From positions 132,260-196,259 of the forward strand of contig NZ_AYPQ01000005.1 of NCBI RefSeq assembly GCF_000633635.1: DNA of 64,000 nucleotides. Reading direction: 5' to 3'. Positions 1-64,000 of the stretch are shown here, in pieces (position 1 is the first letter of the stretch; every line of letters starts with the position of its first letter). Origin of the DNA: Enterococcus crotali. GTDB taxonomy: Bacteria; Bacillota; Bacilli; Lactobacillales; Enterococcaceae. The position numbers and the translations under genes are program-made. The notes beneath the pieces were generated by a model that was not told the origin of the DNA, ran no database searches, and saw only the letters and a list, made by a program, of their open reading frames with translations.

Positions 1-126
1 ACCTCTGAAAAAAATGGGTTAAAACGAATTCGTAAATCGATTGGTCTTTCTGGTAAAATCGTTGAGTTTTCTGAAGCAATCTACAACACAGCTCTTTATC
101 CCTATGTAATTGAATATGAAGCGTAA
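1..126 (+). CDS. GntR-family regulator, C-terminal end (partial)
   Basis: The open frame entering the window encodes 41 residues before a TAA stop. The tail includes GKIVEFSEAIYNTALYPYV, which resembles the last strands of the UTRA ligand-binding domain of GntR/HutC-type repressors, where an 'E.s...yr...y' strand closes the domain. The DNA-binding half lies outside the window, so the target and effector cannot be told. A strong intrinsic terminator follows directly, so the gene ends its own transcription unit and is not co-transcribed with the ABC exporter. The family call is inference from a short tail. Confidence 0.5.
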   Translation, partial: TSEKNGLKRIRKSIGLSGKIVEFSEAIYNTALYPYVIEYEA

Positions 127-130
127 AAGA

Positions 131-175
131 AATAACAGGCTGCTTACAAAAGTGTAAGCAATCTGTTATTTTTTC
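131..175 (+). terminator. Intrinsic terminator after the GntR-like gene
   Basis: An inverted repeat (AACAG.GCTTACA, loop, TGTAAGC.CTGTT) is followed by a run of T. It begins a few bases after the upstream stop codon. Confidence 0.85.
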
Positions 176-234
176 TATGGTGTGTTCGGTGTTATTGGAT
201 TAGACTAAGCAAATAGAGAAAAGGAGCGATATGA

Positions 235-984
235 ATGTTACAAGTCGAAAACGTATCTAAAATATATGGAGAAGAAATTAAATATGAAGCATTAAAAGGC
301 CTGAACTTAACTGTTGAGGATAGCGAATTTATTGGGATCATGGGACCTTCTGGAAGCGGAAAGAGTACTTTCTTGAATCTTATAGCAACGATCGATCAAC
401 CCACATCTGGACATATTTTAATGAATGGAACAGATCCAAATCAGTTAAATCAAGAAGAAATTGCAAAATTTAGAAGAAGAGAACTAGGTTTCATTTTTCA
501 AAGTTTCAATTTGATGCCAACGTTAACAGTAGAAGAGAATATTGTTTTGCCGCTAACTTTAGACGGAGAAAAAATTTCTGTTATGAAAAAACAATTGAAT
601 ATTCTCGCTGATCGTTTAGGAATTGCTAGCTTGTTAAAAAAACGGATCGCAGAAATTTCTGGTGGACAAGCCCAACGTGTAGCAGTGGCTCGTGCAATGA
701 TTCATCAGCCGCAATTATTATTGGCAGATGAGCCAACTGGAAATTTAGATACAAAATCATCGAAAGATGTCATGCAATTATTACAGCAACTAAATGAAGA
801 AGAAAGAGCAACGATTTTAATGGTGACTCATGATCCGCTAGCAGCAAGTTATTGCAAGCGTATCGTGTTCATCAAAGATGGTGAATTGATCGATGAAATT
901 CACCAAAATGGAAATCAAAAGAGGTTTTACGATGAAATCATGGTGAAACTATCTGAGATTGAAGGTGTCGATAATGAGTTTTAG
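235..984 (+). CDS. ABC transporter ATP-binding protein, bacitracin/peptide-export type (BceA-like)
   Basis: A 249-residue ATPase of the MacB/BceA class. It should power a partner FtsX-type permease in removing or sensing cell-wall-active peptides such as bacitracin or lantibiotics at the membrane. Walker A GPSGSGKST is at residues 37-45, the Q-loop near 89, the ISGGQ signature at 141-145 and Walker B LLLADEP from 161, followed by the NLD D-loop. AAGGAGCG precedes the ATG. The stop overlaps the permease start at 974 by 11 nt, the usual translational coupling of these pairs. No BceRS-type two-component genes lie next to it, so the substrate and control are inferred from family only. Confidence 0.9.
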   Translation: MLQVENVSKIYGEEIKYEALKGLNLTVEDSEFIGIMGPSGSGKSTFLNLIATIDQPTSGHILMNGTDPNQLNQEEIAKFRRRELGFIFQSFNLMPTLTVEENIVLPLTLDGEKISVMKKQLNILADRLGIASLLKKRIAEISGGQAQRVAVARAMIHQPQLLLADEPTGNLDTKSSKDVMQLLQQLNEEERATILMVTHDPLAASYCKRIVFIKDGELIDEIHQNGNQKRFYDEIMVKLSEIEGVDNEF

Positions 985-2796
985 TCAATTTGTTATTCGA
1001 AATACCTTAAGAAATAAGCATCTTTATATGGCTTATTTCTTAAGTACACTGTTTTCTGTAATGGTATTTTTCACGTTTACAGTGTTTGCCTTTCATCCAG
1101 CATTGGCGAATGGATTAAACAAAAATGCACAAATTGGAATGTTGGCCTCAGCATCATTATTTATGGCTTTGCCTTTTTCTTTGTCCTCTACTCGATGGAT
1201 GTTTTTATTCAATCTAGGAAAAAAGAATTTGGTCTGTTGATGATTCAAGGAATGAGTCCTAAGCAATTGAAAAAAATGGTTTTTATTGAAAACTTAGTCA
1301 TTGGTTTTTTTGCAACGATTATCGGAAGCATTGCCGGAATTGGTTTTTCACAAGTGATTTTATGGTTAAGCAATAAATTGATGCATGTGAATTTTGGCTT
1401 TTATTTCCCAGCACAAGCACTTCTATTAACAGTCATTTCTTTTGCAGTCCTATTTTTAGCAATTTCATTTTTCATCCAATTCCGCTTGCCGAAGTTAAGC
1501 TTACAAGAACTATTGAAAGCAGGAGATTTAGGCAAAGGGACGATTAAAAGTTCGTATGTTAAAACTATTTTAGCAATCGTATTGATTGGTGTAGGTTATG
1601 CTATTGCATTGTTAGTTAAAGGAATGATAGTTCCACTAGTTATGATTCCTGTCATCTTCTTAGTTGTTGTGGGGACACGTTTTTTATTCAATCAACTAAG
1701 TGTTTCAGTAATTGAGCGTTTAAAAAAGAAACAATCGATCTTTTGGAAAAAAACGAATATGGTGGTGTTTTCTGATTTAGCTTTTCGAATGAAGGATAAT
1801 GCGCGTTCGTTTTTCTTAGTATCAATTATTTCAACCGTTGCTTTTGCTGCGATCGGTACATTATATGGGTTTCAAAATATGATTTTAGAGAGTATGAATC
1901 AAGTGCCATACGAGTTTCAAATTACAGGGACAGCGGAAGAAACAGCGCCTGTCATACAGAACTTTAATCAAGTATTAGCAGATAACAGTATTCAAGTTGA
2001 TGAAGGCGAACTAACGATATATACGAGTGCTGATCAAGTGAACTTTATTAAAGAGTCTGAGTATAATCATCTGGCAGAATTAGTTGAAAACCCAACGATT
2101 CAAACACAAGGAGAGGCTGTTCATTTATTGCCAGGCAATATTATGGGAATGAAAGAGGTAACGATAAATGAAGTGAAATTACCAGATGAGAGTACATTAC
2201 CTGTGACTAAAACAGAAAAAACAAATGTTGTCTCAGCTTATGGAACGACCGTGGTTGTACCAGATGATACTAACTTGCAAAATTTAGAAAGTAGAATAAC
2301 GACTGTTTGGCAACCTAAAAATGCGAGTTATGAGAAGCTAGTTTCCGTTGGTAAATTTCAAGAGAAAAATATGTCTCTAATGGCAAAAAGCTATACGCAA
2401 CAAATGATTACGGATGAGTATGCGCCAATTTTATTTGTAGGAATCTTTATCGGAATCGTCTTCTTCGTCTCAGCTGGAAGCTTCCTATATTTCAGATTGT
2501 ATAGTGATATGGATGTCGATGTTGAGAAATTTAAGATGATTTATAAAATGGGCTTAGCGAAAAAAGAATTGAAGAAGATGATTTATCAACAAGTGGGTAT
2601 TCTCTTCTTTACGCCAATTGTTGTCTCAGTGATCCACGGGGCTGTTGCACTTACAGCGATGTATCATATGTTTGATCAAGGAATGCAACTGGCAGGCTGG
2701 CAAGTATTAGGTGTGTTTGTACTGATACAAATCGTTTACTACTTGATTGCGCGTGTATTTTATTTTAGAAAAGTTTATCGTTTGGTTCAAGCATAA
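974..2796 (+). pseudogene. FtsX-type ABC permease of the BceB type, interrupted by a -1 frameshift
   Basis: Partner of the upstream ATPase: a BceB/VraE-like permease with an N-terminal helix, clustered helices and a large extracellular domain (roughly 1.9-2.4 kb). Translation from ATG 974 gives MSFSQFVIRNTLRN... and stops at 1240; the rest is open in another frame from about 1157 to 2796. Adding one A near 1155 (TCATTATTT to TCAATTATTT) restores a continuous product of about 607 residues, reading through SIIYGFAFFFVLYSMDVF, which fits a BceB helix. No slippery site is seen. Everything downstream is intact with no other stop, so this is either a very recent mutation or a sequencing indel. If real, the exporter is inactive. 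Confidence 0.85.
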
Positions 2797-2802
2797 TAAA
2801 AA

Positions 2803-2848
2803 GAAGTGATTTGGACATAACTTCGTGAGTTACATCCCAGTCACTTGG
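2803..2848. repeat. Hairpin repeat of the GGACATAACT family
   Basis: AAGTGATTTGGACATAACT and AGTTACATCCCAGTCACTT form an imperfect palindrome just after the permease stop. The core closely resembles the hairpin at 52504-52552, but here there is no T run, so it may be a decayed terminator. Confidence 0.55.
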
Positions 2849-2854
2849 CATCGA

Positions 2855-2947
2855 ATAAACAGTTGGAGCAGAAGCAATCACTTCGATTACATCAATTCGA
2901 AGTGCCAAAGCACTAAGATTTGAAGGCTTCGGAAATAAGCTGATGTA
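2855..2947. repeat. Degenerate copy of a dispersed palindromic intergenic repeat
   Basis: GAATAAACAGTTGGAGCAGAAGCAA and, further on, TTCGGAAATAAGCTGA match the head and middle of the element at 46888-47012. A related head is at 13645. The space between is diverged and carries its own TTCGAAGTG palindrome. No gene is seen between 2797 and 3080. Confidence 0.55.
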
Positions 2948-3040
2948 GAAAAGTACCTACTTGGTCACAAGAATTTGAAGAGCATCAGTTAGGAATCATT
3001 CAACATCGGAATCAAACGCTGCTGTTCCATTATCAAAAAG

Positions 3041-3076
3041 AAGGGCCGATACAAAAATGTATCGGTCCTTCTTCAT
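3041..3076. terminator. Bidirectional terminator between convergent genes
   Basis: AGAAGGGCCGATACA and TGTATCGGTCCTTCTT form a long stem flanked by A-rich and T-rich sequence. It can serve the exporter (plus) and the gene ending at 3081 (minus). Confidence 0.85.
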
Positions 3077-3080
3077 TTCA

Positions 3081-3584
3081 TTAAGATTCCACGATTCCTT
3101 GATCATCAATCCGGCCAGAAATCTCAACATCATGTTCAGCGTAAAATGACAAGGGTGTTTTGCTGTTTGAAGGAGAGTTTATAGCTTCTAATAGGTCTTT
3201 TTTGAATTGGTTTATGCCGTCATCAGTTGTTGTATCATATAAAATAGTGGCATGACCTAAATCAAAAGGTAAAGAATCAAGATGTTTGTTTTGAATTTGG
3301 ATCACTCGTTTTTTCAGTGCTTTAGCATAACCTAATTCATAATAGATAATTGGATCGTGACTTGATAAATCAGTAATAATCAAGTCCGCTTTTTCTAAAC
3401 TATCATGAATCTTTTGCTCAGTTTGAGCGTGGTCTGTACCCAAACCAACTTTTACAAGTTCAAATCCTACTTGATTTTCAACAAAAGTGTCTTGAATGTA
3501 ACCAAAAAGTAAATCGGTGTGACCATTAAAAGTATTGGCATCTTCATTGATCGGCGTTGCGAAAAAACATACGTCAGTTTTCAT
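3081..3584 (-). CDS. TIR-like / nucleoside 2-deoxyribosyltransferase-fold protein
   Basis: A 167-residue cytosolic protein. The start chosen is ATG 3584 (MKTDVCFFATPINED), preceded by AAGAGGT; the upstream extension of the frame has no ribosome site. The pattern of an N-terminal CFFATPI strand, an EQKIHDSLEKADLIITDLS segment and then YYELGYAKALKKRVI, ending in PFDL...ILYD, is that of small Rossmann-like proteins related to nucleoside 2-deoxyribosyltransferases and TIR-type nucleotide-binding domains. The Asp of ITDLS and the Glu of YYELG occupy the usual acidic positions. The substrate is unknown. It is a single gene, convergent with the exporter and divergent from rlmN, with nothing that ties it to nucleotide salvage. 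Confidence 0.65.
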   Translation of the reverse strand: MKTDVCFFATPINEDANTFNGHTDLLFGYIQDTFVENQVGFELVKVGLGTDHAQTEQKIHDSLEKADLIITDLSSHDPIIYYELGYAKALKKRVIQIQNKHLDSLPFDLGHATILYDTTTDDGINQFKKDLLEAINSPSNSKTPLSFYAEHDVEISGRIDDQGIVES

Positions 3585-3785
3585 ACAAAAACCTCTTTTC
3601 TTACCTTTGATTATAGCAACGATAGGAGAGTGAAACAAACAATAAGAACAAATATCATTGAAAGTGAAATCAAGGGGATGAAAAATGGCCAATTCTACTG
3701 ACTAACCTAGATAACATATAGACAAATCAGGTACAATAAGTTATAGTATGAAGCGAATGTTTAGAAGAAATGAGGAAGAAAACTA

Positions 3786-4853
3786 GTGGAAAAAGCATCC
3801 ATTTACGGTTTAACAAAAGAAGAACTGATCGCATGGTTTATCGAACATGACGAAAGAAAGTTCCGTGCCACCCAAGTGTGGGAATGGCTTTATATCAAAC
3901 GTGTCATGAATTTTAGTGACATGACAAATTTATCAAAAGATGTCATCGAATTATTAGAAGAAAACTTTATCATCAATCCATTGCGCCAAGTGATCATCCA
4001 AGAAGCGAAAGATGGTACCGTAAAATATCTTTTTGAATTACCAGATAAAAATATGATCGAAACAGTCTTGATGCGTCAAGAATATGGGATGTCTGTCTGT
4101 GTAACAACTCAAGTTGGCTGTAATATCGGCTGTACTTTTTGTGCCAGTGGCTTACTTACAAAACAACGCGATTTAACAGCAGGAGAAATCGTCGCTCAAA
4201 TCATGCTTGTACAACATTATTTCGATGAACGGGGACAAGGTGAACGTGTAAGCCATATTGTTGTCATGGGAATCGGTGAGCCGTTTGATAACTATGATAA
4301 TCTAATGAATTTCCTACATACGATCAATGATCCAAAAGGATTAGCAATTGGAGCTCGCCACATTACTGTTTCAACAAGTGGTTTAGTACCTAAAATCAAA
4401 GAATTTGCGAATAATGGCTTACAAGTCAATTTAGCAATTTCTCTACATGCACCAAATAATGACGTTCGTACATCGATCATGCGTATCAACCGTAGCTTCC
4501 CGATTGAAAAATTAATGGATGCGGTCGATGAATACTTGGAAAAAACGAATCGTCGAATCACGTTTGAATATATCATGCTGAGTAATGTGAATGACCGTCC
4601 GGAACATGCCCAACAATTGGCTGATCTATTGAAAGACAAGAAGAAGTTAACATTTGTCAACTTGATTCCTTATAATCCAGTTAGTGAGCATGATCAATAT
4701 AGTCGGAGTGAAAAAGCGGATGTATTGAAATTCTATGATGTTTTGAAGAAAAATGGTGTTAACTGTGTGATTAGAAAAGAGTATGGAACAGATATCGATG
4801 CCGCTTGCGGACAATTGAGAAGTAAGCAAATTAAAAAAGCTAAGAAAAGCTGA
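3786..4853 (+). CDS. rlmN: 23S rRNA (adenine2503-C2)-methyltransferase RlmN
   Basis: A radical-SAM enzyme that makes 2-methyladenosine at A2503 of 23S rRNA, and in many bacteria at A37 of some tRNAs. The 355 residues are full length. CNIGCTFC (about residues 116-123) supplies the three cysteines of the 4Fe-4S cluster, GEPFDNYDN is the SAM-binding GEP motif, and the C-terminal [11 protein letters not shown] holds the conserved cysteine that takes part in the ping-pong methyl transfer. It starts with GTG after GAGGAAG. It stands alone, with a terminator directly downstream. RlmN rather than Cfr is inferred from its chromosomal place and overall pattern. Confidence 0.95.
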
Positions 4854-4869
4854 GAAAGCTCTTTAATAC

Positions 4870-4915
4870 CAAAAGGTCATGATGCAACCCGATTCGGTTG
4901 TACCATGACCTTTTC
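4870..4915. terminator. Bidirectional terminator between rlmN and the convergent lysR
   Basis: AAAAGGTCATG.TGCAACC, loop, GGTTGTACCATGACCTTTT. It ends exactly where the unshifted lysR frame would stop (4915), which suggests it was shaped to serve both genes. Confidence 0.9.
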
Positions 4916-4961
4916 TATTCTTCCATTAAAATATTAAAGCCATAATCAATAATATGTTCTT

Positions 4962-5843
4962 TTAAGTAATGCAAATATTCTTCTCCCATTGGTGACAGGG
5001 ACATCTGGCAGGATGAATCCAGCCGATTTCCATTACTTCATCAACATCTAGTGGTAACGCAACAATATTTTCATCATTCAATTCTCGACTCAAAACGCCA
5101 GAACTGATCGTATAACCATCGAGTCCAATCAAGAAATTAAATAATGTTGCTCGATCACTGACACGAATGCTTTTTTTGTGGTAGCGCGTACTCAATATTT
5201 CTTCTGAAAAGTGAAAGGAATTAAATTGTCCTTGTTCAAATGAAAGATAGGGGAAATCTTCTAAATCCGCTAATGTTACTGATTTTTTTCCAACTAAAGG
5301 GTTTTTTTTACTAACAAAAACATGTGGATTTGCTGTAAATAACGGATGGAAAATCAGTTGTTTTTCTTTTAATAATCGCCGAATAACTTTTTCGTTGAAC
5401 GTATTTAAGTATAAAATACCCAGTTCACTCTGAAACGTACTGACATCTTCAATGATATTATTTGTTTGCGTTTCGCGAAAGGTAAATTCATATTCATTTT
5501 TTTGGTAGGATTTGATTAATTGGACAAAAGCATGAACAGCAAAGGCATAATGTTGTGCCGAAACAGAAAATAATCTTCTTCGCGTCTCAGTTCCTTTGTA
5601 CTTTTCTTCCATCAAGTCAACTTGTTCCAAAATTTGTCGTGCATAGGATAAAAATTCAGTTCCTTCAGTTGTAAGAACCATTCCTTTTTGAGTTCTCTGA
5701 AAGATTTGAATATTCATTTCTTGCTCTAATTCTTTAATAGCAGTAGATAGGCTAGGTTGAGTGATAAAGAGATGTTTGGCTGCTTCATTAACTGAACCTA
5801 ATTCAACGACTTTTATAATATAATTCAATTGCTTGATCCGCAT
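4962..5843 (-). CDS. LysR-family transcriptional regulator (C-terminus altered by a likely indel)
   Basis: A 293-residue LTTR. The N-terminal winged helix-turn-helix (MRIKQLNYIIKVVELGSVNEAAKHLFITQPSLSTAIKEL, residues 1-45) is canonical; residues 90-280 form the periplasmic-binding-like effector domain. The last 10 residues (CPCHQWEKNI...) look wrong. Inserting one A near 5005 (AGATG to AGAATG) gives instead ARMSLSPMGEEYLHYLKEH... and runs to a TAG at 4915, adding about 30 normal-looking residues. It is the third gene of a minus-strand group (membrane protein, DeoR regulator, LysR) divergent from the ula operon; whether it controls ascorbate genes is not known. SD GAAGGAGGG precedes the ATG. 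Confidence 0.85.
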   Translation of the reverse strand: MRIKQLNYIIKVVELGSVNEAAKHLFITQPSLSTAIKELEQEMNIQIFQRTQKGMVLTTEGTEFLSYARQILEQVDLMEEKYKGTETRRRLFSVSAQHYAFAVHAFVQLIKSYQKNEYEFTFRETQTNNIIEDVSTFQSELGILYLNTFNEKVIRRLLKEKQLIFHPLFTANPHVFVSKKNPLVGKKSVTLADLEDFPYLSFEQGQFNSFHFSEEILSTRYHKKSIRVSDRATLFNFLIGLDGYTISSGVLSRELNDENIVALPLDVDEVMEIGWIHPARCPCHQWEKNICIT

Positions 5844-5884
5844 AATAAATCCCTCCTTCGAATTTAAAATAACAGTATTTTATC

Positions 5885-6652
5885 TTAGATCTCAACTTGG
5901 ATCACTTGTACACCTTGTTTTTCGATCTCTCGAATCACTTCAGGTGAAGCAAATGTATCTGTGATTAAATAATTGATATCTTTGATATTTCCACTAGTAA
6001 AATTAGACGAAAAACCAATCTTACGATAATCTGCAACAACGATCACCAGACCATTCGTCCGTTCAATGATCAGCGAATTTATTTTAGATTCATGTAAGAC
6101 AGGTGTAGTGATCCCATTCTCAATACTGAGTCCAGAACAGCCAATAATTGAAATATTTGAAGACATCTTTGAAAATGACTCGATTGCGATGTCACCAACT
6201 AAAGCTTCTTTTGGAAAACGAATTTCACCACCAGATAAAATAACTGTTGAATTTGGATTATGATCTAGATTGGCAACTTTAACATTATTTGTAACGATAG
6301 TCACTCGTTTATCCTCCAGATTTTTTAAAGAAGATAACGCAGTTGAGCCCGTATTGATAAATAACGTATTTCCATCTTTGACAAATTCCGCCGCTTTTTT
6401 GGCGATTGCATTTTTTAAGATTTCGATTTCCTCATTATAATCTTCTGTTCCTGTTTTTTGAACGATTTGCGCTTTTCCGTGAGCGCGTTGAACTAACCCC
6501 ATTTTTTCTAAAGCGATCAAGTCACGACGAACAGTTATTTCTGAAACGTCTAGCTGACGACTAATTTCTTTCACTAATAGACTTGTATTGCTACTCAATA
6601 GTTCAAGTAATGTATCGCGACGATTTTTGATCGTTTTGTGTGAGCTTTTCAT
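5885..6652 (-). CDS. DeoR/GlpR-family repressor, probable ula-operon regulator
   Basis: A 255-residue DeoR-type regulator. Residues 10-60 (RRDTLLELLSSNTSLLVKEISRQLDVSEITVRRDLIALEKMGL) form the HTH, with the family signature VSEITVRRDL. Residues 75-240 form the sugar-phosphate-binding DeoR-C domain, including TLFINTGSTA and VVADYRKIG. It lies divergent from the ascorbate operon with one small gene between. UlaR in E. coli is of this family and responds to L-ascorbate 6-phosphate, so control of ula is a sound inference. Tandem repeats at 7520-7549 are candidate operators. SD AAGGAGG lies just upstream. Confidence 0.9.
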   Translation of the reverse strand: MKSSHKTIKNRRDTLLELLSSNTSLLVKEISRQLDVSEITVRRDLIALEKMGLVQRAHGKAQIVQKTGTEDYNEEIEILKNAIAKKAAEFVKDGNTLFINTGSTALSSLKNLEDKRVTIVTNNVKVANLDHNPNSTVILSGGEIRFPKEALVGDIAIESFSKMSSNISIIGCSGLSIENGITTPVLHESKINSLIIERTNGLVIVVADYRKIGFSSNFTSGNIKDINYLITDTFASPEVIREIEKQGVQVIQVEI

Positions 6653-6667
6653 TTCAAATCCTCCTTT

Positions 6668-7431
6668 CTAGAGCAGTTTAGTGACTGCCAGTGTATTACC
6701 TAACGTTTTTGCTTCTTTTAATAATCGATAACCTTCGGATGTGTGATCTAGTTTAAGCAAACATTGACCTTTTAGATATAAAAGGTAGGTCAGTTCTCGA
6801 TTATTCAAACGTTTTTTATCAATCAACTCTAATTCACTTAAGCATTTTTTGTTTCTATTTTGATGAAAATATCTCATTCCGGCAATTTCATGCATGAAAA
6901 TAAGGCGTTGATTTGCTTTTTTTTAACATTTTTTAACTTAAATAAACTTACTAGACAATTATTTAAATTTTCTTCTTCTTTTAAAAAGGAATAACACTGC
7001 ATTTGCGTATGATAATAAATGAACAGGTAGTCCAATGTAGCATGAAAAAAATGCTGATTCCGTTTTAAATGTGCTAAGCAACCTTGATAGTCTCCTGCGT
7101 CTAATAAAAGCAAGCCGTCAAAAATAATAATAGACTGTTTGAAGCCATTAAACAAATCTTTTCTACTTAGAAGCTCTTTTAAAGCTGTCGCTTTATTCAA
7201 GTCACAATCAATATTTAGGGCATAAATCATTTTTTCATAGATATTTTTTAGATACTCGAAAAGGATAACGATACTTAGGACAATACCTCCTAGACAGCCA
7301 AAAATAAGCTTTGTAGCTAAATCTTGAGAACGAGTGACTAGGTAATAGATATAGAGTGCAAATACTAAATACACGATCCATAACAACCCTTTTTTTCCAA
7401 AGTAAAAACTTTTCCAAATAAACGTTTTCAT
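6668..7431 (-). pseudogene. Two-helix membrane protein with a TPR-like tail, frameshifted
   Basis: The first part (from ATG 7431, SD GAGGTG) encodes a membrane protein with two helices near residues 13-30 and 41-60 and a helical cytosolic region; it stops at 6874. The second part is open in another frame from 6895 to 6668 (FHQNRNKKCLSELELIDKK... to VTKLL). Adding one T to the T4 run at about 6895-6899 joins them as ...INALFFMHEIAGMRYFHQN... into one product of about 253 residues, with helical TPR-like repeats in the second half. I do not recognise the family. It precedes the deoR gene by 15 nt and must be its co-transcribed partner. Real decay or sequencing indel cannot be told apart here. 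Confidence 0.65.
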
Positions 7432-7519
7432 ATTCCTCACCTCACCGAAACTATATCATAAAAAAAGCTATATGAACATAAAAAAAGATGTTATATTCTT
7501 TTTTATAGTTGTTTTAATC

Positions 7520-7549
7520 ATAAACGTTCTTAAAATGATATAAACGATC
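7520..7549. promoter_or_regulatory. Candidate operator: phased direct repeats in the ula divergent region
   Basis: ATAAACGTTC (7520-7529) and ATAAACGATC (7540-7549) are direct repeats exactly 20 bp apart, on one face of the helix, just upstream of the ula promoter. They are a plausible site for the neighbouring DeoR-type repressor. Binding is inference. Confidence 0.45.
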
Positions 7550-7560
7550 GTATAAATAGA

Positions 7561-7588
7561 TTGAAAACGGTTTAAAATATTGTAGAAT
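7561..7588 (+). promoter_or_regulatory. ula operon promoter with overlapping cre-like site
   Basis: TTGAAA, 16 nt, TAGAAT forms a sigma-A promoter 40 nt before ulaG. TGAAAACGGTTTAA (7562-7575) overlaps the -35 and differs from the CcpA consensus TGWAANCGNTNWCA at one position, so catabolite repression is likely. Confidence 0.65.
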
Positions 7589-7628
7589 GAAAAGTGTAAT
7601 CGAGATTGAGAGACTATGGAGGGATCAT

Positions 7629-8693
7629 ATGGCAACAATTCATGATGTAACAAAAGAAAGTTGGATTTTAAGTACGTTTCCAGAATGGGGAACTTATTTG
7701 AATGAGGAAATCGAACAAGAAGAAGTCAAAGCGGGAACAGTCTCTATGTGGTGGCTAGGATGTACGGGAATTTGGTTGAAGTCACACGAGGGAACAAATA
7801 TTTTATGTGACTTATGGTGTGGGACAGGAAAAAGAACGCATGGTAATGGAAAAATGAAAAAAGGACATCAAATGATGCGAATGAGTGGTTGTGAGAATAT
7901 GCAGCCTAATCTTAGAACACAGCCTTTTGTGATCGATCCATTTGCAGTCAAAGACGTTGATGCGTTAGTTGTCACCCATATTCATTCGGATCATCTAGAT
8001 ATCAACACTGCAGCAGCAGTTCATCAAAATTGCCCGAATGCTCGTTTTATCGGACCAAAAGAAGTGGTCGATACGTGGTTGAAATGGGGAATTCCAAAAG
8101 AGAAAACAACAATCGTAAGACCCGGTGACCGTGTGGCAATCAAGGATGTGGAGATCGTTGCGTTGGAAGCCTTTGATAGAACGGCATTAGTGACTTGTGA
8201 AGATCCAGAGGTGACGTTAAAAGGGAAATTACCTCAAGATATGGATGAAATCGCTGTTAATTATTTATTTGAAACAAGCGGTGGGAACATTTATCATGCG
8301 GGTGATTCTCATTATTCCAATTTGTTTGCCAAGCATGGGAATGAACACAAAATCGATGTGTGCCTTGGAGCCTACGGTGAAAATCCAAGAGGAATCACTG
8401 ATAAAGTAACCTCAGTTGATATGTTGCGAATGGCCGAATCATTGAATGCGAATGTGGTCATCCCAGTTCATTATGATATCTGGGCTAACTTTATGGCAGA
8501 TCCAAAGGAAATCACTGAAATATGGAAGTTCAAAAAAGATCGATTGAACTATCAATTTAAACCATTTATTTGGCAAGTAGGTGGAAAATTTACGTATCCG
8601 AATGATAAAGACAAACTAGAATTTAACTTTTATCGCGGTTTCGATGATGTTTTTACAACAGACAACGATACTCCGTTTCCATCATTTTTATAA
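7629..8693 (+). CDS. ulaG: L-ascorbate-6-phosphate lactonase UlaG
   Basis: A metallo-beta-lactamase-fold hydrolase that opens L-ascorbate 6-phosphate to 3-keto-L-gulonate 6-phosphate in the cytosol. The 354 residues equal the length of E. coli UlaG. The THIHSDHLD motif (near residues 116-124) is the metal-binding HxHxDH signature, and [15 protein letters not shown] and VIPVHYDIW supply further ligands. The start chosen is ATG 7629 behind GGAGGGA; an earlier in-frame ATG at 7587 lies at the promoter -10 and is not used. It is the first gene of the ascorbate operon. Confidence 0.95.
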
Positions 8694-8708
8694 GAAAGGA
8701 GCAAGTGA

Positions 8709-9167
8709 ATGCTAAAGTATTTTTATGATAATGAGTTGATTCGATTTTGCAATGAAACTCCTGATAATTGGGAGGATGCTGTGATTCTTAGTTGTCAGAC
8801 CTTGTTGGAGAAAAACATTATTACACAACAATATATCGATGAAATCGTAGAATGTGTTCAAAAATACGGTCCTTATATCGTGATTGTTCCAGGAGTTGCT
8901 ATGCCTCATTCCTCAGAAGATAGCCAAGGAGTTTTAGGGACAGCGATTTCTTTTACAAAAATGAGTCAAGATGTAGTCTTTGAGGAGGGCAATGATGAAA
9001 AAAATGCTCGTCTATTTTTTACTTTGGCCGCTAAAAATAGTGAAGAACATGTTGAGAATATTTCAAAATTATCAGAGATGTTGATGACAGATGGGTTGAT
9101 CGAAGCATTGATGACGGTAGAGACAATGGAGGATTACCAAAACGTAATGACAACTTTTGAGCTATAG
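8709..9167 (+). CDS. ulaC: PTS ascorbate-specific EIIA component (UlaC)
   Basis: A 152-residue EIIA of the mannitol/fructose fold. IVPGVAMPHSSEDSQGV carries the phospho-accepting histidine (PH, about residue 68), which takes phosphate from HPr and passes it to EIIB. SD AGAAAGGAGC overlaps the end of ulaG's spacer. It lies 15 nt after ulaG and 15 nt before the EIIC gene, so the three are one transcript. Assignment to ascorbate rests on the operon. Confidence 0.92.
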   Translation: MLKYFYDNELIRFCNETPDNWEDAVILSCQTLLEKNIITQQYIDEIVECVQKYGPYIVIVPGVAMPHSSEDSQGVLGTAISFTKMSQDVVFEEGNDEKNARLFFTLAAKNSEEHVENISKLSEMLMTDGLIEALMTVETMEDYQNVMTTFEL

Positions 9168-9182
9168 AAAGAAGGGGAGTAA

Positions 9183-10661
9183 ATGACACAAGTATTAGAT
9201 TTTCTGATGGGGATTTGGGATTATTTTGCAGCGAATATTTTGACACAACCGGCCTTTTTAATTGGGTTTATCGTTCTGCTGGGATATATTTTACTGAAAA
9301 AGCCACTCTATGAAAGCATTGCTGGTTTCTTGAAAGCAACTGTTGGTTACTTGATTTTGACTGTTGGTTCCGGCGGGTTAGTCAATAACTTTCGACCAAT
9401 TCTAGTCGGATTGAAAGAACGTTTTGACTTGGATGCAATGGTGATCGATCCTTATTTTGGACAGAATGCGGTAACTGCGGGAATCGAAGAGACATTTGGA
9501 CGAACATTTAGTGATACGATGATTTTATTATTGATTGCTTTTGTCATGAATATCTTATTGGTTCGCTTCAAAAAATATACGAAGCTACGCGCCGTTTTTA
9601 CGACTGGAAATGTTCAAATCCAACAAGCCGCAACAGCATTTTGGATCTTGTTATTTTGCTTTCCTGATCTAGGTCAAATTCAAATATTATTGATCATGGG
9701 ACTTATTTTAGGCTGTTATTGGGCAGTTGGATCGAATTTAACTGTTGATATTACACAAGACTTAACAGAAGGCGCAGGTTTTGCAATCGCTCACCAGCAA
9801 ATGTTTGGTGTCTATATATTTGCTCGGCTAGCTGAAAAAATGAAAAAGGATAAGAATAATCGAAAACTTGAAGATGTCCAACTTCCCGGATTCTTGTCGA
9901 TTTTCAATGAAAATATGGTTGCAACATCGATTTTGATGCTCTTTTTCTTTGGAATCATTTTAGTAGTATTAGGACCAGCTTATTTGATCGAAGCAGGTTT
10001 TATGACTGAAGGGCAAAGCTTCTTTTTCTATATTTTACAGACTGCTCTATATTTCGCTGTTTATCTAGCAATTTTGCAGTTAGGCGTTCGTACATTTGTT
10101 TCGGAATTGACAGAATCTTTCCAAGGAATCTCCAATACATTATTGCCAGGAGCAGTTCCGGGGATTGATGTAGCGGCAACATTTGGATTTGGTTCACCAA
10201 ATGCTGTAACAATTGGGTTCTTGTTTGGTGCGTTAGGACAATTTATCACGATTGGTTTATTAATTCTATTTAAATCTCCAGTAATCGTCATAGCAGGATT
10301 TATTCCGTTATTCTTTGATAATGCTGTGATTGCTGTTTATGCGAATAATCGTGGTGGATTTAAAGCTGCGTGTATTTTCCCATTTATTTCCGGTGTGATT
10401 CAAGTTTTAGGATCGGCTTTGATAGCAGCGTTTATCGGTTTATCTCAATACGGCGGTTATATTGGTATGTTTGATTGGGCGACAGTTTGGCCAATTATGA
10501 CGATAATGATGAAATATCTTGGTTATATTGGTGTTGGACTAGTAGTCATTTTGCTATTAGCAATTCCACAATTCCAATATCGAGCAAATCCAGAAGGCTA
10601 TTTCTTGATTGCTGAAGATTATGATGAGTATGTCAAAAAAATGACAGCAAAAAATGCTTAG
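9183..10661 (+). CDS. ulaA: PTS ascorbate-specific EIIC permease (UlaA)
   Basis: A 492-residue multi-helix permease of the PTS-AG (SgaT/UlaA) family, the membrane channel that imports L-ascorbate for phosphorylation. It has about ten hydrophobic helices, and family sequences such as GYLILTVGSGGLVNNFRPIL, YFGQNAVTAGIEE and LLPGAVPGIDVAATFGFGSPNAVTIGF are recognisable; the last resembles the substrate-binding core. SD GAAGGGGAG precedes the ATG. A gap of 140 nt with a structured leader separates it from the EIIB gene, unlike the tight spacing upstream. Confidence 0.94.
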   Translation: MTQVLDFLMGIWDYFAANILTQPAFLIGFIVLLGYILLKKPLYESIAGFLKATVGYLILTVGSGGLVNNFRPILVGLKERFDLDAMVIDPYFGQNAVTAGIEETFGRTFSDTMILLLIAFVMNILLVRFKKYTKLRAVFTTGNVQIQQAATAFWILLFCFPDLGQIQILLIMGLILGCYWAVGSNLTVDITQDLTEGAGFAIAHQQMFGVYIFARLAEKMKKDKNNRKLEDVQLPGFLSIFNENMVATSILMLFFFGIILVVLGPAYLIEAGFMTEGQSFFFYILQTALYFAVYLAILQLGVRTFVSELTESFQGISNTLLPGAVPGIDVAATFGFGSPNAVTIGFLFGALGQFITIGLLILFKSPVIVIAGFIPLFFDNAVIAVYANNRGGFKAACIFPFISGVIQVLGSALIAAFIGLSQYGGYIGMFDWATVWPIMTIMMKYLGYIGVGLVVILLLAIPQFQYRANPEGYFLIAEDYDEYVKKMTAKNA

Positions 10662-10667
10662 TTATTA

Positions 10668-10793
10668 TCTAGCTACACGAGCTAGTCTCTCGGAAAAAAG
10701 ATAAAAATGGATAGCGGCAAAGAGAGCCACTCTCAATTTTTACTATTTTTCATTCGAGACTGACGAGCTCGTTGCGCTTTTAAAATTAGGAGG
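10668..10793 (+). promoter_or_regulatory. Repeated structured leader, copy 1, upstream of ulaB
   Basis: An imperfect hairpin of about 126 nt fills the ulaA-ulaB gap. Outer arms: CACGAGCTAGTCTC and GAGACTGACGAGCTCG. Inner arms: CGGAAAAAAGATAAAAAT and ATTTTTACTATTTTTC. Apex: GGC, AAAGAGA, GCC. It ends in TTAGGAGG, the ribosome site of ulaB. Two more copies lie at 25050-25175 (minus) and 61529-61651. Confidence 0.75.
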
Positions 10794-10801
10794 AAATTAA
10801 A

Positions 10802-11101
10802 ATGAGAGTATTAGTATCATGTGCGAATGGTTCTGGAACAAGTTTAATGATGAAAAAAAGTGTGGAAAAGGCGTTAAAAGAACTTGGGTTTAATATTACA
10901 AATATTCACCATTGTGCGATTTCAGAAGGAAAAAGTACGGCAGGACAATATGATGTTGTCTTTTGTCCAATGAATTTTTTGAATATGTTTGATGATGCCA
11001 AGAAAAAAGGAATCACCGTTGTGGGTGTAAAAAATGTAATGTCAGCAAAAGAGATCAGTGAGCGTGTTCAAGAAACAGAATTAGCAGCGAAATTCAAATA
11101 G
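10802..11101 (+). CDS. ulaB: PTS ascorbate-specific EIIB component (UlaB)
   Basis: A 99-residue cytosolic EIIB. MRVLVSCANGSGTSLMMK has the phospho-Cys P-loop (C7 followed by xxGxGTS) typical of lactose/ascorbate-type EIIB. It receives phosphate from UlaC and hands it to ascorbate in the UlaA channel. The Shine-Dalgarno AGGAGG is the 3' end of the repeated leader at 10668-10793, so its translation may be controlled separately from ulaA. Downstream, 116 nt with hairpin potential lead to ulaD. Confidence 0.93.
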   Translation: MRVLVSCANGSGTSLMMKKSVEKALKELGFNITNIHHCAISEGKSTAGQYDVVFCPMNFLNMFDDAKKKGITVVGVKNVMSAKEISERVQETELAAKFK

Positions 11102-11190
11102 TCCCCAATCCTATAATGGGTGGCAGATATTGTATAGAGGCGCACAAATAAAGCGCTGAAGCCTTGATCTGCGTTTTTCTTAGGGAAACG
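11102..11190 (+). other. Hairpin-rich spacer between ulaB and ulaD
   Basis: CAGAT...ATCTG enclose AGGCGC...GCGCT, a two-stem fold without a T run directly behind it. It may be an mRNA-processing or stability element; no known riboswitch was recognised. Confidence 0.3.
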
Positions 11191-11217
11191 ATTGAAAAAG
11201 TAAAAGGAGCGAAAAAA

Positions 11218-11856
11218 ATGAGTAGACCTAATTTGCAAGTAGCATTGGATCATTCAGATTTACCTAGTGCGATCAAAGACGTAGCAGCAGTTGGGGAGAT
11301 CGTTGATATTGTGGAGGTTGGAACGATTCTTTGTTTACAAGCCGGGGAACAAGCAGTTCGTTGTATTCGTGCCTTGTATCCGGATAAAAAAGTCGTTGCA
11401 GATACTAAATGTGCTGATGCAGGAGGAACTGTTGCAAAAAATTGCCGAGAAGCCGGTGCAGATTGGATGACGGTGATTTGTTGCGCAACAATACCTACGA
11501 TGAAAGCTGCGGCCAAAGAGGTTGAAGAAGTTCAAGTAGAGCTCTATGGAGACTGGACCTATGAACAGGCACAAAAATGGCTGGATGCAGGAATCTCTCA
11601 AGCCATTTATCACCAAAGCCGTGATGCTCTTTTAGCTGGTGAAACTTGGGGCGAAAAGGATTTAGCTAAAGTCAAAAAACTGATTGAAATGGGATTTAGA
11701 GTATCTGTCACAGGTGGTTTGGATGTGGCAACGTTAAAATTATTTAAAAATCTCGATGTCTACACTTTTATTACTGGCAGAGGGATTACAGCATCTGCAG
11801 ATCCTAAAAAAGCAGCGCAGGATTTTCAAGATGAAATAAAACGTATTTGGGGGTAA
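11218..11856 (+). CDS. ulaD: 3-keto-L-gulonate-6-phosphate decarboxylase UlaD
   Basis: A 212-residue (beta/alpha)8 enzyme of the orotidine-5'-phosphate-decarboxylase superfamily. It converts 3-keto-L-gulonate 6-phosphate to L-xylulose 5-phosphate and CO2 in a Mg-dependent reaction. LQVALDHSDL (N-terminal Asp), VVADTKCADAG (the DxK catalytic motif) and FITGRGIT (phosphate loop) are in place. ATG 11218 lies behind AAAGGAGC; an upstream in-frame start at 11164 has no ribosome site. It lies 4 nt before ulaE. Confidence 0.94.
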   Translation: MSRPNLQVALDHSDLPSAIKDVAAVGEIVDIVEVGTILCLQAGEQAVRCIRALYPDKKVVADTKCADAGGTVAKNCREAGADWMTVICCATIPTMKAAAKEVEEVQVELYGDWTYEQAQKWLDAGISQAIYHQSRDALLAGETWGEKDLAKVKKLIEMGFRVSVTGGLDVATLKLFKNLDVYTFITGRGITASADPKKAAQDFQDEIKRIWG

Positions 11857-11860
11857 AGCT

Positions 11861-12721
11861 ATGACTACATTAGGAATTTATGAAAAAGCGCTCCCTAAAA
11901 ATATTAACTGGAAAGAACGTCTATTACTTGCAAAAAAATTAGGTTTTGATTTTGTTGAGATGTCAATTGACGAAACGGATGAGCGTCTTCAACGGCTAGA
12001 TTGGACCTTGGAGGAACGAAAAACAGTAAGAGAAGCGATTCATGAGACTGGGATCAAAATATTATCGATTTGTCTAAGTGGACATAGACGATTTCCATTT
12101 GGATCAGAAGACCAGAATAAGCGAACAACAGCTTTACAGATTATGGAAAAAGCGATTGATTTAGCATCTGATTTAGGTATCCGTACCATTCAATTAGCCG
12201 GATATGATGTTTATTACGAGAAAAAAACGGTCGCATCCAGAGAATATTTTATCGAAAATTTAAAAAGAGCTGTAGCCCTAGCAGCAGCAAAAGAAATTGT
12301 TTTATCAATAGAGATCATGGATGATCCTTTTATTAATTCGATTTCCAAATTTTTAAAGATCAAAGAGCAAATCCGCTCCCCGTATTTACAGGTATACCCT
12401 GATCTAGGCAACCTGTCAGCATGGCCTGAAAATGATGTTGGTTACCAATTGGAAATTGGAATCGATCAAATATCTGCGATTCATTTAAAAGATACACTAG
12501 CTGTTACCAATCAGTTTGCCGGGAAATTTAAAGAAGTTCCTTTCGGTGCAGGATGTGTTGATTTTTTAGGAGGGCTAAAAACATTGAAACGCTTGGAGTA
12601 CAATGGGCCTTTTCTAATTGAAATGTGGAGTGAAAATAGCCAAACACCTGAAAAAGAAATTGAACAAGCTAAAGCGTTTTTACTGCCATACTTAAAGGAG
12701 GCTGGATATGTTGACAAATAA
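11861..12721 (+). CDS. ulaE: L-ribulose-5-phosphate 3-epimerase UlaE
   Basis: A 286-residue TIM-barrel enzyme of the xylose-isomerase-like AP-endonuclease-2 fold. It converts L-xylulose 5-phosphate to L-ribulose 5-phosphate. LGIYEKALPKNINWKERL at the start, ILSICLSGHRRFPFGS, IEIMDDPF, YPDLGNLSAW and IHLKDT are the family landmarks, with metal-binding Glu, Asp and His residues among them. Its end overlaps ulaF by 14 nt, which implies coupled translation. Confidence 0.94.
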   Translation: MTTLGIYEKALPKNINWKERLLLAKKLGFDFVEMSIDETDERLQRLDWTLEERKTVREAIHETGIKILSICLSGHRRFPFGSEDQNKRTTALQIMEKAIDLASDLGIRTIQLAGYDVYYEKKTVASREYFIENLKRAVALAAAKEIVLSIEIMDDPFINSISKFLKIKEQIRSPYLQVYPDLGNLSAWPENDVGYQLEIGIDQISAIHLKDTLAVTNQFAGKFKEVPFGAGCVDFLGGLKTLKRLEYNGPFLIEMWSENSQTPEKEIEQAKAFLLPYLKEAGYVDK

Positions 12722-13424
12722 AATGTTGATCGAAGAGATGAAAGCTCGCGTTTTTGCTGCTAATCTGGCTTTGCCAGAGGCTGGTTTGGTTAAACTTACT
12801 TGGGGGAATGTCAGTGAAATTAATCGAGAAGCAGGCATAATCGTTATTAAACCTAGTGGAGTTCCTTACAATGTGATGCAGGTTCAGGATATGGTCGTGA
12901 CTGATCTGAATGGAAAACCATTAGAGGAGGCTGGATTAAGACCGTCCTCTGATTTAGCTACTCATGTTGAGCTATATAAGACGTTTAAAGAAATTAATTC
13001 AGTGGTACACACACATTCAAAAAATGCGGTAATGTGGGCGCAAGCTGGTCGAGAAATTCCAGCTTATGGTACTACTCATGCAGATACTTTTTACGGTGTG
13101 GTGCCATGTACGCGTCAGTTAACAGCAGCAGAAGTAGATTCAGAATACGAGTTGGAGACTGGGAAAGTAATTGTGGAAACATTCAAAGATCGAAGCATTA
13201 ATCCATTAGCAGTTCCAGGCGTATTAGTTTATGGTCATGGACCTTTTACGTGGGGGCAAACCCCGCAAAAAGCGGTGGAAAATAGTGTTGTTTTAGATGA
13301 AATAGCGGAGATGGCGTGTATTACAGAAGTTGTGAATGACAGCATCCTTCCAATTCCACAGTATCTTTTAGACAAACATTTTTTTAGAAAACACGGCATA
13401 AACGCGTACTATGGACAAAAGTAA
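12708..13424 (+). CDS. ulaF: L-ribulose-5-phosphate 4-epimerase UlaF (AraD family)
   Basis: A 238-residue class II aldolase-fold enzyme producing D-xylulose 5-phosphate, which enters the pentose phosphate or phosphoketolase route. KLTWGNVS and KPSGVPY form the phosphate site, and VVHTHSKNAVMWAQ and THADTFYG supply the zinc-binding histidines. AAAGGAGG lies 6 nt before the ATG, inside ulaE. UlaF rather than AraD is called because of the complete ascorbate operon in front of it. It is the last gene of the unit. Confidence 0.93.
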   Translation: MLTNKMLIEEMKARVFAANLALPEAGLVKLTWGNVSEINREAGIIVIKPSGVPYNVMQVQDMVVTDLNGKPLEEAGLRPSSDLATHVELYKTFKEINSVVHTHSKNAVMWAQAGREIPAYGTTHADTFYGVVPCTRQLTAAEVDSEYELETGKVIVETFKDRSINPLAVPGVLVYGHGPFTWGQTPQKAVENSVVLDEIAEMACITEVVNDSILPIPQYLLDKHFFRKHGINAYYGQK

Positions 13425-13589
13425 AGAGAGTTGAGGCTTCTTCATTGTGAGGCTGTGAAAGAAGGATAGACTATCGAAAGTCAAGTAGGGATTTTTCGTT
13501 ATCTGTTTTGTTTAAAAATAGTGATTCTGAATAACCTCAAACTATTGCCAATGTATTTACTTTTGTTTCTACCTTTTATTCAGATTCGA

Positions 13590-13708
13590 TGTGATTGAGC
13601 CCGGGACAAAACTAAAAATCAGTTTTGTTTTGGGCTCTAAATCCGAATAAACGGTGAGATCTGAAGGGGTTAGACACTTCTGCCCCAACCTCAATCACAC
13701 TTTTTTAT
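13590..13708. repeat. Compound terminator and palindromic repeat after the ula operon
   Basis: A hairpin GAGCCCGGGACAAAACT / AGTTTTGTTTTGGGCTC (13597-13637) is nested in outer arms GTGATTGAG and CTCAATCAC, the latter followed by ACTTTTTT. Its tail CACTTCTGCCCCAACCTCAA matches 46988-47008. The inner hairpin recurs at 34541-34582 and, diverged, at 57320-57361. From 13425 to 13589 I see no gene. Confidence 0.7.
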
Positions 13709-13806
13709 TTTTTAAGGAAATGCTTTTTACGAATAATAAGTACTTGAATTTAAATTCAGAAAAGCTATACTAGAAAAATAACTTAAAAGAGAGAAAGAGG
13801 ATGATT

Positions 13807-15138
13807 ATGGGGGAGAAACAATTAAAACGTGAAATTTCTTTGTTTGGTGCTTTTTCAACAGTTATGGGAACTGTTATTGGGGCGGGGGTGTTTTTTAAAA
13901 CCGCGAGTGTGGTCAGTTATGCTCAATCGCCAAGTCTAACGATTTTTGCTTGGGTGTTAGGTGGAGTTTTGACTTTGTGTGCAGGCTTGACGAGTGCAGA
14001 ACTCGCCACGGCTATTCCAAAAACGGGTGGAGCAGTCAAATATATTGAATATACGTACGGAAAGTTACCTGGCTTTTTATTGGGGTGGGCGCAGAGTGTG
14101 ATTTATTTTCCAGCAAATATTGCTGCGTTATCGATTATTTTTAGTACACAGTTAGTACACTTGTTTCATTTATCTAATGACCTACTTGTGCCGATAGCAC
14201 TAGCAACGGGATTAAGTGTGACAATAGTCAATTTACTAGGAACCAAAATAGCAGCAAATTTGCAATCATTTACATTGATTATAAAAATGGTCCCTATTGC
14301 TTTGATTGTGTTGGTCGGACTCTTTATGCCAGCAAATGTAGAAGTTTCACTATTTCCAGTTAAAGCAGGAGGAAATAGCAGCTTTATTCAGGCGCTCAGT
14401 GGCTCTTTATTGGCGACGATGTTTGCTTATGATGGCTGGTTGGGTGTTGGTGCTGTGGCAGGTGAAATGAAACAGCCAGAAAAAGATCTACCTAAGGCAA
14501 TTTTTTTAGGGTTATCTTTTATCACTGTTGTTTATGTTTTAATCAATTTTGTTTTCCTTAAAACGTTACCGATCGAACAAATTTCAGGGAATTTAAATGC
14601 AGCTTCAGAAGCATCAAACCAAATTTTTGGCGCGATGGGAGGCAAATTAGTAACGATTGGGATTTTGATTTCTGTGTATGGCGCGCTGAATGGTTATACA
14701 ATGACAGGAATTCGAGTTCCTTATGCTTTGGCACTTGAAGAGATGATTCCATTTAGTCAGCACTTTAAAAAATTGTCTGCAAGGTTTGTGGTTCCCTACA
14801 TTGCAGGGCTATTTCAATTTAGTGTCGCTGCAATCATGATGCTTTTAGGCAGTTTTGATTTATTAACGGATATGCTTGTTTTTGTTATGTGGTTGTTTAG
14901 CATATTGATTTTTGGTGCAGTATTGATCCTACGCAAAAAAGAACCGGAACTGAATCGTCCATACAAAGTGCCCTTTTACCCTGTGATTCCTATAATCGCC
15001 ATTCTTGGGGGACTATTTATTTTAATTACAACCTTATTTACACAAACCTTGTTAGCAAGTATCGGTATTGGAATTACCTTGTTGGGGATTCCAGTATATG
15101 TACTAAATACAAAAATAAATGCATTAAAAAGTAAATGA
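13807..15138 (+). CDS. APC-superfamily amino-acid permease (SteT-like)
   Basis: A 443-residue integral membrane transporter with about 12 helices. LFGAFSTVMGTVIGAGVFFK in helix 1 contains the substrate-binding GxG break of APC transporters, and AIPKTGGAVKYIEYTYG is the next family block. The overall pattern resembles Bacillus SteT, a serine/threonine exchanger, so a neutral amino-acid exchanger or importer is likely; the substrate is not proven. ATG 13807 sits 6 nt after AAAGAGG, while an earlier ATG at 13801 abuts the ribosome site and is less likely. It is a single gene between strong terminators. Confidence 0.88.
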   Translation: MGEKQLKREISLFGAFSTVMGTVIGAGVFFKTASVVSYAQSPSLTIFAWVLGGVLTLCAGLTSAELATAIPKTGGAVKYIEYTYGKLPGFLLGWAQSVIYFPANIAALSIIFSTQLVHLFHLSNDLLVPIALATGLSVTIVNLLGTKIAANLQSFTLIIKMVPIALIVLVGLFMPANVEVSLFPVKAGGNSSFIQALSGSLLATMFAYDGWLGVGAVAGEMKQPEKDLPKAIFLGLSFITVVYVLINFVFLKTLPIEQISGNLNAASEASNQIFGAMGGKLVTIGILISVYGALNGYTMTGIRVPYALALEEMIPFSQHFKKLSARFVVPYIAGLFQFSVAAIMMLLGSFDLLTDMLVFVMWLFSILIFGAVLILRKKEPELNRPYKVPFYPVIPIIAILGGLFILITTLFTQTLLASIGIGITLLGIPVYVLNTKINALKSK

Positions 15139-15219
15139 TTTTTAATTATTGTCAAAAAGTTATTACTTTGCTCTAAGAGATTGAGAAAATAAACAAGAAT
15201 TATTTGGTATAATTAGCTT

Positions 15220-15287
15220 GATCTAAGTCTTTGTCGTGAGATAGAGCACGGCTCTTGCTTAACCCTTTTAAGCAGGAGCTACTTTTT
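15220..15287 (+). ncRNA. Candidate small RNA 1 in the permease-comG gap
   Basis: An extended -10 (TGGTATAAT, 15205-15213) would start an RNA of about 68 nt that ends in a strong terminator: GGCTCTTGCTTAA, loop, TTAAGCAGGAGCT and a T run. The hairpin could instead be the distant terminator of the permease gene. No Rfam family was recognised. Confidence 0.4.
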
Positions 15288-15356
15288 CTCAAAAATTTTA
15301 ATAAAATTAACAATTTCTGAAAGTTATTCTGGTCTTTTTTTTAGTATAATGGATAT

Positions 15357-15452
15357 ATCAAAACGATAAACTATTTTGGGGAAGATAGTGCATCAGAACT
15401 CTTGGTAAAGCTGTAAGTGTTGATTTTTCAACATTTATGGCTTTATTTTTTT
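15357..15452 (+). ncRNA. Candidate small RNA 2 in the permease-comG gap
   Basis: TATAAT at 15345-15350 is followed by about 96 nt without a convincing open frame, ending in a near-perfect intrinsic terminator (AAAGCTGTAAGTGTTGA, TTTT, TCAACATTTATGGCTTT, T run). The -35 is weak. A promoter and terminator this close with no gene between is the signature of a small RNA. Confidence 0.5.
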
Positions 15453-15605
15453 AAAGAAATGAAGTATTTTTGCGATATAAGAGCATCCTATAGGGGGGAT
15501 ATAGAAAAACAACCATCTATGGACTAGATCTCTAGTGAAAGTAGAGAAATCAGCAAGATAAGATTAACTAACTAAAAAAATTGAATATAATACAATAATT
15601 TAAAC

Positions 15606-15648
15606 TTGAAATCTGAAACAAAACTTTTGCGGTTTTGTTTCAGATTTT
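15606..15648 (+). terminator. Strong intrinsic terminator upstream of comGA
   Basis: AAATCTGAAACAAAAC and GTTTTGTTTCAGATTTTTT form a 16-bp stem followed by T. It isolates the competence operon from the RNAs upstream. The stretch 15453-15605 holds nothing I recognise. Confidence 0.85.
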
Positions 15649-15719
15649 TTGCATTTTTTTCTTCTCAATAATAATAATTTCTATTTTAACTGCGTATATT
15701 ATTGTAAGGAGGGAAGAAA

Positions 15720-16682
15720 ATGGATATTAAAGAACTTTCTCAGGAATTGATTGAATGGGGAATAGCAGAAGCTATACAGGATATCTATGTACTGCCTATT
15801 GAGGATAATGTTCGGATATTTGCTAGGAAAGGTGCAAGCCGAGTGATTTTTAAGGAAGTGAATAAAAGTGAAGGGGAGAAGTTGATTTTTCATTTTAAAT
15901 TTATCGGCAGTATGGATATCGGTGAGAAAAGAAAAGCACAGGTGGGAGCAGTAACATACAAGCTTAAACAACAAGAGCTTCGTCTGAGGTTATCGACAGT
16001 TGGAGATTTTAGACAAAGAGAGAGTTTGGTTATTCGTTTTTTACATGTTTTTGGGAACAGCCATGAATATTACTTTTTACCGCGGCAATTGACTGTTGTT
16101 CGTAATCATATCAAGCATCGCGGGCTACACTTATTTTGTGGTCCTGTCGGATCAGGCAAAACCACATTGATGTATAAGTTAGCAAAAGAAACAGATCAGT
16201 TTCAGCAAGTAATCACGATAGAAGACCCAGTGGAGATTGAGGAAGCCTCCTTTTTACAGCTACAAACCAACCCGAAAATTGATTTGACCTATGATGTATT
16301 GATCAAAGCTTGCTTACGTCATCGACCAGATATTTTGATCATCGGAGAAATTCGGGATGGACTTACGGCACAAGCTGCAATCAGGGCTGCACTTACAGGG
16401 CACACGGTCTTTGCAACGATTCATGCGAGGAGTATCACGGGCGTATCTGAGCGTTTAATTGAACTAGGTGTTCAACAAAGGGAAATAGTTGAATGTGTGG
16501 CAGGTATTATCTACCAAAGACTATTACCCTTTCGAACGACTACTGATGAGATAATAAGCGGATTGCTTATGGATTATAACTTTTCTAGAGAAATGACTTC
16601 CAAGTGGTCAAAAGAATTAAGAAAGGTTTGGGCTTATGGTTTTATCGATAATCAAACATTTGAAAAAGAAAAAGAGTATTAA
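15720..16682 (+). CDS. comGA: Competence pseudopilus assembly ATPase ComGA
   Basis: A 320-residue secretion ATPase (GspE/PilB family) that drives assembly of the ComG pseudopilus needed to bring DNA to the uptake channel at the membrane. Walker A GPVGSGKTT at residues 141-149, the Asp box ITIEDPVEIEE, Walker B LRHRPDILIIGEIRDG and the His box TGHTVFATIHA are all present and intact. SD AAGGAGGG precedes the ATG. It overlaps comGB by 47 nt. TGCGTATA at 15691 resembles a ComX-type promoter element. Length is normal for ComGA, which lacks the N1 domain. Confidence 0.95.
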   Translation: MDIKELSQELIEWGIAEAIQDIYVLPIEDNVRIFARKGASRVIFKEVNKSEGEKLIFHFKFIGSMDIGEKRKAQVGAVTYKLKQQELRLRLSTVGDFRQRESLVIRFLHVFGNSHEYYFLPRQLTVVRNHIKHRGLHLFCGPVGSGKTTLMYKLAKETDQFQQVITIEDPVEIEEASFLQLQTNPKIDLTYDVLIKACLRHRPDILIIGEIRDGLTAQAAIRAALTGHTVFATIHARSITGVSERLIELGVQQREIVECVAGIIYQRLLPFRTTTDEIISGLLMDYNFSREMTSKWSKELRKVWAYGFIDNQTFEKEKEY

Positions 16683-17682
16683 GCTATCAAAACAACAACA
16701 GCAACTACTTATTCAATTACTTGCTGACTTATTAAAAAATGGCTTTACGATTCAGGAAAGTCTCCTGTTTATGAAAAAATCGCGTTCGATTGCAGAGCCT
16801 GCGATTGACTACCTGATTGATTTTATGGAGCAAGGAGACTCACTTCATGGTGGACTGGCCCAGCTTGGGTTTAAGACAACGATCATTACACAAATCGAAT
16901 TTGCTCAAACACATGGTGATCTGGCAGGGACACTAAAAAAAATCAAGCAGCATATGAAAATTTTAGATAAGCAACAGCAAAATTTTTATAAAGTAATTAG
17001 TTATCCTATCTTACTTTTACTATTTTTAACAGTTGTTTTGATTAGTATTCGTCAAGTTCTACTCCCTCAATTAATGACAAACGGAACGATTCAAGCGAAT
17101 AATATAGGTGTTCAATTTATTCAGAAAAGTCCCTATTATATACTGTCAACTATTGTTGGTTTGTCTTCATTTGTTTTTTTGATTCGTTGGTATTTAAGAA
17201 AGAGAACCTTTTTACAAAGAGCAGTTTTTATAGCTAAAGTTCCTCTTTTAGGAAACCTTTATAAAGAATATAATTCGGCATTTTTTGCTCTTGAATGGGG
17301 CAAATTATTTTCTCAAGGATTAGAGATAAAAATGATTATTCAAGTGATGAAAGCAACGGATCACCAGTCGCTGATGAGTGAACTTGCTGAAACGTTAGAA
17401 GAGCAATCTATGTTAGGACAAACATTTTACGAGCAACTACCAAAGTTTTTAATTTTTTCTCCTGAGTTATCTTTGATTATTCAGCAAGGACAAGTCAAAG
17501 GGAATTTAGGCAAAGAATTGATTTTATACAGTGAACTTTGCTGGCAGCATTTTTTTAAGCGCATGGAAAAAATAATTCAATGGATTCAACCGATTGTTTT
17601 TTTAGTTGTTGCGTTGTTGGTCGTTAGTATTTATGCTGCGATGTTATTACCGATTTATGGGGGCATGGAGGAATTTTTATGA
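16636..17682 (+). CDS. comGB: Competence pseudopilus membrane platform protein ComGB
   Basis: A 348-residue GspF/PilC-family inner-membrane protein that works with ComGA as the assembly platform. It holds two GspF domains (about residues 20-130 and 215-330) and three helices (about 115-135, 170-190, 320-345). The start at ATG 16636 lies well inside comGA; a later start nearer the end of comGA cannot be excluded. The stop overlaps comGC by 4 nt (ATGA). Confidence 0.93.
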   Translation: MVLSIIKHLKKKKSIKLSKQQQQLLIQLLADLLKNGFTIQESLLFMKKSRSIAEPAIDYLIDFMEQGDSLHGGLAQLGFKTTIITQIEFAQTHGDLAGTLKKIKQHMKILDKQQQNFYKVISYPILLLLFLTVVLISIRQVLLPQLMTNGTIQANNIGVQFIQKSPYYILSTIVGLSSFVFLIRWYLRKRTFLQRAVFIAKVPLLGNLYKEYNSAFFALEWGKLFSQGLEIKMIIQVMKATDHQSLMSELAETLEEQSMLGQTFYEQLPKFLIFSPELSLIIQQGQVKGNLGKELILYSELCWQHFFKRMEKIIQWIQPIVFLVVALLVVSIYAAMLLPIYGGMEEFL

Positions 17683-17969
17683 AAAAAAGTAAGAAAAAAA
17701 ATCGAATGAATTATACCGGTTTTACATTGTTAGAAATGCTTGTAGTGCTGTTGATCATTTCTGTGTTGATTCTATTGTTTGTCCCGAACCTTTCAAAGCA
17801 TAAAGAAAGTGTAGATAAAAAGGGGAGTGAAGCAATCGTTAAGATCGTTGAAACACAAATCGATCTGTATCAAATAGAGAAAAATCAAATGCCTACTGTA
17901 GAACAGCTATTAACAGAACAATATATTACGCAAGAACAATATGACAAGTATCAAGCGAGCAAGAAGTGA
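17679..17969 (+). CDS. comGC: Major competence pseudopilin ComGC
   Basis: A 96-residue class III prepilin. After a short basic leader, GFTLLEMLVVLLIISVLILL gives the prepilin-peptidase site (after the Gly, with Glu at +5) and the hydrophobic polymerisation helix. It forms the pseudopilus shaft after cleavage by ComC. No comC lies in this window. The C-terminal half is charged and rather short, as usual in Firmicute ComGC. Confidence 0.93.
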   Translation: MKKSKKKNRMNYTGFTLLEMLVVLLIISVLILLFVPNLSKHKESVDKKGSEAIVKIVETQIDLYQIEKNQMPTVEQLLTEQYITQEQYDKYQASKK

Positions 17970-18421
17970 TCATGAAGAACATGAAAGGTTTTACGTTAAT
18001 AGAGTCTTTGACAGTATTATTTATCTGTACGACGTTTATGTTGCTTCCCATTCTTGCTATAAACAGGTGGAAACAGGTGTTAGATGTGGAACAATTTTTA
18101 TCATCATTTGAAAAGAAGTTGTTGTTTACCCAACAGATGGCAATTGTTAATACATCAGACACACAGATCGTATTTTTCGAGGATAGCCAGCAGATCAGCT
18201 TTATAAGTTCAAAAAAGGAATCTGTAATGGGCAAAGAATCACTGCAGATTCCAGAAGCCTTGCATGCTACTGGACCAAGTAAGATTATTTTTAAAAGGGA
18301 TTCAGGAAATAACGGAAATCTATCTAAATTTTCTTTTTCATGGACGGAAAAAAAGAAAGTGATTGAATTTCAATTTCAAATGGGAAGTGGTCGCTATGTT
18401 AAAAGAATTCAATCATTATAA
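17966..18421 (+). CDS. comGD: Minor competence pseudopilin ComGD
   Basis: A 151-residue prepilin-like protein. MKNMKGFTLIESLTVLF has the cleavage site before FTLIE and a hydrophobic helix to about residue 30; the remainder is a beta-rich C-terminal domain. It overlaps comGC by 4 nt (ATGA); an in-frame ATG at 17972 is an equally plausible start. Assigned by order in the comG operon and prepilin features. Confidence 0.88.
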   Translation: MIMKNMKGFTLIESLTVLFICTTFMLLPILAINRWKQVLDVEQFLSSFEKKLLFTQQMAIVNTSDTQIVFFEDSQQISFISSKKESVMGKESLQIPEALHATGPSKIIFKRDSGNNGNLSKFSFSWTEKKKVIEFQFQMGSGRYVKRIQSL

Positions 18422-18719
18422 AGGATATATTTTATTTGAAAGCTTACTTGCATTAGGTCTATTATGTTTAGTAATCGGCGGTTATGTTTCATTGAATACG
18501 TTTTTATTAAAAAAGAACAAGCAAGTGACTGAACAGTTGTCACTGCATAGAGTTTTATATGAAGAAGTGAAGCGTTATGAAAATCATGGCGGACCATTAC
18601 TTAAAGAAGTGCAGGTGGAAAACAAGAACTACCAACTACGCTTTTATAAAGCTAGCGATAGGCTAGTGGAAGTGGAGATTACAGATGGAAAAGAGTCGTT
18701 TACACTCAAGAAAGAATGA
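18396..18719 (+). CDS. comGE: Minor competence pseudopilin ComGE
   Basis: A 107-residue protein. The start chosen is ATG 18396 (MLKEFNHYKGYILFESLLALGLLCLV); the upstream extension inside comGD has no ribosome site. YILFESLLALG replaces the canonical FTLxE but keeps the Glu. ComGE proteins are poorly conserved, so assignment rests on position between comGD and comGF. It overlaps both neighbours. Confidence 0.8.
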   Translation: MLKEFNHYKGYILFESLLALGLLCLVIGGYVSLNTFLLKKNKQVTEQLSLHRVLYEEVKRYENHGGPLLKEVQVENKNYQLRFYKASDRLVEVEITDGKESFTLKKE

Positions 18720-19158
18720 CAGACAAACTCATTTTTCTGGTTTTACTTTAATAGAGTGTTTATTTTCATTGCTACTATTATCGATTATCTGCCTACTCTT
18801 TTCGGCTTCAGTAAAGAATGCAGCTGTGGTAAGTAAACGGCTGCAAAGTGTGAGAGAAAAGGAGTGGCATATTTTTGTCATTCAATTGGAGAATGAATTA
18901 AAAAATTGTTATTACGAAAAAACACAAGCAAATAAAATCATTCTCAAAAATCAGAAAAATAACAAGCCGGTTTGGATCGAGTACAAGTTAGGCAAAATTG
19001 TAAAAGTAGAAAATGGTGGCTATCAACCGCTTCTAACGGAGGTTAAGCAAGCAGTTTTTATAGAGGAAGGGACAGCTATTTTGATGAAAGTAACTTTGGA
19101 GGAGAACCTGAATGTTGCAGCAAAATGGATTATCACACAAGAGCATGAAAATGAATAG
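18685..19158 (+). CDS. comGF: Minor competence pseudopilin ComGF
   Basis: A 157-residue prepilin with a basic leader of about 18 residues followed by GFTLIECLFSLLLLSIICLLF, the prepilin site and helix. The C-terminal domain carries ENELKNCYYE and VKVENGGYQPLL, typical of ComGF. The start overlaps comGE by 35 nt. The ATG at 18685 has only a weak ribosome site, consistent with coupled translation. Confidence 0.88.
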   Translation: MEKSRLHSRKNDRQTHFSGFTLIECLFSLLLLSIICLLFSASVKNAAVVSKRLQSVREKEWHIFVIQLENELKNCYYEKTQANKIILKNQKNNKPVWIEYKLGKIVKVENGGYQPLLTEVKQAVFIEEGTAILMKVTLEENLNVAAKWIITQEHENE

Positions 19159-19552
19159 ACAATATAAAGGAGGGATTTTACTCACGACTTTACTGTTTGT
19201 TTTTTTATTTAGCTTTTTGTTTGTACTTGTTTTAGATGACTTTCAATTGACTCAACGCTTTACGCAAAAGACGAAAGAATACTATAGCGCTAAGATTATG
19301 GTAAGTATGTTCCTTTCTGATGTTAAAGAAGAACAGTATCCACTTGAGAAAACAGGACATCAACATTTTTCAACAGGGATGTTATATTACGAATATAGGC
19401 AGCCAATATTGAAATTGACAGTTCAGTTAAAGCAAACTACGTATACATTTCAAGAAAAATATCTTAAAAGAGAAAATGGACACTCCAAAACTCGAAAAGA
19501 ACAAGTGAAAAATAGCAATTGTTTTAAATTTGTGAAACGTGTATCAAACTAA
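19145..19552 (+). CDS. comGG: Competence protein ComGG
   Basis: A 135-residue protein with one N-terminal helix (GGILLTTLLFVFLFSFLFVLVLD). MKMNRQYKGGILL is taken as the start; an earlier in-frame start at 19112 would overlap comGF by 47 nt. It is the last comG gene by order, and ComGG sequences are very variable. No clear intrinsic terminator was seen before the next promoter at 19668. Confidence 0.78.
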   Translation: MKMNRQYKGGILLTTLLFVFLFSFLFVLVLDDFQLTQRFTQKTKEYYSAKIMVSMFLSDVKEEQYPLEKTGHQHFSTGMLYYEYRQPILKLTVQLKQTTYTFQEKYLKRENGHSKTRKEQVKNSNCFKFVKRVSN

Positions 19553-19667
19553 CCCTGAAAAAACTAATACAGAGAGGTATTTTGAAAAATTTCTTGTTAC
19601 ACTCCTTTAATTTATTTTGTGAAGATAAGAGTTGTTTATTGATTTATAAATATTATTAGGAAATTGA

Positions 19668-19696
19668 TTGATTATTGTCGCGTTTTTCGTTAAAAT
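19668..19696 (+). promoter_or_regulatory. Promoter for the methyltransferase gene
   Basis: TTGATT, 17 nt, TAAAAT, about 50 nt upstream of the TTG start at 19748. Confidence 0.55.
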
Positions 19697-19747
19697 AGAA
19701 CAGGTATGAAAATTGTTATATTATAGATGGAAATTGAGGTGTTTCTT

Positions 19748-20755
19748 TTGTTCCCTGAGAAAATAGAAAAGGCTTTCGGTTTAATGGAACAAGCCATCCA
19801 ATTATTAAAACGTTCTTTAGATACTTCTTTTTTAGATGCGTACACTGAAAACGGTGAAAATATCATTGATAATTATCAAGTACGTGTGCTAGATGGGGTT
19901 CCGGATGAGCAAACTGTTCAAAAACTTAAAACCATTTATCAACAATTGCAAGCAATCGAATTAGAACCAGAAGAGATTAGACGTTTGTCTCAGTTGATTT
20001 TACTTAAAGGGAATAAAGTCGAGTCCTTACAAGCAAATCATCAGCTAACACCAGATAGTATCGGCTTTTTATTTGTTTATTTGATCGAACAGCTTTATAG
20101 TCCAAAACAGTCGCTTAAAATTTTAGATATTGCAACTGGTATGGGCAATCTCTTATTGACGATTATCCTTAACTTGAATTTAGCTCAGTACAACGTTCAA
20201 GGCTTTGGGGTCGATATTGATGATACACTGCTGTCTGTTTCAGCTACGAATAATGAATGGACAAAAGCTGCTATCCAATTATTCCATCAAGATGGATTAC
20301 AAGACCTACTTGTTGATCCTGTGGATGTAGCAGTCAGTGACTTGCCGATCGGTTTTTATCCAAATGATGAAAAGGCCAAAGAGTTTGACTCAGCAGTCCA
20401 AGAAGGGCATAGCTATGCCCATCATTTATTGATGGAGCAAGCGATGAAATTTGTTAAACCTGACGGCTATGGATTGTTCTTGATACCGACTAATATTTTA
20501 GAAACAGAGCAAAGTTCTTTCTTTAAGAATTGGCTACAGAAAAATGTCTATCTACAAGGAATGATCCAACTACCAGATGAACTTTTCAAATCAGTTCAAT
20601 CAAGAAAAAGCATTTTATTTGTACAAAATAAAGGGGAACATAGTGAACAAGCACAGGAAGTTCTTGTTGCAAAATTAGGTTCGTTGAAAGATCCTGCAAA
20701 AATCACACAATTTTTTCAACAATTTGAGGCTTGGAAGTCTTCAAATTTAAAATAA
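19748..20755 (+). CDS. Class I SAM-dependent DNA methyltransferase-like protein (YtxK type)
   Basis: A 335-residue protein of the N6-adenine methyltransferase fold found next to ackA after comG operons in Firmicutes. [14 protein letters not shown] is the SAM-binding motif I and [14 protein letters not shown] stands in the place of motif IV (usually NPPY; here SDLP, so the catalytic loop is altered). The start TTG 19748 follows GAGGTG at good spacing; an ATG at 19727 has none. No restriction partner is nearby. Substrate unknown. Confidence 0.78.
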
Positions 20756-20781
20756 AACAACTGATAAAAGAGGAGAGTATT

Positions 20782-21969
20782 ATGTCTAAAACAATTGCAA
20801 TCAATGCTGGAAGTTCAAGTTTAAAATGGCAATTATATCAAATGCCAAAAGAAGAAGTAATCGCAAAAGGAATCGTTGAACGTATTGGTTTAAATGATTC
20901 TATTTTTACAATCAAATATGGCAATGACGAAAAATACGAAGAAATCGTTGATATCAATGATCACGATGTTGCTGTAAAAATGTTGTTGGACAAATTAACT
21001 GAATTGAATATCTTAGCTTCTTTCGATGAAATTACAGGTGTTGGCCACCGTGTAGTTGCAGGTGGTGAAGACTTTAAAGATTCAGTTGTCATTGATGATG
21101 AAGTTTTGGAAAAAATCGAAAAATTAGCGGATCTAGCACCATTACACAATCCTGCTAATGCAATGGGAATCAAAGCATTCAAAAAAATCTTACCTAATAT
21201 TATCAGTGTTGCTGTGTTTGATACGGCTTTCCATACAACAATGCCAAAACATAATTTTTTATATAGTATTCCAACTGAGTACTATGACAAATATGCAGCT
21301 CGTAAATATGGTGCGCATGGAACAAGCCATAAATATGTTGCTGAGCGTGCAGCAGAAATGCTTGGTCGCCCAATCGAAGAACTAAAAATCATTACTTGTC
21401 ACTTAGGTAATGGTGCATCTATCACAGCAGTTGATGGCGGCAAATCTGTAGATACATCAATGGGCTTTACACCACTTGCAGGTGTAACAATGGGAACTCG
21501 TTCTGGGGATATCGATCCTTCTTTGCTAGCTTACCTAATGGAAAAACTTGAATTGACTGATATCAAAGACATGATTGATATTTTAAATAAAAAATCAGGT
21601 CTACTAGGCTTGACTGGTATTTCTAGTGATATGCGCGATTTAGAAGCAAACATGGATAAAGAAGCAGTTCAAGTAGCTTACGATATCTTTACAGACCGTA
21701 TCCGTAAATACATTGGTAGCTATGTCACTGTGTTAAATGGTGTAGATGCCATTGTCTTTACTGCTGGAATTGGTGAAAATGATGCACACGTTCGTAGCGA
21801 AGTAATCAAAGGCATGACTTGGTTTGGTTGTGAACTAGACGATGAGAAAAACAATGTTCGTGGAAAAGAATCAGTGATTTCTACAGAAGATTCTAAAGTT
21901 AAAGTATTATTGATTCCAACAGACGAAGAATTAATGATTGCTCGTGACGTTGAACGTCTAAGAAAATAA
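20782..21969 (+). CDS. ackA: Acetate kinase
   Basis: A 395-residue ASKHA-fold kinase that interconverts acetyl phosphate plus ADP with acetate plus ATP, an ATP-yielding step of fermentation. [14 protein letters not shown] at the N-terminus, [21 protein letters not shown] and [13 protein letters not shown] (catalytic Arg) are the family signatures. ATG 20782 sits after AGGAGAG; the longer in-frame start at 20731 lies within the upstream gene. It follows the methyltransferase gene by 26 nt and ends at a strong terminator. Confidence 0.97.
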
Positions 21970-22015
21970 TCAATATAAAAAGATGAGCTTGGATTATACA
22001 ATTTAGAAATTAATA

Positions 22016-22059
22016 GAAAAGAAGACAGAAAATCATGAAAAAGATTTTCTGTCTTTTTT
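22016..22059 (+). terminator. Terminator after ackA
   Basis: AGAAGACAGAAAATC, loop, GATTTTCTGTCTTTTTTT. Confidence 0.92.
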
Positions 22060-22472
22060 TGGGTAGACATCATACAGTTTGGAATAACTGTACCATCAAA
22101 CTAAAATTCAAATACGATAGTACTCATCACTTTAATTCTAGATATGAAAGTTTGGATAAGCATAAACCTATTTAATTTTATATATGTTATATTGCACCCA
22201 TAGAAGAATCATGTTTAAAAATAGAGAGTAGGTGACAAGAAATACAAAAGAGTTCTAATTATAAAGTGAAAATTATGGGATTTAAAAAAATGGAATATAC
22301 TAAAAAGGTAAATGTACAATTCAGTCATTGTTTCATCATGGAATGAAGGAGATCAGTGATAACCAAAGTAATGCTCGTTGCTGATTACTACCGGGATGAT
22401 TTTCAAAGTATATACAAAGTTGGAATGATATTGTCATAAAGAATGTTCTTACACTATCTAGTAAGTTAGCAT
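22060..22472. other. Gene-free interval
   Basis: About 410 AT-rich bases between ackA and the usp operon. I see no open frame with a ribosome site, no known RNA and no repeat shared with the rest of the window. Confidence 0.5.
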
Positions 22473-22543
22473 AAAAATATACCCAGATTCGAGAATCGGC
22501 TCATCTATTGATAAGTTCACCTCTAAATCTGAGTATATTTTTT
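22473..22543 (-). terminator. Terminator of the usp operon
   Basis: Read on the minus strand, AAAATATACTCAGATT and AATCTGGGTATATTTT pair around a loop of about 35 nt. The loop is long, so termination may be moderate. Confidence 0.55.
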
Positions 22544-22577
22544 GTTATCGATCAAGATCTTTTATGATGGTTTGGTG

Positions 22578-23054
22578 TTATTCATCATCTTGGTGAACAG
22601 GGATTTTATTATCCAAGTCAGTTCTTACAACTAATACATCGCAAGCTGCATTGCGAATAACATATTCAGAAACAGATCCAATGAATAATCGTTCAACAGC
22701 ATTTAAACCTGTTGCTCCTAACATGATCAAATCAACTTCTTGATCTTGAGGGATTTGTTTTGCAATCAACGGTTTAGGAGAACCATACTCAATAAGACTA
22801 GAGACTTTTTCACAACCATGTTCTTTTGCTTGTTTTTTGTATCCTTCAAGCGTTTGTTTTGCCATTTCTGTTGCCTGCTCTGCTAAAACGCCATCAAAAG
22901 AAGAAACGGATTGAAATGCTCGCGTGTCAATAACATGAGCCAAAAGTAATTCTGCATCATTTCTCATAGCAACATTCATTGCTTTTTGAAAAGCTAATTC
23001 TGCTTCAGATGACCCATCCACCGCAACCATGATTTTACGATAATTTTGTAACAT
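22578..23054 (-). CDS. Universal stress protein UspA family
   Basis: A 158-residue cytosolic Usp. KIMVAVDGSSEAELAFQKA begins the fold, and GATGLNAVERLFIGSVS gives the ATP-binding pattern G-2X-G-9X-GS. The start ATG 23054 follows GAAAGGAG; a longer in-frame extension to 23201 runs into the previous gene. It forms an operon with the small membrane protein upstream, behind a 6S-like RNA, an arrangement known in lactic acid bacteria as the Lacto-usp context. Confidence 0.93.
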   Translation of the reverse strand: MLQNYRKIMVAVDGSSEAELAFQKAMNVAMRNDAELLLAHVIDTRAFQSVSSFDGVLAEQATEMAKQTLEGYKKQAKEHGCEKVSSLIEYGSPKPLIAKQIPQDQEVDLIMLGATGLNAVERLFIGSVSEYVIRNAACDVLVVRTDLDNKIPVHQDDE

Positions 23055-23151
23055 TGTGACCACTCCTTTCAAATAGTTAAAAGTGCATAGTACTTGATAC
23101 TTTAATTTTAAAACAAAATCGTCAAAAAGGAAAATAAAAAAGAAGAGACTA

Positions 23152-23430
23152 TTATAGAATCTTCTTAGCAAACATAACACTGAATATGGCTGAAATGACA
23201 AGTAAACTAAAAATATAGAACAGAGAAAAAAACTTCAAATTAAAGATGCCAACTAAAATTCCAATAGCAGCTAAGATTAGATAAAAAATACCAAACTGAT
23301 GTAAAAACTGCTTATTTTCATCAGGTTCTCCATTATGCATTATTGGTAAAAAAACGGATGCCTTTTTTAATAAATAAATACCAATAATCACTAATAATGC
23401 TACAGAAACAAAAATAAGTACACGAACCAT
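23152..23430 (-). CDS. Small membrane protein of the usp operon
   Basis: A 92-residue protein with three predicted helices (residues 3-20, 47-63, 68-88) and a short polar loop. The start ATG 23430 is chosen because GGAGG lies just upstream. Family function is unknown. It is the hypothetical gene that typically stands between the Lacto-usp RNA and usp, so its co-occurrence supports the RNA call. Confidence 0.8.
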   Translation of the reverse strand: MVRVLIFVSVALLVIIGIYLLKKASVFLPIMHNGEPDENKQFLHQFGIFYLILAAIGILVGIFNLKFFSLFYIFSLLVISAIFSVMFAKKIL

Positions 23431-23496
23431 TGAAAGAACCTCCATCAAATAAAAAACAATTTGCACTCCGCAAATTGTTAGGTAATCTAATAAAAT

Positions 23497-23692
23497 GGTA
23501 AAATCCGTCGATGCCGTTATTCGTCCTATAGTATTGAACCCGCAAACAAAGCAGGTGGGTTCCACGACTGACAGCTTCGAACTACCAAATGAAAAGGCTT
23601 GTTACCAGCTTAGGTACCAGAAGGATCCCTAGATATCAATAAAATGTTCGGTCAACACACAAAAAAGACAACGCGTACATCACAGATTTACC
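23497..23692 (-). ncRNA. ssrS: 6S-like RNA (Lacto-usp motif)
   Basis: A transcript of about 196 nt is predicted from a good promoter. Its two ends pair over a long distance: 5' GGTAAATCTGTGATG...CGTTGTC with 3' GAC..AACGGCATCG.CGGATTTTACC. Between them are an open internal region and a GAACCC/GGGTTC hairpin. This is the 6S architecture that mimics an open promoter and binds RNA polymerase. The location, directly upstream of a small membrane protein and usp, is that described for Lacto-usp RNA. The fold and context are seen; identity is not confirmed by a covariance search. Confidence 0.75.
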
Positions 23693-23698
23693 ATCTTT

Positions 23699-23727
23699 AT
23701 AATAGCACAATATAGAGCAAACAGCAA
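23699..23727 (-). promoter_or_regulatory. Promoter of the 6S-like RNA
   Basis: On the minus strand, TTGCTG, 17 nt, TATTAT. The predicted start is about 23692, matching the 5' end of the paired terminal stem. Confidence 0.75.
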
Positions 23728-23752
23728 CGAGAGTGCCTAAAGTTGAAAGCGA

Positions 23753-25042
23753 TTATTTTTTTGTTTTCTTTCCCTTTTTCCACTCTTGAATTCGTTGATA
23801 TTGCTGATGCAGTGCTTGTTCATATTTCCCAGTATCAATCGGTTCGTAATAATGTGCATTTTTTATTTTATCTGGAAGATATTGTTGGTCGACCCAAGCA
23901 TTCTCAAAATTATGCGGATACTGATAACCAATACCACGATTCAACTCTTTTGCACCTGAATAATGGCTATCTCGTAAATGATCCGGGACATCTCCTGCTT
24001 TTCCCTCACGAATATCAGATAAAGCAGCGTCGATGGCACTAATAGCAGAATTTGATTTTGGAGACAGGCACAAATCAATGACCACACTGGCAAGCGGAAT
24101 ACGAGCTTCTGGAAAACCGAGCTTTTCCGCAGCTTGTACAGCTGTGATCGTACGTGCGGCAGCTGGAGGATTTCCTAGACCGATATCTTCATAGGCAATC
24201 ACCATTAAGCGGCGGCAAATAATCGGTAAGTCGCCAGCCTCAACAAGTCTGGCCAGATAATGAAGTGCTGCATCAACATCACTTCCGCGAATCGATTTTT
24301 GAAAAGCAGAAATTACATCGTAATGAGCATCGCCATTTTTATCATGAGTCAAAGCCTTACGTTGAACGCATTCTTCAATGATCGAAAGCGTAAGTTCAAT
24401 TTTATTGTTTTCATTTTTAGGTGTCGATTTTACAGCTAATTCTAATCCATTTAAGGCACTGCGCAAGTCGCCATTTGTTGCACGGGATAAATGCAGTAGT
24501 GCTTTTTCTTCCAAAACAACAGGATATTCGCCTAAACCACGTTCTTTATCGGCTAAGGCTTCTTTGATTGCTTTTTGAATATCTAGCTCTGTTAATGGCT
24601 TTACTTCAAAAATTTGTGTTCGACTGCGAATGGCTGGATTGATCGTAATATACGGATTTTCAGTAGTAGCACCGATCATAATGATTCGGCCACTTTCAAG
24701 ATGAGGCAGTAAAAAGTCTTGTTTTGTTTTGTCTAGACGGTGGACCTCATCCAGTAACAAGATTACAGTACCGCTCATTTTTGCTTCTTCTGCGACGATT
24801 TGCAGATCTTTCTTAGTATCAGTTGCGGCATTTAACAGGCGAAAGGCATAGTTTGTAGACCCTGCAATTGCGCTTGCGATACTGGTCTTACCCGTACCAG
24901 GGGGACCATATAAAATCATAGATGAAAGCATACGAGCTTCTACCATTCTGCGGATGATCTTCCCTGGTCCAACAAGTTGTTGCTGACCAACGACTTCATC
25001 TAAATTACGCGGCCGCATACGGTATGCTAATGGTTTTTGCAT
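23753..25042 (-). CDS. rarA: Replication-associated recombination protein RarA (MgsA)
   Basis: A 429-residue AAA+ ATPase related to clamp loaders and RuvB, acting at stalled replication forks. Walker A GPPGTGKTS is at residues 46-54, Walker B VILLLDEVHRLD follows and IGATTENPYITINPAI carries sensor 1; the C-terminal MgsA domain includes YEDIGLGNPPA and HLRDSHYSGAKELNRG. ATG 25042 follows TAGGAGG, which is the 3' end of the repeated leader at 25050-25175, so rarA expression is expected to depend on that leader. Confidence 0.95.
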   Translation of the reverse strand: MQKPLAYRMRPRNLDEVVGQQQLVGPGKIIRRMVEARMLSSMILYGPPGTGKTSIASAIAGSTNYAFRLLNAATDTKKDLQIVAEEAKMSGTVILLLDEVHRLDKTKQDFLLPHLESGRIIMIGATTENPYITINPAIRSRTQIFEVKPLTELDIQKAIKEALADKERGLGEYPVVLEEKALLHLSRATNGDLRSALNGLELAVKSTPKNENNKIELTLSIIEECVQRKALTHDKNGDAHYDVISAFQKSIRGSDVDAALHYLARLVEAGDLPIICRRLMVIAYEDIGLGNPPAAARTITAVQAAEKLGFPEARIPLASVVIDLCLSPKSNSAISAIDAALSDIREGKAGDVPDHLRDSHYSGAKELNRGIGYQYPHNFENAWVDQQYLPDKIKNAHYYEPIDTGKYEQALHQQYQRIQEWKKGKKTKK

Positions 25043-25049
25043 CAATGAA

Positions 25050-25175
25050 CCTCCTAAATATAAAAGTGAATCGGGCTCGTTAGTCTCGACCGAAAAATAG
25101 GAAAATAGGAGCGTGGCGTTTTTTGCCACAAGCGTATTTTATCTTTTTTCCGAGAGACAAGCTCGAGTAGCTAGA
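25050..25175 (-). promoter_or_regulatory. Repeated structured leader, copy 2, upstream of rarA
   Basis: Read on the minus strand: CTAGCTACTCGAGCTTGTCTC, CGGAAAAAAGATAAAAT, apex GTGGC/GCCAC, CTATTTTTCGGTC, GAGACTAACGAGC, then TTAGGAGG. The apex stem differs in sequence from copies 1 and 3 but still pairs. Confidence 0.75.
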
Positions 25176-25340
25176 CAATAAGTTCTCTATCTATTTATTA
25201 TACCACAAAGAACGTACGTTTGTGTTTAAGCTGGTTTTGGACATAAAAACTAAGAAAACAGTCATTTATAGCACTGATTGTCCATTATTTCAATGGATAA
25301 TAGACATCGATTCGTGTATGATAGGAAGTGGTGAAAAATA

Positions 25341-25979
25341 ATGAATGAAACGATAAATTTTTTTAATACAAAATCGACTGAAGAAATTGCTCAGTTTTTG
25401 CTTGGGATGTATTTAGAACATGAAACAAGTTCTGGTACACTTGCAGGCTATATTGTTGATACAGAAGCGTATTTAGGTCCAGAAGATGAAGCAGCCCACA
25501 GTTTTGGACTGCGGGATACTCCACGATTAAGAGCAATGTACGAGAAGCCAGGAACCATTTATCTATACACGATGCATACGCATCTAATTTTAAATATGGT
25601 GACTCAAGAAAAGGGAAAACCACAAGGAGTTATGATTCGAGCAATCGAACCTGTTGAAGGTGTTAAAAAGATGGAAGAAAATCGCAATGGTCGAAAGGGA
25701 ATCGAGTTATCCAATGGTCCTGGAAAATTGGTGGCAGCATTAGGGATCGACAGAGATTTATATGGTCAATCAATTTTTGACAGCAGGCTTAGAATCGTTC
25801 CCGAAAAAAGAAAGAAACCGAAGAAAATCATTTCACTCCCTCGAATTGGCATCCCAAATAAAGGAATCTGGACAGAGCTGCCGTTAAGGTACGTTGTTTC
25901 AGGGAATCCATATATAACCAAGCAAAGAAGAAATGATATCGAACAAAAAACTTTTGGCTGGAAGGAAGAAAATAAATGA
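25341..25979 (+). CDS. 3-methyladenine DNA glycosylase (AAG/MPG family)
   Basis: A 212-residue base-excision-repair glycosylase that removes alkylated and deaminated purines. GYIVDTEAYLGPEDEAAHSF has the catalytic Glu and the conserved AxHS region, YLYTMHTHLILNMVT holds the base-pocket Tyr/His, and IRAIEP and LSNGPGKLVAALGID are further signatures. It overlaps the next gene by 4 nt (ATGA). Confidence 0.93.
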   Translation: MNETINFFNTKSTEEIAQFLLGMYLEHETSSGTLAGYIVDTEAYLGPEDEAAHSFGLRDTPRLRAMYEKPGTIYLYTMHTHLILNMVTQEKGKPQGVMIRAIEPVEGVKKMEENRNGRKGIELSNGPGKLVAALGIDRDLYGQSIFDSRLRIVPEKRKKPKKIISLPRIGIPNKGIWTELPLRYVVSGNPYITKQRRNDIEQKTFGWKEENK

Positions 25980-26461
25980 AAAAAGCAACGATGTTGACCT
26001 ACTTAGATCAACAAATAACTAAAAAAATCACAGAATATGATGTAGCTCTTGATTGGAATACAAAAAATCATTCTATCGAAGTGGTCTTTCGGTTATTTGC
26101 TGAAAATAATGAACACGAACAAATCGATGATTTAGAAGGAACTGTCTCGCAAGAGGAGATTATTGAATTTGAAGATGGTGTTTTGTTTTACAATCCCGAA
26201 AAAACCTCTGTTGATGAAGAAGAATATTTAGCCATAATTCCTTACGAAGGTAAAAAAGGTATCAAGCAGTCAGTACTGGACGGTTTTGCGGACTACTTAA
26301 ATGAAGTGCTAACTGAAGGACAAAGTGATTTATTAGATTTTTTAACAGATGAAAATCAAGAAGTATTTGAGTTGAAATGGTCGCAAGAGGCTTTTGAAGC
26401 AGCGGTTAAAAAATATCAACAGGCAGATGGCGACACATACATCGCCTATCCAAGCTATTGA
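25976..26461 (+). CDS. DUF3013 family protein
   Basis: A 161-residue, strongly acidic cytosolic protein without signal peptide or membrane helix. It matches the DUF3013 pattern found in lactic acid bacteria next to prmA. The function is unknown. It is translationally coupled to the glycosylase gene before it and lies 13 nt before prmA, so it is part of the repair/rRNA/ribosomal-protein modification operon. Confidence 0.8.
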   Translation: MKKATMLTYLDQQITKKITEYDVALDWNTKNHSIEVVFRLFAENNEHEQIDDLEGTVSQEEIIEFEDGVLFYNPEKTSVDEEEYLAIIPYEGKKGIKQSVLDGFADYLNEVLTEGQSDLLDFLTDENQEVFELKWSQEAFEAAVKKYQQADGDTYIAYPSY

Positions 26462-26474
26462 AAGAGGTGATTGC

Positions 26475-27421
26475 ATGAAGTGGACGGAAGTAAAAGTAGA
26501 AACAGCTAGTGAAGCGGTTGAAGCAATCTCAAACATCATGATGGAGCTGGAGCCAGCGGGGTTGCCATTGAAGATTCTTTAGACGTTGAAAATTTTCAAA
26601 GTGACCTGTACGGAGAATTATTGGATAAGGAACAATTTACTCATATCAAAGATGGTGCTTTAGTAATGGCTTATTTTCCTGAGACGACTTTTTTACCAGA
26701 AATACTCCCTTTTATTAAGGAAAGTATCACTCGTTTACCAGAATTTGGACTTGCAATCGGTAAAAATGAAGTGAGTGTTAGTGAAGTTGCTGAAAGTGAT
26801 TGGGCCACTGCTTGGAAAAAATACTATCATCCAGTTCGCGTGACCCGTTTTCTAACGATCGTTCCTAGCTGGGAAAAGTATGAAGCACAAGATTCGTTTG
26901 AAAAAATCATTACCTTAGACCCTGGAATGGCTTTTGGAACAGGAACACATCCAACAACGCGTTTGACGCTGCAAGCGTTGGAAACAGTTTTACGTGGTGG
27001 TGAAACGTTGCTTGATGTTGGGACTGGTTCTGGTGTATTAAGTATTGCCAGTAAATATTTAGGGGCAAAAGAAGTGTATGCCTATGATTTAGATGAAGTG
27101 GCAGTAACAGCAGCAAAAGAAAATATGGATATGAATCCAATTGCTAGTGATGTACATGTTTCAGCTAATGACTTATTGAAAAATGTAAGCCTCGAAGCAG
27201 ATGTTATCGTAGCGAATATTTTAGCGGATATCATTACTTTAATGATCGAGGACGCTTGGCGTTTATTAAAAAATGACGGGACGTTGATCGTTTCAGGAAT
27301 CATTCATGAGAAAAAGGCGATGATCCTAGATAAAATGACGGAGATGGGTTTTCTTGTCGATCAGATTTTTCAGCAAGGTGATTGGTATGCGATTATTTTA
27401 AAGAAAACCGAGGAAGAGTAA
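26475..27421 (+). pseudogene. prmA: Ribosomal protein L11 methyltransferase, frameshifted
   Basis: PrmA trimethylates ribosomal protein L11 using SAM. Reading from ATG 26475 (SD AAAGAGGTG) gives MKWTEVKVETASEAVEAIS... but stops at 26582; the remainder is open in another frame to 27421. Adding one G in GAGCTGG at about 26546 gives MMEAGASGVAIEDSLDVENF and a normal protein of about 315 residues. The SAM site LLDVGTGSGVLSIAS, LDPGMAFGTGTHPTT and VANILADI are intact downstream. A loss of function would be tolerated, since prmA is dispensable in several bacteria, but the single-base homopolymer deletion fits the indel pattern seen elsewhere in the window. Confidence 0.9.
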
Positions 27422-27422
27422 G

Positions 27423-28171
27423 ATGCAACGGTATTTTTTAACAGAACCTTACGAGCCTAAAGAATCTTATAAGATCACAGGAGAAAACTATCATCATATC
27501 GTTCGAGTGATGCGGATGGAACCAACGCAGAAGTTTTCTTGGCGTTTAGTGATCGTCTAGTCATCATTGCTGAAATAACTGATATTACAGAAGATGCCGT
27601 TCATTTAAAAGAAATCAGTAAAGAAAAAGCAGAAAAAGAGCTGCCCATCAATGTGACGATTGCATGTGGTTATCCTAAAGGAGACAAACTAGAATGGATC
27701 GTTCAAAAAGGGACCGAACTAGGCAGTCATAAATTTATCGGATTTCCAGCTAAAGCATCTGTCGTAAAATGGGATCACAAAAAGTTAGCGAAAAAAACAG
27801 AACGTTTGAAAAAAATAGCAACAGAAGCTGCTGAGCAATCTCATCGCCAGTTTGCGCCAGATATTGTATTATTAGAAAGAGAACAGGCGCTTATTGAGCT
27901 ATTTTCCAGTTATGATAAAGTCTTGGTTGCTTACGAAGAATCAGCCAAAATTGGGGAGCGTAGCCGTTTTGCAACGGTACTTTCTGAGCTGTCTGCAGGT
28001 GACTCTCTTTTGATCATATTTGGACCAGAGGGTGGTTTTGCGCCAGGCGAAATCGCAGAATTTCAAGAGTACAAGGGGATTATTTGCGGGTTGGGTCCGC
28101 GAATTTTACGCGCAGAAACAGCACCATTGTATGCGTTGAGTGCTATTAGTTATCAATTTGAATTAGTGTAA
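27423..28171 (+). pseudogene. rsmE: 16S rRNA (uracil1498-N3)-methyltransferase, frameshifted
   Basis: RsmE methylates U1498 of 16S rRNA. ATG 27423 opens with MQRYFLTEPYEPKESYKITGENYHHIVRVMRM, the normal RsmE start, but the frame stops after 45 residues. The rest (from about 27533) is intact in another frame, with the SPOUT knot LLIIFGPEGGFAPGEI and LGPRILRAETAPLYALS. One extra A or G at about 27531 (CAGAAG to CAGAAAG or CAGAAGG) restores a protein of about 249 residues (...TQKVFLAFSDRLVII...). It follows prmA by 1 nt, as in many Firmicutes. Confidence 0.9.
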
Positions 28172-28188
28172 GGTTTAGGGGGCTATTT

Positions 28189-28836
28189 ATGGAGTTAGAG
28201 TTGCAAAAAATTTCAATTATGTTAGTAGATCCGTCATTTACAGATCAACAGTTTACAGAAGAGATTCTTTTCTTGAAGGAATTTCCTGTACGTTCAATTT
28301 TTGTTTTGCCTTATAATGTTGCTAGAGCAAAACAACTATTAAGTGGAACGATGATTCAAGTGGGCAGTTTCGTTGATTTTCCGCTTGGGAGTGGAACGTT
28401 AGCAAAAAAAGCATTTGAAACAGGACAATTGTATAAAGACGGTGCATCTGACGTTTTTGTAACTATGATGCCTGAAGAGTTGCCGCTGTATGGAAATCAA
28501 AATTTTCAAGCGTTAGAGCAATTATCATTTGGGCGAAATGCTCTTGGTTACTTTTTAGACAGTAGTCAATTAACAGACATTCAAAAACAAAAATTAACAA
28601 TGGATATTACAACGTTAAATGTCAGTGCTATTTCTTTAGGACTAAATCTAACGATGGAACAGGCGATTCATGATATGAGTCTTCTTAGAACCGGCAGAAA
28701 AAAACAAATGACTTTTCAGGTAAATGTACAAGCACCAACCTTGCTTGAGATTGAACTTTTGTTTCAAGCTGGCGCGTCCTATATTGGGATCAGCAATGGC
28801 CGTGAGATATTGCCGTTGATTTCAAAATGGAATTAA
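28189..28836 (+). CDS. DeoC-like aldolase-fold protein lacking the catalytic lysine
   Basis: A 215-residue protein whose order of blocks follows deoxyribose-phosphate aldolase: VGSFVDFPLGSGTLAKKAFETGQLYKDGASDVFV aligns with the DeoC 'IGFPLG...K..E...A...GADE.D' segment, and GYFLDSSQLTDIQKQKL with the 'ET..LTDEE' segment. The Schiff-base strand (FVKTSTGF in DeoC) reads AISLGLN and the KASGGIR strand reads QVNVQAP, so both key lysines are absent. It is probably not an active aldolase. It lies 17 nt after rsmE. Role unknown; the fold assignment is by eye. Confidence 0.6.
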   Translation: MELELQKISIMLVDPSFTDQQFTEEILFLKEFPVRSIFVLPYNVARAKQLLSGTMIQVGSFVDFPLGSGTLAKKAFETGQLYKDGASDVFVTMMPEELPLYGNQNFQALEQLSFGRNALGYFLDSSQLTDIQKQKLTMDITTLNVSAISLGLNLTMEQAIHDMSLLRTGRKKQMTFQVNVQAPTLLEIELLFQAGASYIGISNGREILPLISKWN

Positions 28837-28847
28837 AACGTGGGGAA

Positions 28848-28875
28848 TTGAAAATTTGGTGAAATTTAGTATAAT
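28848..28875 (+). promoter_or_regulatory. Strong promoter upstream of relA
   Basis: TTGAAA, 16 nt, TATAAT, with a start expected near 28882. It faces a terminator only a few bases later. Confidence 0.75.
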
Positions 28876-28885
28876 AAAAGATGTT

Positions 28886-28923
28886 GGAAGTGCTACTGTT
28901 TCAAGTGGTACTTTTCTTTTTTT
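28886..28923 (+). terminator. Intrinsic terminator at the start of the relA leader
   Basis: GGAAGTGCTAC, TGTTTCAA, GTGGTACTTTTC and a T run. It begins about 5 nt after the predicted transcription start, so it would give an RNA of about 40 nt unless it is read through. Confidence 0.8.
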
Positions 28924-29068
28924 AAACGGATATAACTGTTTGTAAAAAACTGTGTTGATTTAGATAAAATCAGGTGCTGCCAATACTTTTTACATAAATC
29001 TCTATTTTAAATGTTGAAGCGTCAACAACAGAAAAACATTACAGATTAGAGACAAAGGAGTGATAATA

Positions 29069-31282
29069 ATGCCAAAAGAGGAAATCATGACTGGACCAGG
29101 AGTCATTAAACTGGTATCGAAATATATGGCACCACAACATGTTGCTTTTGTTCAAAAAGCGTGTGACTATGCAGAAAAAGCGCATGATGGTCAAGTGAGA
29201 CAATCTGGGGAACCTTATTTTATTCATCCAATTCAGGTTGCAGGAATTTTAGCAGAATTACGGATGGACCCGCATACTGTTGCAACAGGTTTTTTGCATG
29301 ACGTAGTAGAAGATACGGATGTAACGCTTGAAGATTTAGCCAACGAATTTGGCGCGGATGTTGCGATGTTAGTTGACGGCGTGACAAAGCTTGGGAAAAT
29401 AAAATATAAATCTCATGAAGAGCAATTAGCAGAAAATCACCGAAAAATGTTATTAGCAATGGCTCAAGATTTACGTGTGATTATGGTGAAATTGGCTGAC
29501 CGTTTACATAATATGCGGACATTAAAACATTTACGTGAAGATAAGCAGCGTAGAATCGCTCAAGAAACAATCGAAATTTATGCACCTCTTGCGCATCGTT
29601 TAGGGATCAGCCGTATCAAATGGGAGCTAGAGGATACAGCTTTGCGTTATATCAACCCGAATCAATACTATCGTATCGTGAATTTAATGCAAAGTAAAAG
29701 AGATGAGCGAGAAGCATATGTTGAAGAAGCTGTTGAAGACATTCGTTTAGCTACAGAAGATTTAGATATCTATGCTGAAATCTATGGACGGCCAAAACAT
29801 ATTTATTCGATCTATCGCAAAATGAAAGATCATAAAAAACAATTCAATGAAATTTATGACTTATTAGCAATTCGCGTGATTGTTGATTCAATCAAAGATT
29901 GTTATGCTGTGTTAGGAGCAATCCACACAAAATGGACACCGATGCCTGGGCGTTTTAAAGATTACATTGCGATGCCTAAAGCGAATATGTATCAATCGAT
30001 CCATACAACAGTAATTGGACCAAAAGGAAATCCCGTAGAAGTGCAGATCCGAACACATGAAATGCATCAAATCGCTGAGTTTGGGGTAGCCGCTCACTGG
30101 GCTTATAAAGAAGGTAAGACGGAAAAAGTTGATGAAGATAACGATACAAAACAATTAAGCTGGTTCCGTGAGATACTTGAATTACAAGATGAAAGCTATG
30201 ATGCTTCTGAGTTTATGGAAAGTGTTAAAGGAGATATTTTCAGTGATAAGGTCTATGTTTTTACGCCAACAGGTGAAGTGACGGAATTGCCTAAAGGTTC
30301 CGGACCACTAGATTTTGCGTATAGTGTGCATACCGAAATTGGTAATAAAACAACAGGTGCCAAGGTCAATGGAAAAATGGTTCAGTTGGATTATACATTG
30401 AAAAATGGCGACATCATTGAGGTACTGACTTCACCAAACTCGTTTGGACCAAGCCGTGACTGGCTCAAAATGGTGGCAACAAGTAAAGCACGAAATAAAA
30501 TCAAGCGCTTCTTTAAAGTTCAAGATCGCGAAGTCAATATTATCAAAGGGCACGATGCCATCAGTAAATACTTGATCGAACATGGTTTTGCACCAAAAGA
30601 GTTCTTAGGAAAAGCAAAAATGGCGGAAGCTTTAGATCGTTTCAATTTTCAAACAGAAGATGATCTTTATGCAGCTGTCGGGTATGGTGAAATCAGTGCC
30701 CAAGTCGTCTTTAACCGTTTGACCGAAAAAGAACGTAAAGAACAAGAAATAGAACGCCAAAAACAAGAAGCCGAAGAATTGATGACGCAACCGGTCAAAA
30801 AGGAATCGGATAAAATGAAGGTCCGTCATGAAGGCGGAATCGTGATCCAAGGAGTTGAAAACTTACTTGTCCGTATCAGCCGTTGCTGTAATCCAGTTCC
30901 AGGAGATGAAATCGTCGGTTATATCACGAAAGGCCGTGGTGTGTCAATTCATAGAGCAGATTGTCCAAACGTTCAACATCAAGAAGAACTTGCCCAACGA
31001 TTGATTGAAGTAGAATGGGAAGATACTGACAATTCAAATAAAGAATATGATGCTGATTTAGAGATTTATGGCTATAATCGAAGTGGATTATTGAATGATG
31101 TGCTACAAGTGATCAGTTCAATGACCAAAAATTTAGTTAGCGTAGAAGCCAAACCAACAAAAAATAAAATGGCGATGATCCATGTGACTGTAAAAATCCA
31201 AAATCTAGCCCATTTAAAAACAATCGTTGATAAAATCAAGAATATACCGGATGTTTATAACGTTCGTCGAACCAATGGCTAG
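29069..31282 (+). CDS. relA: Bifunctional (p)ppGpp synthetase/hydrolase RelA (Rsh)
   Basis: A 737-residue long RSH enzyme, the main stringent-response alarmone enzyme on ribosomes. The N-terminal HD hydrolase has HPIQVAGIL and TGFLHDVVEDTD (metal-binding HD); the synthetase domain contains YDLLAIRVIV and VEVQIRTHEMHQIAEFGVAAHWAYK. TGS (DKVYVFTPTGEV), zinc-finger (ISRCCNPVPGDEIVGYITKGRGVSIHR) and C-terminal ACT (YNRSGLLNDVLQVISS) domains follow. ATG 29069 sits 8 nt after AAAGGAG; an in-frame GTG at 29060 overlaps that site. An operon with dtd. Confidence 0.97.
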   Translation: MPKEEIMTGPGVIKLVSKYMAPQHVAFVQKACDYAEKAHDGQVRQSGEPYFIHPIQVAGILAELRMDPHTVATGFLHDVVEDTDVTLEDLANEFGADVAMLVDGVTKLGKIKYKSHEEQLAENHRKMLLAMAQDLRVIMVKLADRLHNMRTLKHLREDKQRRIAQETIEIYAPLAHRLGISRIKWELEDTALRYINPNQYYRIVNLMQSKRDEREAYVEEAVEDIRLATEDLDIYAEIYGRPKHIYSIYRKMKDHKKQFNEIYDLLAIRVIVDSIKDCYAVLGAIHTKWTPMPGRFKDYIAMPKANMYQSIHTTVIGPKGNPVEVQIRTHEMHQIAEFGVAAHWAYKEGKTEKVDEDNDTKQLSWFREILELQDESYDASEFMESVKGDIFSDKVYVFTPTGEVTELPKGSGPLDFAYSVHTEIGNKTTGAKVNGKMVQLDYTLKNGDIIEVLTSPNSFGPSRDWLKMVATSKARNKIKRFFKVQDREVNIIKGHDAISKYLIEHGFAPKEFLGKAKMAEALDRFNFQTEDDLYAAVGYGEISAQVVFNRLTEKERKEQEIERQKQEAEELMTQPVKKESDKMKVRHEGGIVIQGVENLLVRISRCCNPVPGDEIVGYITKGRGVSIHRADCPNVQHQEELAQRLIEVEWEDTDNSNKEYDADLEIYGYNRSGLLNDVLQVISSMTKNLVSVEAKPTKNKMAMIHVTVKIQNLAHLKTIVDKIKNIPDVYNVRRTNG

Positions 31283-31294
31283 GAGGTACAAAAT

Positions 31295-31741
31295 ATGAGA
31301 GCAGTCATTCAACGTGTGACACAAGCTGAAGTGAGGATCGAACAACAAAGTGTTGGAAGAATAGCGCAAGGCTTTATGATTTTACTTGGTATTCATCAAT
31401 CAGATAGCGCAGAAGATGTTGCCTACTTAGCTCGTAAAATCAGTAAGTTGCGAGTATTTGAAGATGATGGCGGTAAAATGAATCTGAGTATTCAAGAAAT
31501 TCAAGGGAGTATTTTGAGTGTGTCTCAATTTACCTTATATGCCGACACTAAAAAAGGCAATCGGCCTAGTTTTATAGAAGCTGCTCGACCTGAGGTGGCA
31601 GTTCCTTTATATGATTTGTTCAATAAACAGCTTAAAGAACTAGATATTCCTGTCGAAACAGGTGAATTTGGTGCAGACATGGCAGTTTCATTGATCAATG
31701 ATGGTCCAGTCACGATCATTATTGATACAAAAGATAAATAA
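31295..31741 (+). CDS. dtd: D-aminoacyl-tRNA deacylase
   Basis: A 148-residue DTD that hydrolyses D-amino acids (and glycine on tRNA-Ala) from mischarged t[16 protein letters not shown] at the start, the [17 protein letters not shown] catalytic motif and NDGPVTI near the end are diagnostic. It lies 12 nt after relA, with GGAGG in the gap, a common pairing in Firmicutes. Confidence 0.96.
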
Positions 31742-31743
31742 TC

Positions 31744-31790
31744 AAAACATCATTCTTGCGAAGCTTAATAGTAAGAATGATGTTTTTTTT
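31744..31790 (+). terminator. Terminator after relA-dtd
   Basis: AAAACATCATTCTT, loop, AAGAATGATGTTTTTTTT. Confidence 0.93.
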
Positions 31791-31865
31791 AATAAGTTAC
31801 TAAAAAAGAACATCGAGAAACAAATGCTTGGTATAATAAGCATAAAGTGATTGTTGAGGTGTAAG

Positions 31866-33625
31866 ATGGAAAAATATAAAGAAAAATTATTACCAAAATT
31901 AAAAAAGTTACCAGTACCAGAATTACATGAAACTCTCGTTGCATTAAGTGATTGGTTGAGGCCACTGGTTACATTAGAAGAATTAAAAGACTTTCAAAAA
32001 AAGCTATAGCGTTTAGTGTGTCTGATGGTCTACTATTACAAAAAGATTTAGTTGAGTATGCGGAAAATAGCGCTGGAAGTTGGTTAGCCCTGTTTTGGGA
32101 AGAAAGTTATTTAAAAAGTCGCGGCTATCTGCAAAGCGAATCAAACTTTGCTTTGATTATCGACGAACATTATTATAGCCAAATTGAATCGAAAGAAATG
32201 CGAGCTGCTCAGCTGATTTATCAAATGACCAACATTTATCTGAGTTTAGCGAACGGAACCTATCCAATCGAATATACAAAAAATAATCAAAATGTCGATA
32301 TGTCATTTTATTTAAATTTCTTCAACAGCTGCAGAATACCCGGAAATGAGCGAGATTCTTTTTACAGAGGAGCCATAAATCCTACTAGAAATTATATTGT
32401 GATTTTTGTAAACGGTAGCTACTTCCGTCTAGAGGTGACAGATAACTTAGGGAAACTCCATTCTTTGGAGCAAATACTAGCAAATTTGAATTATATTCTT
32501 TCCCTTGAAATTAACCCAAAACAAGGAGAGGCCCTACTTCCTTATTTAACGGGAGTTGAAAGAGAACGGGCGAATTTGATGTATCAGCAGCTTCAAAAAA
32601 AAGAGCTGAACAGTCAGAATCTCAAGCAAATCGAAGACGCATTATTTGTTTTAAGTTTTTCAGACGGAGCAGATGAGTCAAAAGAGGAACGAATCACAGA
32701 TGTTTTATTGAATACAAGTCATCAGTTTCTCACAAAAACGATGCAAGCAATTATCACAAAAAACGGTCATATTGGTTTTAATATGGAACATACAGCCATC
32801 GATGGAGTTCCAACCTTAAATTTACTAACGAAAGTTTTTGAGTCATTTAATGAGCTGAAGCAAGCAAAAACTACAAAATACTCTTCTGATTTAGTCCAAA
32901 AATTTGAATGGTCATTGGATGAGCAAATGTTCAAGGCTTTAGAAGAAGCCCAAAAGCTTGTAGAAATAGAGAATAGTTCATATACTCTGAACCATCAAGT
33001 TGTTTCAGAAATTGGCAAAGAACGGATGAAAAAAGCCAAAGTAAGTCCAGATGCGTTCTTCCATATTGCGTTGGCTATGGCGCAACAAACAGTTTTTGGC
33101 AAGCTAAGATCTGTTTATGAGCCAGTTGCAATGCGCATGTATTATGAAGGGCGGACGGAATCTGCTCGTTCGATAAGTCAAGAGAAAAAGCAGTTTGTAG
33201 AAGCATTTTATAACAAAATAGAGCCGACATCTAAGGAGAGGTTAATGGCATTATTCGTTGAGGCTGCAACAGCTCATTCAAGTCGGATCAACCAATGTCA
33301 AAATGGTAAGGGATTAGAACGGCATTTGTTTGGTTTACAGCAAATGGCACTTAATCCAGAGGAGGGGGCAAAATTTTTCCATACAAAAGCTCTTAAAATA
33401 TTAAGCGAGGATTTTATCTCTACGACTGGAATCCCCTATGATATATTAGAGTCATTTAGCTTTGGACCGGTCAATAAATCAGGATTCGGAATGTATTACG
33501 GTATTCTAGATGAAAAAGTGATTTTGACACTCTCAGCTAAAAAAACAGATGAAGTACAAGCAACTCAACTGATTGGCGCGATTTCAGAAGCGTTGATTTC
33601 TTTAACAGAGCTTTTAGGTATCTAG
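31866..33625 (+). pseudogene. Choline/carnitine O-acyltransferase family protein, frameshifted
   Basis: ATG 31866 (SD GAGGTG) opens MEKYKEKLLPKLKKLPVPELHETL, the proline-rich start typical of this family, then stops at about 32010. The main body is open in another frame to 33625. A run of seven A at 31996-32002 would read normally with eight (DFQKKAIAFSVSDG), giving about 586 residues. GFNMEHTAIDGVP holds the catalytic HxxxD, and CQNGKGLERHLFGL, TTGIPYDILESFSFGPV and GFGMYYGI match the CoA/acyl-site blocks. The family moves acyl groups between CoA and carnitine or choline, and is far more common in eukaryotes than bacteria. It is flanked by terminators. Confidence 0.88.
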
Positions 33626-33627
33626 TA

Positions 33628-33690
33628 AAAAATACTGCAAGTAAGGAGGAGAACGATTTTCGTGTTTTCTTGTTATTTGCAGTATTTTTT
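33628..33690 (+). terminator. Terminator after the acyltransferase gene
   Basis: AAAATACTGCAAGTAA and TTATTTGCAGTATTTTTT pair around a 30-nt loop. Confidence 0.8.
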
Positions 33691-33734
33691 ATTGCTATTG
33701 CTTTTTTATGAAAGATAGTATAAAATATCGTGAT

Positions 33735-33756
33735 TAAATCGTAACGATTACGTTTT
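33735..33756 (+). promoter_or_regulatory. Candidate Zur operator
   Basis: AAATCGTAACGATTACGTTTT is close to the Firmicute Zur box TCGTAATNATTACGA. It sits just downstream of a TATAAA-type -10 at about 33718, where binding would block the zinT-like gene. Confidence 0.7.
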
Positions 33757-33824
33757 GTTCGGCGTAAAACAGAAAGAAACAATAAACTAGATTTAGTCGA
33801 CAATATAAAAGTGGAGGTTTATTT

Positions 33825-34529
33825 ATGAAAAAGAACAGCTTACTGTTATCTAAAGGATTGGGGATTCTTCTATTGGGGGTGCTAATGGTTAGTGGCTGTA
33901 CGGAAAAGAAAAATACAAAAACAGCTGAATCAACATCTACAACAACTCAGAAGTCTGAAGCAAAACCTACACATGACCACAAACATAAGCATAGTCATGA
34001 TGGAGAATTCAAAGATGAAGAGGTACAAAATCGAACACTAGAGGATTGGTCAGGTGATTGGCAATCTATTTATCCATTTTTATTAGACGGAACGTTGGAT
34101 GAGGTTTTTGAGCATAAAGCTAAAGAAAAGAAAGACAAAAGTTTTGAGGAGTACAAACAGTATTATACAGTCGGTTATGAAACGGATACTACTCGGATTA
34201 TTATCAATGGGAATACAATTGAATTTTTTAAAGGAGATACCTCTCTCAAAGCAGATTATCAATATGACGGATACAAAATTTTGACATATGATTCTGGTAA
34301 AAAAGGAGTGCGCTATTTATTTAGTAGGACTGATGACAATAGCGGAGCACCTAAGAACATTCAATTTAGTGATCATAATATTGAACCCACGAAGGCCGAA
34401 CATTTTCATTTATATGTTGGAGATGAAAGCCAAGAAGTATTGCTGAAAGAATTAAATAATTGGCCAACATACTACAAGAGTGAGTTATCGGGTTCTGATA
34501 TTTTACATGATATGCTTTATCATCATTAA
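33825..34529 (+). CDS. ZinT/AdcA-C-type zinc-binding lipoprotein
   Basis: A 234-residue surface lipoprotein: signal peptide with lipobox VSGC (Cys 25), a Ser/Thr/Lys linker, a histidine-rich stretch (HDHKHKHSHDGE, about residues 46-57), then the ZinT (YodA) domain with LEDWSGDWQSIYPFLLDGTLDEVF and AEHFHLYVGDES, the latter holding metal-binding His residues. It probably binds zinc outside the membrane and passes it to an Adc-type ABC importer not in this window. The Zur-like box upstream fits zinc-starvation induction. SD GGAGG lies 8 nt before the ATG. Confidence 0.88.
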   Translation: MKKNSLLLSKGLGILLLGVLMVSGCTEKKNTKTAESTSTTTQKSEAKPTHDHKHKHSHDGEFKDEEVQNRTLEDWSGDWQSIYPFLLDGTLDEVFEHKAKEKKDKSFEEYKQYYTVGYETDTTRIIINGNTIEFFKGDTSLKADYQYDGYKILTYDSGKKGVRYLFSRTDDNSGAPKNIQFSDHNIEPTKAEHFHLYVGDESQEVLLKELNNWPTYYKSELSGSDILHDMLYHH

Positions 34530-34540
34530 AAAAAGTGAAT

Positions 34541-34625
34541 GAGCCCGGGACAAAACTAAAAAAATTAGTTTTGTTTCGGGCTCTGAATCTGAATAAATGG
34601 TAGGAGCAAAAGCAATCCTACCCTA
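34541..34625. repeat. Terminator hairpin of the GGGACAAAACT repeat family
   Basis: GAGCCCGGGACAAAACTAA and TTAGTTTTGTTTCGGGCTC (34541-34582) form the stem; the following GAATAAATGGTAGGAGCAAAAGCAA matches the head of the repeats at 2855, 13645 and 46888. It lies between convergent genes. Confidence 0.7.
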
Positions 34626-34630
34626 TTAAC

Positions 34631-35563
34631 TCAACGAAACAATTGATTGATTCGTTGATAATCTTCTTCGGTCAGATGTACCTCCAAAGCTTTCACATTA
34701 TTGAGTACTTGTTCAGGCTTTTTTGCACCAGGGATGACAACCGCAACAAAAGGATTTTTGATGTACCAAGCAAGCACGATTGCTGCAACACTAGCATTAT
34801 AATCAGCTGCAATCAATTTAAGCTGATTGACTTTTTCTATAATTGATTTGAAGCGTTCCCCTTGAAAGTCTGGTTTTTTACTACGTATGTCTTCAGGTGG
34901 AAATATTACATCACTTTCATATTTACCAGTCAATAAGCCAGATGCTAATGGGAAATAGGGCACAAAAGAAATTTCGTTATCTTTAAGATAAGGCAATAAC
35001 TCCTTTTCAGCTTTACGATGGATCAAACTATACTCATCTTCAACAATATCTACGAAACCCTCTTGATTTGCTTCCTTGATCTGTTCTAAACTAAAATTAG
35101 AAACGCCGATTGCTTTGATTTTTCCAGCATTTTTTAGCTTTTGCAAGGCGGCAACTGCTTCATTTTTAGGTGTTGTTTCATCCGGAAAGTGGATATAAAA
35201 AATATCGATATAATCTGTTTGTAGTCGTTGTAATGCTTCTTCAACAGAATGTGTCAAAAATTCTGGTGTATTATTAAATGTGCCAGGGTTAGCTGGATCA
35301 TGAGCGGCTTTTGTCGCAATGACAACTTTACTGCGGTCAAACGCCTTTAACACTTCACCGATCAATTCTTCTGAACGTCCCATTCCATATGCGAAAGCAG
35401 TATCTAATAGCGTAATCCCGTTTGTTAAAGCAGTTCGAACGATTTCTTTTCCAGTATCATCATTTAAGTTTGGAAATAAATTATGACCACCAACAGCATT
35501 TGTTCCTAAACCGAGAGGCGTTGAATAAACATCTGTTGTACCAATTTGAACATTTTCTGTCAT
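34631..35563 (-). CDS. Aldo/keto reductase
   Basis: A 310-residue NADPH-dependent (beta/alpha)8 oxidoreductase of the AKR superfamily. ITLLDTAFAYGMGRSEELIGE carries the catalytic Asp and Tyr, VVIATKAA the Lys, and DIFYIHFPD the His; IKAIGVSNFSLEQI and VAVVIPGAKKPEQV form the cofactor end. Substrate unknown. It is monocistronic, with the SD AGGAGG in front of ATG 35563. Confidence 0.93.
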   Translation of the reverse strand: MTENVQIGTTDVYSTPLGLGTNAVGGHNLFPNLNDDTGKEIVRTALTNGITLLDTAFAYGMGRSEELIGEVLKAFDRSKVVIATKAAHDPANPGTFNNTPEFLTHSVEEALQRLQTDYIDIFYIHFPDETTPKNEAVAALQKLKNAGKIKAIGVSNFSLEQIKEANQEGFVDIVEDEYSLIHRKAEKELLPYLKDNEISFVPYFPLASGLLTGKYESDVIFPPEDIRSKKPDFQGERFKSIIEKVNQLKLIAADYNASVAAIVLAWYIKNPFVAVVIPGAKKPEQVLNNVKALEVHLTEEDYQRINQLFR

Positions 35564-35741
35564 TATGATTCCTCCTGACTTTCTATTTCTAGTGTAGTTG
35601 ATTAAACGTAAAGAAGAAAGTTTTTTTGCTTATTACCAGAATCTTTATCACAAAATGTCTAAAAAAACAGAAAGCTAAAGTTTTCTTGTCTTTCTATAGT
35701 ATAAAGACTACAACTGAACTTATCAGTGATTAAAATAGATG

Positions 35742-36217
35742 TCAGATGGTGGCATTTTAATGAGCTAGATAAAGCGATAGCACATTTTGAAGAGATGTTG
35801 GCGGCAAATGTTGAGGGGGAATAATCCACACAGCCAAATTATCAAGAAATTTCAGCTTAACAAGAAGAAAGAATCTTACCAATAGTAGAAGCTATCAGAA
35901 ATAGAACAGATAAACCTATTTCGATCGATACGTATTTTCCAGAAGTTGCAGATGCAGCATTAGCAGAGGAAAAATTTGAGATTCTAAAATATCCAGAAGG
36001 TTTTCGTTACAAAGAATATCCTTTGCTGTATGGAGTATCAAGGAAAAGAACGATAGCTGCGTTGACAAACGAATCTGACCCTTTAGCGCGTGATTTCGGT
36101 TCGGTTACAGCTTCATTATTTGCTGCCAATAAAGGTGTCGAAATCGTTCGAGTGCATCATGTTAAAGGAATACGGGATGCGTTGAATGTTTGGGCAATAT
36201 TGAATAGTAAGGAGTAA
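35742..36217 (+). pseudogene. folP: Dihydropteroate synthase remnant
   Basis: Pieces of DHPS are readable: SDGG followed by a one-base loss, then DKAIAHFEEMLAANV, stop, STQPNYQEISA, stop, then EERILPIVEAIRNRTDKPISIDTYFPEVADAALAEEKFEIL. At that point the text jumps to YKEYPLLYGVSRKRTIAALTNE and GSVTASLFAANKGVEIVRVHHVKGIRDALNVW, the C-terminal end. The N-terminus, and a middle segment that should span the NDxxG strand to the substrate loop, are missing. Several independent lesions show true decay, unlike the single-base frameshifts elsewhere. An intact folP must be sought elsewhere. Confidence 0.85.
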
Positions 36218-36257
36218 CAGTTATTAACTGTTATTGTCAAGCAAACTGAAATTCTAC

Positions 36258-36286
36258 TTGACTTTATTTCCAATCTCTAGTAATTT
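36258..36286 (+). promoter_or_regulatory. Promoter of the hisS-aspS operon
   Basis: TTGACT, 17 nt, TAATTT; a second -10-like TATAGAT lies 6 nt further on. The start is expected just before the T-box leader. Confidence 0.5.
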
Positions 36287-36293
36287 ATAGATA

Positions 36294-36528
36294 CTATAAA
36301 AAAATCGATGAAAGAACGAGTAGATTTCAAACTGATTGTACAAGAGAAAGTTGCCTTGGCTGAAAGCAACTTCGTTAGAGAAATCGAAAGACATTCTGGA
36401 GATGAACGGAGGAAAAGCCGTTCCGTTACGAGCGTTAATCGTTGGAGGAAAGAGCAATCTTTCGAACTTAGGTGGTACCGCGTGTGTCTATTCACTCGCC
36501 CTTGTATTTATACAAGGGCGAGTTTTTG
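36294..36528 (+). promoter_or_regulatory. T-box leader of hisS-aspS
   Basis: The T-box core AGGTGGTACCGCG (36470-36482) precedes the terminator CTCGCCCTTGTA, loop, TACAAGGGCGAG and T5 (36495-36527). Stem I can be drawn with AGTA-GATTTC paired to GAAATC-GAAAGACATTC; the specifier position reads GAC (Asp) followed by A, with an overlapping CAT (His) as the alternative. Uncharged tRNA would bind and favour the antiterminator, raising synthetase expression. Confidence 0.92.
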
Positions 36529-36545
36529 TTGTGAATCACTACGAT

Positions 36546-36618
36546 TGGCTCTGCCAGAGTAGATGATGAACAATACTTGGCGTTCAAAGTGAGAGAAGTT
36601 ACTGTACTAGTGAATCAC
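36546..36618 (+). repeat. Leader direct repeat, copy A
   Basis: Seventy-three bases starting TGGCTCTGCCAGAGTAGATG and ending GTACTAGTGAATCAC, nearly identical to 36683-36755. It contains the small palindrome CTCTGCCAGAG. It lies between the T-box terminator and hisS. Confidence 0.9.
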
Positions 36619-36682
36619 TCCACCTTGTTTCGATCCTATCAATTTCTAAGAGCTGAAGTACTAAGAATTGAAGGACTGTGAC

Positions 36683-36755
36683 TGGCTCTGCCAGAGTAGA
36701 TGATGAACAATACAAGACGTTCAAAGTGAGAGAAGTTACCGTACTAGTGAATCAC
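36683..36755 (+). repeat. Leader direct repeat, copy B
   Basis: The second copy, 137 nt downstream of copy A, with only a few substitutions (for example ACAAGACG for ACTTGGCG). No open frame spans the repeats. Confidence 0.9.
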
Positions 36756-36899
36756 CAAACGCGATGATCGAAACGAACAGTGGGGCAATCGTTTGAAAAA
36801 TTCAACATGCTCTCACAACCAGCTCTATACTTATTTCAAACCAACCATTCTCTACCCAAATAAAGTACAAACAATGAACAATAAATAGGAGATGAAACA

Positions 36900-38198
36900 A
36901 TGAGTTATCAAAAACCCAAAGGAACCAATGACTTATTACCAGGAACTTCAGAGAAGTGGCAATTTGTTGAAGAAACAGCTCGTTTGATTTTTCGAGATTA
37001 TCAATATGAAGAAATCCGCACACCGATTTTTGAACATTATGAAGTAATTTCTCGTAGTGTAGGAGATACGACCGATATCGTTTCAAAAGAAATGTATGAC
37101 TTTTACGATAAAGGAAATCGCCATGTGACTCTACGACCAGAAGGAACAGCGCCGATCGTTCGTTCATTTGTTGAAAATAAATTATTTGGACCAGAATTTG
37201 CAAAACCATATAAAACGTATTACATGGGACCAATGTTCCGCTATGAGCGTCCTCAAGCTGGACGTTTAAGACAATTTCACCAAATTGGGGCAGAAGCCTT
37301 TGGAAGTGTGAATCCTGCTGTAGATGTTGAAAGTATGGCGATGGCCCTAGACTTTTTCAAACAATTAGGAATCAATCAAATTCGATTAGTAATCAACTCT
37401 TTAGGTGATAAAGCAACTAGAATCGCTTATCGTCAAGCATTGATCGATTATTTAGAACCAAAAATGGCTGAACTAAGTGAAGATTCAAAACGTCGTTTAC
37501 ATGAAAATCCTTTACGAGTTCTAGATAGTAAAGATAAAAAAGACCAAGCAATCGTCTCCGAGGCACCATCGATTTTAGATTATCTAAGCGAGTCGTCAAA
37601 AGAACATTTTGAAACAGTTCAAACAATGTTGAATGAATTAAATATTCCCTTTGAAGTCGATAGTAACATGGTTCGTGGCTTAGATTATTATACGAATACG
37701 ATTTTTGAAGTGATGAGTGAAGCACCAGGCATGGGCGCTCAAGCGACGATTTGTGCCGGCGGACGCTATGATGGCTTAGTCGAAGAATTAGGCGGGCCTG
37801 CAACTCCTGGTTTTGGTTTTGCTATGGGAATTGAGCGTGTTTTAATCACAATGGAAGCAGAAGAGGTTGTGGTTCCAGTAATCAATGAGATCGACGCTTA
37901 CGTGGTTGGAATCGGTGAGCAAACAAATGTCGAAACACTAAAACTGGTTCAAGCCATTCGTAACTTTGGTTTTTCAGCCGATCGTGATTTTATGGATCGT
38001 AAAGCAAAAGCTCAATTCAAAACAGCGGCTAAATTAAATGCTAAGCTTGCACTGACTTTAGGTGAAACTGAATTGGCAGAAGGTATCGTCAATGTAAAAG
38101 CTATGGCAAATCGTAATGAAAAAGCATTTCCACTCTCAGATATCTATGAACGATTTGATGAAGTCTACGATGAAATGATGACAGTGATGTTTGATTAA
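36900..38198 (+). CDS. hisS: Histidyl-tRNA synthetase
   Basis: A 432-residue class II synthetase charging tRNA-His. [10 protein letters not shown] at the start, the motif 2 region [27 protein letters not shown], the histidine-specific [14 protein letters not shown] and [13 protein letters not shown], and motif 3 [13 protein letters not shown] are all intact. AGGAG precedes the ATG. It is co-transcribed with aspS (33 nt gap) under the T-box. Confidence 0.97.
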
Positions 38199-38231
38199 TA
38201 ACTAGTAAAAAATGAAGAGGAGTAAAGATCA

Positions 38232-40001
38232 ATGACAAAAAGAACAGTATACTGCGGAGAAGTCTCAGCAGATTTAGTAGGACAGGTAATTACATTAAAA
38301 GGGTGGGTCCAAAAGCGCCGTGACTTAGGCGGAGTTATTTTTATCGACCTACGTGACCGCGAAGGAATCGCACAAGTTGTGTTCAATCCGGCACATTCAA
38401 AAGAAGCTTGGGAAATTGCAGATAAATGCCGTAGTGAATATGTGATCGAAATTAAAGGTGAATTAACTTACCGCGACAAAGAAGCCATCAATCCTAAAAT
38501 GAAGACTGGTGAATTTGAAGTGATGGCAACAGATATCACCATTTTAAATACGGCTAAAACACCACCATTTTTAATTGAAGATGAAAACAATGTCGGCGAT
38601 GAAATTCGCATGAAATATCGTTATTTAGATTTACGCCGTCCACAAATGACAGCAAACTTGAAATTACGTCACGAAGTAACAAAATCGATCCGTCATTATT
38701 TAGATGACACTGATTTTCTAGACATTGAAACACCTTATTTAGCTAAATCAACACCAGAAGGCGCTCGTGATTATTTAGTTCCGTCACGTGTACATGCTGG
38801 ACATTTCTATGCATTGCCGCAATCACCGCAAATTTTTAAACAGTTATTGATGAATGCCGGTTTCGATCGTTATTACCAAATCGTTCGTTGCTTCCGTGAT
38901 GAAGATTTACGTGGGGATCGTCAACCAGAGTTTACCCAAGTGGATATGGAAACAACGTTCTTATCACCGGAAGAAATCCAAACAATGACTGAAGAAATGC
39001 TAGCAAAAGTGATGCGTGAGACAAAAGGAATCGAAATCACATTACCGTTTCCACGTATTAGTTATGATGAAGCAATGGCACGTTACGGAAGTGATAAACC
39101 AGATACACGTTTCGATATGGAACTGATCGATATCGCAGATGTAGTGAAAGATGTTGATTTCAAAGTCTTCCAAATGGCCTTAGAAAATGGTGGACAAGTC
39201 AAAGCGTTGAATGCCAAAGGTGCTGCAGATAAATATTCAAGGAAAGATATGGATAACCTAGGCACTTATGTAAGCCAATTTGGTGCGAAAGGACTTGCTT
39301 GGTTAAAAGTGGAAGAAGATGGTTTGAAAGGACCAATCGCAAAATTCTTAACAGAGGTTTCTGATGACTTGATCAAAGCAACAAATGCTGAGGTCGGTGA
39401 TATTTTGATGTTTGGTGCTGATAAACCAGAAGTGGTTGCTGCCGCATTAGGCGCAATTCGTTCTCGTTTAGGGAAAGAATTAGGCTTGATCGATGAGTCG
39501 AAATTCAACTTCCTGTGGGTCGTTGACTGGCCATTGTTTGAATACGATGAAGAAGCAGGTCGTTACGTTTCTGCCCATCATCCATTCACACAGCCAAAAG
39601 AATCTGATATTGAATTACTTTCGACAGATCCGGCGAAAGTTTATGCGGAAGCATACGATATCGTTTTAAATGGCTACGAATTAGGTGGCGGCTCATTGCG
39701 TATCCATAAACGTGAGTTGCAAGAAAAAATGTTTGAAACACTAGGCTTCACGAAAGAATCAGCACAAGAACAATTTGGTTTCTTGTTAGATGCTTTAGAT
39801 TATGGTTTCCCTCCACACGGCGGAATTGCTTTAGGCTTAGACCGTTTAGTAATGTTACTGGCAGGTGAAAATAATATTCGTGAAGTGATCGCCTTCCCTA
39901 AAAATGGGAAAGCTGCTGATCCAATGACAAGTGCACCAAGTGTAGTTTCGCCATTACAATTATTTGAATTGAACATTGATGTAACAGCGATAGATGAGTA
40001 A
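38232..40001 (+). CDS. aspS: Aspartyl-tRNA synthetase
   Basis: A 589-residue bacterial-type AspRS: N-terminal OB-fold anticodon domain (residues 15-105), class II core with [25 protein letters not shown] (motif 1 region), [28 protein letters not shown] (motif 2), a GAD insertion, and [16 protein letters not shown] (motif 3). SD GAGGAG lies 9 nt before the ATG. It is the second gene of the operon, ending at a strong terminator. Confidence 0.97.
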
Positions 40002-40013
40002 GAAGTAAAAAAA

Positions 40014-40056
40014 TTAAGCACCCAAAATGAGTAATAACATTTTGGGCGCTTTTTTA
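40014..40056 (+). terminator. Terminator after aspS
   Basis: AAGCACCCAAAATG, loop, CATTTTGGGCGCTTTTTT. Confidence 0.93.
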
Positions 40057-40059
40057 TTT

Positions 40060-40400
40060 TCCTTGCTGAATTATGAAATGTTCATAGATGCCAATTATGG
40101 GTGTATTAATTGAGAGATCATCTATATCTAAAAAAAGTTTTTTCATCAAGTATCGATGGTCTTAATTTCTAAGTTATGGAATATAAATTCACTTCTTTTA
40201 CTTATAGCAACAGCTCCACTATAATATACACATAAATTTTTACCCAAGTAGGTTGAGCTGATCCTAAAAAAATCACATCAATCAAGCATCCATCTAAGCC
40301 TGATAAAGTGCTGTAAAATCATCTTTACAAAGTACTATGAGGTAAACCGCGTTTATAGTTTGTTTATATTTATGATTTATACTGAATCTAAACACCGCTA
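40060..40400. other. Gene-free interval before the ankyrin gene
   Basis: About 340 AT-rich bases. I see no supported open frame, repeat or RNA motif apart from a likely promoter for the gene at 40414. Confidence 0.5.
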
Positions 40401-40413
40401 AGGAGGGATGATT

Positions 40414-41211
40414 GTGAATAAAAAGAAGTTTTTGCTAACGCTATCGTTGCTAGTTTCACTGATCTTTATTTTTTCAGCTTGCCACTTTAAAAAATCTGAT
40501 CTAAAACAACCAGTAAAGGAGAGTACACAGATGTCTATTGAGAAAAATAGTAAAGAGAAATCAAGTGAGTCAAAAGAGGTAAATGAAATGAAAGCAACGG
40601 AATCGTCGAAACAAATATTTTCAACAGGCTCTTTGATTCAAGCGGTCAATGATAATGATTCAATCAAAGTTCAAGAAATACTGAAAGATGAAAATTATCC
40701 GATCAATGAAATCAACGCTCAAGGCGAAACCGCACTGTTGATCGCAACACATCAAAACTTGATTGAAATAGCTAAGATATTGATCGATGCAGGAGCCGAC
40801 ATTAATATCCAAGATCAAATTTCTGACAGTCCTTACCTATATGCCGGCGCACAAGGAAAAACAGAAATTCTAGCTTATATGTTAGAAAAACAAGTGCCCG
40901 ACCAACAAAAGTTCAATCGTTTTGGGGGCAATGCCTTGATTCCAGCATCTGAAAAAGGTCATCTTGCAAACGTTGAACTGCTGTTAAAAGATGGACGAGC
41001 AGATATCGATCATCAAAATAATTATGGTTATACCGCTTTGATCGAAGCGGTTGCGTTGAGAGATGGATCTGAAATCTATCAAAAAATCGTCAAAGCATTG
41101 TTAGAAGGTGGGGCAGATAAAGCATTGAAGGACAACACTGGAAGAACCGCGGAAGATTATGCTAGAAGTCTTGGATATTCAGAAATGTTGAAGACATTAA
41201 ATTCGTATTAA
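40414..41211 (+). CDS. Ankyrin-repeat lipoprotein
   Basis: A 265-residue secreted lipoprotein. GTG 40414 follows AGGAGGG at normal spacing; the ATG at 40408 abuts that site. The signal peptide ends at lipobox FSAC (about Cys 22), followed by a charged Ser/Lys/Glu linker to about residue 65. Then come four or five ankyrin repeats, including AQGETALLIATHQNLIEIAKILIDAGADINIQ and the later NYGYTALIEAVALRD and ALLEGGADKALKDNTGRTAEDYA. Ankyrin repeats bind proteins; the partner here would be outside the cell. No neighbour suggests one. Confidence 0.88.
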   Translation: MNKKKFLLTLSLLVSLIFIFSACHFKKSDLKQPVKESTQMSIEKNSKEKSSESKEVNEMKATESSKQIFSTGSLIQAVNDNDSIKVQEILKDENYPINEINAQGETALLIATHQNLIEIAKILIDAGADINIQDQISDSPYLYAGAQGKTEILAYMLEKQVPDQQKFNRFGGNALIPASEKGHLANVELLLKDGRADIDHQNNYGYTALIEAVALRDGSEIYQKIVKALLEGGADKALKDNTGRTAEDYARSLGYSEMLKTLNSY

Positions 41212-41220
41212 ACAGCAGGA

Positions 41221-41254
41221 AAACAGCAAAGAATCAAACCTTTGCTGTTTTTGA
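41221..41254 (+). terminator. Terminator after the ankyrin gene
   Basis: AAACAGCAAAG, loop, CTTTGCTGTTTTTG. Confidence 0.85.
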
Positions 41255-41456
41255 ATGTTTTGTTCTAACAAAAATATTTTCTCTTTATAAGCATTTTTTC
41301 AGTATGCACAATATATTGAAAAAAGTTGAAATCCTCAAGTGAAAATGAAAAATTAGCAATACTTTTCTTCTATTTTAAAAGATTGTGCTTTTTTTCTTAC
41401 CACAAAGCACGTATAATGAGAACCAAATGAATCAAGTAAAGTGAGGCTACTTCTAC

Positions 41457-42332
41457 ATGAAAAAATTCTTTGAAAGTTTACCTGTCCATGATTACACGAC
41501 AAAACTTTCAGTGTCGATCGTTTATGCGATTTTGGCATCTGTCGCGATGAACTTCTTTTACCAACCGGGAAACATTTATTCCAGTGGGATTACCGGACTA
41601 GCTCAAATTTTAACAACCTTGTCAACGAATGTTGTAGGATTTAAAGTGCCTGTTTCCATTACGTTATATGCATTAAATATTCCATTGTTTTTCGTAGCTT
41701 GGCGCAAAATCGGGAAAAAATTTACGATTTTTACCTTTTTGACGGTTACGTTGACGTCGATTTTTATGCAAATCGTACCGCAAACAAGTCTTTCCAACGA
41801 TCCGATCATTTGTGCGATTTTTGGGGGAGCAGTGATGGGGTCTGGTATTGGCTTTGCGTTGAAGAATGGCCTTTCATCTGGCGGACTGGATATTTTTAGT
41901 ATTACGATACGTAAGAAAACGGGGCGTTCTGTGGGTTCGATCTCCATGTATTTTAATGGATTGATTATTTTTGTAGCGGGTTATTTATTTGGATGGCAAT
42001 ATATGTTTTATAGTGCGTTGTCTATTTTTGTGAGTGGAAAAGTAACGGATGCAGTCTATACTAAGCAAAAGAAGATGCAGGTCATGATCATTACCAAAAA
42101 TCCAGATGCTGTTATTGATGGCATCCAACAGAAAATGAGACGAGGGATTACGATCATTCATGAAGCAGAAGGTGCCTATCGACATGACAAGCAAACGTTA
42201 TTATTGACGGTTGTGACTCGTTTTGAATTACCATCATTAGAAGCGGCAATGAAAGAATCTGATCCGTCTGCTTTTGTAAGTATTTCAGATAACGTCAAAA
42301 TTCTTGGGCGTTTTTATGAAGAGGATTTATAA
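41457..42332 (+). CDS. YitT family membrane protein (DUF2179 C-terminal domain)
   Basis: A 291-residue protein with five or six helices in residues 15-190 and a cytosolic DUF2179 domain (KKMQVMIITKNPDAVIDGIQQKMRRGITIIHEAEGAY...). SSGGLDIFSITIRKKTG is the family's most conserved loop. The transported substrate, if any, is unknown. It is monocistronic with its own terminator. AGTGAGG lies before the ATG. Confidence 0.88.
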   Translation: MKKFFESLPVHDYTTKLSVSIVYAILASVAMNFFYQPGNIYSSGITGLAQILTTLSTNVVGFKVPVSITLYALNIPLFFVAWRKIGKKFTIFTFLTVTLTSIFMQIVPQTSLSNDPIICAIFGGAVMGSGIGFALKNGLSSGGLDIFSITIRKKTGRSVGSISMYFNGLIIFVAGYLFGWQYMFYSALSIFVSGKVTDAVYTKQKKMQVMIITKNPDAVIDGIQQKMRRGITIIHEAEGAYRHDKQTLLLTVVTRFELPSLEAAMKESDPSAFVSISDNVKILGRFYEEDL

Positions 42333-42348
42333 AATATATAGTAAATTA

Positions 42349-42380
42349 AGAAATCCAGATATTCGTCTGGATTTCTTTGA
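42349..42380 (+). terminator. Terminator after the YitT gene
   Basis: AGAAATCCAGAT, loop, CTGGATTTCTTT. Confidence 0.85.
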
Positions 42381-42481
42381 TTACTTTGAAGTTTTTATAG
42401 TACAAATGACTCTAAAGAGCCAGAGTCAATAATTTATTTCAAAGAGGAGCTAGTTAATTTCAAAAAAATAATCTCTTTTTC

Positions 42482-42510
42482 TTGAAAAGACGAATGAAAA
42501 CTGTTAAACT
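42482..42510 (+). promoter_or_regulatory. Promoter of the cggR-gap operon
   Basis: TTGAAA, 17 nt, TAAACT. Just downstream, GAGGGACGCTTTTAAGACTG (42525-42544) holds GGGAC and GAC half-sites that could be part of a CggR operator, though the match is loose. Confidence 0.65.
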
Positions 42511-42651
42511 AAGTTTGTAAGATTGAGGGACGCTTTTAAGACTGTTAAAGAATTTAACAATGAGAAAGAAGAACATCAATCCTATTTTTTAAAGTTCATA
42601 GGTCGTTTTAAGTCTTACTTGGACGTTTTTAGACCAACGAAGGAGCGCATC

Positions 42652-43689
42652 ATGCTAGATGAATTAAAAATGATTGAAGCAGTTGCTCCAGATTTGCTCG
42701 ATGTAATGCAGGAAAGGTTTCATATTCTTCGTAATATTTACTGGATGCAGCCTATTGGACGTAGAAGCTTATCGGATAGTATGGGGATTACAGAAAGGGT
42801 CTTGAGAACTGAGACAGATTTTCTGAAAAACTTACAACTGATAGAGACTTCTAAAAGCGGAATGACCTTAACTGAAAAAGGCTTAGAAGTTTATCAAGGA
42901 TTAGAAGCAGTAATGAATCAGTTACTTGGTATGCATCAAGTTGAAAAAGAAATCAGCCAATATTTTGGGATCAAGCGTTGTATCGTTGTAGCAGGCAACA
43001 GTGACAATCAGGAAAAGGTACTTTATGAGTTCGGCGATATTTTGACCGATTCCTTAGATTTACTCTTACCTGATGGTGATAATATCGTTGCCGTTATGGG
43101 TGGTACGACAATGGCCTTGACCGCAGAACATATGGGGACCCTAGAAACGGAAAAACGACATAATTTGTTTGTTCCAGCTAGAGGCGGGATCGGTGAAGCA
43201 ATGACGGTTCAAGCCAATTCAGTAAGTGCTGTAATGGCAAGTAAAACTGGCGGTCACCATAGAGCACTATACGTACCAGAGCAATTGAGCTTAGAAACGT
43301 ATAACTCACTACTGCAAGAACCATCGATTCAAGAAGTACTGACACTGATCGAACAAAGCAATTGTGTTGTTCACAGTATTGGACGCGCTTTGCATATGGC
43401 AGCACGTCGTAAAATGTCAGATGATGAAATGGTTATGTTAAAGCAAAACAATGCTGTAGCAGAATCTTTCGGATATTTCTTTGATGAAGAAGGGGAAGTT
43501 GTTTATAAAATTCCTCGCATTGGACTTCAGTTAAAGGATGTACAAAAAATTCCAAATGTTGTTGCGATAGCAGGCGGTAAGACAAAAGCCAAAGCAATCC
43601 GAGCATACATGAAAAATGCACCAAAACAAACGTGGCTCATCACAGATGAAGCTGCCGCAAATGAGATTTTAAAAGGGGCAACCCTTTAA
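42652..43689 (+). CDS. cggR: Central glycolytic genes regulator CggR
   Basis: A 345-residue SorC/DeoR-superfamily repressor that in Bacillus senses fructose 1,6-bisphosphate and controls gapA-pgk-tpi-pgm-eno. [39 protein letters not shown] is the characteristic HTH region, and [15 protein letters not shown] and [18 protein letters not shown] belong to the sugar-phosphate domain. ATG 42652 follows GAAGGAGCG. The frame is open 129 nt further upstream to 42523 without a ribosome site; that part is treated as leader. It is followed directly by gap. Confidence 0.93.
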
Positions 43690-43729
43690 AATAAAAAAAT
43701 TTTTGATTTTCATAAGGAGGAAATCTTTA

Positions 43730-44731
43730 ATGACAGTTAAAGTAGGTATTAATGGATTTGGACGTATCGGACGCTTAGCATTCCGTCGTATCCAAGATGT
43801 AGCAGGAATCGAAGTAGTAGCAATCAATGATTTAACAGATGCTAAAATGTTGGCTCACTTGTTAAAATATGACACAACTCAAGGACGTTTCAACGGAACT
43901 GTTGAAGTTCATGATGGATCTTTCAACGTAAACGGTAAAGAAGTTAAAGTTCTTGCTAACCGCAACCCAGAAGAATTACCATGGGGCGACTTAGGCGTAG
44001 ATATCGTTCTTGAATGTACTGGATTCTTCACTTCAAAAGAAAAAGCTGAATTACACTTAAAAGCTGGTGCTAAACGTGTTGTTATCTCTGCTCCAGGCGG
44101 AAATGACGTACCAACAATCGTTTATAACACTAACCACGATATCTTAACAGGTAAAGAAACAGTTATCTCAGGTGCTTCATGTACGACTAACTGTTTAGCT
44201 CCTATGGCTAAAGCTTTACAAGATAACTTTGGTGTTGTTGAAGGTCTTATGACTACAATCCACGCTTACACAGGTGACCAAATGACTCTTGATGGACCAC
44301 ATCCTGGTGGAGACTTCCGTCGTGCACGTGCTGCAGCAGAAAACATCGTACCTAACACAACTGGTGCTGCTAAAGCAATCGGTCTAGTTATCCCTGAATT
44401 AAACGGTAAATTAGACGGAGCTGCTCAACGTGTTCCTGTAGCAACTGGTTCATTAACTGAATTAGTAACAGTTCTTGACAAAAAAGTAACTGTTGAAGAA
44501 GTAAACGAAGTGATGGCTAAAGCTGCTAACGAATCTTACGGATATAATGAAGATCAAATCGTATCTTCTGATATCGTAGGTATGACTTTCGGTTCATTAT
44601 TCGATGCTACTCAAACTAAAGTAATGACTGTTGGCGACCAACAATTAGTGAAAACTGTTGCTTGGTATGACAACGAAATGTCTTATACTGCACAATTAGT
44701 TCGTACTTTAGAGTACTTCGCTAACTTATAA
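43730..44731 (+). CDS. gap: Glyceraldehyde-3-phosphate dehydrogenase, type I
   Basis: A 333-residue NAD-dependent [17 protein letters not shown] is the dinucleotide-binding motif, [13 protein letters not shown] carries the active-site cysteine (about residue 152), and the tail [19 protein letters not shown] is standard. The codon choice is strongly biased, as expected for a highly expressed gene, and differs from cggR. AAGGAGG lies before ATG 43730, and an upstream in-frame start at 43703 is spurious. The 40-nt spacing from cggR implies co-transcription. Confidence 0.98.
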
Positions 44732-44775
44732 GAGTAACTCTTATCATTAGTGAAATTTGAACAACTGTGAAATAA

Positions 44776-44812
44776 TAAGCGGGGAAGCAACGCGCTTCCC
44801 TGCTTTTTTTAT
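44776..44812 (+). terminator. Terminator between gap and pgk
   Basis: AAGCGGGGAAGC, AACGC, GCTTCCCTGCTTTTTTT. It is likely partial if pgk is also read from the cggR promoter. Confidence 0.88.
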
Positions 44813-44868
44813 AAGTTTAAGAAAAATCATTCTTTTCAAAATCAAAAAATAGTTAGGAGCAACTTTTA

Positions 44869-46880
<2,012 letters not shown>

Positions 46881-46887
46881 TTTTGAT

Positions 46888-47012
46888 AAACGGTGGGATC
46901 AGAAGCAACTCCTTCGGAAATAAGCTGAAACTCACAAAAATTTGAAGAACAATTTTCATGAATTTCTTCTTATTTCTCGGAGTTAAACACTTCTGCCCCA
47001 ACCTCAATCATT
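46888..47012. repeat. Full-length palindromic intergenic repeat between tpiA and eno
   Basis: Head GATAAACGGTGGGATCAGAAG and tail CTTCTGCCCCAACC pair (GGG.TCAGAAG with CTTCTG.CCC), and the inner arms AACTCC...AAATAAG and CTTATTTCTCGGAGTT pair. The whole is a MITE/BOX-like hairpin of about 125 nt. Partial relatives lie at 2855, 13645 and 34588. It carries no coding sequence and no clear T run. Confidence 0.75.
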
Positions 47013-47041
47013 GAATAATCTATGAATTATGCAAAAAATGT

Positions 47042-47070
47042 TTGCATAGCGCGCGTTTATTCACTACAAT
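47042..47070 (+). promoter_or_regulatory. Promoter of eno
   Basis: TTGCAT, 17 nt, TACAAT, 58 nt before the eno start, so eno can be transcribed on its own. Confidence 0.8.
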
Positions 47071-47098
47071 CATAATTAAGGGAATCGAATCCCCTTAG

Positions 47099-48427
<1,329 letters not shown>

Positions 48428-48493
48428 TTTTAGTTGATTATAAAGTAAAAAGGGACAACTGATTTTTGAATCTTTTCTCCTTATACCCATACG

Positions 48494-48530
48494 TAAAAAC
48501 TCCTCTTGTTTAAACAAGAGGAGTTTTTTG
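48494..48530 (+). terminator. Terminator after eno
   Basis: AAAAACTCCTCTTGTTT and AAACAAGAGGAGTTTTTT, a near-perfect palindrome. Confidence 0.93.
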
Positions 48531-48638
48531 CATCCACACAGTAGGAATGCGTATAGATATTTAATAAACGATTTTTTTCAGTTATACTTAGTTTAAGGCT
48601 GGAGTATAGCACAAGCATTTAAAGGGGAGGATAAAACG

Positions 48639-49352
48639 ATGAAAAACTATTTAAAGGGTATGTTTTTGTTAGTTATTTTAATCATTTTAGCTTCATGTAC
48701 TGCTCAAAAAGGAGCCACAGATAGTGCTAAAAAAGAGAGTGATAAAAACTTAATTCATACGTTAAAAGGCTTATGGTATGCAGATAGTTATGATTACGGC
48801 AAATATGAGATAACATACGATGATAAAATGCTAAATTTTAATGATATTACCTTAGAAATAGAGTATACAGAAGAGAATAAGATCTATACACATGAAGCAA
48901 AGAATCAAAAATCTCATTACGATTTTGAAGTGAAGGAGGATCTAGTTACCGTATACCCTAGCTATGAAGTTGAACAAAGTGGGGATGAACTGGCTGTAGG
49001 GGGTTCTTTAGCACCGATTGAACTGAAAAAGGAACGAATGATATCTAAAGAGAGTATTTTAGGACGGTGGAAGTCAACAGAATCGGATTATCCGGTATTT
49101 ATTCAAATACAAGCCACGTTTGATTACAATAAGGTCAACTTGCTGATCGCTCAAAATGAAAATTCTGAGGAGAATGAAACAATTCCGTTAACATTTGAAA
49201 ATGGAAAATCAGAGTTGAACTACTTAAATAATGATCAGACAATTAGATACACTTTTTCCAATTATGAAGAAACCAAAATGATCGTGTACTTTTCTACGAC
49301 TAAAGAAGATGCAGAAGGTACGGCACGACCATGGATTTTAGAAAGGCTTTAA
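48639..49352 (+). CDS. Lipoprotein of unknown function
   Basis: A 237-residue lipoprotein. The signal peptide MKNYLKGMFLLVILIILASC ends in a lipobox with Cys 20. The mature part holds two beta-rich repeats, each opening with a similar phrase (GLWYADSYDYGKYEITYDDKM and GRWKSTESDYPVFIQIQATFDYN), in the manner of lipocalin-like or DUF-type small lipoproteins. I do not recognise the family. It is monocistronic, with SD AGGGGAGG. The signal-peptide tail (ILIILAS) resembles the enterococcal pheromone cAM373 (AIFILAS). Confidence 0.75.
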   Translation: MKNYLKGMFLLVILIILASCTAQKGATDSAKKESDKNLIHTLKGLWYADSYDYGKYEITYDDKMLNFNDITLEIEYTEENKIYTHEAKNQKSHYDFEVKEDLVTVYPSYEVEQSGDELAVGGSLAPIELKKERMISKESILGRWKSTESDYPVFIQIQATFDYNKVNLLIAQNENSEENETIPLTFENGKSELNYLNNDQTIRYTFSNYEETKMIVYFSTTKEDAEGTARPWILERL

Positions 49353-49478
49353 GTTTTCACAACGCTTTTTTTATACTCTAACCGCGTGTAACAGATACCA
49401 AACTTATAAAAGTAAGATTTCTATTATCCAAAAGAAAAAATCGGTGCTATACTAAAAAGAAAACAAGGAGGACATATC

Positions 49479-50864
49479 ATGAATCAATTAGATCTCCAAG
49501 TGATAATGAAAAAGCAACGTACTTTTTTTAACTCAAACCAAACAAAATCAATTTCTTTCAGAAAAGAAAAGCTTGAACAACTATTATTAAATGTCCAAAA
49601 GCATGAAGAAGATTTTTACTGGGCCTTTGAAAAAGATCTTAAAAAGCCTAGGGCAGAGGTGTATGCCACTGAATTGGGGCTAGTTCTCTCTGCTATTAAA
49701 GATATGCTAAAAAATATTGATAAATGGACAAAACCTGTAAACAAGCCAAGAGCAGTTTCATCATTACTAAATAAAAATATGGTCTTCTTAGAACCCTTTG
49801 GAACAGTCTACATTATTGGTCCGTTTAATTACCCACTTCAATTGACCTTAGTTCCTTTGATCGGTGCACTTGCGGCCGGAAATTGCGCAATCGTGAAGCC
49901 ATCGTCAAAAACACCAAATGTTGCGGCAGTGATTGGCGCTGTTTTGGGCGAAACGTTCGATGAAGAATATGTTAAAGTGCTTTCACCTCATTCAATTGAT
50001 AATGCGTCTGTCTTAAAAGAGCGTATGGATTTCATCTTTTTTACAGGCAGTACGAAAGTCGGAAAGATTGTCATGGAAGCCGCAGCGAAACACTTGACGC
50101 CCGTTGTTTTAGAGCTTGGCGGTAAAAGTCCGGCAATTGTTACAGAACAAGCAGATATCGAGTTAGCTGCTGAACGAATTATTTGGAGTAAGTTATTAAA
50201 TACAGGGCAAACATGCATTGCTACTGATTATGTATTGGTAGATGAAAAAGTTAAGACGCAACTGTTTGCCGCTTTAAAGAAAAAGACTATTGAATTTTAT
50301 GGAGAAACGATTCAAGATAATACAGATTATGGCCGTATTGTTCAAGGAACAGCGATTGATAAATTTATTCAGTTAATCGATGAAAATCAGCAATATCTTA
50401 TTTATGGTGGTGAGTATGATCAGAAAACTAGATTTGTCGCACCTAGCTTATTTGATATTGACTTAAGCCGAGAGAACAGTTTGATGAAAGAAGAATTATT
50501 CGGACCATTGCTGCCGATTTGTACGTATCAACGATTAGACGACGCAATTAGATTTGTTAAAGAAGGCGAAAAACCGTTAGCTGTTTATTTATTTTCAGAT
50601 GATCGGGATGTTCAAAAACAAATTTTACATGATATTTCTTTCGGCGGAGGCGGGATCAATCAAACCATTCTTCATGTAGCAAATGATGATCTACCTTTTG
50701 GCGGAGTAGGGGCATCGGGAATGGGAAACTACCATGGTAAATACAGCATTGAGACTTTTTCTCATAAAAAAGCAATTGTGTATGGCAGAAAAGATTCGAT
50801 GGCAAAATTGATTTATCCACCTTATAATCAAATAAAATTCGATTGGATAAAGCGTTTATTATAG
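49479..50864 (+). CDS. Aldehyde dehydrogenase (class 3-like, NAD(P)-dependent)
   Basis: A 461-residue ALDH. PFGTVYIIGPFNYPLQLTL is the cofactor entry motif, FFTGSTKVGK the Rossmann glycine motif, VVLELGGKSPAIV the catalytic Glu region and NTGQTCIATDYVL the catalytic Cys. The length and a C-terminal hydrophobic/basic tail (YPPYNQIKFDWIKRLL) match the ALDH3 group, as in fatty-aldehyde dehydrogenases. Physiological aldehyde unknown. It is monocistronic, with SD AAGGAGG. Confidence 0.93.
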   Translation: MNQLDLQVIMKKQRTFFNSNQTKSISFRKEKLEQLLLNVQKHEEDFYWAFEKDLKKPRAEVYATELGLVLSAIKDMLKNIDKWTKPVNKPRAVSSLLNKNMVFLEPFGTVYIIGPFNYPLQLTLVPLIGALAAGNCAIVKPSSKTPNVAAVIGAVLGETFDEEYVKVLSPHSIDNASVLKERMDFIFFTGSTKVGKIVMEAAAKHLTPVVLELGGKSPAIVTEQADIELAAERIIWSKLLNTGQTCIATDYVLVDEKVKTQLFAALKKKTIEFYGETIQDNTDYGRIVQGTAIDKFIQLIDENQQYLIYGGEYDQKTRFVAPSLFDIDLSRENSLMKEELFGPLLPICTYQRLDDAIRFVKEGEKPLAVYLFSDDRDVQKQILHDISFGGGGINQTILHVANDDLPFGGVGASGMGNYHGKYSIETFSHKKAIVYGRKDSMAKLIYPPYNQIKFDWIKRLL

Positions 50865-50913
50865 AAACTAGCCAAATTGAAAATAACCTAATTACCTCAA
50901 TGAGATTCTGAAA

Positions 50914-50961
50914 TACGCTAAAAATAGAGGAGGTACAAAGCTTCTCCTCTATTTTTAGCGT
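50914..50961. terminator. Bidirectional terminator between convergent genes
   Basis: CGCTAAAAATAGAGGAG, loop, CTCCTCTATTTTTAGCG. Confidence 0.88.
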
Positions 50962-50991
50962 TCAACTCAGACTAGACAAATCAAAATTATA

Positions 50992-51474
50992 TTACTGTTT
51001 TTTTGAGCGAACGCTATCATTGATAAATTTGATCCCCGTGACTAAAAATACAATCATTCCAGCAAAAATAAATAGAAACCCTATGGGCAAAAGATAAAAA
51101 TTTTCATGGAGAATACCTGATGCATCAACATACTCCACTGAATTCGCTTTGATAAAAAGACAAGCAAACCCGAATATTAGCAAAAAGGCGCCAACCAATG
51201 TTGTAATCAGATTCAATTTTGCCCGTCTTGTTTTACTACCATCTTTTATTAATTTTTCGGTCATATTGTTCACGTTGTTTCCTCCTAGAATTAATTCATC
51301 AAGCGAAATATGAAAAATACTAGAAATCAGGATCAATAATTCGAGATCTGGAAGGTTACGATTATTTTCCCAGTTAGATACTGCTTGTCTTGTTACATTT
51401 AAACGAATAGCAAATTTTTCCTGTGTCAGTTGATTTTTTGTTCTTAACTCTTTAATTTTTTGTCCAAATTCCAT
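50992..51474 (-). CDS. XRE-family regulator with two membrane helices
   Basis: A 160-residue protein. Residues 1-62 form a helix-turn-helix of the Cro/CI type (FGQKIKELRTKNQLTQEKFAIRLNVTRQAVSNWENNRNLPDLELL). Residues 90-112 and 127-150 are hydrophobic helices. Membrane-anchored XRE regulators of this shape occur in many Firmicutes next to membrane stress genes; the target is not known. It is divergent from the DUF975 gene, with 315 nt between the two starts. Confidence 0.85.
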   Translation of the reverse strand: MEFGQKIKELRTKNQLTQEKFAIRLNVTRQAVSNWENNRNLPDLELLILISSIFHISLDELILGGNNVNNMTEKLIKDGSKTRRAKLNLITTLVGAFLLIFGFACLFIKANSVEYVDASGILHENFYLLPIGFLFIFAGMIVFLVTGIKFINDSVRSKKQ

Positions 51475-51789
51475 AGTAATTATTCCTTTCGTTGATGTCT
51501 CTTAAGCATAGAGAAACACATTGTTATATTCAAGAAAGTATAGCTTGCAAGCGAATAAATCAAAGGAAAGAGCTACTTGCTTCGTGCGTTTATCAATGTT
51601 AATAGTAGTTTTTGTCTTCAGAAGATTTATTTAGTAAAACAAACCTTTCCTATAAATAAATTATAGCATCCATTATTTATAAATAGAAATTTCAGTATTG
51701 ACTCTAAAAAATGTCGAAAGGCGTAATTTTTTTTTTTAGCCGATATATTTGTTATACTAAATATATTGAAACGAAAGGAGGAAAATTTT
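51475..51789. other. Divergent intergenic region between the XRE and DUF975 genes
   Basis: No open frame. TATACT at 51753-51758 is the likely -10 of the DUF975 gene. An inverted XRE operator was not identified. Confidence 0.45.
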
Positions 51790-52497
51790 ATGAAAACAAG
51801 AGCTGAATTAAAAAGCGAAGCTAAAGATATTTTACGTGGACGCTGGAAAGATAGTTTGTTAATGTGTTTGGTACCAACGCTAGTATCGATTGCAATTGCA
51901 CTTTTGCTATTCTTTTTAATGATCATACCTATTATTACGTTTGTACAAAGTAATCCAGATTTAATGAATGGTACCACAAACTATGAAGGCAATACTGGAG
52001 GTAGTGGTGGTGGTTTTCTCGGTGGAATCATAGGAGCAATTTTCAGTGCCGGAATCTCATGGACGTTCTTAGATATTTATAGAGGAAAAAGACAAGAAAT
52101 TCGACCATTCTCAGATGCTTTTCGTGGGTTTGCAGGACCTGTCGTTTTAGGGATCATCGGTCTTTTTGTATTAATGTCTATTTTTATTACATTATGGTCA
52201 TTACTGTTGATTATCCCAGGAATTATCAAAGGTTATTCTTATTCACAAACATATTTTGTTTACTACGATGCTTATGAAGAAACGGGCGTACGTCCAGGAT
52301 TTCTGAATTCGATCACTCGTAGCAGAAAGCTAATGAACGGTTATAAAGGTCAGTTGTTCTTATTGGACTTGAGTTTTATTGGTTGGCATCTCTTAGCAAT
52401 TTTAACGGCTGGGATCGGTTATCTATGGTTAACACCATATATCACAGCAACTAAAGCTGTATTCTATGATAATTTGCCAAAAACAACAACTGTTTAA
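51790..52497 (+). CDS. DUF975 family membrane protein
   Basis: A 235-residue integral membrane protein with about five helices. MKTRAELKSEAKDILRGRWKDS is the conserved DUF975 opening, followed by helices at residues 28-50, 75-95, 120-150 and beyond, with SITRSRKLMNGYKGQLFLLDLSFIGW in the last third. Function unknown. ATG 51790 follows GAAAGGAGG; the upstream in-frame codons overlap that site. Confidence 0.85.
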   Translation: MKTRAELKSEAKDILRGRWKDSLLMCLVPTLVSIAIALLLFFLMIIPIITFVQSNPDLMNGTTNYEGNTGGSGGGFLGGIIGAIFSAGISWTFLDIYRGKRQEIRPFSDAFRGFAGPVVLGIIGLFVLMSIFITLWSLLLIIPGIIKGYSYSQTYFVYYDAYEETGVRPGFLNSITRSRKLMNGYKGQLFLLDLSFIGWHLLAILTAGIGYLWLTPYITATKAVFYDNLPKTTTV

Positions 52498-52503
52498 AGT
52501 AAT

Positions 52504-52552
52504 TGAGAGGCTGAGATGTGACTCGTAGAGTTATGTCGCAGCCTCTTTTTTG
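52504..52552 (+). terminator. Terminator after the DUF975 gene
   Basis: GAGAGGCTGAGATGTGACT and AGTTATGTCGCAGCCTC pair, followed by TTTTTTG. The core belongs to the same family as the hairpin at 2803-2848. Confidence 0.85.
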
Positions 52553-52685
52553 TATGTACTACTATGAACCAATTGAATTGTTTATAATTTGTTTATTTTC
52601 TTGTTAGCACCTGTTTACATCCACTTCTTATAATAAAGGTAAGCAATAAGAAGAGTTACCTAATTATAGGAGGGAGCAAGAAATC

Positions 52686-53645
52686 ATGAACAACAAAAAA
52701 ATCATCGTAGGTGTATCAAGTTTAGTTTTACTATTAGCAGGTTGCAGTGTTGGTGCACAAGAGTCTGTAGGGACAAAAGGAAGCAGTCCACAGCAAACGG
52801 AACAAGCAAAAAATAATAAGGAGAAAAACAAAGGGGACAAATTAACTAAAATTTTAGGCAAAACCGATTGGCAAGGGACAAAAGTCTATGACAAAGACAA
52901 CAATGACTTAACTGCAGAAAATGCCAATTTTATTGGTTTGGCAAAATACGATGCTGAAACGGGACGCTACGAATTTTTTGATGCTAAAACAGGAGAGAGC
53001 CGTGGTGATCGTGGGACCTTCTTCATTACAAATGACGGAACCAAACGGATTTTGATTTCTGAAACAATGAATTATCAAGCTGTTGTCGGTTTAACGGAGC
53101 TGACAAATAAAAAATTCACCTACACAAGAAAAGGCAAAGACAAAGCTGGAAATGAAGTAGATGTATTTGTTGAACATATCCCGTATAATGAAACTAAGTT
53201 AGCATTTACAGAAAAAGAAAAACCGTTGGATACAACAACAGGAAAAATCGAGACGAAGAAACCAGGTGCTGAAATCTTAGGGCAAACGTTATGGAACGGT
53301 ACAAAGGTTGTCGATGAGTCTGGCAATGATGTCACTGAATATAATAAAAACTTTATCAGTTTGGCTAAATTTGCGGCTAATACAAATAAATATGAATTTT
53401 TCAATTTAGAAACAGGTGTTAGTCGTGGCGATTTTGGCTACTTTGATGTATTGAATCATAATAAAATCCGAGCACACGTATCCATCGGTCAAAATAAATA
53501 TGGCGCAGCTTTAGAATTAACGGAGCTGAACAACAAGAAATTTACTTATAAACGTATGGGGAAAGATCAAGCAGGCAATGATATCAACGTATTTGTAGAA
53601 CATGATCCTTATACTGGGGACTATAACCCTGAATTCAGCTTTTAA
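52686..53645 (+). CDS. Lipoprotein with two tandem DUF4822 domains
   Basis: A 319-residue lipoprotein. The signal peptide ends at LLAGC (Cys 20), followed by a Lys/Gln-rich linker. Two homologous domains follow: about 55-165 (ILGKTDWQGTKVYDKDNNDLT ... FTYTRKGKDKAGNEVDVFVEHIPY) and about 197-312 (ILGQTLWNGTKVVDESGNDVT ... FTYKRMGKDQAGNDINVFVEHDPY), which points to internal duplication. The pattern is that of DUF4822 lipoproteins of enterococci, whose function is not known. It is the first gene of a run that continues into a sensor kinase and response regulator. Confidence 0.85.
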   Translation: MNNKKIIVGVSSLVLLLAGCSVGAQESVGTKGSSPQQTEQAKNNKEKNKGDKLTKILGKTDWQGTKVYDKDNNDLTAENANFIGLAKYDAETGRYEFFDAKTGESRGDRGTFFITNDGTKRILISETMNYQAVVGLTELTNKKFTYTRKGKDKAGNEVDVFVEHIPYNETKLAFTEKEKPLDTTTGKIETKKPGAEILGQTLWNGTKVVDESGNDVTEYNKNFISLAKFAANTNKYEFFNLETGVSRGDFGYFDVLNHNKIRAHVSIGQNKYGAALELTELNNKKFTYKRMGKDQAGNDINVFVEHDPYTGDYNPEFSF

Positions 53646-53699
53646 GAAGTTTTGAGTAAAAGTAATTGCCCCCTAGTAAATGAAACAAAGGAGAAAAAA

Positions 53700-55163
53700 A
53701 TGACAATAAAAAAACGATTTCTCATTTCATACATTGGGGGCATTGCGATTGCTTGTCTTTCACTCTTTTCAATCATTTGTATTGTATTTTATGTGACAAC
53801 AGGAAGAATTCCTAGTCCAAGTAGCTTGTATAAAACCTTTACAGAACAGCGTTCGTTGAGTCCAGAAGAAGAATTAGCCTATATCAAATTGCGGGGAATA
53901 GCAAAATCCGATCCAGATCAGTTACTTGTTCCACAGGAAGAATTAAAAAAAATGATCACTCAATTTGAAAGTGAATCATTAGGTGTTGTTGTACGCAAAC
54001 AAGAAGATATCGCTTATTATTCTCAGGATTTGGTAGAGAAATCACTGATTGCGCATTTTCCTAAATTCGATGACAATAATATCGAAACAAGAGGAACTAT
54101 TGATAATGCTGGTCGTTTGTATCGCTATATGAAATTTGATTTTTATTTTAGTGATCAAGTTCCAGGTAGTCTATTAGTCTTGAAAAAAGAAAATAATTTT
54201 TTAGAGTTTATGACAAAATGGGGTGTCTGGATCATTGCAGCGATTCTACTGGTGGCACTTAGTGGATTACTTTTTCTCAATCATTTATTGAAAAAAACGA
54301 TCATCAGTCCTTTGGAAAATCTAGGTGCAGGAATGTCTGAAATAAGCAATGGACAATTGGAAACGTCGATGACAAAACCTGTAAAACAAACGGCAATGGA
54401 AGTAAAACAGTTGACAGATGACTTTGAAAAAATGCGGGAAGCCTTGATTGAATCAACAGAAGAACAAGCAAAACTTGAAAATAATCGTAAAGAACTTGTT
54501 GCAAGTATTTCTCATGATCTTAAAACACCGATCACCTCAATCATTGGGTACGTGGAGGGGTTACTGGATGGTGTAGCTGATTCACCACAGAAACGAGATA
54601 AATATCTTCAAACGATCCATACCAAAGCTCTTTCATTGAATGAGCTGATCGAAGAACTATTTTTATATTCTAAATTAGATGCAGCAGCAATTCCTTTTGA
54701 CTTTGAACGAATCAACATCAATGAATTCTTGAAACATATCATTGAGGAATTTCAGTTGCAAGACAACCAAGTTTCACTCCAATTATCTAATCAACAAACA
54801 ACCGCAAGCTATGTGCTAGCAGATAGAATGCAGTTAAATCGAGTCTTTATCAATTTGATCGAAAATAGTCTAAAATTTAAAGCGACTGATCGTCCGCTTT
54901 TGATCCAAATCAACGTTTCTGAAAATTCGGAAATAGTGAAAGTCAGCGTATCTGACAACGGACAAGGAATTTCAGCAGAACAATTACCGTTTGTTTTTGA
55001 TCATTTCTATCGAGGAGAAGAAGCACGACCAACGAATACTGGCGGTAGTGGTTTAGGTCTTGCTATCGTCAAACAAATTATTGATATGCATGATGGTCAC
55101 GTCGAGATTGAAAGTACACTACATCATGGAACGACCGTCACGATCTTATTAAAAAAAGCCTGA
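53700..55163 (+). CDS. Sensor histidine kinase
   Basis: A 487-residue membrane kinase. Helices at residues 8-30 and about 175-197 enclose an extracellular sensing domain of about 145 residues, followed by HAMP (ISPLENLGAGMSEISNGQLE), the H-box SISHDLKTPITSIIGYVEGL with the phosphorylated His, the N-box LNRVFINLIENSLKF, and the G boxes SDNGQGI and GGSGLGLAIVKQI. ATG 53700 follows AAAGGAG. It lies 54 nt after the DUF4822 lipoprotein and 13 nt before its response regulator. Confidence 0.93.
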   Translation: MTIKKRFLISYIGGIAIACLSLFSIICIVFYVTTGRIPSPSSLYKTFTEQRSLSPEEELAYIKLRGIAKSDPDQLLVPQEELKKMITQFESESLGVVVRKQEDIAYYSQDLVEKSLIAHFPKFDDNNIETRGTIDNAGRLYRYMKFDFYFSDQVPGSLLVLKKENNFLEFMTKWGVWIIAAILLVALSGLLFLNHLLKKTIISPLENLGAGMSEISNGQLETSMTKPVKQTAMEVKQLTDDFEKMREALIESTEEQAKLENNRKELVASISHDLKTPITSIIGYVEGLLDGVADSPQKRDKYLQTIHTKALSLNELIEELFLYSKLDAAAIPFDFERININEFLKHIIEEFQLQDNQVSLQLSNQQTTASYVLADRMQLNRVFINLIENSLKFKATDRPLLIQINVSENSEIVKVSVSDNGQGISAEQLPFVFDHFYRGEEARPTNTGGSGLGLAIVKQIIDMHDGHVEIESTLHHGTTVTILLKKA

Positions 55164-55176
55164 GGAGGACAGCCCA

Positions 55177-55878
55177 ATGTCAAATGAAATATCACGAGTT
55201 TTATTGATTGAAGACGATGCAAGTATTGCAGAACTGCAAAAGGATTATTTAGAAATCAATCATATGGAAGCCGAAATCGCAAGTGATGGACTGGTTGGTC
55301 TAAATCGGGCGTTGAATGAATCTTTTGATTTGATCGTGATCGATATCATGCTGCCGTCAATGGATGGCTTTGAGATTTGCCGCCGTATTAGGGAAAAGAA
55401 AAATATCCCGTTAATGATGGTTTCTGCTAAGAAAGAAGATGTCGATAAAGTCAGAGGTCTAGGCTTAGGTGCAGATGATTATATGACTAAACCGTTTAGT
55501 CCAAGTGAATTAGTCGCTCGGGTCCAAGCTCATATCAAACGTTATCAGTTACTAACTAGAACTGATCAAGTGAATGATACTGTAGAAATTGGTCAGATCA
55601 TGGTCGATAAGAATGCACGGAGAGTATTTGTTTTAGGAGAAGAGATTATTTTTACGACGAAGGAATTTGATTTACTACTATTTTTTATGGAGCATCCCAA
55701 TCGAGTTTGGATGAAAGAACAGCTATTTCGTCAAGTCTGGGAAATGGATGATCTTGATAGCGATATTTATACAGTGGTTGTTCATGTTGGGCGTATCAGA
55801 GAAAAATTAAAAAAAGGAAAATTATCAGAAATTCCCATAGAAACTATTTGGGGTAGCGGTTATCGTTTTAATGCCTGA
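55177..55878 (+). CDS. OmpR/PhoB-family response regulator
   Basis: A 233-residue regulator. The receiver domain has DD at 13-14, the phospho-acceptor Asp 56 in LIVIDIMLPSMDG and the Lys in MTKPF. The C-terminal winged helix carries ETIWGSGYRFNA at the very end, a standard PhoB-type wing. It pairs with the kinase just upstream. SD GGAGG lies in the 13-nt gap. Confidence 0.95.
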   Translation: MSNEISRVLLIEDDASIAELQKDYLEINHMEAEIASDGLVGLNRALNESFDLIVIDIMLPSMDGFEICRRIREKKNIPLMMVSAKKEDVDKVRGLGLGADDYMTKPFSPSELVARVQAHIKRYQLLTRTDQVNDTVEIGQIMVDKNARRVFVLGEEIIFTTKEFDLLLFFMEHPNRVWMKEQLFRQVWEMDDLDSDIYTVVVHVGRIREKLKKGKLSEIPIETIWGSGYRFNA

Positions 55879-55899
55879 GAAGTAAAAAGGAGAAAATCT

Positions 55900-56946
55900 A
55901 TGAAAAGAAGCTATTTATTTGCTGTGTTCATTTTATGCAGTATCGTTGGACTTTCGGCTTGTAAACCAGATCAAAGAACAGACACAGAACAATCGAGTAC
56001 GTCATCACGACCACCACTTGTTAACACTACCTCCTCAGAAACCGTTTCATCAAGTACGGAAACCAAGGATACAGGAGCGAATGAGCTGTCTTTTGAAAAG
56101 ACTTCTTATAATTATGATGTAGTCACAGGTGCCACACAAACAACTTTTGGCTCAAATCCGAAACCTCTTTACACTTATGAAGAGAAACTCAAGAAAATGT
56201 TTTGGTCAAATCAGCCTCCACTAGGATTGATGACAGGTAATTATTTTACTAATGATGGTTATTTTGACGTTGGAAATAAAGGCATTGTTGAGATTGTCAC
56301 GGATGACACAACTAAAATCATCAACGTTGAATTTAATGAATACGGTGCTGAAAATTATTACGCCTCAAAATATGCGGGAGCGAATAAACGTCTTTCCGAT
56401 TATGCGTTCTTTCAAGCACAAAACCCAAGAACGGATACTACCTTAGTAACGGTCGTTAATGGGATCACGTTTGTAGAAAGACAAATGCGTGAGGAAAATC
56501 GTATAACGGGGAATTTTGAAACAGTTAGGGGCTCTTCAACTACTGCAAGAGAAGGCTTGATGGCGATTGCGGCTGAGTTATCAGAAGAAATCAAACAACC
56601 ATCAAAAACAAAATATATCGGGTATGCTGAAGATTTTGGCAATGGCTTAATTGGAAGATTACAACTGACTGTAACGGATGGGAAAATCGACAGCGCGCGT
56701 TATGATGAATATTTTGCTGATCAGCCTGAAAAAATTACTGCGGATAACTTAAAAAAATATTATCGGCAGTCAAAATATTTCTCTTTAGAATATAAGGACG
56801 AAATCAACGATGATTTTGTAGCATTTTCTGATACGTTGACCAAAGCAATCGTTGAGCAACAGACATTAGTTTTCGAAAATAGTGAATTCACAAAGCATCC
56901 TTCATATGCTTCCTATCAAAAATTGATCAAGCATATTGAACTTTAA
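55900..56946 (+). CDS. Lipoprotein linked to the two-component system, possibly FMN-binding-like
   Basis: A 348-residue lipoprotein. Signal peptide MKRSYLFAVFILCSIVGLSAC (Cys 21), a Ser/Thr-rich linker to about 65, then YDVVTGATQTTFGSN, where the VTGAT phrase recalls the flavinylation motif of FMN-binding domains, and two related modules (NKGIVEIVTDDTTKIINVEFNEYGAE and NGLIGRLQLTVTDGKIDSARYDEYFAD). The match is only partial, so covalent FMN is a guess. It lies 21 nt after the regulator, so all four genes from 52686 are one probable operon. SD AAAGGAG. Confidence 0.7.
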   Translation: MKRSYLFAVFILCSIVGLSACKPDQRTDTEQSSTSSRPPLVNTTSSETVSSSTETKDTGANELSFEKTSYNYDVVTGATQTTFGSNPKPLYTYEEKLKKMFWSNQPPLGLMTGNYFTNDGYFDVGNKGIVEIVTDDTTKIINVEFNEYGAENYYASKYAGANKRLSDYAFFQAQNPRTDTTLVTVVNGITFVERQMREENRITGNFETVRGSSTTAREGLMAIAAELSEEIKQPSKTKYIGYAEDFGNGLIGRLQLTVTDGKIDSARYDEYFADQPEKITADNLKKYYRQSKYFSLEYKDEINDDFVAFSDTLTKAIVEQQTLVFENSEFTKHPSYASYQKLIKHIEL

Positions 56947-57027
56947 ACGAACTCAATTCATTTTTCGACACACTTTTGACATATTTTCATTTTATACTAA
57001 ATAAAAATAAGTTAGGAGCGATCATAT

Positions 57028-57315
57028 ATGGGTTATTGTTCAAATTTTTTTAGCGGAGGACGCGGCATGATGCGAGGAGGGATGTTTGGTATGGGATCAT
57101 TATGGTGGCTCTTGCTAGTTGTTGTGGTTATTGGCGTTGTTTATTTTATGAAAAATAGAACGAATCAACAGACCAATATAAACAGTCAAGACCAATCTGA
57201 GACCACTTTTCCAACAGCTCATCCTTCAGCATTCGATGTGCTGGATGAAGAATTTGCTAAAGGAACTATCACGGAAGAAGAATATATGCATAAAAAAGAA
57301 GTATTGAAGAAATAA
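57028..57315 (+). CDS. Small membrane protein with C-terminal SHOCT domain
   Basis: A 95-residue protein: a Gly/Met-rich N-terminus, one helix (SLWWLLLVVVVIGVVYFM, about 24-42), a Gln/Asn linker and a C-terminal SHOCT helix pair (AFDVLDEEFAKGTITEEEYMHKKEVLKK). SHOCT segments mediate oligomerisation. The start ATG follows TTAGGAGCG. Its own -35-like TTGACA lies at 56976. Confidence 0.82.
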   Translation: MGYCSNFFSGGRGMMRGGMFGMGSLWWLLLVVVVIGVVYFMKNRTNQQTNINSQDQSETTFPTAHPSAFDVLDEEFAKGTITEEEYMHKKEVLKK

Positions 57316-57318
57316 AAA

Positions 57319-57361
57319 AGAGACCGGAGCAAAACTGATTTTTAGTTTTGCCCCGGTCTCT
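57319..57361. terminator. Bidirectional terminator of the GGGACAAAACT family
   Basis: AGAGACCGGAGCAAAACT and AGTTTTGCCCCGGTCTCT form a long stem between convergent genes. Loop and arms are a diverged version of the hairpins at 13597 and 34541. Confidence 0.88.
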
Positions 57362-57375
57362 AAATCTAAATTAGA

Positions 57376-59600
57376 TTAGGTTAAAAACATTCCAGTAACA
57401 GAAACAGATGTATTCATAGCGTCGCTGGGTGTCCCTTCAAAAATCACTTGCCCGCCTTTTTTCCCCGATCCAGGACCAAACTCGATCATCCAATCCGCAA
57501 GTTGAATCAATTCTACATTATGCTCAATCACTAAAAGAGTATTTTCGTTTTGAAGCAATTCATCAAAAACGTGAAGCAATGCTTGGATATCTTGACTACT
57601 TAACCCAGTTGTCGGTTCGTCTAGGATGATCATTTTATTGTGGTACTCGAGATTACAAGCTAATTTTAAACGCTGTAGCTCTCCGCCAGAAAGTGTGTCA
57701 AGAGTTTGCCCTAAAGTGAGATAGCCTAATCCAATGGTATTTAACCAAAATAATTGTTTGGCGATTTTCGGCTGGTCTGCAAAAAAATCATTGCTTTCTT
57801 CCACAGACATAGCTAGTACCTCTACGATCGTTTTGTCAGCATACGTATAATGAAGGACCTCCTTTCGATACTTATTTCCTTGACAAGCTTCACAAACACT
57901 GCGAATCGGATCAAGAAAAGCGAGTTCGGTTTCAACAAAACCTTTCCCTTTACAAACTGGACAAGCTCCTTTGCCATTAAAACTAAACAAACTAGCTGCG
58001 ACATGATTTTTGTGACTGAACAATTGTCTGACCTCATCAAATAAACCAATGAAGGAAAGGACTGTTGAACGACGACTTGTCCGTAAGCTTTTTTGCGTGA
58101 CATAAAAAACATCTTCGCTATATTGTTCTTGTATCGCCTTAGCAAAAGAACTTTTTCCAGAACCAGCAACACCTGTGATCGCAATCAATCGTTGCTTTGG
58201 AAGCTGTACAGAGATGTTCTTGACATTATTTTTGGAAAGATTGTTTATTTGAAAGAAAGTATCTGGCAATGCTGGTCGAGTATTTAGCGATAGAGGTGCT
58301 TGCTCTTTTTGTCGAGTCGCCCACTGAGCATAACTTCCCACACTGATTAGCTCGCCGCCATGTACACCTGCTTTTGGTCCTAATTCAAAAACAGTATCTG
58401 CTAATTGAATGATATCCGGGTCGTGATCAATCAATAAAATCGTATTTCCTTTATCTTTGATTGTTTGAATCAATTGTCCAATCGCTTGAATATCTTGAGG
58501 ATGCAAGCCGACACTAGGTTCATCAAAAATGTACATCAGGTCTGTTAGGCTGCTGCCTATGGAACGAATTAGCTTGATGCGCTGAGATTCCCCCCAGAGA
58601 GTGTTCCGGTTTCTCTTGCTAGATCAAGATAATCTAATCCTACCTGACAAAAATGATCCAATTGTTGTAAGACAGTGGCTATTATAGGTTGAACCCCAAC
58701 TTGTGTTAAACTTCGTAAAAAATCACTTAATTCATTTAACTGCATTTCTAAACATTCCCCAATGTGTTTACCATTGATTTTACAAGATAGTGCCCGCTGA
58801 TTTAAACGATACCCTTGGCAAGTAGGACATTTTTCTTGGGTCGTCACACGTTGGATGTCAGGTAAGTAACGCTGATAGGTTTTGGATGGATTCTGAATAA
58901 ACGTCTGAGTAATGCGAGGAATCAGTCCTTCATAGGTGGCAGATTTATACCAACCAACATGAGGATTTGGCGGTTTGATTTCCTCTGAATAGAGTAAGAG
59001 TTTCATTTCTTTTGGCGTGAACTCTTTCAATAGTTTATCGTTATCAAACAAACCAGAATCTACATATCGTTTCCAACGATAGCTACCAGGCTCAAAGGTT
59101 GGAAAGCGGATAGCTCCTTGATTTAATGACCGCTGATAATCCAATAACTCATCTAAATGAAATTCAGTAATGATCCCTAATCCGTCACAGGTTTTACACA
59201 TCCCATTTGGATTATTGAAGGAGAATAAATCCGAAAAGCCAACAAACGGTTGACCAAATCTTGAAAAAAGTAGTCGCAAGGTTGGATTGATATCGGTGAC
59301 TGTTCCAACTGTTGAACGACGATTGTCCCCCAGTGCTTTTTGGTTGATGATCACAGCAGGTGACAGGTGTTCGATCGAATCGACGATCGGCGGTTCTAAA
59401 TGGGGCATGCGATTTCGAATATAACTAGGGTAGGTTTCATTCATTTGACGCTGAGCTTCGGCGGCGATTGTGTTGAAAACCAAAGAAGATTTCCCTGATC
59501 CAGACACACCAACAAACGCATTGATTTGGTATTTTTCGATCGTCACATCGATATTCTTTAAATTGCCAGTACGGGCGCCACGAATAGTAATTTGACTCAT
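57376..59600 (-). pseudogene. UvrA-like ABC protein (drug-resistance type), frameshifted
   Basis: A two-ABC protein of the short UvrA-like subfamily. ATG 59600 (SD AAAGGAGG) starts MSQITIRGARTGNLKNIDV with Walker A GVSGSGKSS. Zinc-finger cysteines (CKTCDGLG, CPTCQGYRL, CPVCKGKGF, CEACQGNKY), a second Walker A GVAGSGKSS and two LSGGE signatures follow. After TLSGG the frame fails: a run of six C at 58590-58595 (plus strand) reads normally with seven, giving TLSGGESQRIKLIRSIGSSL, and the remainder to 57376 is intact (about 741 residues in all). Such proteins are linked to self-protection from DNA-binding antibiotics; the role here is inference. It is divergent from a WYL regulator. Confidence 0.88.
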
Positions 59601-59676
59601 AATCATTCCTCCTTTATCCTTAGTATAAGGATTAAATATGACAGTTTTTGTCAGTTTATAGAAAGAAGGGAAAAAA

Positions 59677-60609
59677 ATGAAAAAAGAGACTCTCATATAC
59701 GATATGCTCTGGTATATTCAGAATAAAAAAGAATTTACCGCCCAAGAATTGGCAGATCAGTTCCACGTATCGGTCCGCAGTGTGTACCGTTATATTTCAG
59801 ATTTAGCCGATTTGGGTTTATACATTGAGTCAAAAAAAGGTAGGAGTGGTGGTTTTACTGTTTTACCGAATCAGATTTTACCTCCAGTCTTGTTTACAGA
59901 AGCAGAATTATTTTCATTGTATTTTGCGATCCAATCACTAACAGATTATGAAGATTTTCCTTTCAAGGTGAATACGGTCACAGCAAAAGAGAAGCTACTG
60001 GAAGTTGTACCACAAGAAGTTAAACGAAAACTAATGGAGTTGTCGAACCATTTTAAACTTTCCATACCAAAGCAGGCGGTTTCTGCACCATATTTGAATG
60101 AATTGATCACAGCTGCTCTAGACCACAAGCGACTTCATGTATGTTATCAATCAGTGAAACAAGTGTCTCAAAAAGTATTAGACCCGATTGGAATATACGC
60201 CAGTAATGGGTTCTGGTATTTATTTGCTCTTGATCAAAAGAAGCATGAGCCCCGACATTTTAGGATAGATCGAATCAAACAGTTAAGCGTAACTGATGAA
60301 TCTTTTGAAACGTCCGTCAAACTAGATCGTATTGAAGCAGATTATGAACCGCAAGAAGCAGTGGCACTTTTTGCTTATCTGACGGATGCGGGCGTAAAAC
60401 GATGCCTAGAAAATCAGTACTTATATAAAGGTGTCCAGCAACATAAAAATAATCGATCAGAACTCTCCTTATTAATTGATCGATCGGATATTTCTTTTAC
60501 AGCAGATTTTTTTATACTGCTAGGAAAAGATGCCGAGGTCATAGCACCAAAAGAGTTAGTACAATTGCTTAAAGAAAAAACGAATGATTTAAGAGTGATT
60601 TATTCGTAA
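59677..60609 (+). CDS. HTH-WYL transcriptional regulator
   Basis: A 310-residue regulator. Residues 1-60 (IYDMLWYIQNKKEFTAQELADQFHVSVRSVYRYISDLADLGLYIESKKGRSGGF) form a DeoR-type winged HTH; residues 130-210 form the WYL domain (ALDHKRLHVCYQSV ... IGIYASNGFWYLFALDQKKHEPRHFRIDRI), which binds a nucleic-acid-like or nucleotide ligand in studied cases. It is divergent from the UvrA-like gene with 76 nt between the starts, so control of that gene is likely. Confidence 0.9.
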   Translation: MKKETLIYDMLWYIQNKKEFTAQELADQFHVSVRSVYRYISDLADLGLYIESKKGRSGGFTVLPNQILPPVLFTEAELFSLYFAIQSLTDYEDFPFKVNTVTAKEKLLEVVPQEVKRKLMELSNHFKLSIPKQAVSAPYLNELITAALDHKRLHVCYQSVKQVSQKVLDPIGIYASNGFWYLFALDQKKHEPRHFRIDRIKQLSVTDESFETSVKLDRIEADYEPQEAVALFAYLTDAGVKRCLENQYLYKGVQQHKNNRSELSLLIDRSDISFTADFFILLGKDAEVIAPKELVQLLKEKTNDLRVIYS

Positions 60610-60745
60610 AAAAATAGATACATAGGAAGAGGTTAGGAGGTAAAAAAGATCCTAAACACGGAGGGTAAATCTACGTATATCCTTATAAAAAAGTAGCTCT
60701 TTTATTCATTCTTAGTGATATAATAGGTTAAAAGGAGTGATCTCT

Positions 60746-61054
60746 ATGAAAAAATGGATAGATAGAATCGTATCTAAAAGACTGTTGACATATCTTACTT
60801 TTTTGACAATCTATTTGTATATCATTAATACATTTGAACAAACGTCATCGATTTTAATGTATTTATTTACCCTCTATATTCTCTTTTTTATTATTGAGAC
60901 CACCTATACACAAAGTAAAGAAGACAGGAAATCTGGGAAAAAGAAACAGAGTCCTAGTGAATTTTTCCATAATGTGGATTGGTTTGTGGTACTAGCTACC
61001 GCCGTGGTTTGTATTATTATCTATGTCACTTTAGTTATTTTAGTGAATAGATAA
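60746..61054 (+). CDS. Small membrane protein, unknown function
   Basis: A 102-residue protein with three helices (about 15-30, 37-55, 80-100) and a basic loop rich in Lys and Ser. ATG 60746 lies 8 nt after AAAGGAG, and the GTG at 60737 overlaps that site. Family not recognised. It may be co-transcribed with the next small gene. Confidence 0.72.
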   Translation: MKKWIDRIVSKRLLTYLTFLTIYLYIINTFEQTSSILMYLFTLYILFFIIETTYTQSKEDRKSGKKKQSPSEFFHNVDWFVVLATAVVCIIIYVTLVILVNR

Positions 61055-61104
61055 TAAGAATCTATCACTGTCTTAAGGCAAAAAGTGTGAAAGAAGGTGT
61101 TTTC

Positions 61105-61341
61105 TTGGATCAAACATTAAATATTATGATTTCTTTGATTTTACTGGTATATCCAATTTTTTCTATTCCTTCAATCGTAAGATCAAAACAAGAAAGTGGA
61201 AAATATTTTTCAGAGTCTCGTTTTTTTATCCCAAAACGTGTTGGGTATGGAATTGGGATCAATATGCACAATAGTTTTGGATTTTTTACATTACTTGCTA
61301 TAGGCTTTCTATTTTTATTTTTAGGTTTATGGGGATTTTAA
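61105..61341 (+). CDS. Small membrane protein, unknown function
   Basis: A 78-residue product from TTG 61105, preceded by GAAGGTG; a GTG at 61087 would add 6 residues. There are two helices (about 3-20 and 56-76) around a polar loop RSKQESGKYFSESRFFIPKRVG. Family not recognised. A terminator follows. Confidence 0.65.
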   Translation: MDQTLNIMISLILLVYPIFSIPSIVRSKQESGKYFSESRFFIPKRVGYGIGINMHNSFGFFTLLAIGFLFLFLGLWGF

Positions 61342-61354
61342 ATATAATTTGGTT

Positions 61355-61393
61355 TCTAAAGCATCGATTAGTTTGTCTAACTGATGCTTTTTT
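61355..61393 (+). terminator. Terminator after the small membrane protein genes
   Basis: AAAGCATC.ATTAG, loop, CTAACTGATGCTTTTTT. Confidence 0.85.
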
Positions 61394-61480
61394 ATTATTA
61401 GATTTTTACCGATTTTTGTTAATGCTTAATCCATAAAATTCTCATTTTACTCTTCATTTTAGAAGGATTATAGATTATAC

Positions 61481-61509
61481 TTGATTAATGGCAATTATTT
61501 TATATATAT
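61481..61509 (+). promoter_or_regulatory. Promoter of the MFS-amidohydrolase unit
   Basis: TTGATT followed at 16-17 nt by TATATA, upstream of the repeated leader. Between 61394 and 61480 nothing was recognised. Confidence 0.55.
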
Positions 61510-61528
61510 AAGATAAGCGGAGGGAGTA

Positions 61529-61651
61529 GTCAGCGCTACATGGCATCTCGGAAAAAAGATAAAATATAAATGAGGCAAAGACCTCCTCAGTTATATTTTC
61601 CTATTTTTCGGTCAAGGCTGGATGAGCCTGCTACGCTTTTAAATTAGGAGG
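61529..61651 (+). promoter_or_regulatory. Repeated structured leader, copy 3, upstream of the MFS gene
   Basis: CGCTACATGGCATCTCGG, AAAAAAGATAAAATATAA, apex GAGG/CCTC, TTATATTTTCCTATTTTTCGG and CTGCTACGCT, then TTAGGAGG. The long inner stem has about 18 of 21 positions paired. Confidence 0.75.
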
Positions 61652-61655
61652 TATT

Positions 61656-62855
61656 ATGGAAAAAAATGGAACAAAGAAAACTGGGTTGTTGTTAATTGCA
61701 CTGTTTTTAGGCTACACAATGGTATACATCGATAAGCTTTCTGTGGGGTATTCACTGATTCCAATTTCAGCTGAATTTGGATTGGAACCTGCAGCGAAGG
61801 GGATGATCATGAGTGCCTTTTTCTTAGGCTATGCAATCATGCAGATTCCAATGGGACTGGTCATCAATAAAGTAGGTTCACGAATTGTGTTGATTGGTTC
61901 AGTCATCGGAATGGGGCTGTTTTCATTCTTATTTGGTTTTGGAACATCGTTGATCATGTTTATGTCATTACGATTTTTAACTGGGTTGTTAGCACACTCA
62001 GGTTATGCATCATCGGCTAGTAAAGAAGTCACGATGAATTTCCCGCCTGAGAAGCGAACTTTCGCTCAGGGGATCTTGCTGTCATCTTCAGGGGTAGCAG
62101 GTTTTATTGGTCCGTTGGCGTTATCACCGATCATCACAAATGCTGGTTGGAAGAATGCGTATATGATTTTAACTGTATTGGCAGTTGTGATTGCTATTTT
62201 TCTGATTGTGGCTATTCCTAGAAATGAAAAAACGAAAGAGAAAGCAAATGCTATCGCAACGAAAACGGATAAAATCTCTATTTTTGTGATTTGGTCGGAT
62301 ATTCGAGTATGGATTTTATTTCTAAGTTCATTTTTCATCAACTGCTTGTTGTATGGACTTTCAAGTTGGGTACCTAGTTTCTTGACTGGGGAACGTGGCT
62401 TGGACCTAAATGGTGCAGCTGTGATCAGTAGTGTAGGTGGTTTGTTCATGTTGATTGGCTCGATTGGCGGAAGTTATGTTGTGGGAAAATTTTTCCAACA
62501 TAAAGAAAAAGCTGTTGTTGCGATCACAGCTATTTTAGGGGCACTTTCTGCATTCGGTTCTTATTATATCGGTAATCTAGTTTTATTATCGATCGTGATG
62601 GGCTTAGCGAATTTCTTTTTGATCATCTCATTTGTTACGATGATGAGTATTCCATTGCGAATTTTTGAAGGAGCAAAATTTGCGCCAAGTTATGGAACAC
62701 TTGCTACTGGAGGAATCCTAGGCGGTTTTGTTTCACCAACACTGATCGGAAAATTAGTGGAATTATCAAATGGACAGTACATTTCAACATTTATTTTCTT
62801 TCTAGTTGTTGGCTTATTAACGGCTGTGACGATCATGTTTATTAAACAAAAATAG
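61656..62855 (+). CDS. MFS transporter (anion:cation symporter-like)
   Basis: A 399-residue 12-helix permease. The phrase YTMVYIDKLSVGYSLIPISAEFGL with SAFFLGYAIMQIPMGLVINKVGSR, the helix 2-3 motif, resembles the ACS (GudP/ExuT) branch that takes up organic anions. The next gene is an M20 amidohydrolase 56 nt downstream, so an N-acyl or amide-linked amino acid is a likely cargo. The ribosome site AGGAGG is the end of the repeated leader. Confidence 0.88.
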   Translation: MEKNGTKKTGLLLIALFLGYTMVYIDKLSVGYSLIPISAEFGLEPAAKGMIMSAFFLGYAIMQIPMGLVINKVGSRIVLIGSVIGMGLFSFLFGFGTSLIMFMSLRFLTGLLAHSGYASSASKEVTMNFPPEKRTFAQGILLSSSGVAGFIGPLALSPIITNAGWKNAYMILTVLAVVIAIFLIVAIPRNEKTKEKANAIATKTDKISIFVIWSDIRVWILFLSSFFINCLLYGLSSWVPSFLTGERGLDLNGAAVISSVGGLFMLIGSIGGSYVVGKFFQHKEKAVVAITAILGALSAFGSYYIGNLVLLSIVMGLANFFLIISFVTMMSIPLRIFEGAKFAPSYGTLATGGILGGFVSPTLIGKLVELSNGQYISTFIFFLVVGLLTAVTIMFIKQK

Positions 62856-62911
62856 AAAAAATCTAGAGTAAGTCATAAAAAAATAGCTTTAAACTAAAAG
62901 GAGGAAGCACA

Positions 62912-64000
62912 ATGACAAACATTCAAGAACAAATGCCTCAAGCAGATATGGTGAAATGGAGAAGACATTTACATCGTCATCCAGAATTATCCTTTCATGA
63001 AGTAGAAACGGCTAAATATATTCAAAAAATACTAGCTGATTTTCCAAACTTAGAGGTCAGCTCGTTGACAGAAAATAGTGTGATCGCTATTTTAAAAGGC
63101 AATAAACCAGGTAAAACCATTGCGTTAAGAGCCGATATCGATGCATTGCCGATCATAGAAGAAGCAGATGTTGATTTTCCATCTGAAAATCCTGGTGTGA
63201 TGCATGCTTGCGGACATGATACACACACTGCGATGCTCTTGGGCGCGGTCAAAGTCTTGAGCGAGATGCAGGATAAAATAGCAGGTACTGTAAAATTTAT
63301 CTTTCAGCCAGCGGAAGAAGAGCCGCCAGGAGGAGCAAAATTATTAGTCGAAGCGGGCGTGATGGATGATGTCGATATGGTTTTTGGTTTACATATCGCA
63401 CCCAATATTCCAGTTGGAATGGTGGGAACAAGAAAAGGTCCTGCCAGTGCAGCTTCTGATGTCTTTACCTTGAAAATCCAAGGAAAAGGCTCTCATGGAT
63501 CAACACCTGATCTTTCTGTTGATCCAATCATGATCGGTGTAGAAATCATTAATAACTTGAACAACATCGTTTCAAGAAATATCAGCCCGTTCGATAATGC
63601 CGTTATTTCGATTGGTGAATTTAATGCTGGAAAAACAGCGAATGTCATTCCAGATACAGCGCAGATCCAAGGGACGGTTCGGACGAATAGTAAAGAGGTT
63701 CGAGTGTTTATTCAAAAACGGATCGAGGCAATCATTGCTGGAATTTGTAAAATGTACGATGCTACTTATGACTTACATTATTTACTAGGGTATAGTGAAG
63801 TCAATAATGACAGTGCTGCTACAGATATCGTTATGGCAGCGGCTGAAAAGGTTGTCGGTAAAGAGCGGATGTTTGAAGCCCCTAAAATGATGGGGGGCGA
63901 GGATTTCTCTGCCTATACAGATGTTAAGCCAGGCTCATTCTTTATTTTAGGTGGTGGAACAGCAGCAGAAGGTTGTGACTATATGAATCATCATCCAAAA
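62912..64000 (+). CDS. M20-family amidohydrolase (N-acyl-amino-acid hydrolase type), 3' end outside window
   Basis: An open frame of 363 codons from ATG 62912 (SD AAAGGAGG) runs off the window. WRRHLHRHPELSFHEVETA, LRADIDALPI, HACGHDTHTAMLLG (metal-binding HxCGHDxH), IFQPAEEEPPGGAKLL and GGEDFSAY are the M20D signatures of enzymes such as HipO and indole-acetamide or N-acyl-amino-acid hydrolases. It hydrolyses an amide bond in the cytosol with a divalent metal. Co-transcribed with the MFS gene. The last part of the enzyme is missing from the window. Confidence 0.92.
   Translation, partial: MTNIQEQMPQADMVKWRRHLHRHPELSFHEVETAKYIQKILADFPNLEVSSLTENSVIAILKGNKPGKTIALRADIDALPIIEEADVDFPSENPGVMHACGHDTHTAMLLGAVKVLSEMQDKIAGTVKFIFQPAEEEPPGGAKLLVEAGVMDDVDMVFGLHIAPNIPVGMVGTRKGPASAASDVFTLKIQGKGSHGSTPDLSVDPIMIGVEIINNLNNIVSRNISPFDNAVISIGEFNAGKTANVIPDTAQIQGTVRTNSKEVRVFIQKRIEAIIAGICKMYDATYDLHYLLGYSEVNNDSAATDIVMAAAEKVVGKERMFEAPKMMGGEDFSAYTDVKPGSFFILGGGTAAEGCDYMNHHPK

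Follow-up and report, generated by a model that had tools for sequence, protein, structure and literature searches.

Our analysis indicates that the structured leaders in this stretch of Enterococcus crotali DNA are probably copies of a non-coding palindromic DNA repeat, MITE- or BOX-like, that has spread through the genome, and not instances of a dedicated regulatory RNA. The spread is evident from the copy number, the tandem arrays, the filled and empty sites, the covarying arms, and the position of the 3′ end at gene edges. About 70 arrays in the host genome form the 5′ leader right before the ribosome site of the downstream gene; if the repeat is mobile, it offers a way for a single element to rewrite a large number of leaders together, and placement at gene edges calls for a targeting mechanism.

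The window (the whole stretch analysed, 64,000 nt) contains the three leader copies from which a sequence-only reading had started, all in sense orientation and each running into TTAGGAGG ahead of a start codon (Table 1; positions of covariance-model matches were converted from contig positions of the host genome, G000). The blocks described there as common to the three copies, and their apex stems, are borne out, the third copy having a degenerate 5′ end. Copy 1, a single copy, separates a PTS IIC gene from a PTS IIB gene. The matches of the PTS IIB protein to ascorbate IIB are all below cut-off, the preceding gene has an ascorbate IIC match above cut-off, and the name "ulaB" is, judging from sequence, plausible for the PTS IIB gene. 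Copy 2, likewise single, is positioned between a promoter-like TATAAT and the Shine-Dalgarno sequence (SD) of rarA. The RNA folds of the three copies, taken singly, beat those of dinucleotide shuffles (z of −3.70, −2.22, and −2.20). The window also contains a 6S RNA downstream of rarA (23498-23691, minus strand) and, away from the elements, a T-box leader (36299-36506, plus strand), both above the Rfam gathering score. On the element itself, Rfam gives no match at the gathering score in the window or at 14 loci of other orders, and no match by E-value at 9 loci, in agreement with the earlier failure to match it to any known riboswitch, T-box, or leader; readings as a riboswitch, a T-box (the one in the window lies elsewhere), or a thermosensor are unsupported.

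Table 1. Coordinates of the element copies, adjoining features, and associated loci (window positions unless a contig or locus is given)
Feature	Position	Strand	Evidence or detail
Palindromic element, copy 1	10661..10790	+	G000:C5:142920-143049, 134.9 bits; fold
Conserved core CTCGGAAAAAAGATAAAA, copy 1	10689..10706	+	18-mer pattern search
SD AGGAGG, abutting 3′ end of copy 1	10788..10793	+	sequence
PTS IIB protein gene (99 aa), downstream of copy 1	10802..11101	+	PF02302
Palindromic element, copy 2	25053..25182	-	G000:C5:157312-157441, 124.7 bits; fold
Conserved core, copy 2	25137..25154	-	18-mer pattern search
SD AGGAGG, abutting copy 2	25050..25055	-	sequence
RarA/MgsA-type AAA+ ATPase gene, downstream of copy 2	23753..25042	-	profile matches
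Palindromic element, copy 3, degenerate 5′ end	61522..61649	+	G000:C5:193781-193908, 98 bits; fold
Conserved core, copy 3	61547..61564	+	18-mer pattern search
SD AGGAGG, abutting copy 3	61646..61651	+	sequence
MFS transporter gene, downstream of copy 3	61656..62855	+	profile matches
TnpB-family gene loci	L129 (E. ureasiticus), L162 (E. caccae), L195 (E. moraviensis)		6, 3, and 3 element copies, respectively
Arrays preceded by AACGTTGTTAC-like module	G000 C1:816834, C3:242057, C6:74768, C7:184688, C8:28718; L244		

The sequence-only reading had proposed a covariance model of the three copies; a model built from 30 aligned copies, with a structure drawn by hand on the basis of the RNAalifold result for those copies, reveals that the feature is far larger than was noted. 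In the host genome (3.90 Mb, 20 contigs), the 18-mer CTCGGAAAAAAGATAAAA occurs 114 times (51 + 63) with up to 3 mismatches, versus 25 times for a reversed-pattern control, and the covariance model yields at least 141 matches in 87 arrays (150 of 3514 candidates scored), so that 141 copies is probably a lower bound. Of 93 core-pattern hits with up to 2 mismatches, 4 fall outside the covariance-model matches. The arrays comprise 52 single, 21 double, 11 triple, 2 quadruple, and 1 sextuple, with neighbouring copies spaced by 117-123 nt in 44 of 54 pairs, corresponding to a tandem period of about 121 nt. The genome thus carries many short, non-coding, palindromic copies. A second repeated module, with a AACGTTGTTAC-like end, is located 5′ of several arrays and suggests a composite, BOX-like architecture.

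Each unit of the repeat forms a long, imperfect palindrome measuring about 113 bp. Specifically, proceeding inward, the outermost AGC/GCT pairing with a small internal loop is followed by a variable helix of the GYGGGCT/AGCCCRC type; by a TGAACG-like unpaired bulge, present in the 3′ arm only; by a helix of the AGCYTC/GARGCT type and then TCGG facing (A)GTC; by an almost invariant AAAAAA/TTTTTC stretch with an AGAT/CCTA mismatch loop; and, innermost, by a variable helix and then an apex stem such as GTGGC/GCCAC. Variant copies at two host-genome loci (L018 and L029) have an additional stem-loop, of the CCTAAGAGCTAAAGCTCTAAGG type, in the 5′ arm. The proposal that pairing is conserved while sequence varies gains strong support from the 30 aligned copies: both-sided changes are present in 21 of 36 pairs and 91.4% of cells are paired, neither value being reached in any of 500 shuffles, and shifting the partners by 1-3 columns abolishes the signal. 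The count of further pair types (35) is below the shuffled mean (38.6) because wobble (G.U) types are scarce.

The 3′ end of the element is placed non-randomly. In the host genome, 70 of the 87 arrays are located directly before an SD and start codon in sense (SD-flush, defined as a start codon that lies no more than 40 nt into the flank examined), and none is equally close in antisense; five arrays have an antisense SD and start at 41-200 nt. The SD hexamer begins at either of two adjacent positions in 60 of the 70 SD-flush arrays. The same arrangement is observed in other named species, with 81 of 107 arrays SD-flush in sense and none in antisense (107 of 111 arrays, four at stretch edges being left out). 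The 3′ flank of the covariance model contains SD letters from some seed copies; inner tandem copies, which have no SD, are detected equally well. The downstream genes, judged by eye from their N-termini in the host genome and in the named species, look unrelated, in line with what had been said of the first three; those of the host genome include genes that we take to be dnaA-, tsf-, codY-, clpB-, and serS-like.

Elsewhere, the same physical end of the element faces a gene edge of another kind. In ten outgroup genomes of other genera, the 3′ end is located within 10 nt of an antisense stop codon in 22 of 46 arrays, and six of the 46 adjoin a start, these counts being manual, made with crude ORF calling, and carrying no background rate (the 46 arrays derive from 65 of 68 matches, after exclusion of two duplicates and one opposite-strand match). 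The stop-adjacent arrays are concentrated in three genomes (G045, 9 of 11; G058, 5 of 8; G027, 4 of 5). Among 21 arrays of other orders, six adjoin the stop of a long frame and one is SD-flush; in one such genome (G109), none of five arrays adjoins a stop or an SD. The identical end thus faces the gene edge in several lineages, not everywhere. Within Enterococcus, stop-flush placement is only slightly over the test background: 3 of 16 non-SD arrays (one of them also with an SD) versus 6 of 70 SD-flush arrays in the host genome, and 7 of 26 versus 7 of 81 in the named species. At loci L212 (G058), L346 (G045), and L233 (G027), from two families, the element is located, by eye, right after rpoB-like stop codons, and at L212 and L233 it precedes rpoC-like starts; the site either is ancient or has been targeted more than once. 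The end of a non-SD array in the host genome (C2:411078-411330) recurs in several species (L114, L179, and L204), and is followed by TTGAGAATGATTTTCATTCT, which we take to be a Fur-box-like motif.

Placement exclusively in sense before SDs is exactly what would be expected of a leader element, and it counts against a mobile repeat. A cis-regulatory leader RNA, the sense hairpin of which would bind a protein or ligand and gate the SD at a fixed distance, is also consistent with the near-constant SD spacing, the strong covariation, folds that beat shuffles, the conserved core of the internal loop, and the long life of the sites (see below). A selected RNA helix, however, is expected to have G.U far outnumber A.C on the transcribed strand, and control RNAs from the same genomes behave accordingly: G.U versus A.C is 144 versus 13 of 1065 cells for 6S RNA (26 sequences) and 99 versus 1 of 597 cells for SRP RNA (25 sequences), with G.U staying above A.C in the best and worst thirds of the control sets. 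For the element, read on the mRNA strand, G.U versus A.C is 182 versus 231 of 4793 cells (141 copies, host genome), and in no element set examined is G.U clearly above A.C on that strand; the wobble counts thus lack the mark of RNA-level selection expected of a cis-regulatory leader. Cells in such counts are not independent, and counts are therefore reported rather than p-values. In addition, the antisense fold is better or equal in 107 of the 141 copies (in the other 34 the sense fold is more stable; means are −31.2 kcal/mol for sense and −34.5 kcal/mol for the complementary strand), the downstream genes are unrelated by eye, other genera often have the element in antisense after stop codons, and tandem copies number up to six. 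We consequently regard a dedicated leader RNA as improbable. Between the two possibilities raised by the sequence-only reading, a shared cis-regulatory RNA and a mobile hairpin, the first retains the sense orientation, the fixed SD spacing, and the covariation but fails the wobble test, while the second is the better fit, given about 140 copies, tandem arrays, unrelated downstream genes, and filled and empty sites.

The wobble counts also report on which strand folds. The complement of the leader mRNA folds better than the mRNA strand, both among well-paired Enterococcus copies and among those from other orders. In particular, for the 53 best-paired copies of the host genome, G.U versus A.C on the mRNA strand is 7 versus 33, with A.C exceeding G.U in 14 columns and the reverse in 4; the lower pairing classes give 37 versus 67 (41 copies), 104 versus 103 (35 copies), and 27 versus 23 (last 7 copies), five gappy copies being excluded and the 0.90 pairing cut being our choice. 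The named species give 133 versus 251 for 209 distinct copies (among 220 copies of at least 60 bits, out of 241 found), 24 versus 93 for the 125 best-paired, and 43 versus 46 for the worst 16. For 28 copies of other orders, the counts are 3 versus 38 of 1005 cells, distributed over many columns and genomes, and 3 versus 21 of 837 cells with a freshly predicted structure. An earlier reading of the element as a DNA palindrome with no strand preference was dropped, since the counts by column, those for the named species, and those for the other orders favour the complementary strand. Lactobacillales outgroups have no strand bias (33 versus 37 of 2193 cells, 64 distinct copies), and one of them (G058) tilts the opposite way (16 versus 10); poorly paired copies have no strand bias either. 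Because G.T is the mildest DNA mismatch, the test identifies the strand and does not distinguish RNA from single-stranded DNA. The comparison of G.U with A.C indicates that covariation resembling that of a regulatory RNA can arise from a DNA palindrome and, in addition, tells which strand folds, and it should be useful for other RNA candidates based on covariation.

A function of the complementary strand, either in a putative antisense RNA in Enterococcus leaders or as a hairpin for 3′-end stability or processing after stops, would account for the wobble bias toward that strand and for the stop-codon placement in other genera, which puts that strand in the mRNA. Most Enterococcus copies, however, have that strand opposite the mRNA, and the Lactobacillales outgroups are without bias; we judge such a function, too, hardly probable.

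Comparison of orthologous sites reveals both filled and empty states. At the rarA site, seven of eight compared genomes carry either one to two copies or a remnant, and G008 is empty; by eye, in five further genus members (G007, G006, G005, G003, and G014) the stretch from promoter to SD is short and free of the element. At the PTS site, the element is present in six of eight compared genomes, the copies in G002, G012, and G008 being weak or degenerate (53, 65, and 33 bits, respectively), and the site is empty in G017 and G018. Over about 250 kb, the host genome and G010 share five sites, with copy numbers of 1 versus 2, 1 versus 1, 1 versus 3, 2 versus 1, and 1 versus 2 (the last weak), the copy 3 site having three copies in G010; one G010 array is absent from the host genome, and one host-genome array is without comparable flanks. 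Losses and gains are not separable at every site. At the rarA site and at the G010 site absent from the host genome, the native AAGGAGG is kept while the preceding bases differ, indicating that the element does not bring the SD. A TA target duplication is possible from the tandem junctions, the three usable comparisons of empty and filled sites falling short of proof.

The sites are long-lived, while arms and copy number change. Of 361 copies, 145 have their closest relative within the same array; when another species has an orthologous site, the ortholog is the nearest copy in 134 of 359 comparisons, versus 24 by chance, indicating long-lived sites, as function would predict. The long-lived orthologous sites, and the lack of strand bias in Lactobacillales outgroups and in poorly paired copies, count against a mobile repeat. 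An inert old repeat that neither moves nor functions at present, and that stays palindromic solely through template-switch repair of imperfect palindromes and conversion between copies, would be consistent with both-sided changes with few intervening wobbles, with the close likeness of copies of one array, and with the many degraded copies. Its orientation and gene-edge placement, however, are far from random, and symmetric repair would not give a strand bias in well-paired copies. Equal occurrence in both orientations and a lack of significant covariation had been named in advance as signs of an inert repeat; SD-flush arrays instead number 70 in sense versus 0 in antisense, and covariation is significant in the 30 copies, indicating that the element is not a plain inert repeat. 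We consider this alternative very improbable.

Every one of the 22 genus members searched, the host genome among them, carries the element, which occurs patchily elsewhere in Lactobacillales and in other orders of Bacilli. Among relatives, 38 of 60 genomes match at E ≤ 0.001, with highest per-genome counts of at least 56 under the stricter filters of that scan; a sample of 121 genomes from the class contains 13 with a match at E ≤ 1e-6, of which nine belong to orders other than Lactobacillales. A pattern scan of named genomes has nine Enterococcus species or strains and Isobaculum melis among the matches listed. Plasmid and phage collections, searched in distant mode with one copy as query, gave no match. 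The features common to the orders are the ends (TCTAGCT...GCTTTT or variants) and the 3′-arm bulge; the end types, given for comparison with Bacillaceae repeats, are TCTAGCTCCAGCGCC and GGCGCTTCCGCTTTT. The AAAAAAGATAAA core is present in Enterococcus, Carnobacterium-like, and Streptococcus-like copies, the latter two likenesses being judged from gene sequences, and is absent from copies of other orders. In two genomes of other orders, purine and lysine riboswitches are located upstream of element copies (L364 and L376). At three Enterococcus loci (Table 1), element copies lie directly upstream of a TnpB-family gene (NCBIfam guided_TnpB, above cut-off), with a HAD-like gene downstream; the TnpB-family protein has GITLG in place of the Asp of the active enzyme and, we assume, resembles RNA-guided TldR repressors.

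The family is best read as mobile or formerly mobile, non-autonomous palindromic repeats. In a mechanism of this kind, copying or insertion of the repeat would proceed, or would once have proceeded, through a single-stranded, folded form, the complement of the Enterococcus leaders, whose unpaired GAAC-like bulge and AGAT/CCTA loop could serve to mark the strand; a putative recombinase acting in trans would move it, and a targeting rule would place it at gene edges. Seated before an SD, it would become a 5′ leader hairpin, a leader by position, with possible side effects on mRNA stability or translation. The element has no linked transposase or recombinase, which counts against the mobile reading. 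A Y1 transposase (PF01797) has no match in the host genome and nine other copy-bearing members of the genus (10 of 22), so that Y1 is not needed, and it was rejected as the mover: several Y1-rich genomes, including G029 (11 matches) and G056 (10 matches), are without an element match, and Y1 is absent from many carriers. One further genome (G032) has 10 Y1 matches and 2 weak element matches. The more specific proposal, that these are strand-specific hairpin elements of several Bacilli orders that move as a folded single strand and owe their placement to a system recognizing gene edges, is tentative and, on balance, unlikely. If true, it would define a class of mobile element that lands at translation signals (the SD in sense, the stop in antisense) and makes itself the leader or trailer of dozens of unrelated genes.

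The open-licence literature, searched also with sequence strings of the element, contains no description of it; it may well have been described elsewhere before, especially as regards the copies in other orders. Integron attC sites have a variable sequence, a conserved fold, and unpaired strand marks, are folded from the bottom strand, and are located close after stop codons; the element resembles them in these features, by description, their R and L boxes and the integrase aside. BOX is made of the sequence modules boxA, boxB, and boxC, and the element probably differs from it in this respect. With REP sequences and their RAYT/Y1 transposases (PMC2817692, PMC3733652), the element shares dispersed hairpins and an expectation of strand-specific folding; unlike REP (20-40 bp, with a tag tetranucleotide), it has 10 of 22 carriers in which the Y1 gene is missing. 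Efa-1 of E. faecalis, as described (PMC2267715), is likewise an intergenic structured repeat in Enterococcus, with 65 copies, and could be related to the element; it differs, in a comparison by description and not by sequence, in having 163 nt and two adjacent stem-loops. The palindromic ERIC and YPAL repeats of enterobacteria (PMC2229807) are similarly co-transcribed with genes and have filled and empty sites, and for ERIC orientation matters for effects on mRNA; they differ, again as compared by description, in taxa and lengths. The BOX, RUP, and SPRITE repeats of Streptococcus pneumoniae (PMC3049150), compared by description rather than by sequence, are alike in having about 100 intergenic copies, a similar length (RUP, about 107 bp), modular tandem units (BOX), predicted hairpins, slow turnover, and neighbours of no functional class. 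That source reports their over-representation between convergent genes and their near absence beyond pneumococcus/mitis and S. suis; the element, in contrast, precedes SDs in sense and spans several families of Bacilli. By analogy, the element appears to stand closest to the small dispersed repeats of the class that takes in BOX/RUP/SPRITE and ERIC/YPAL.
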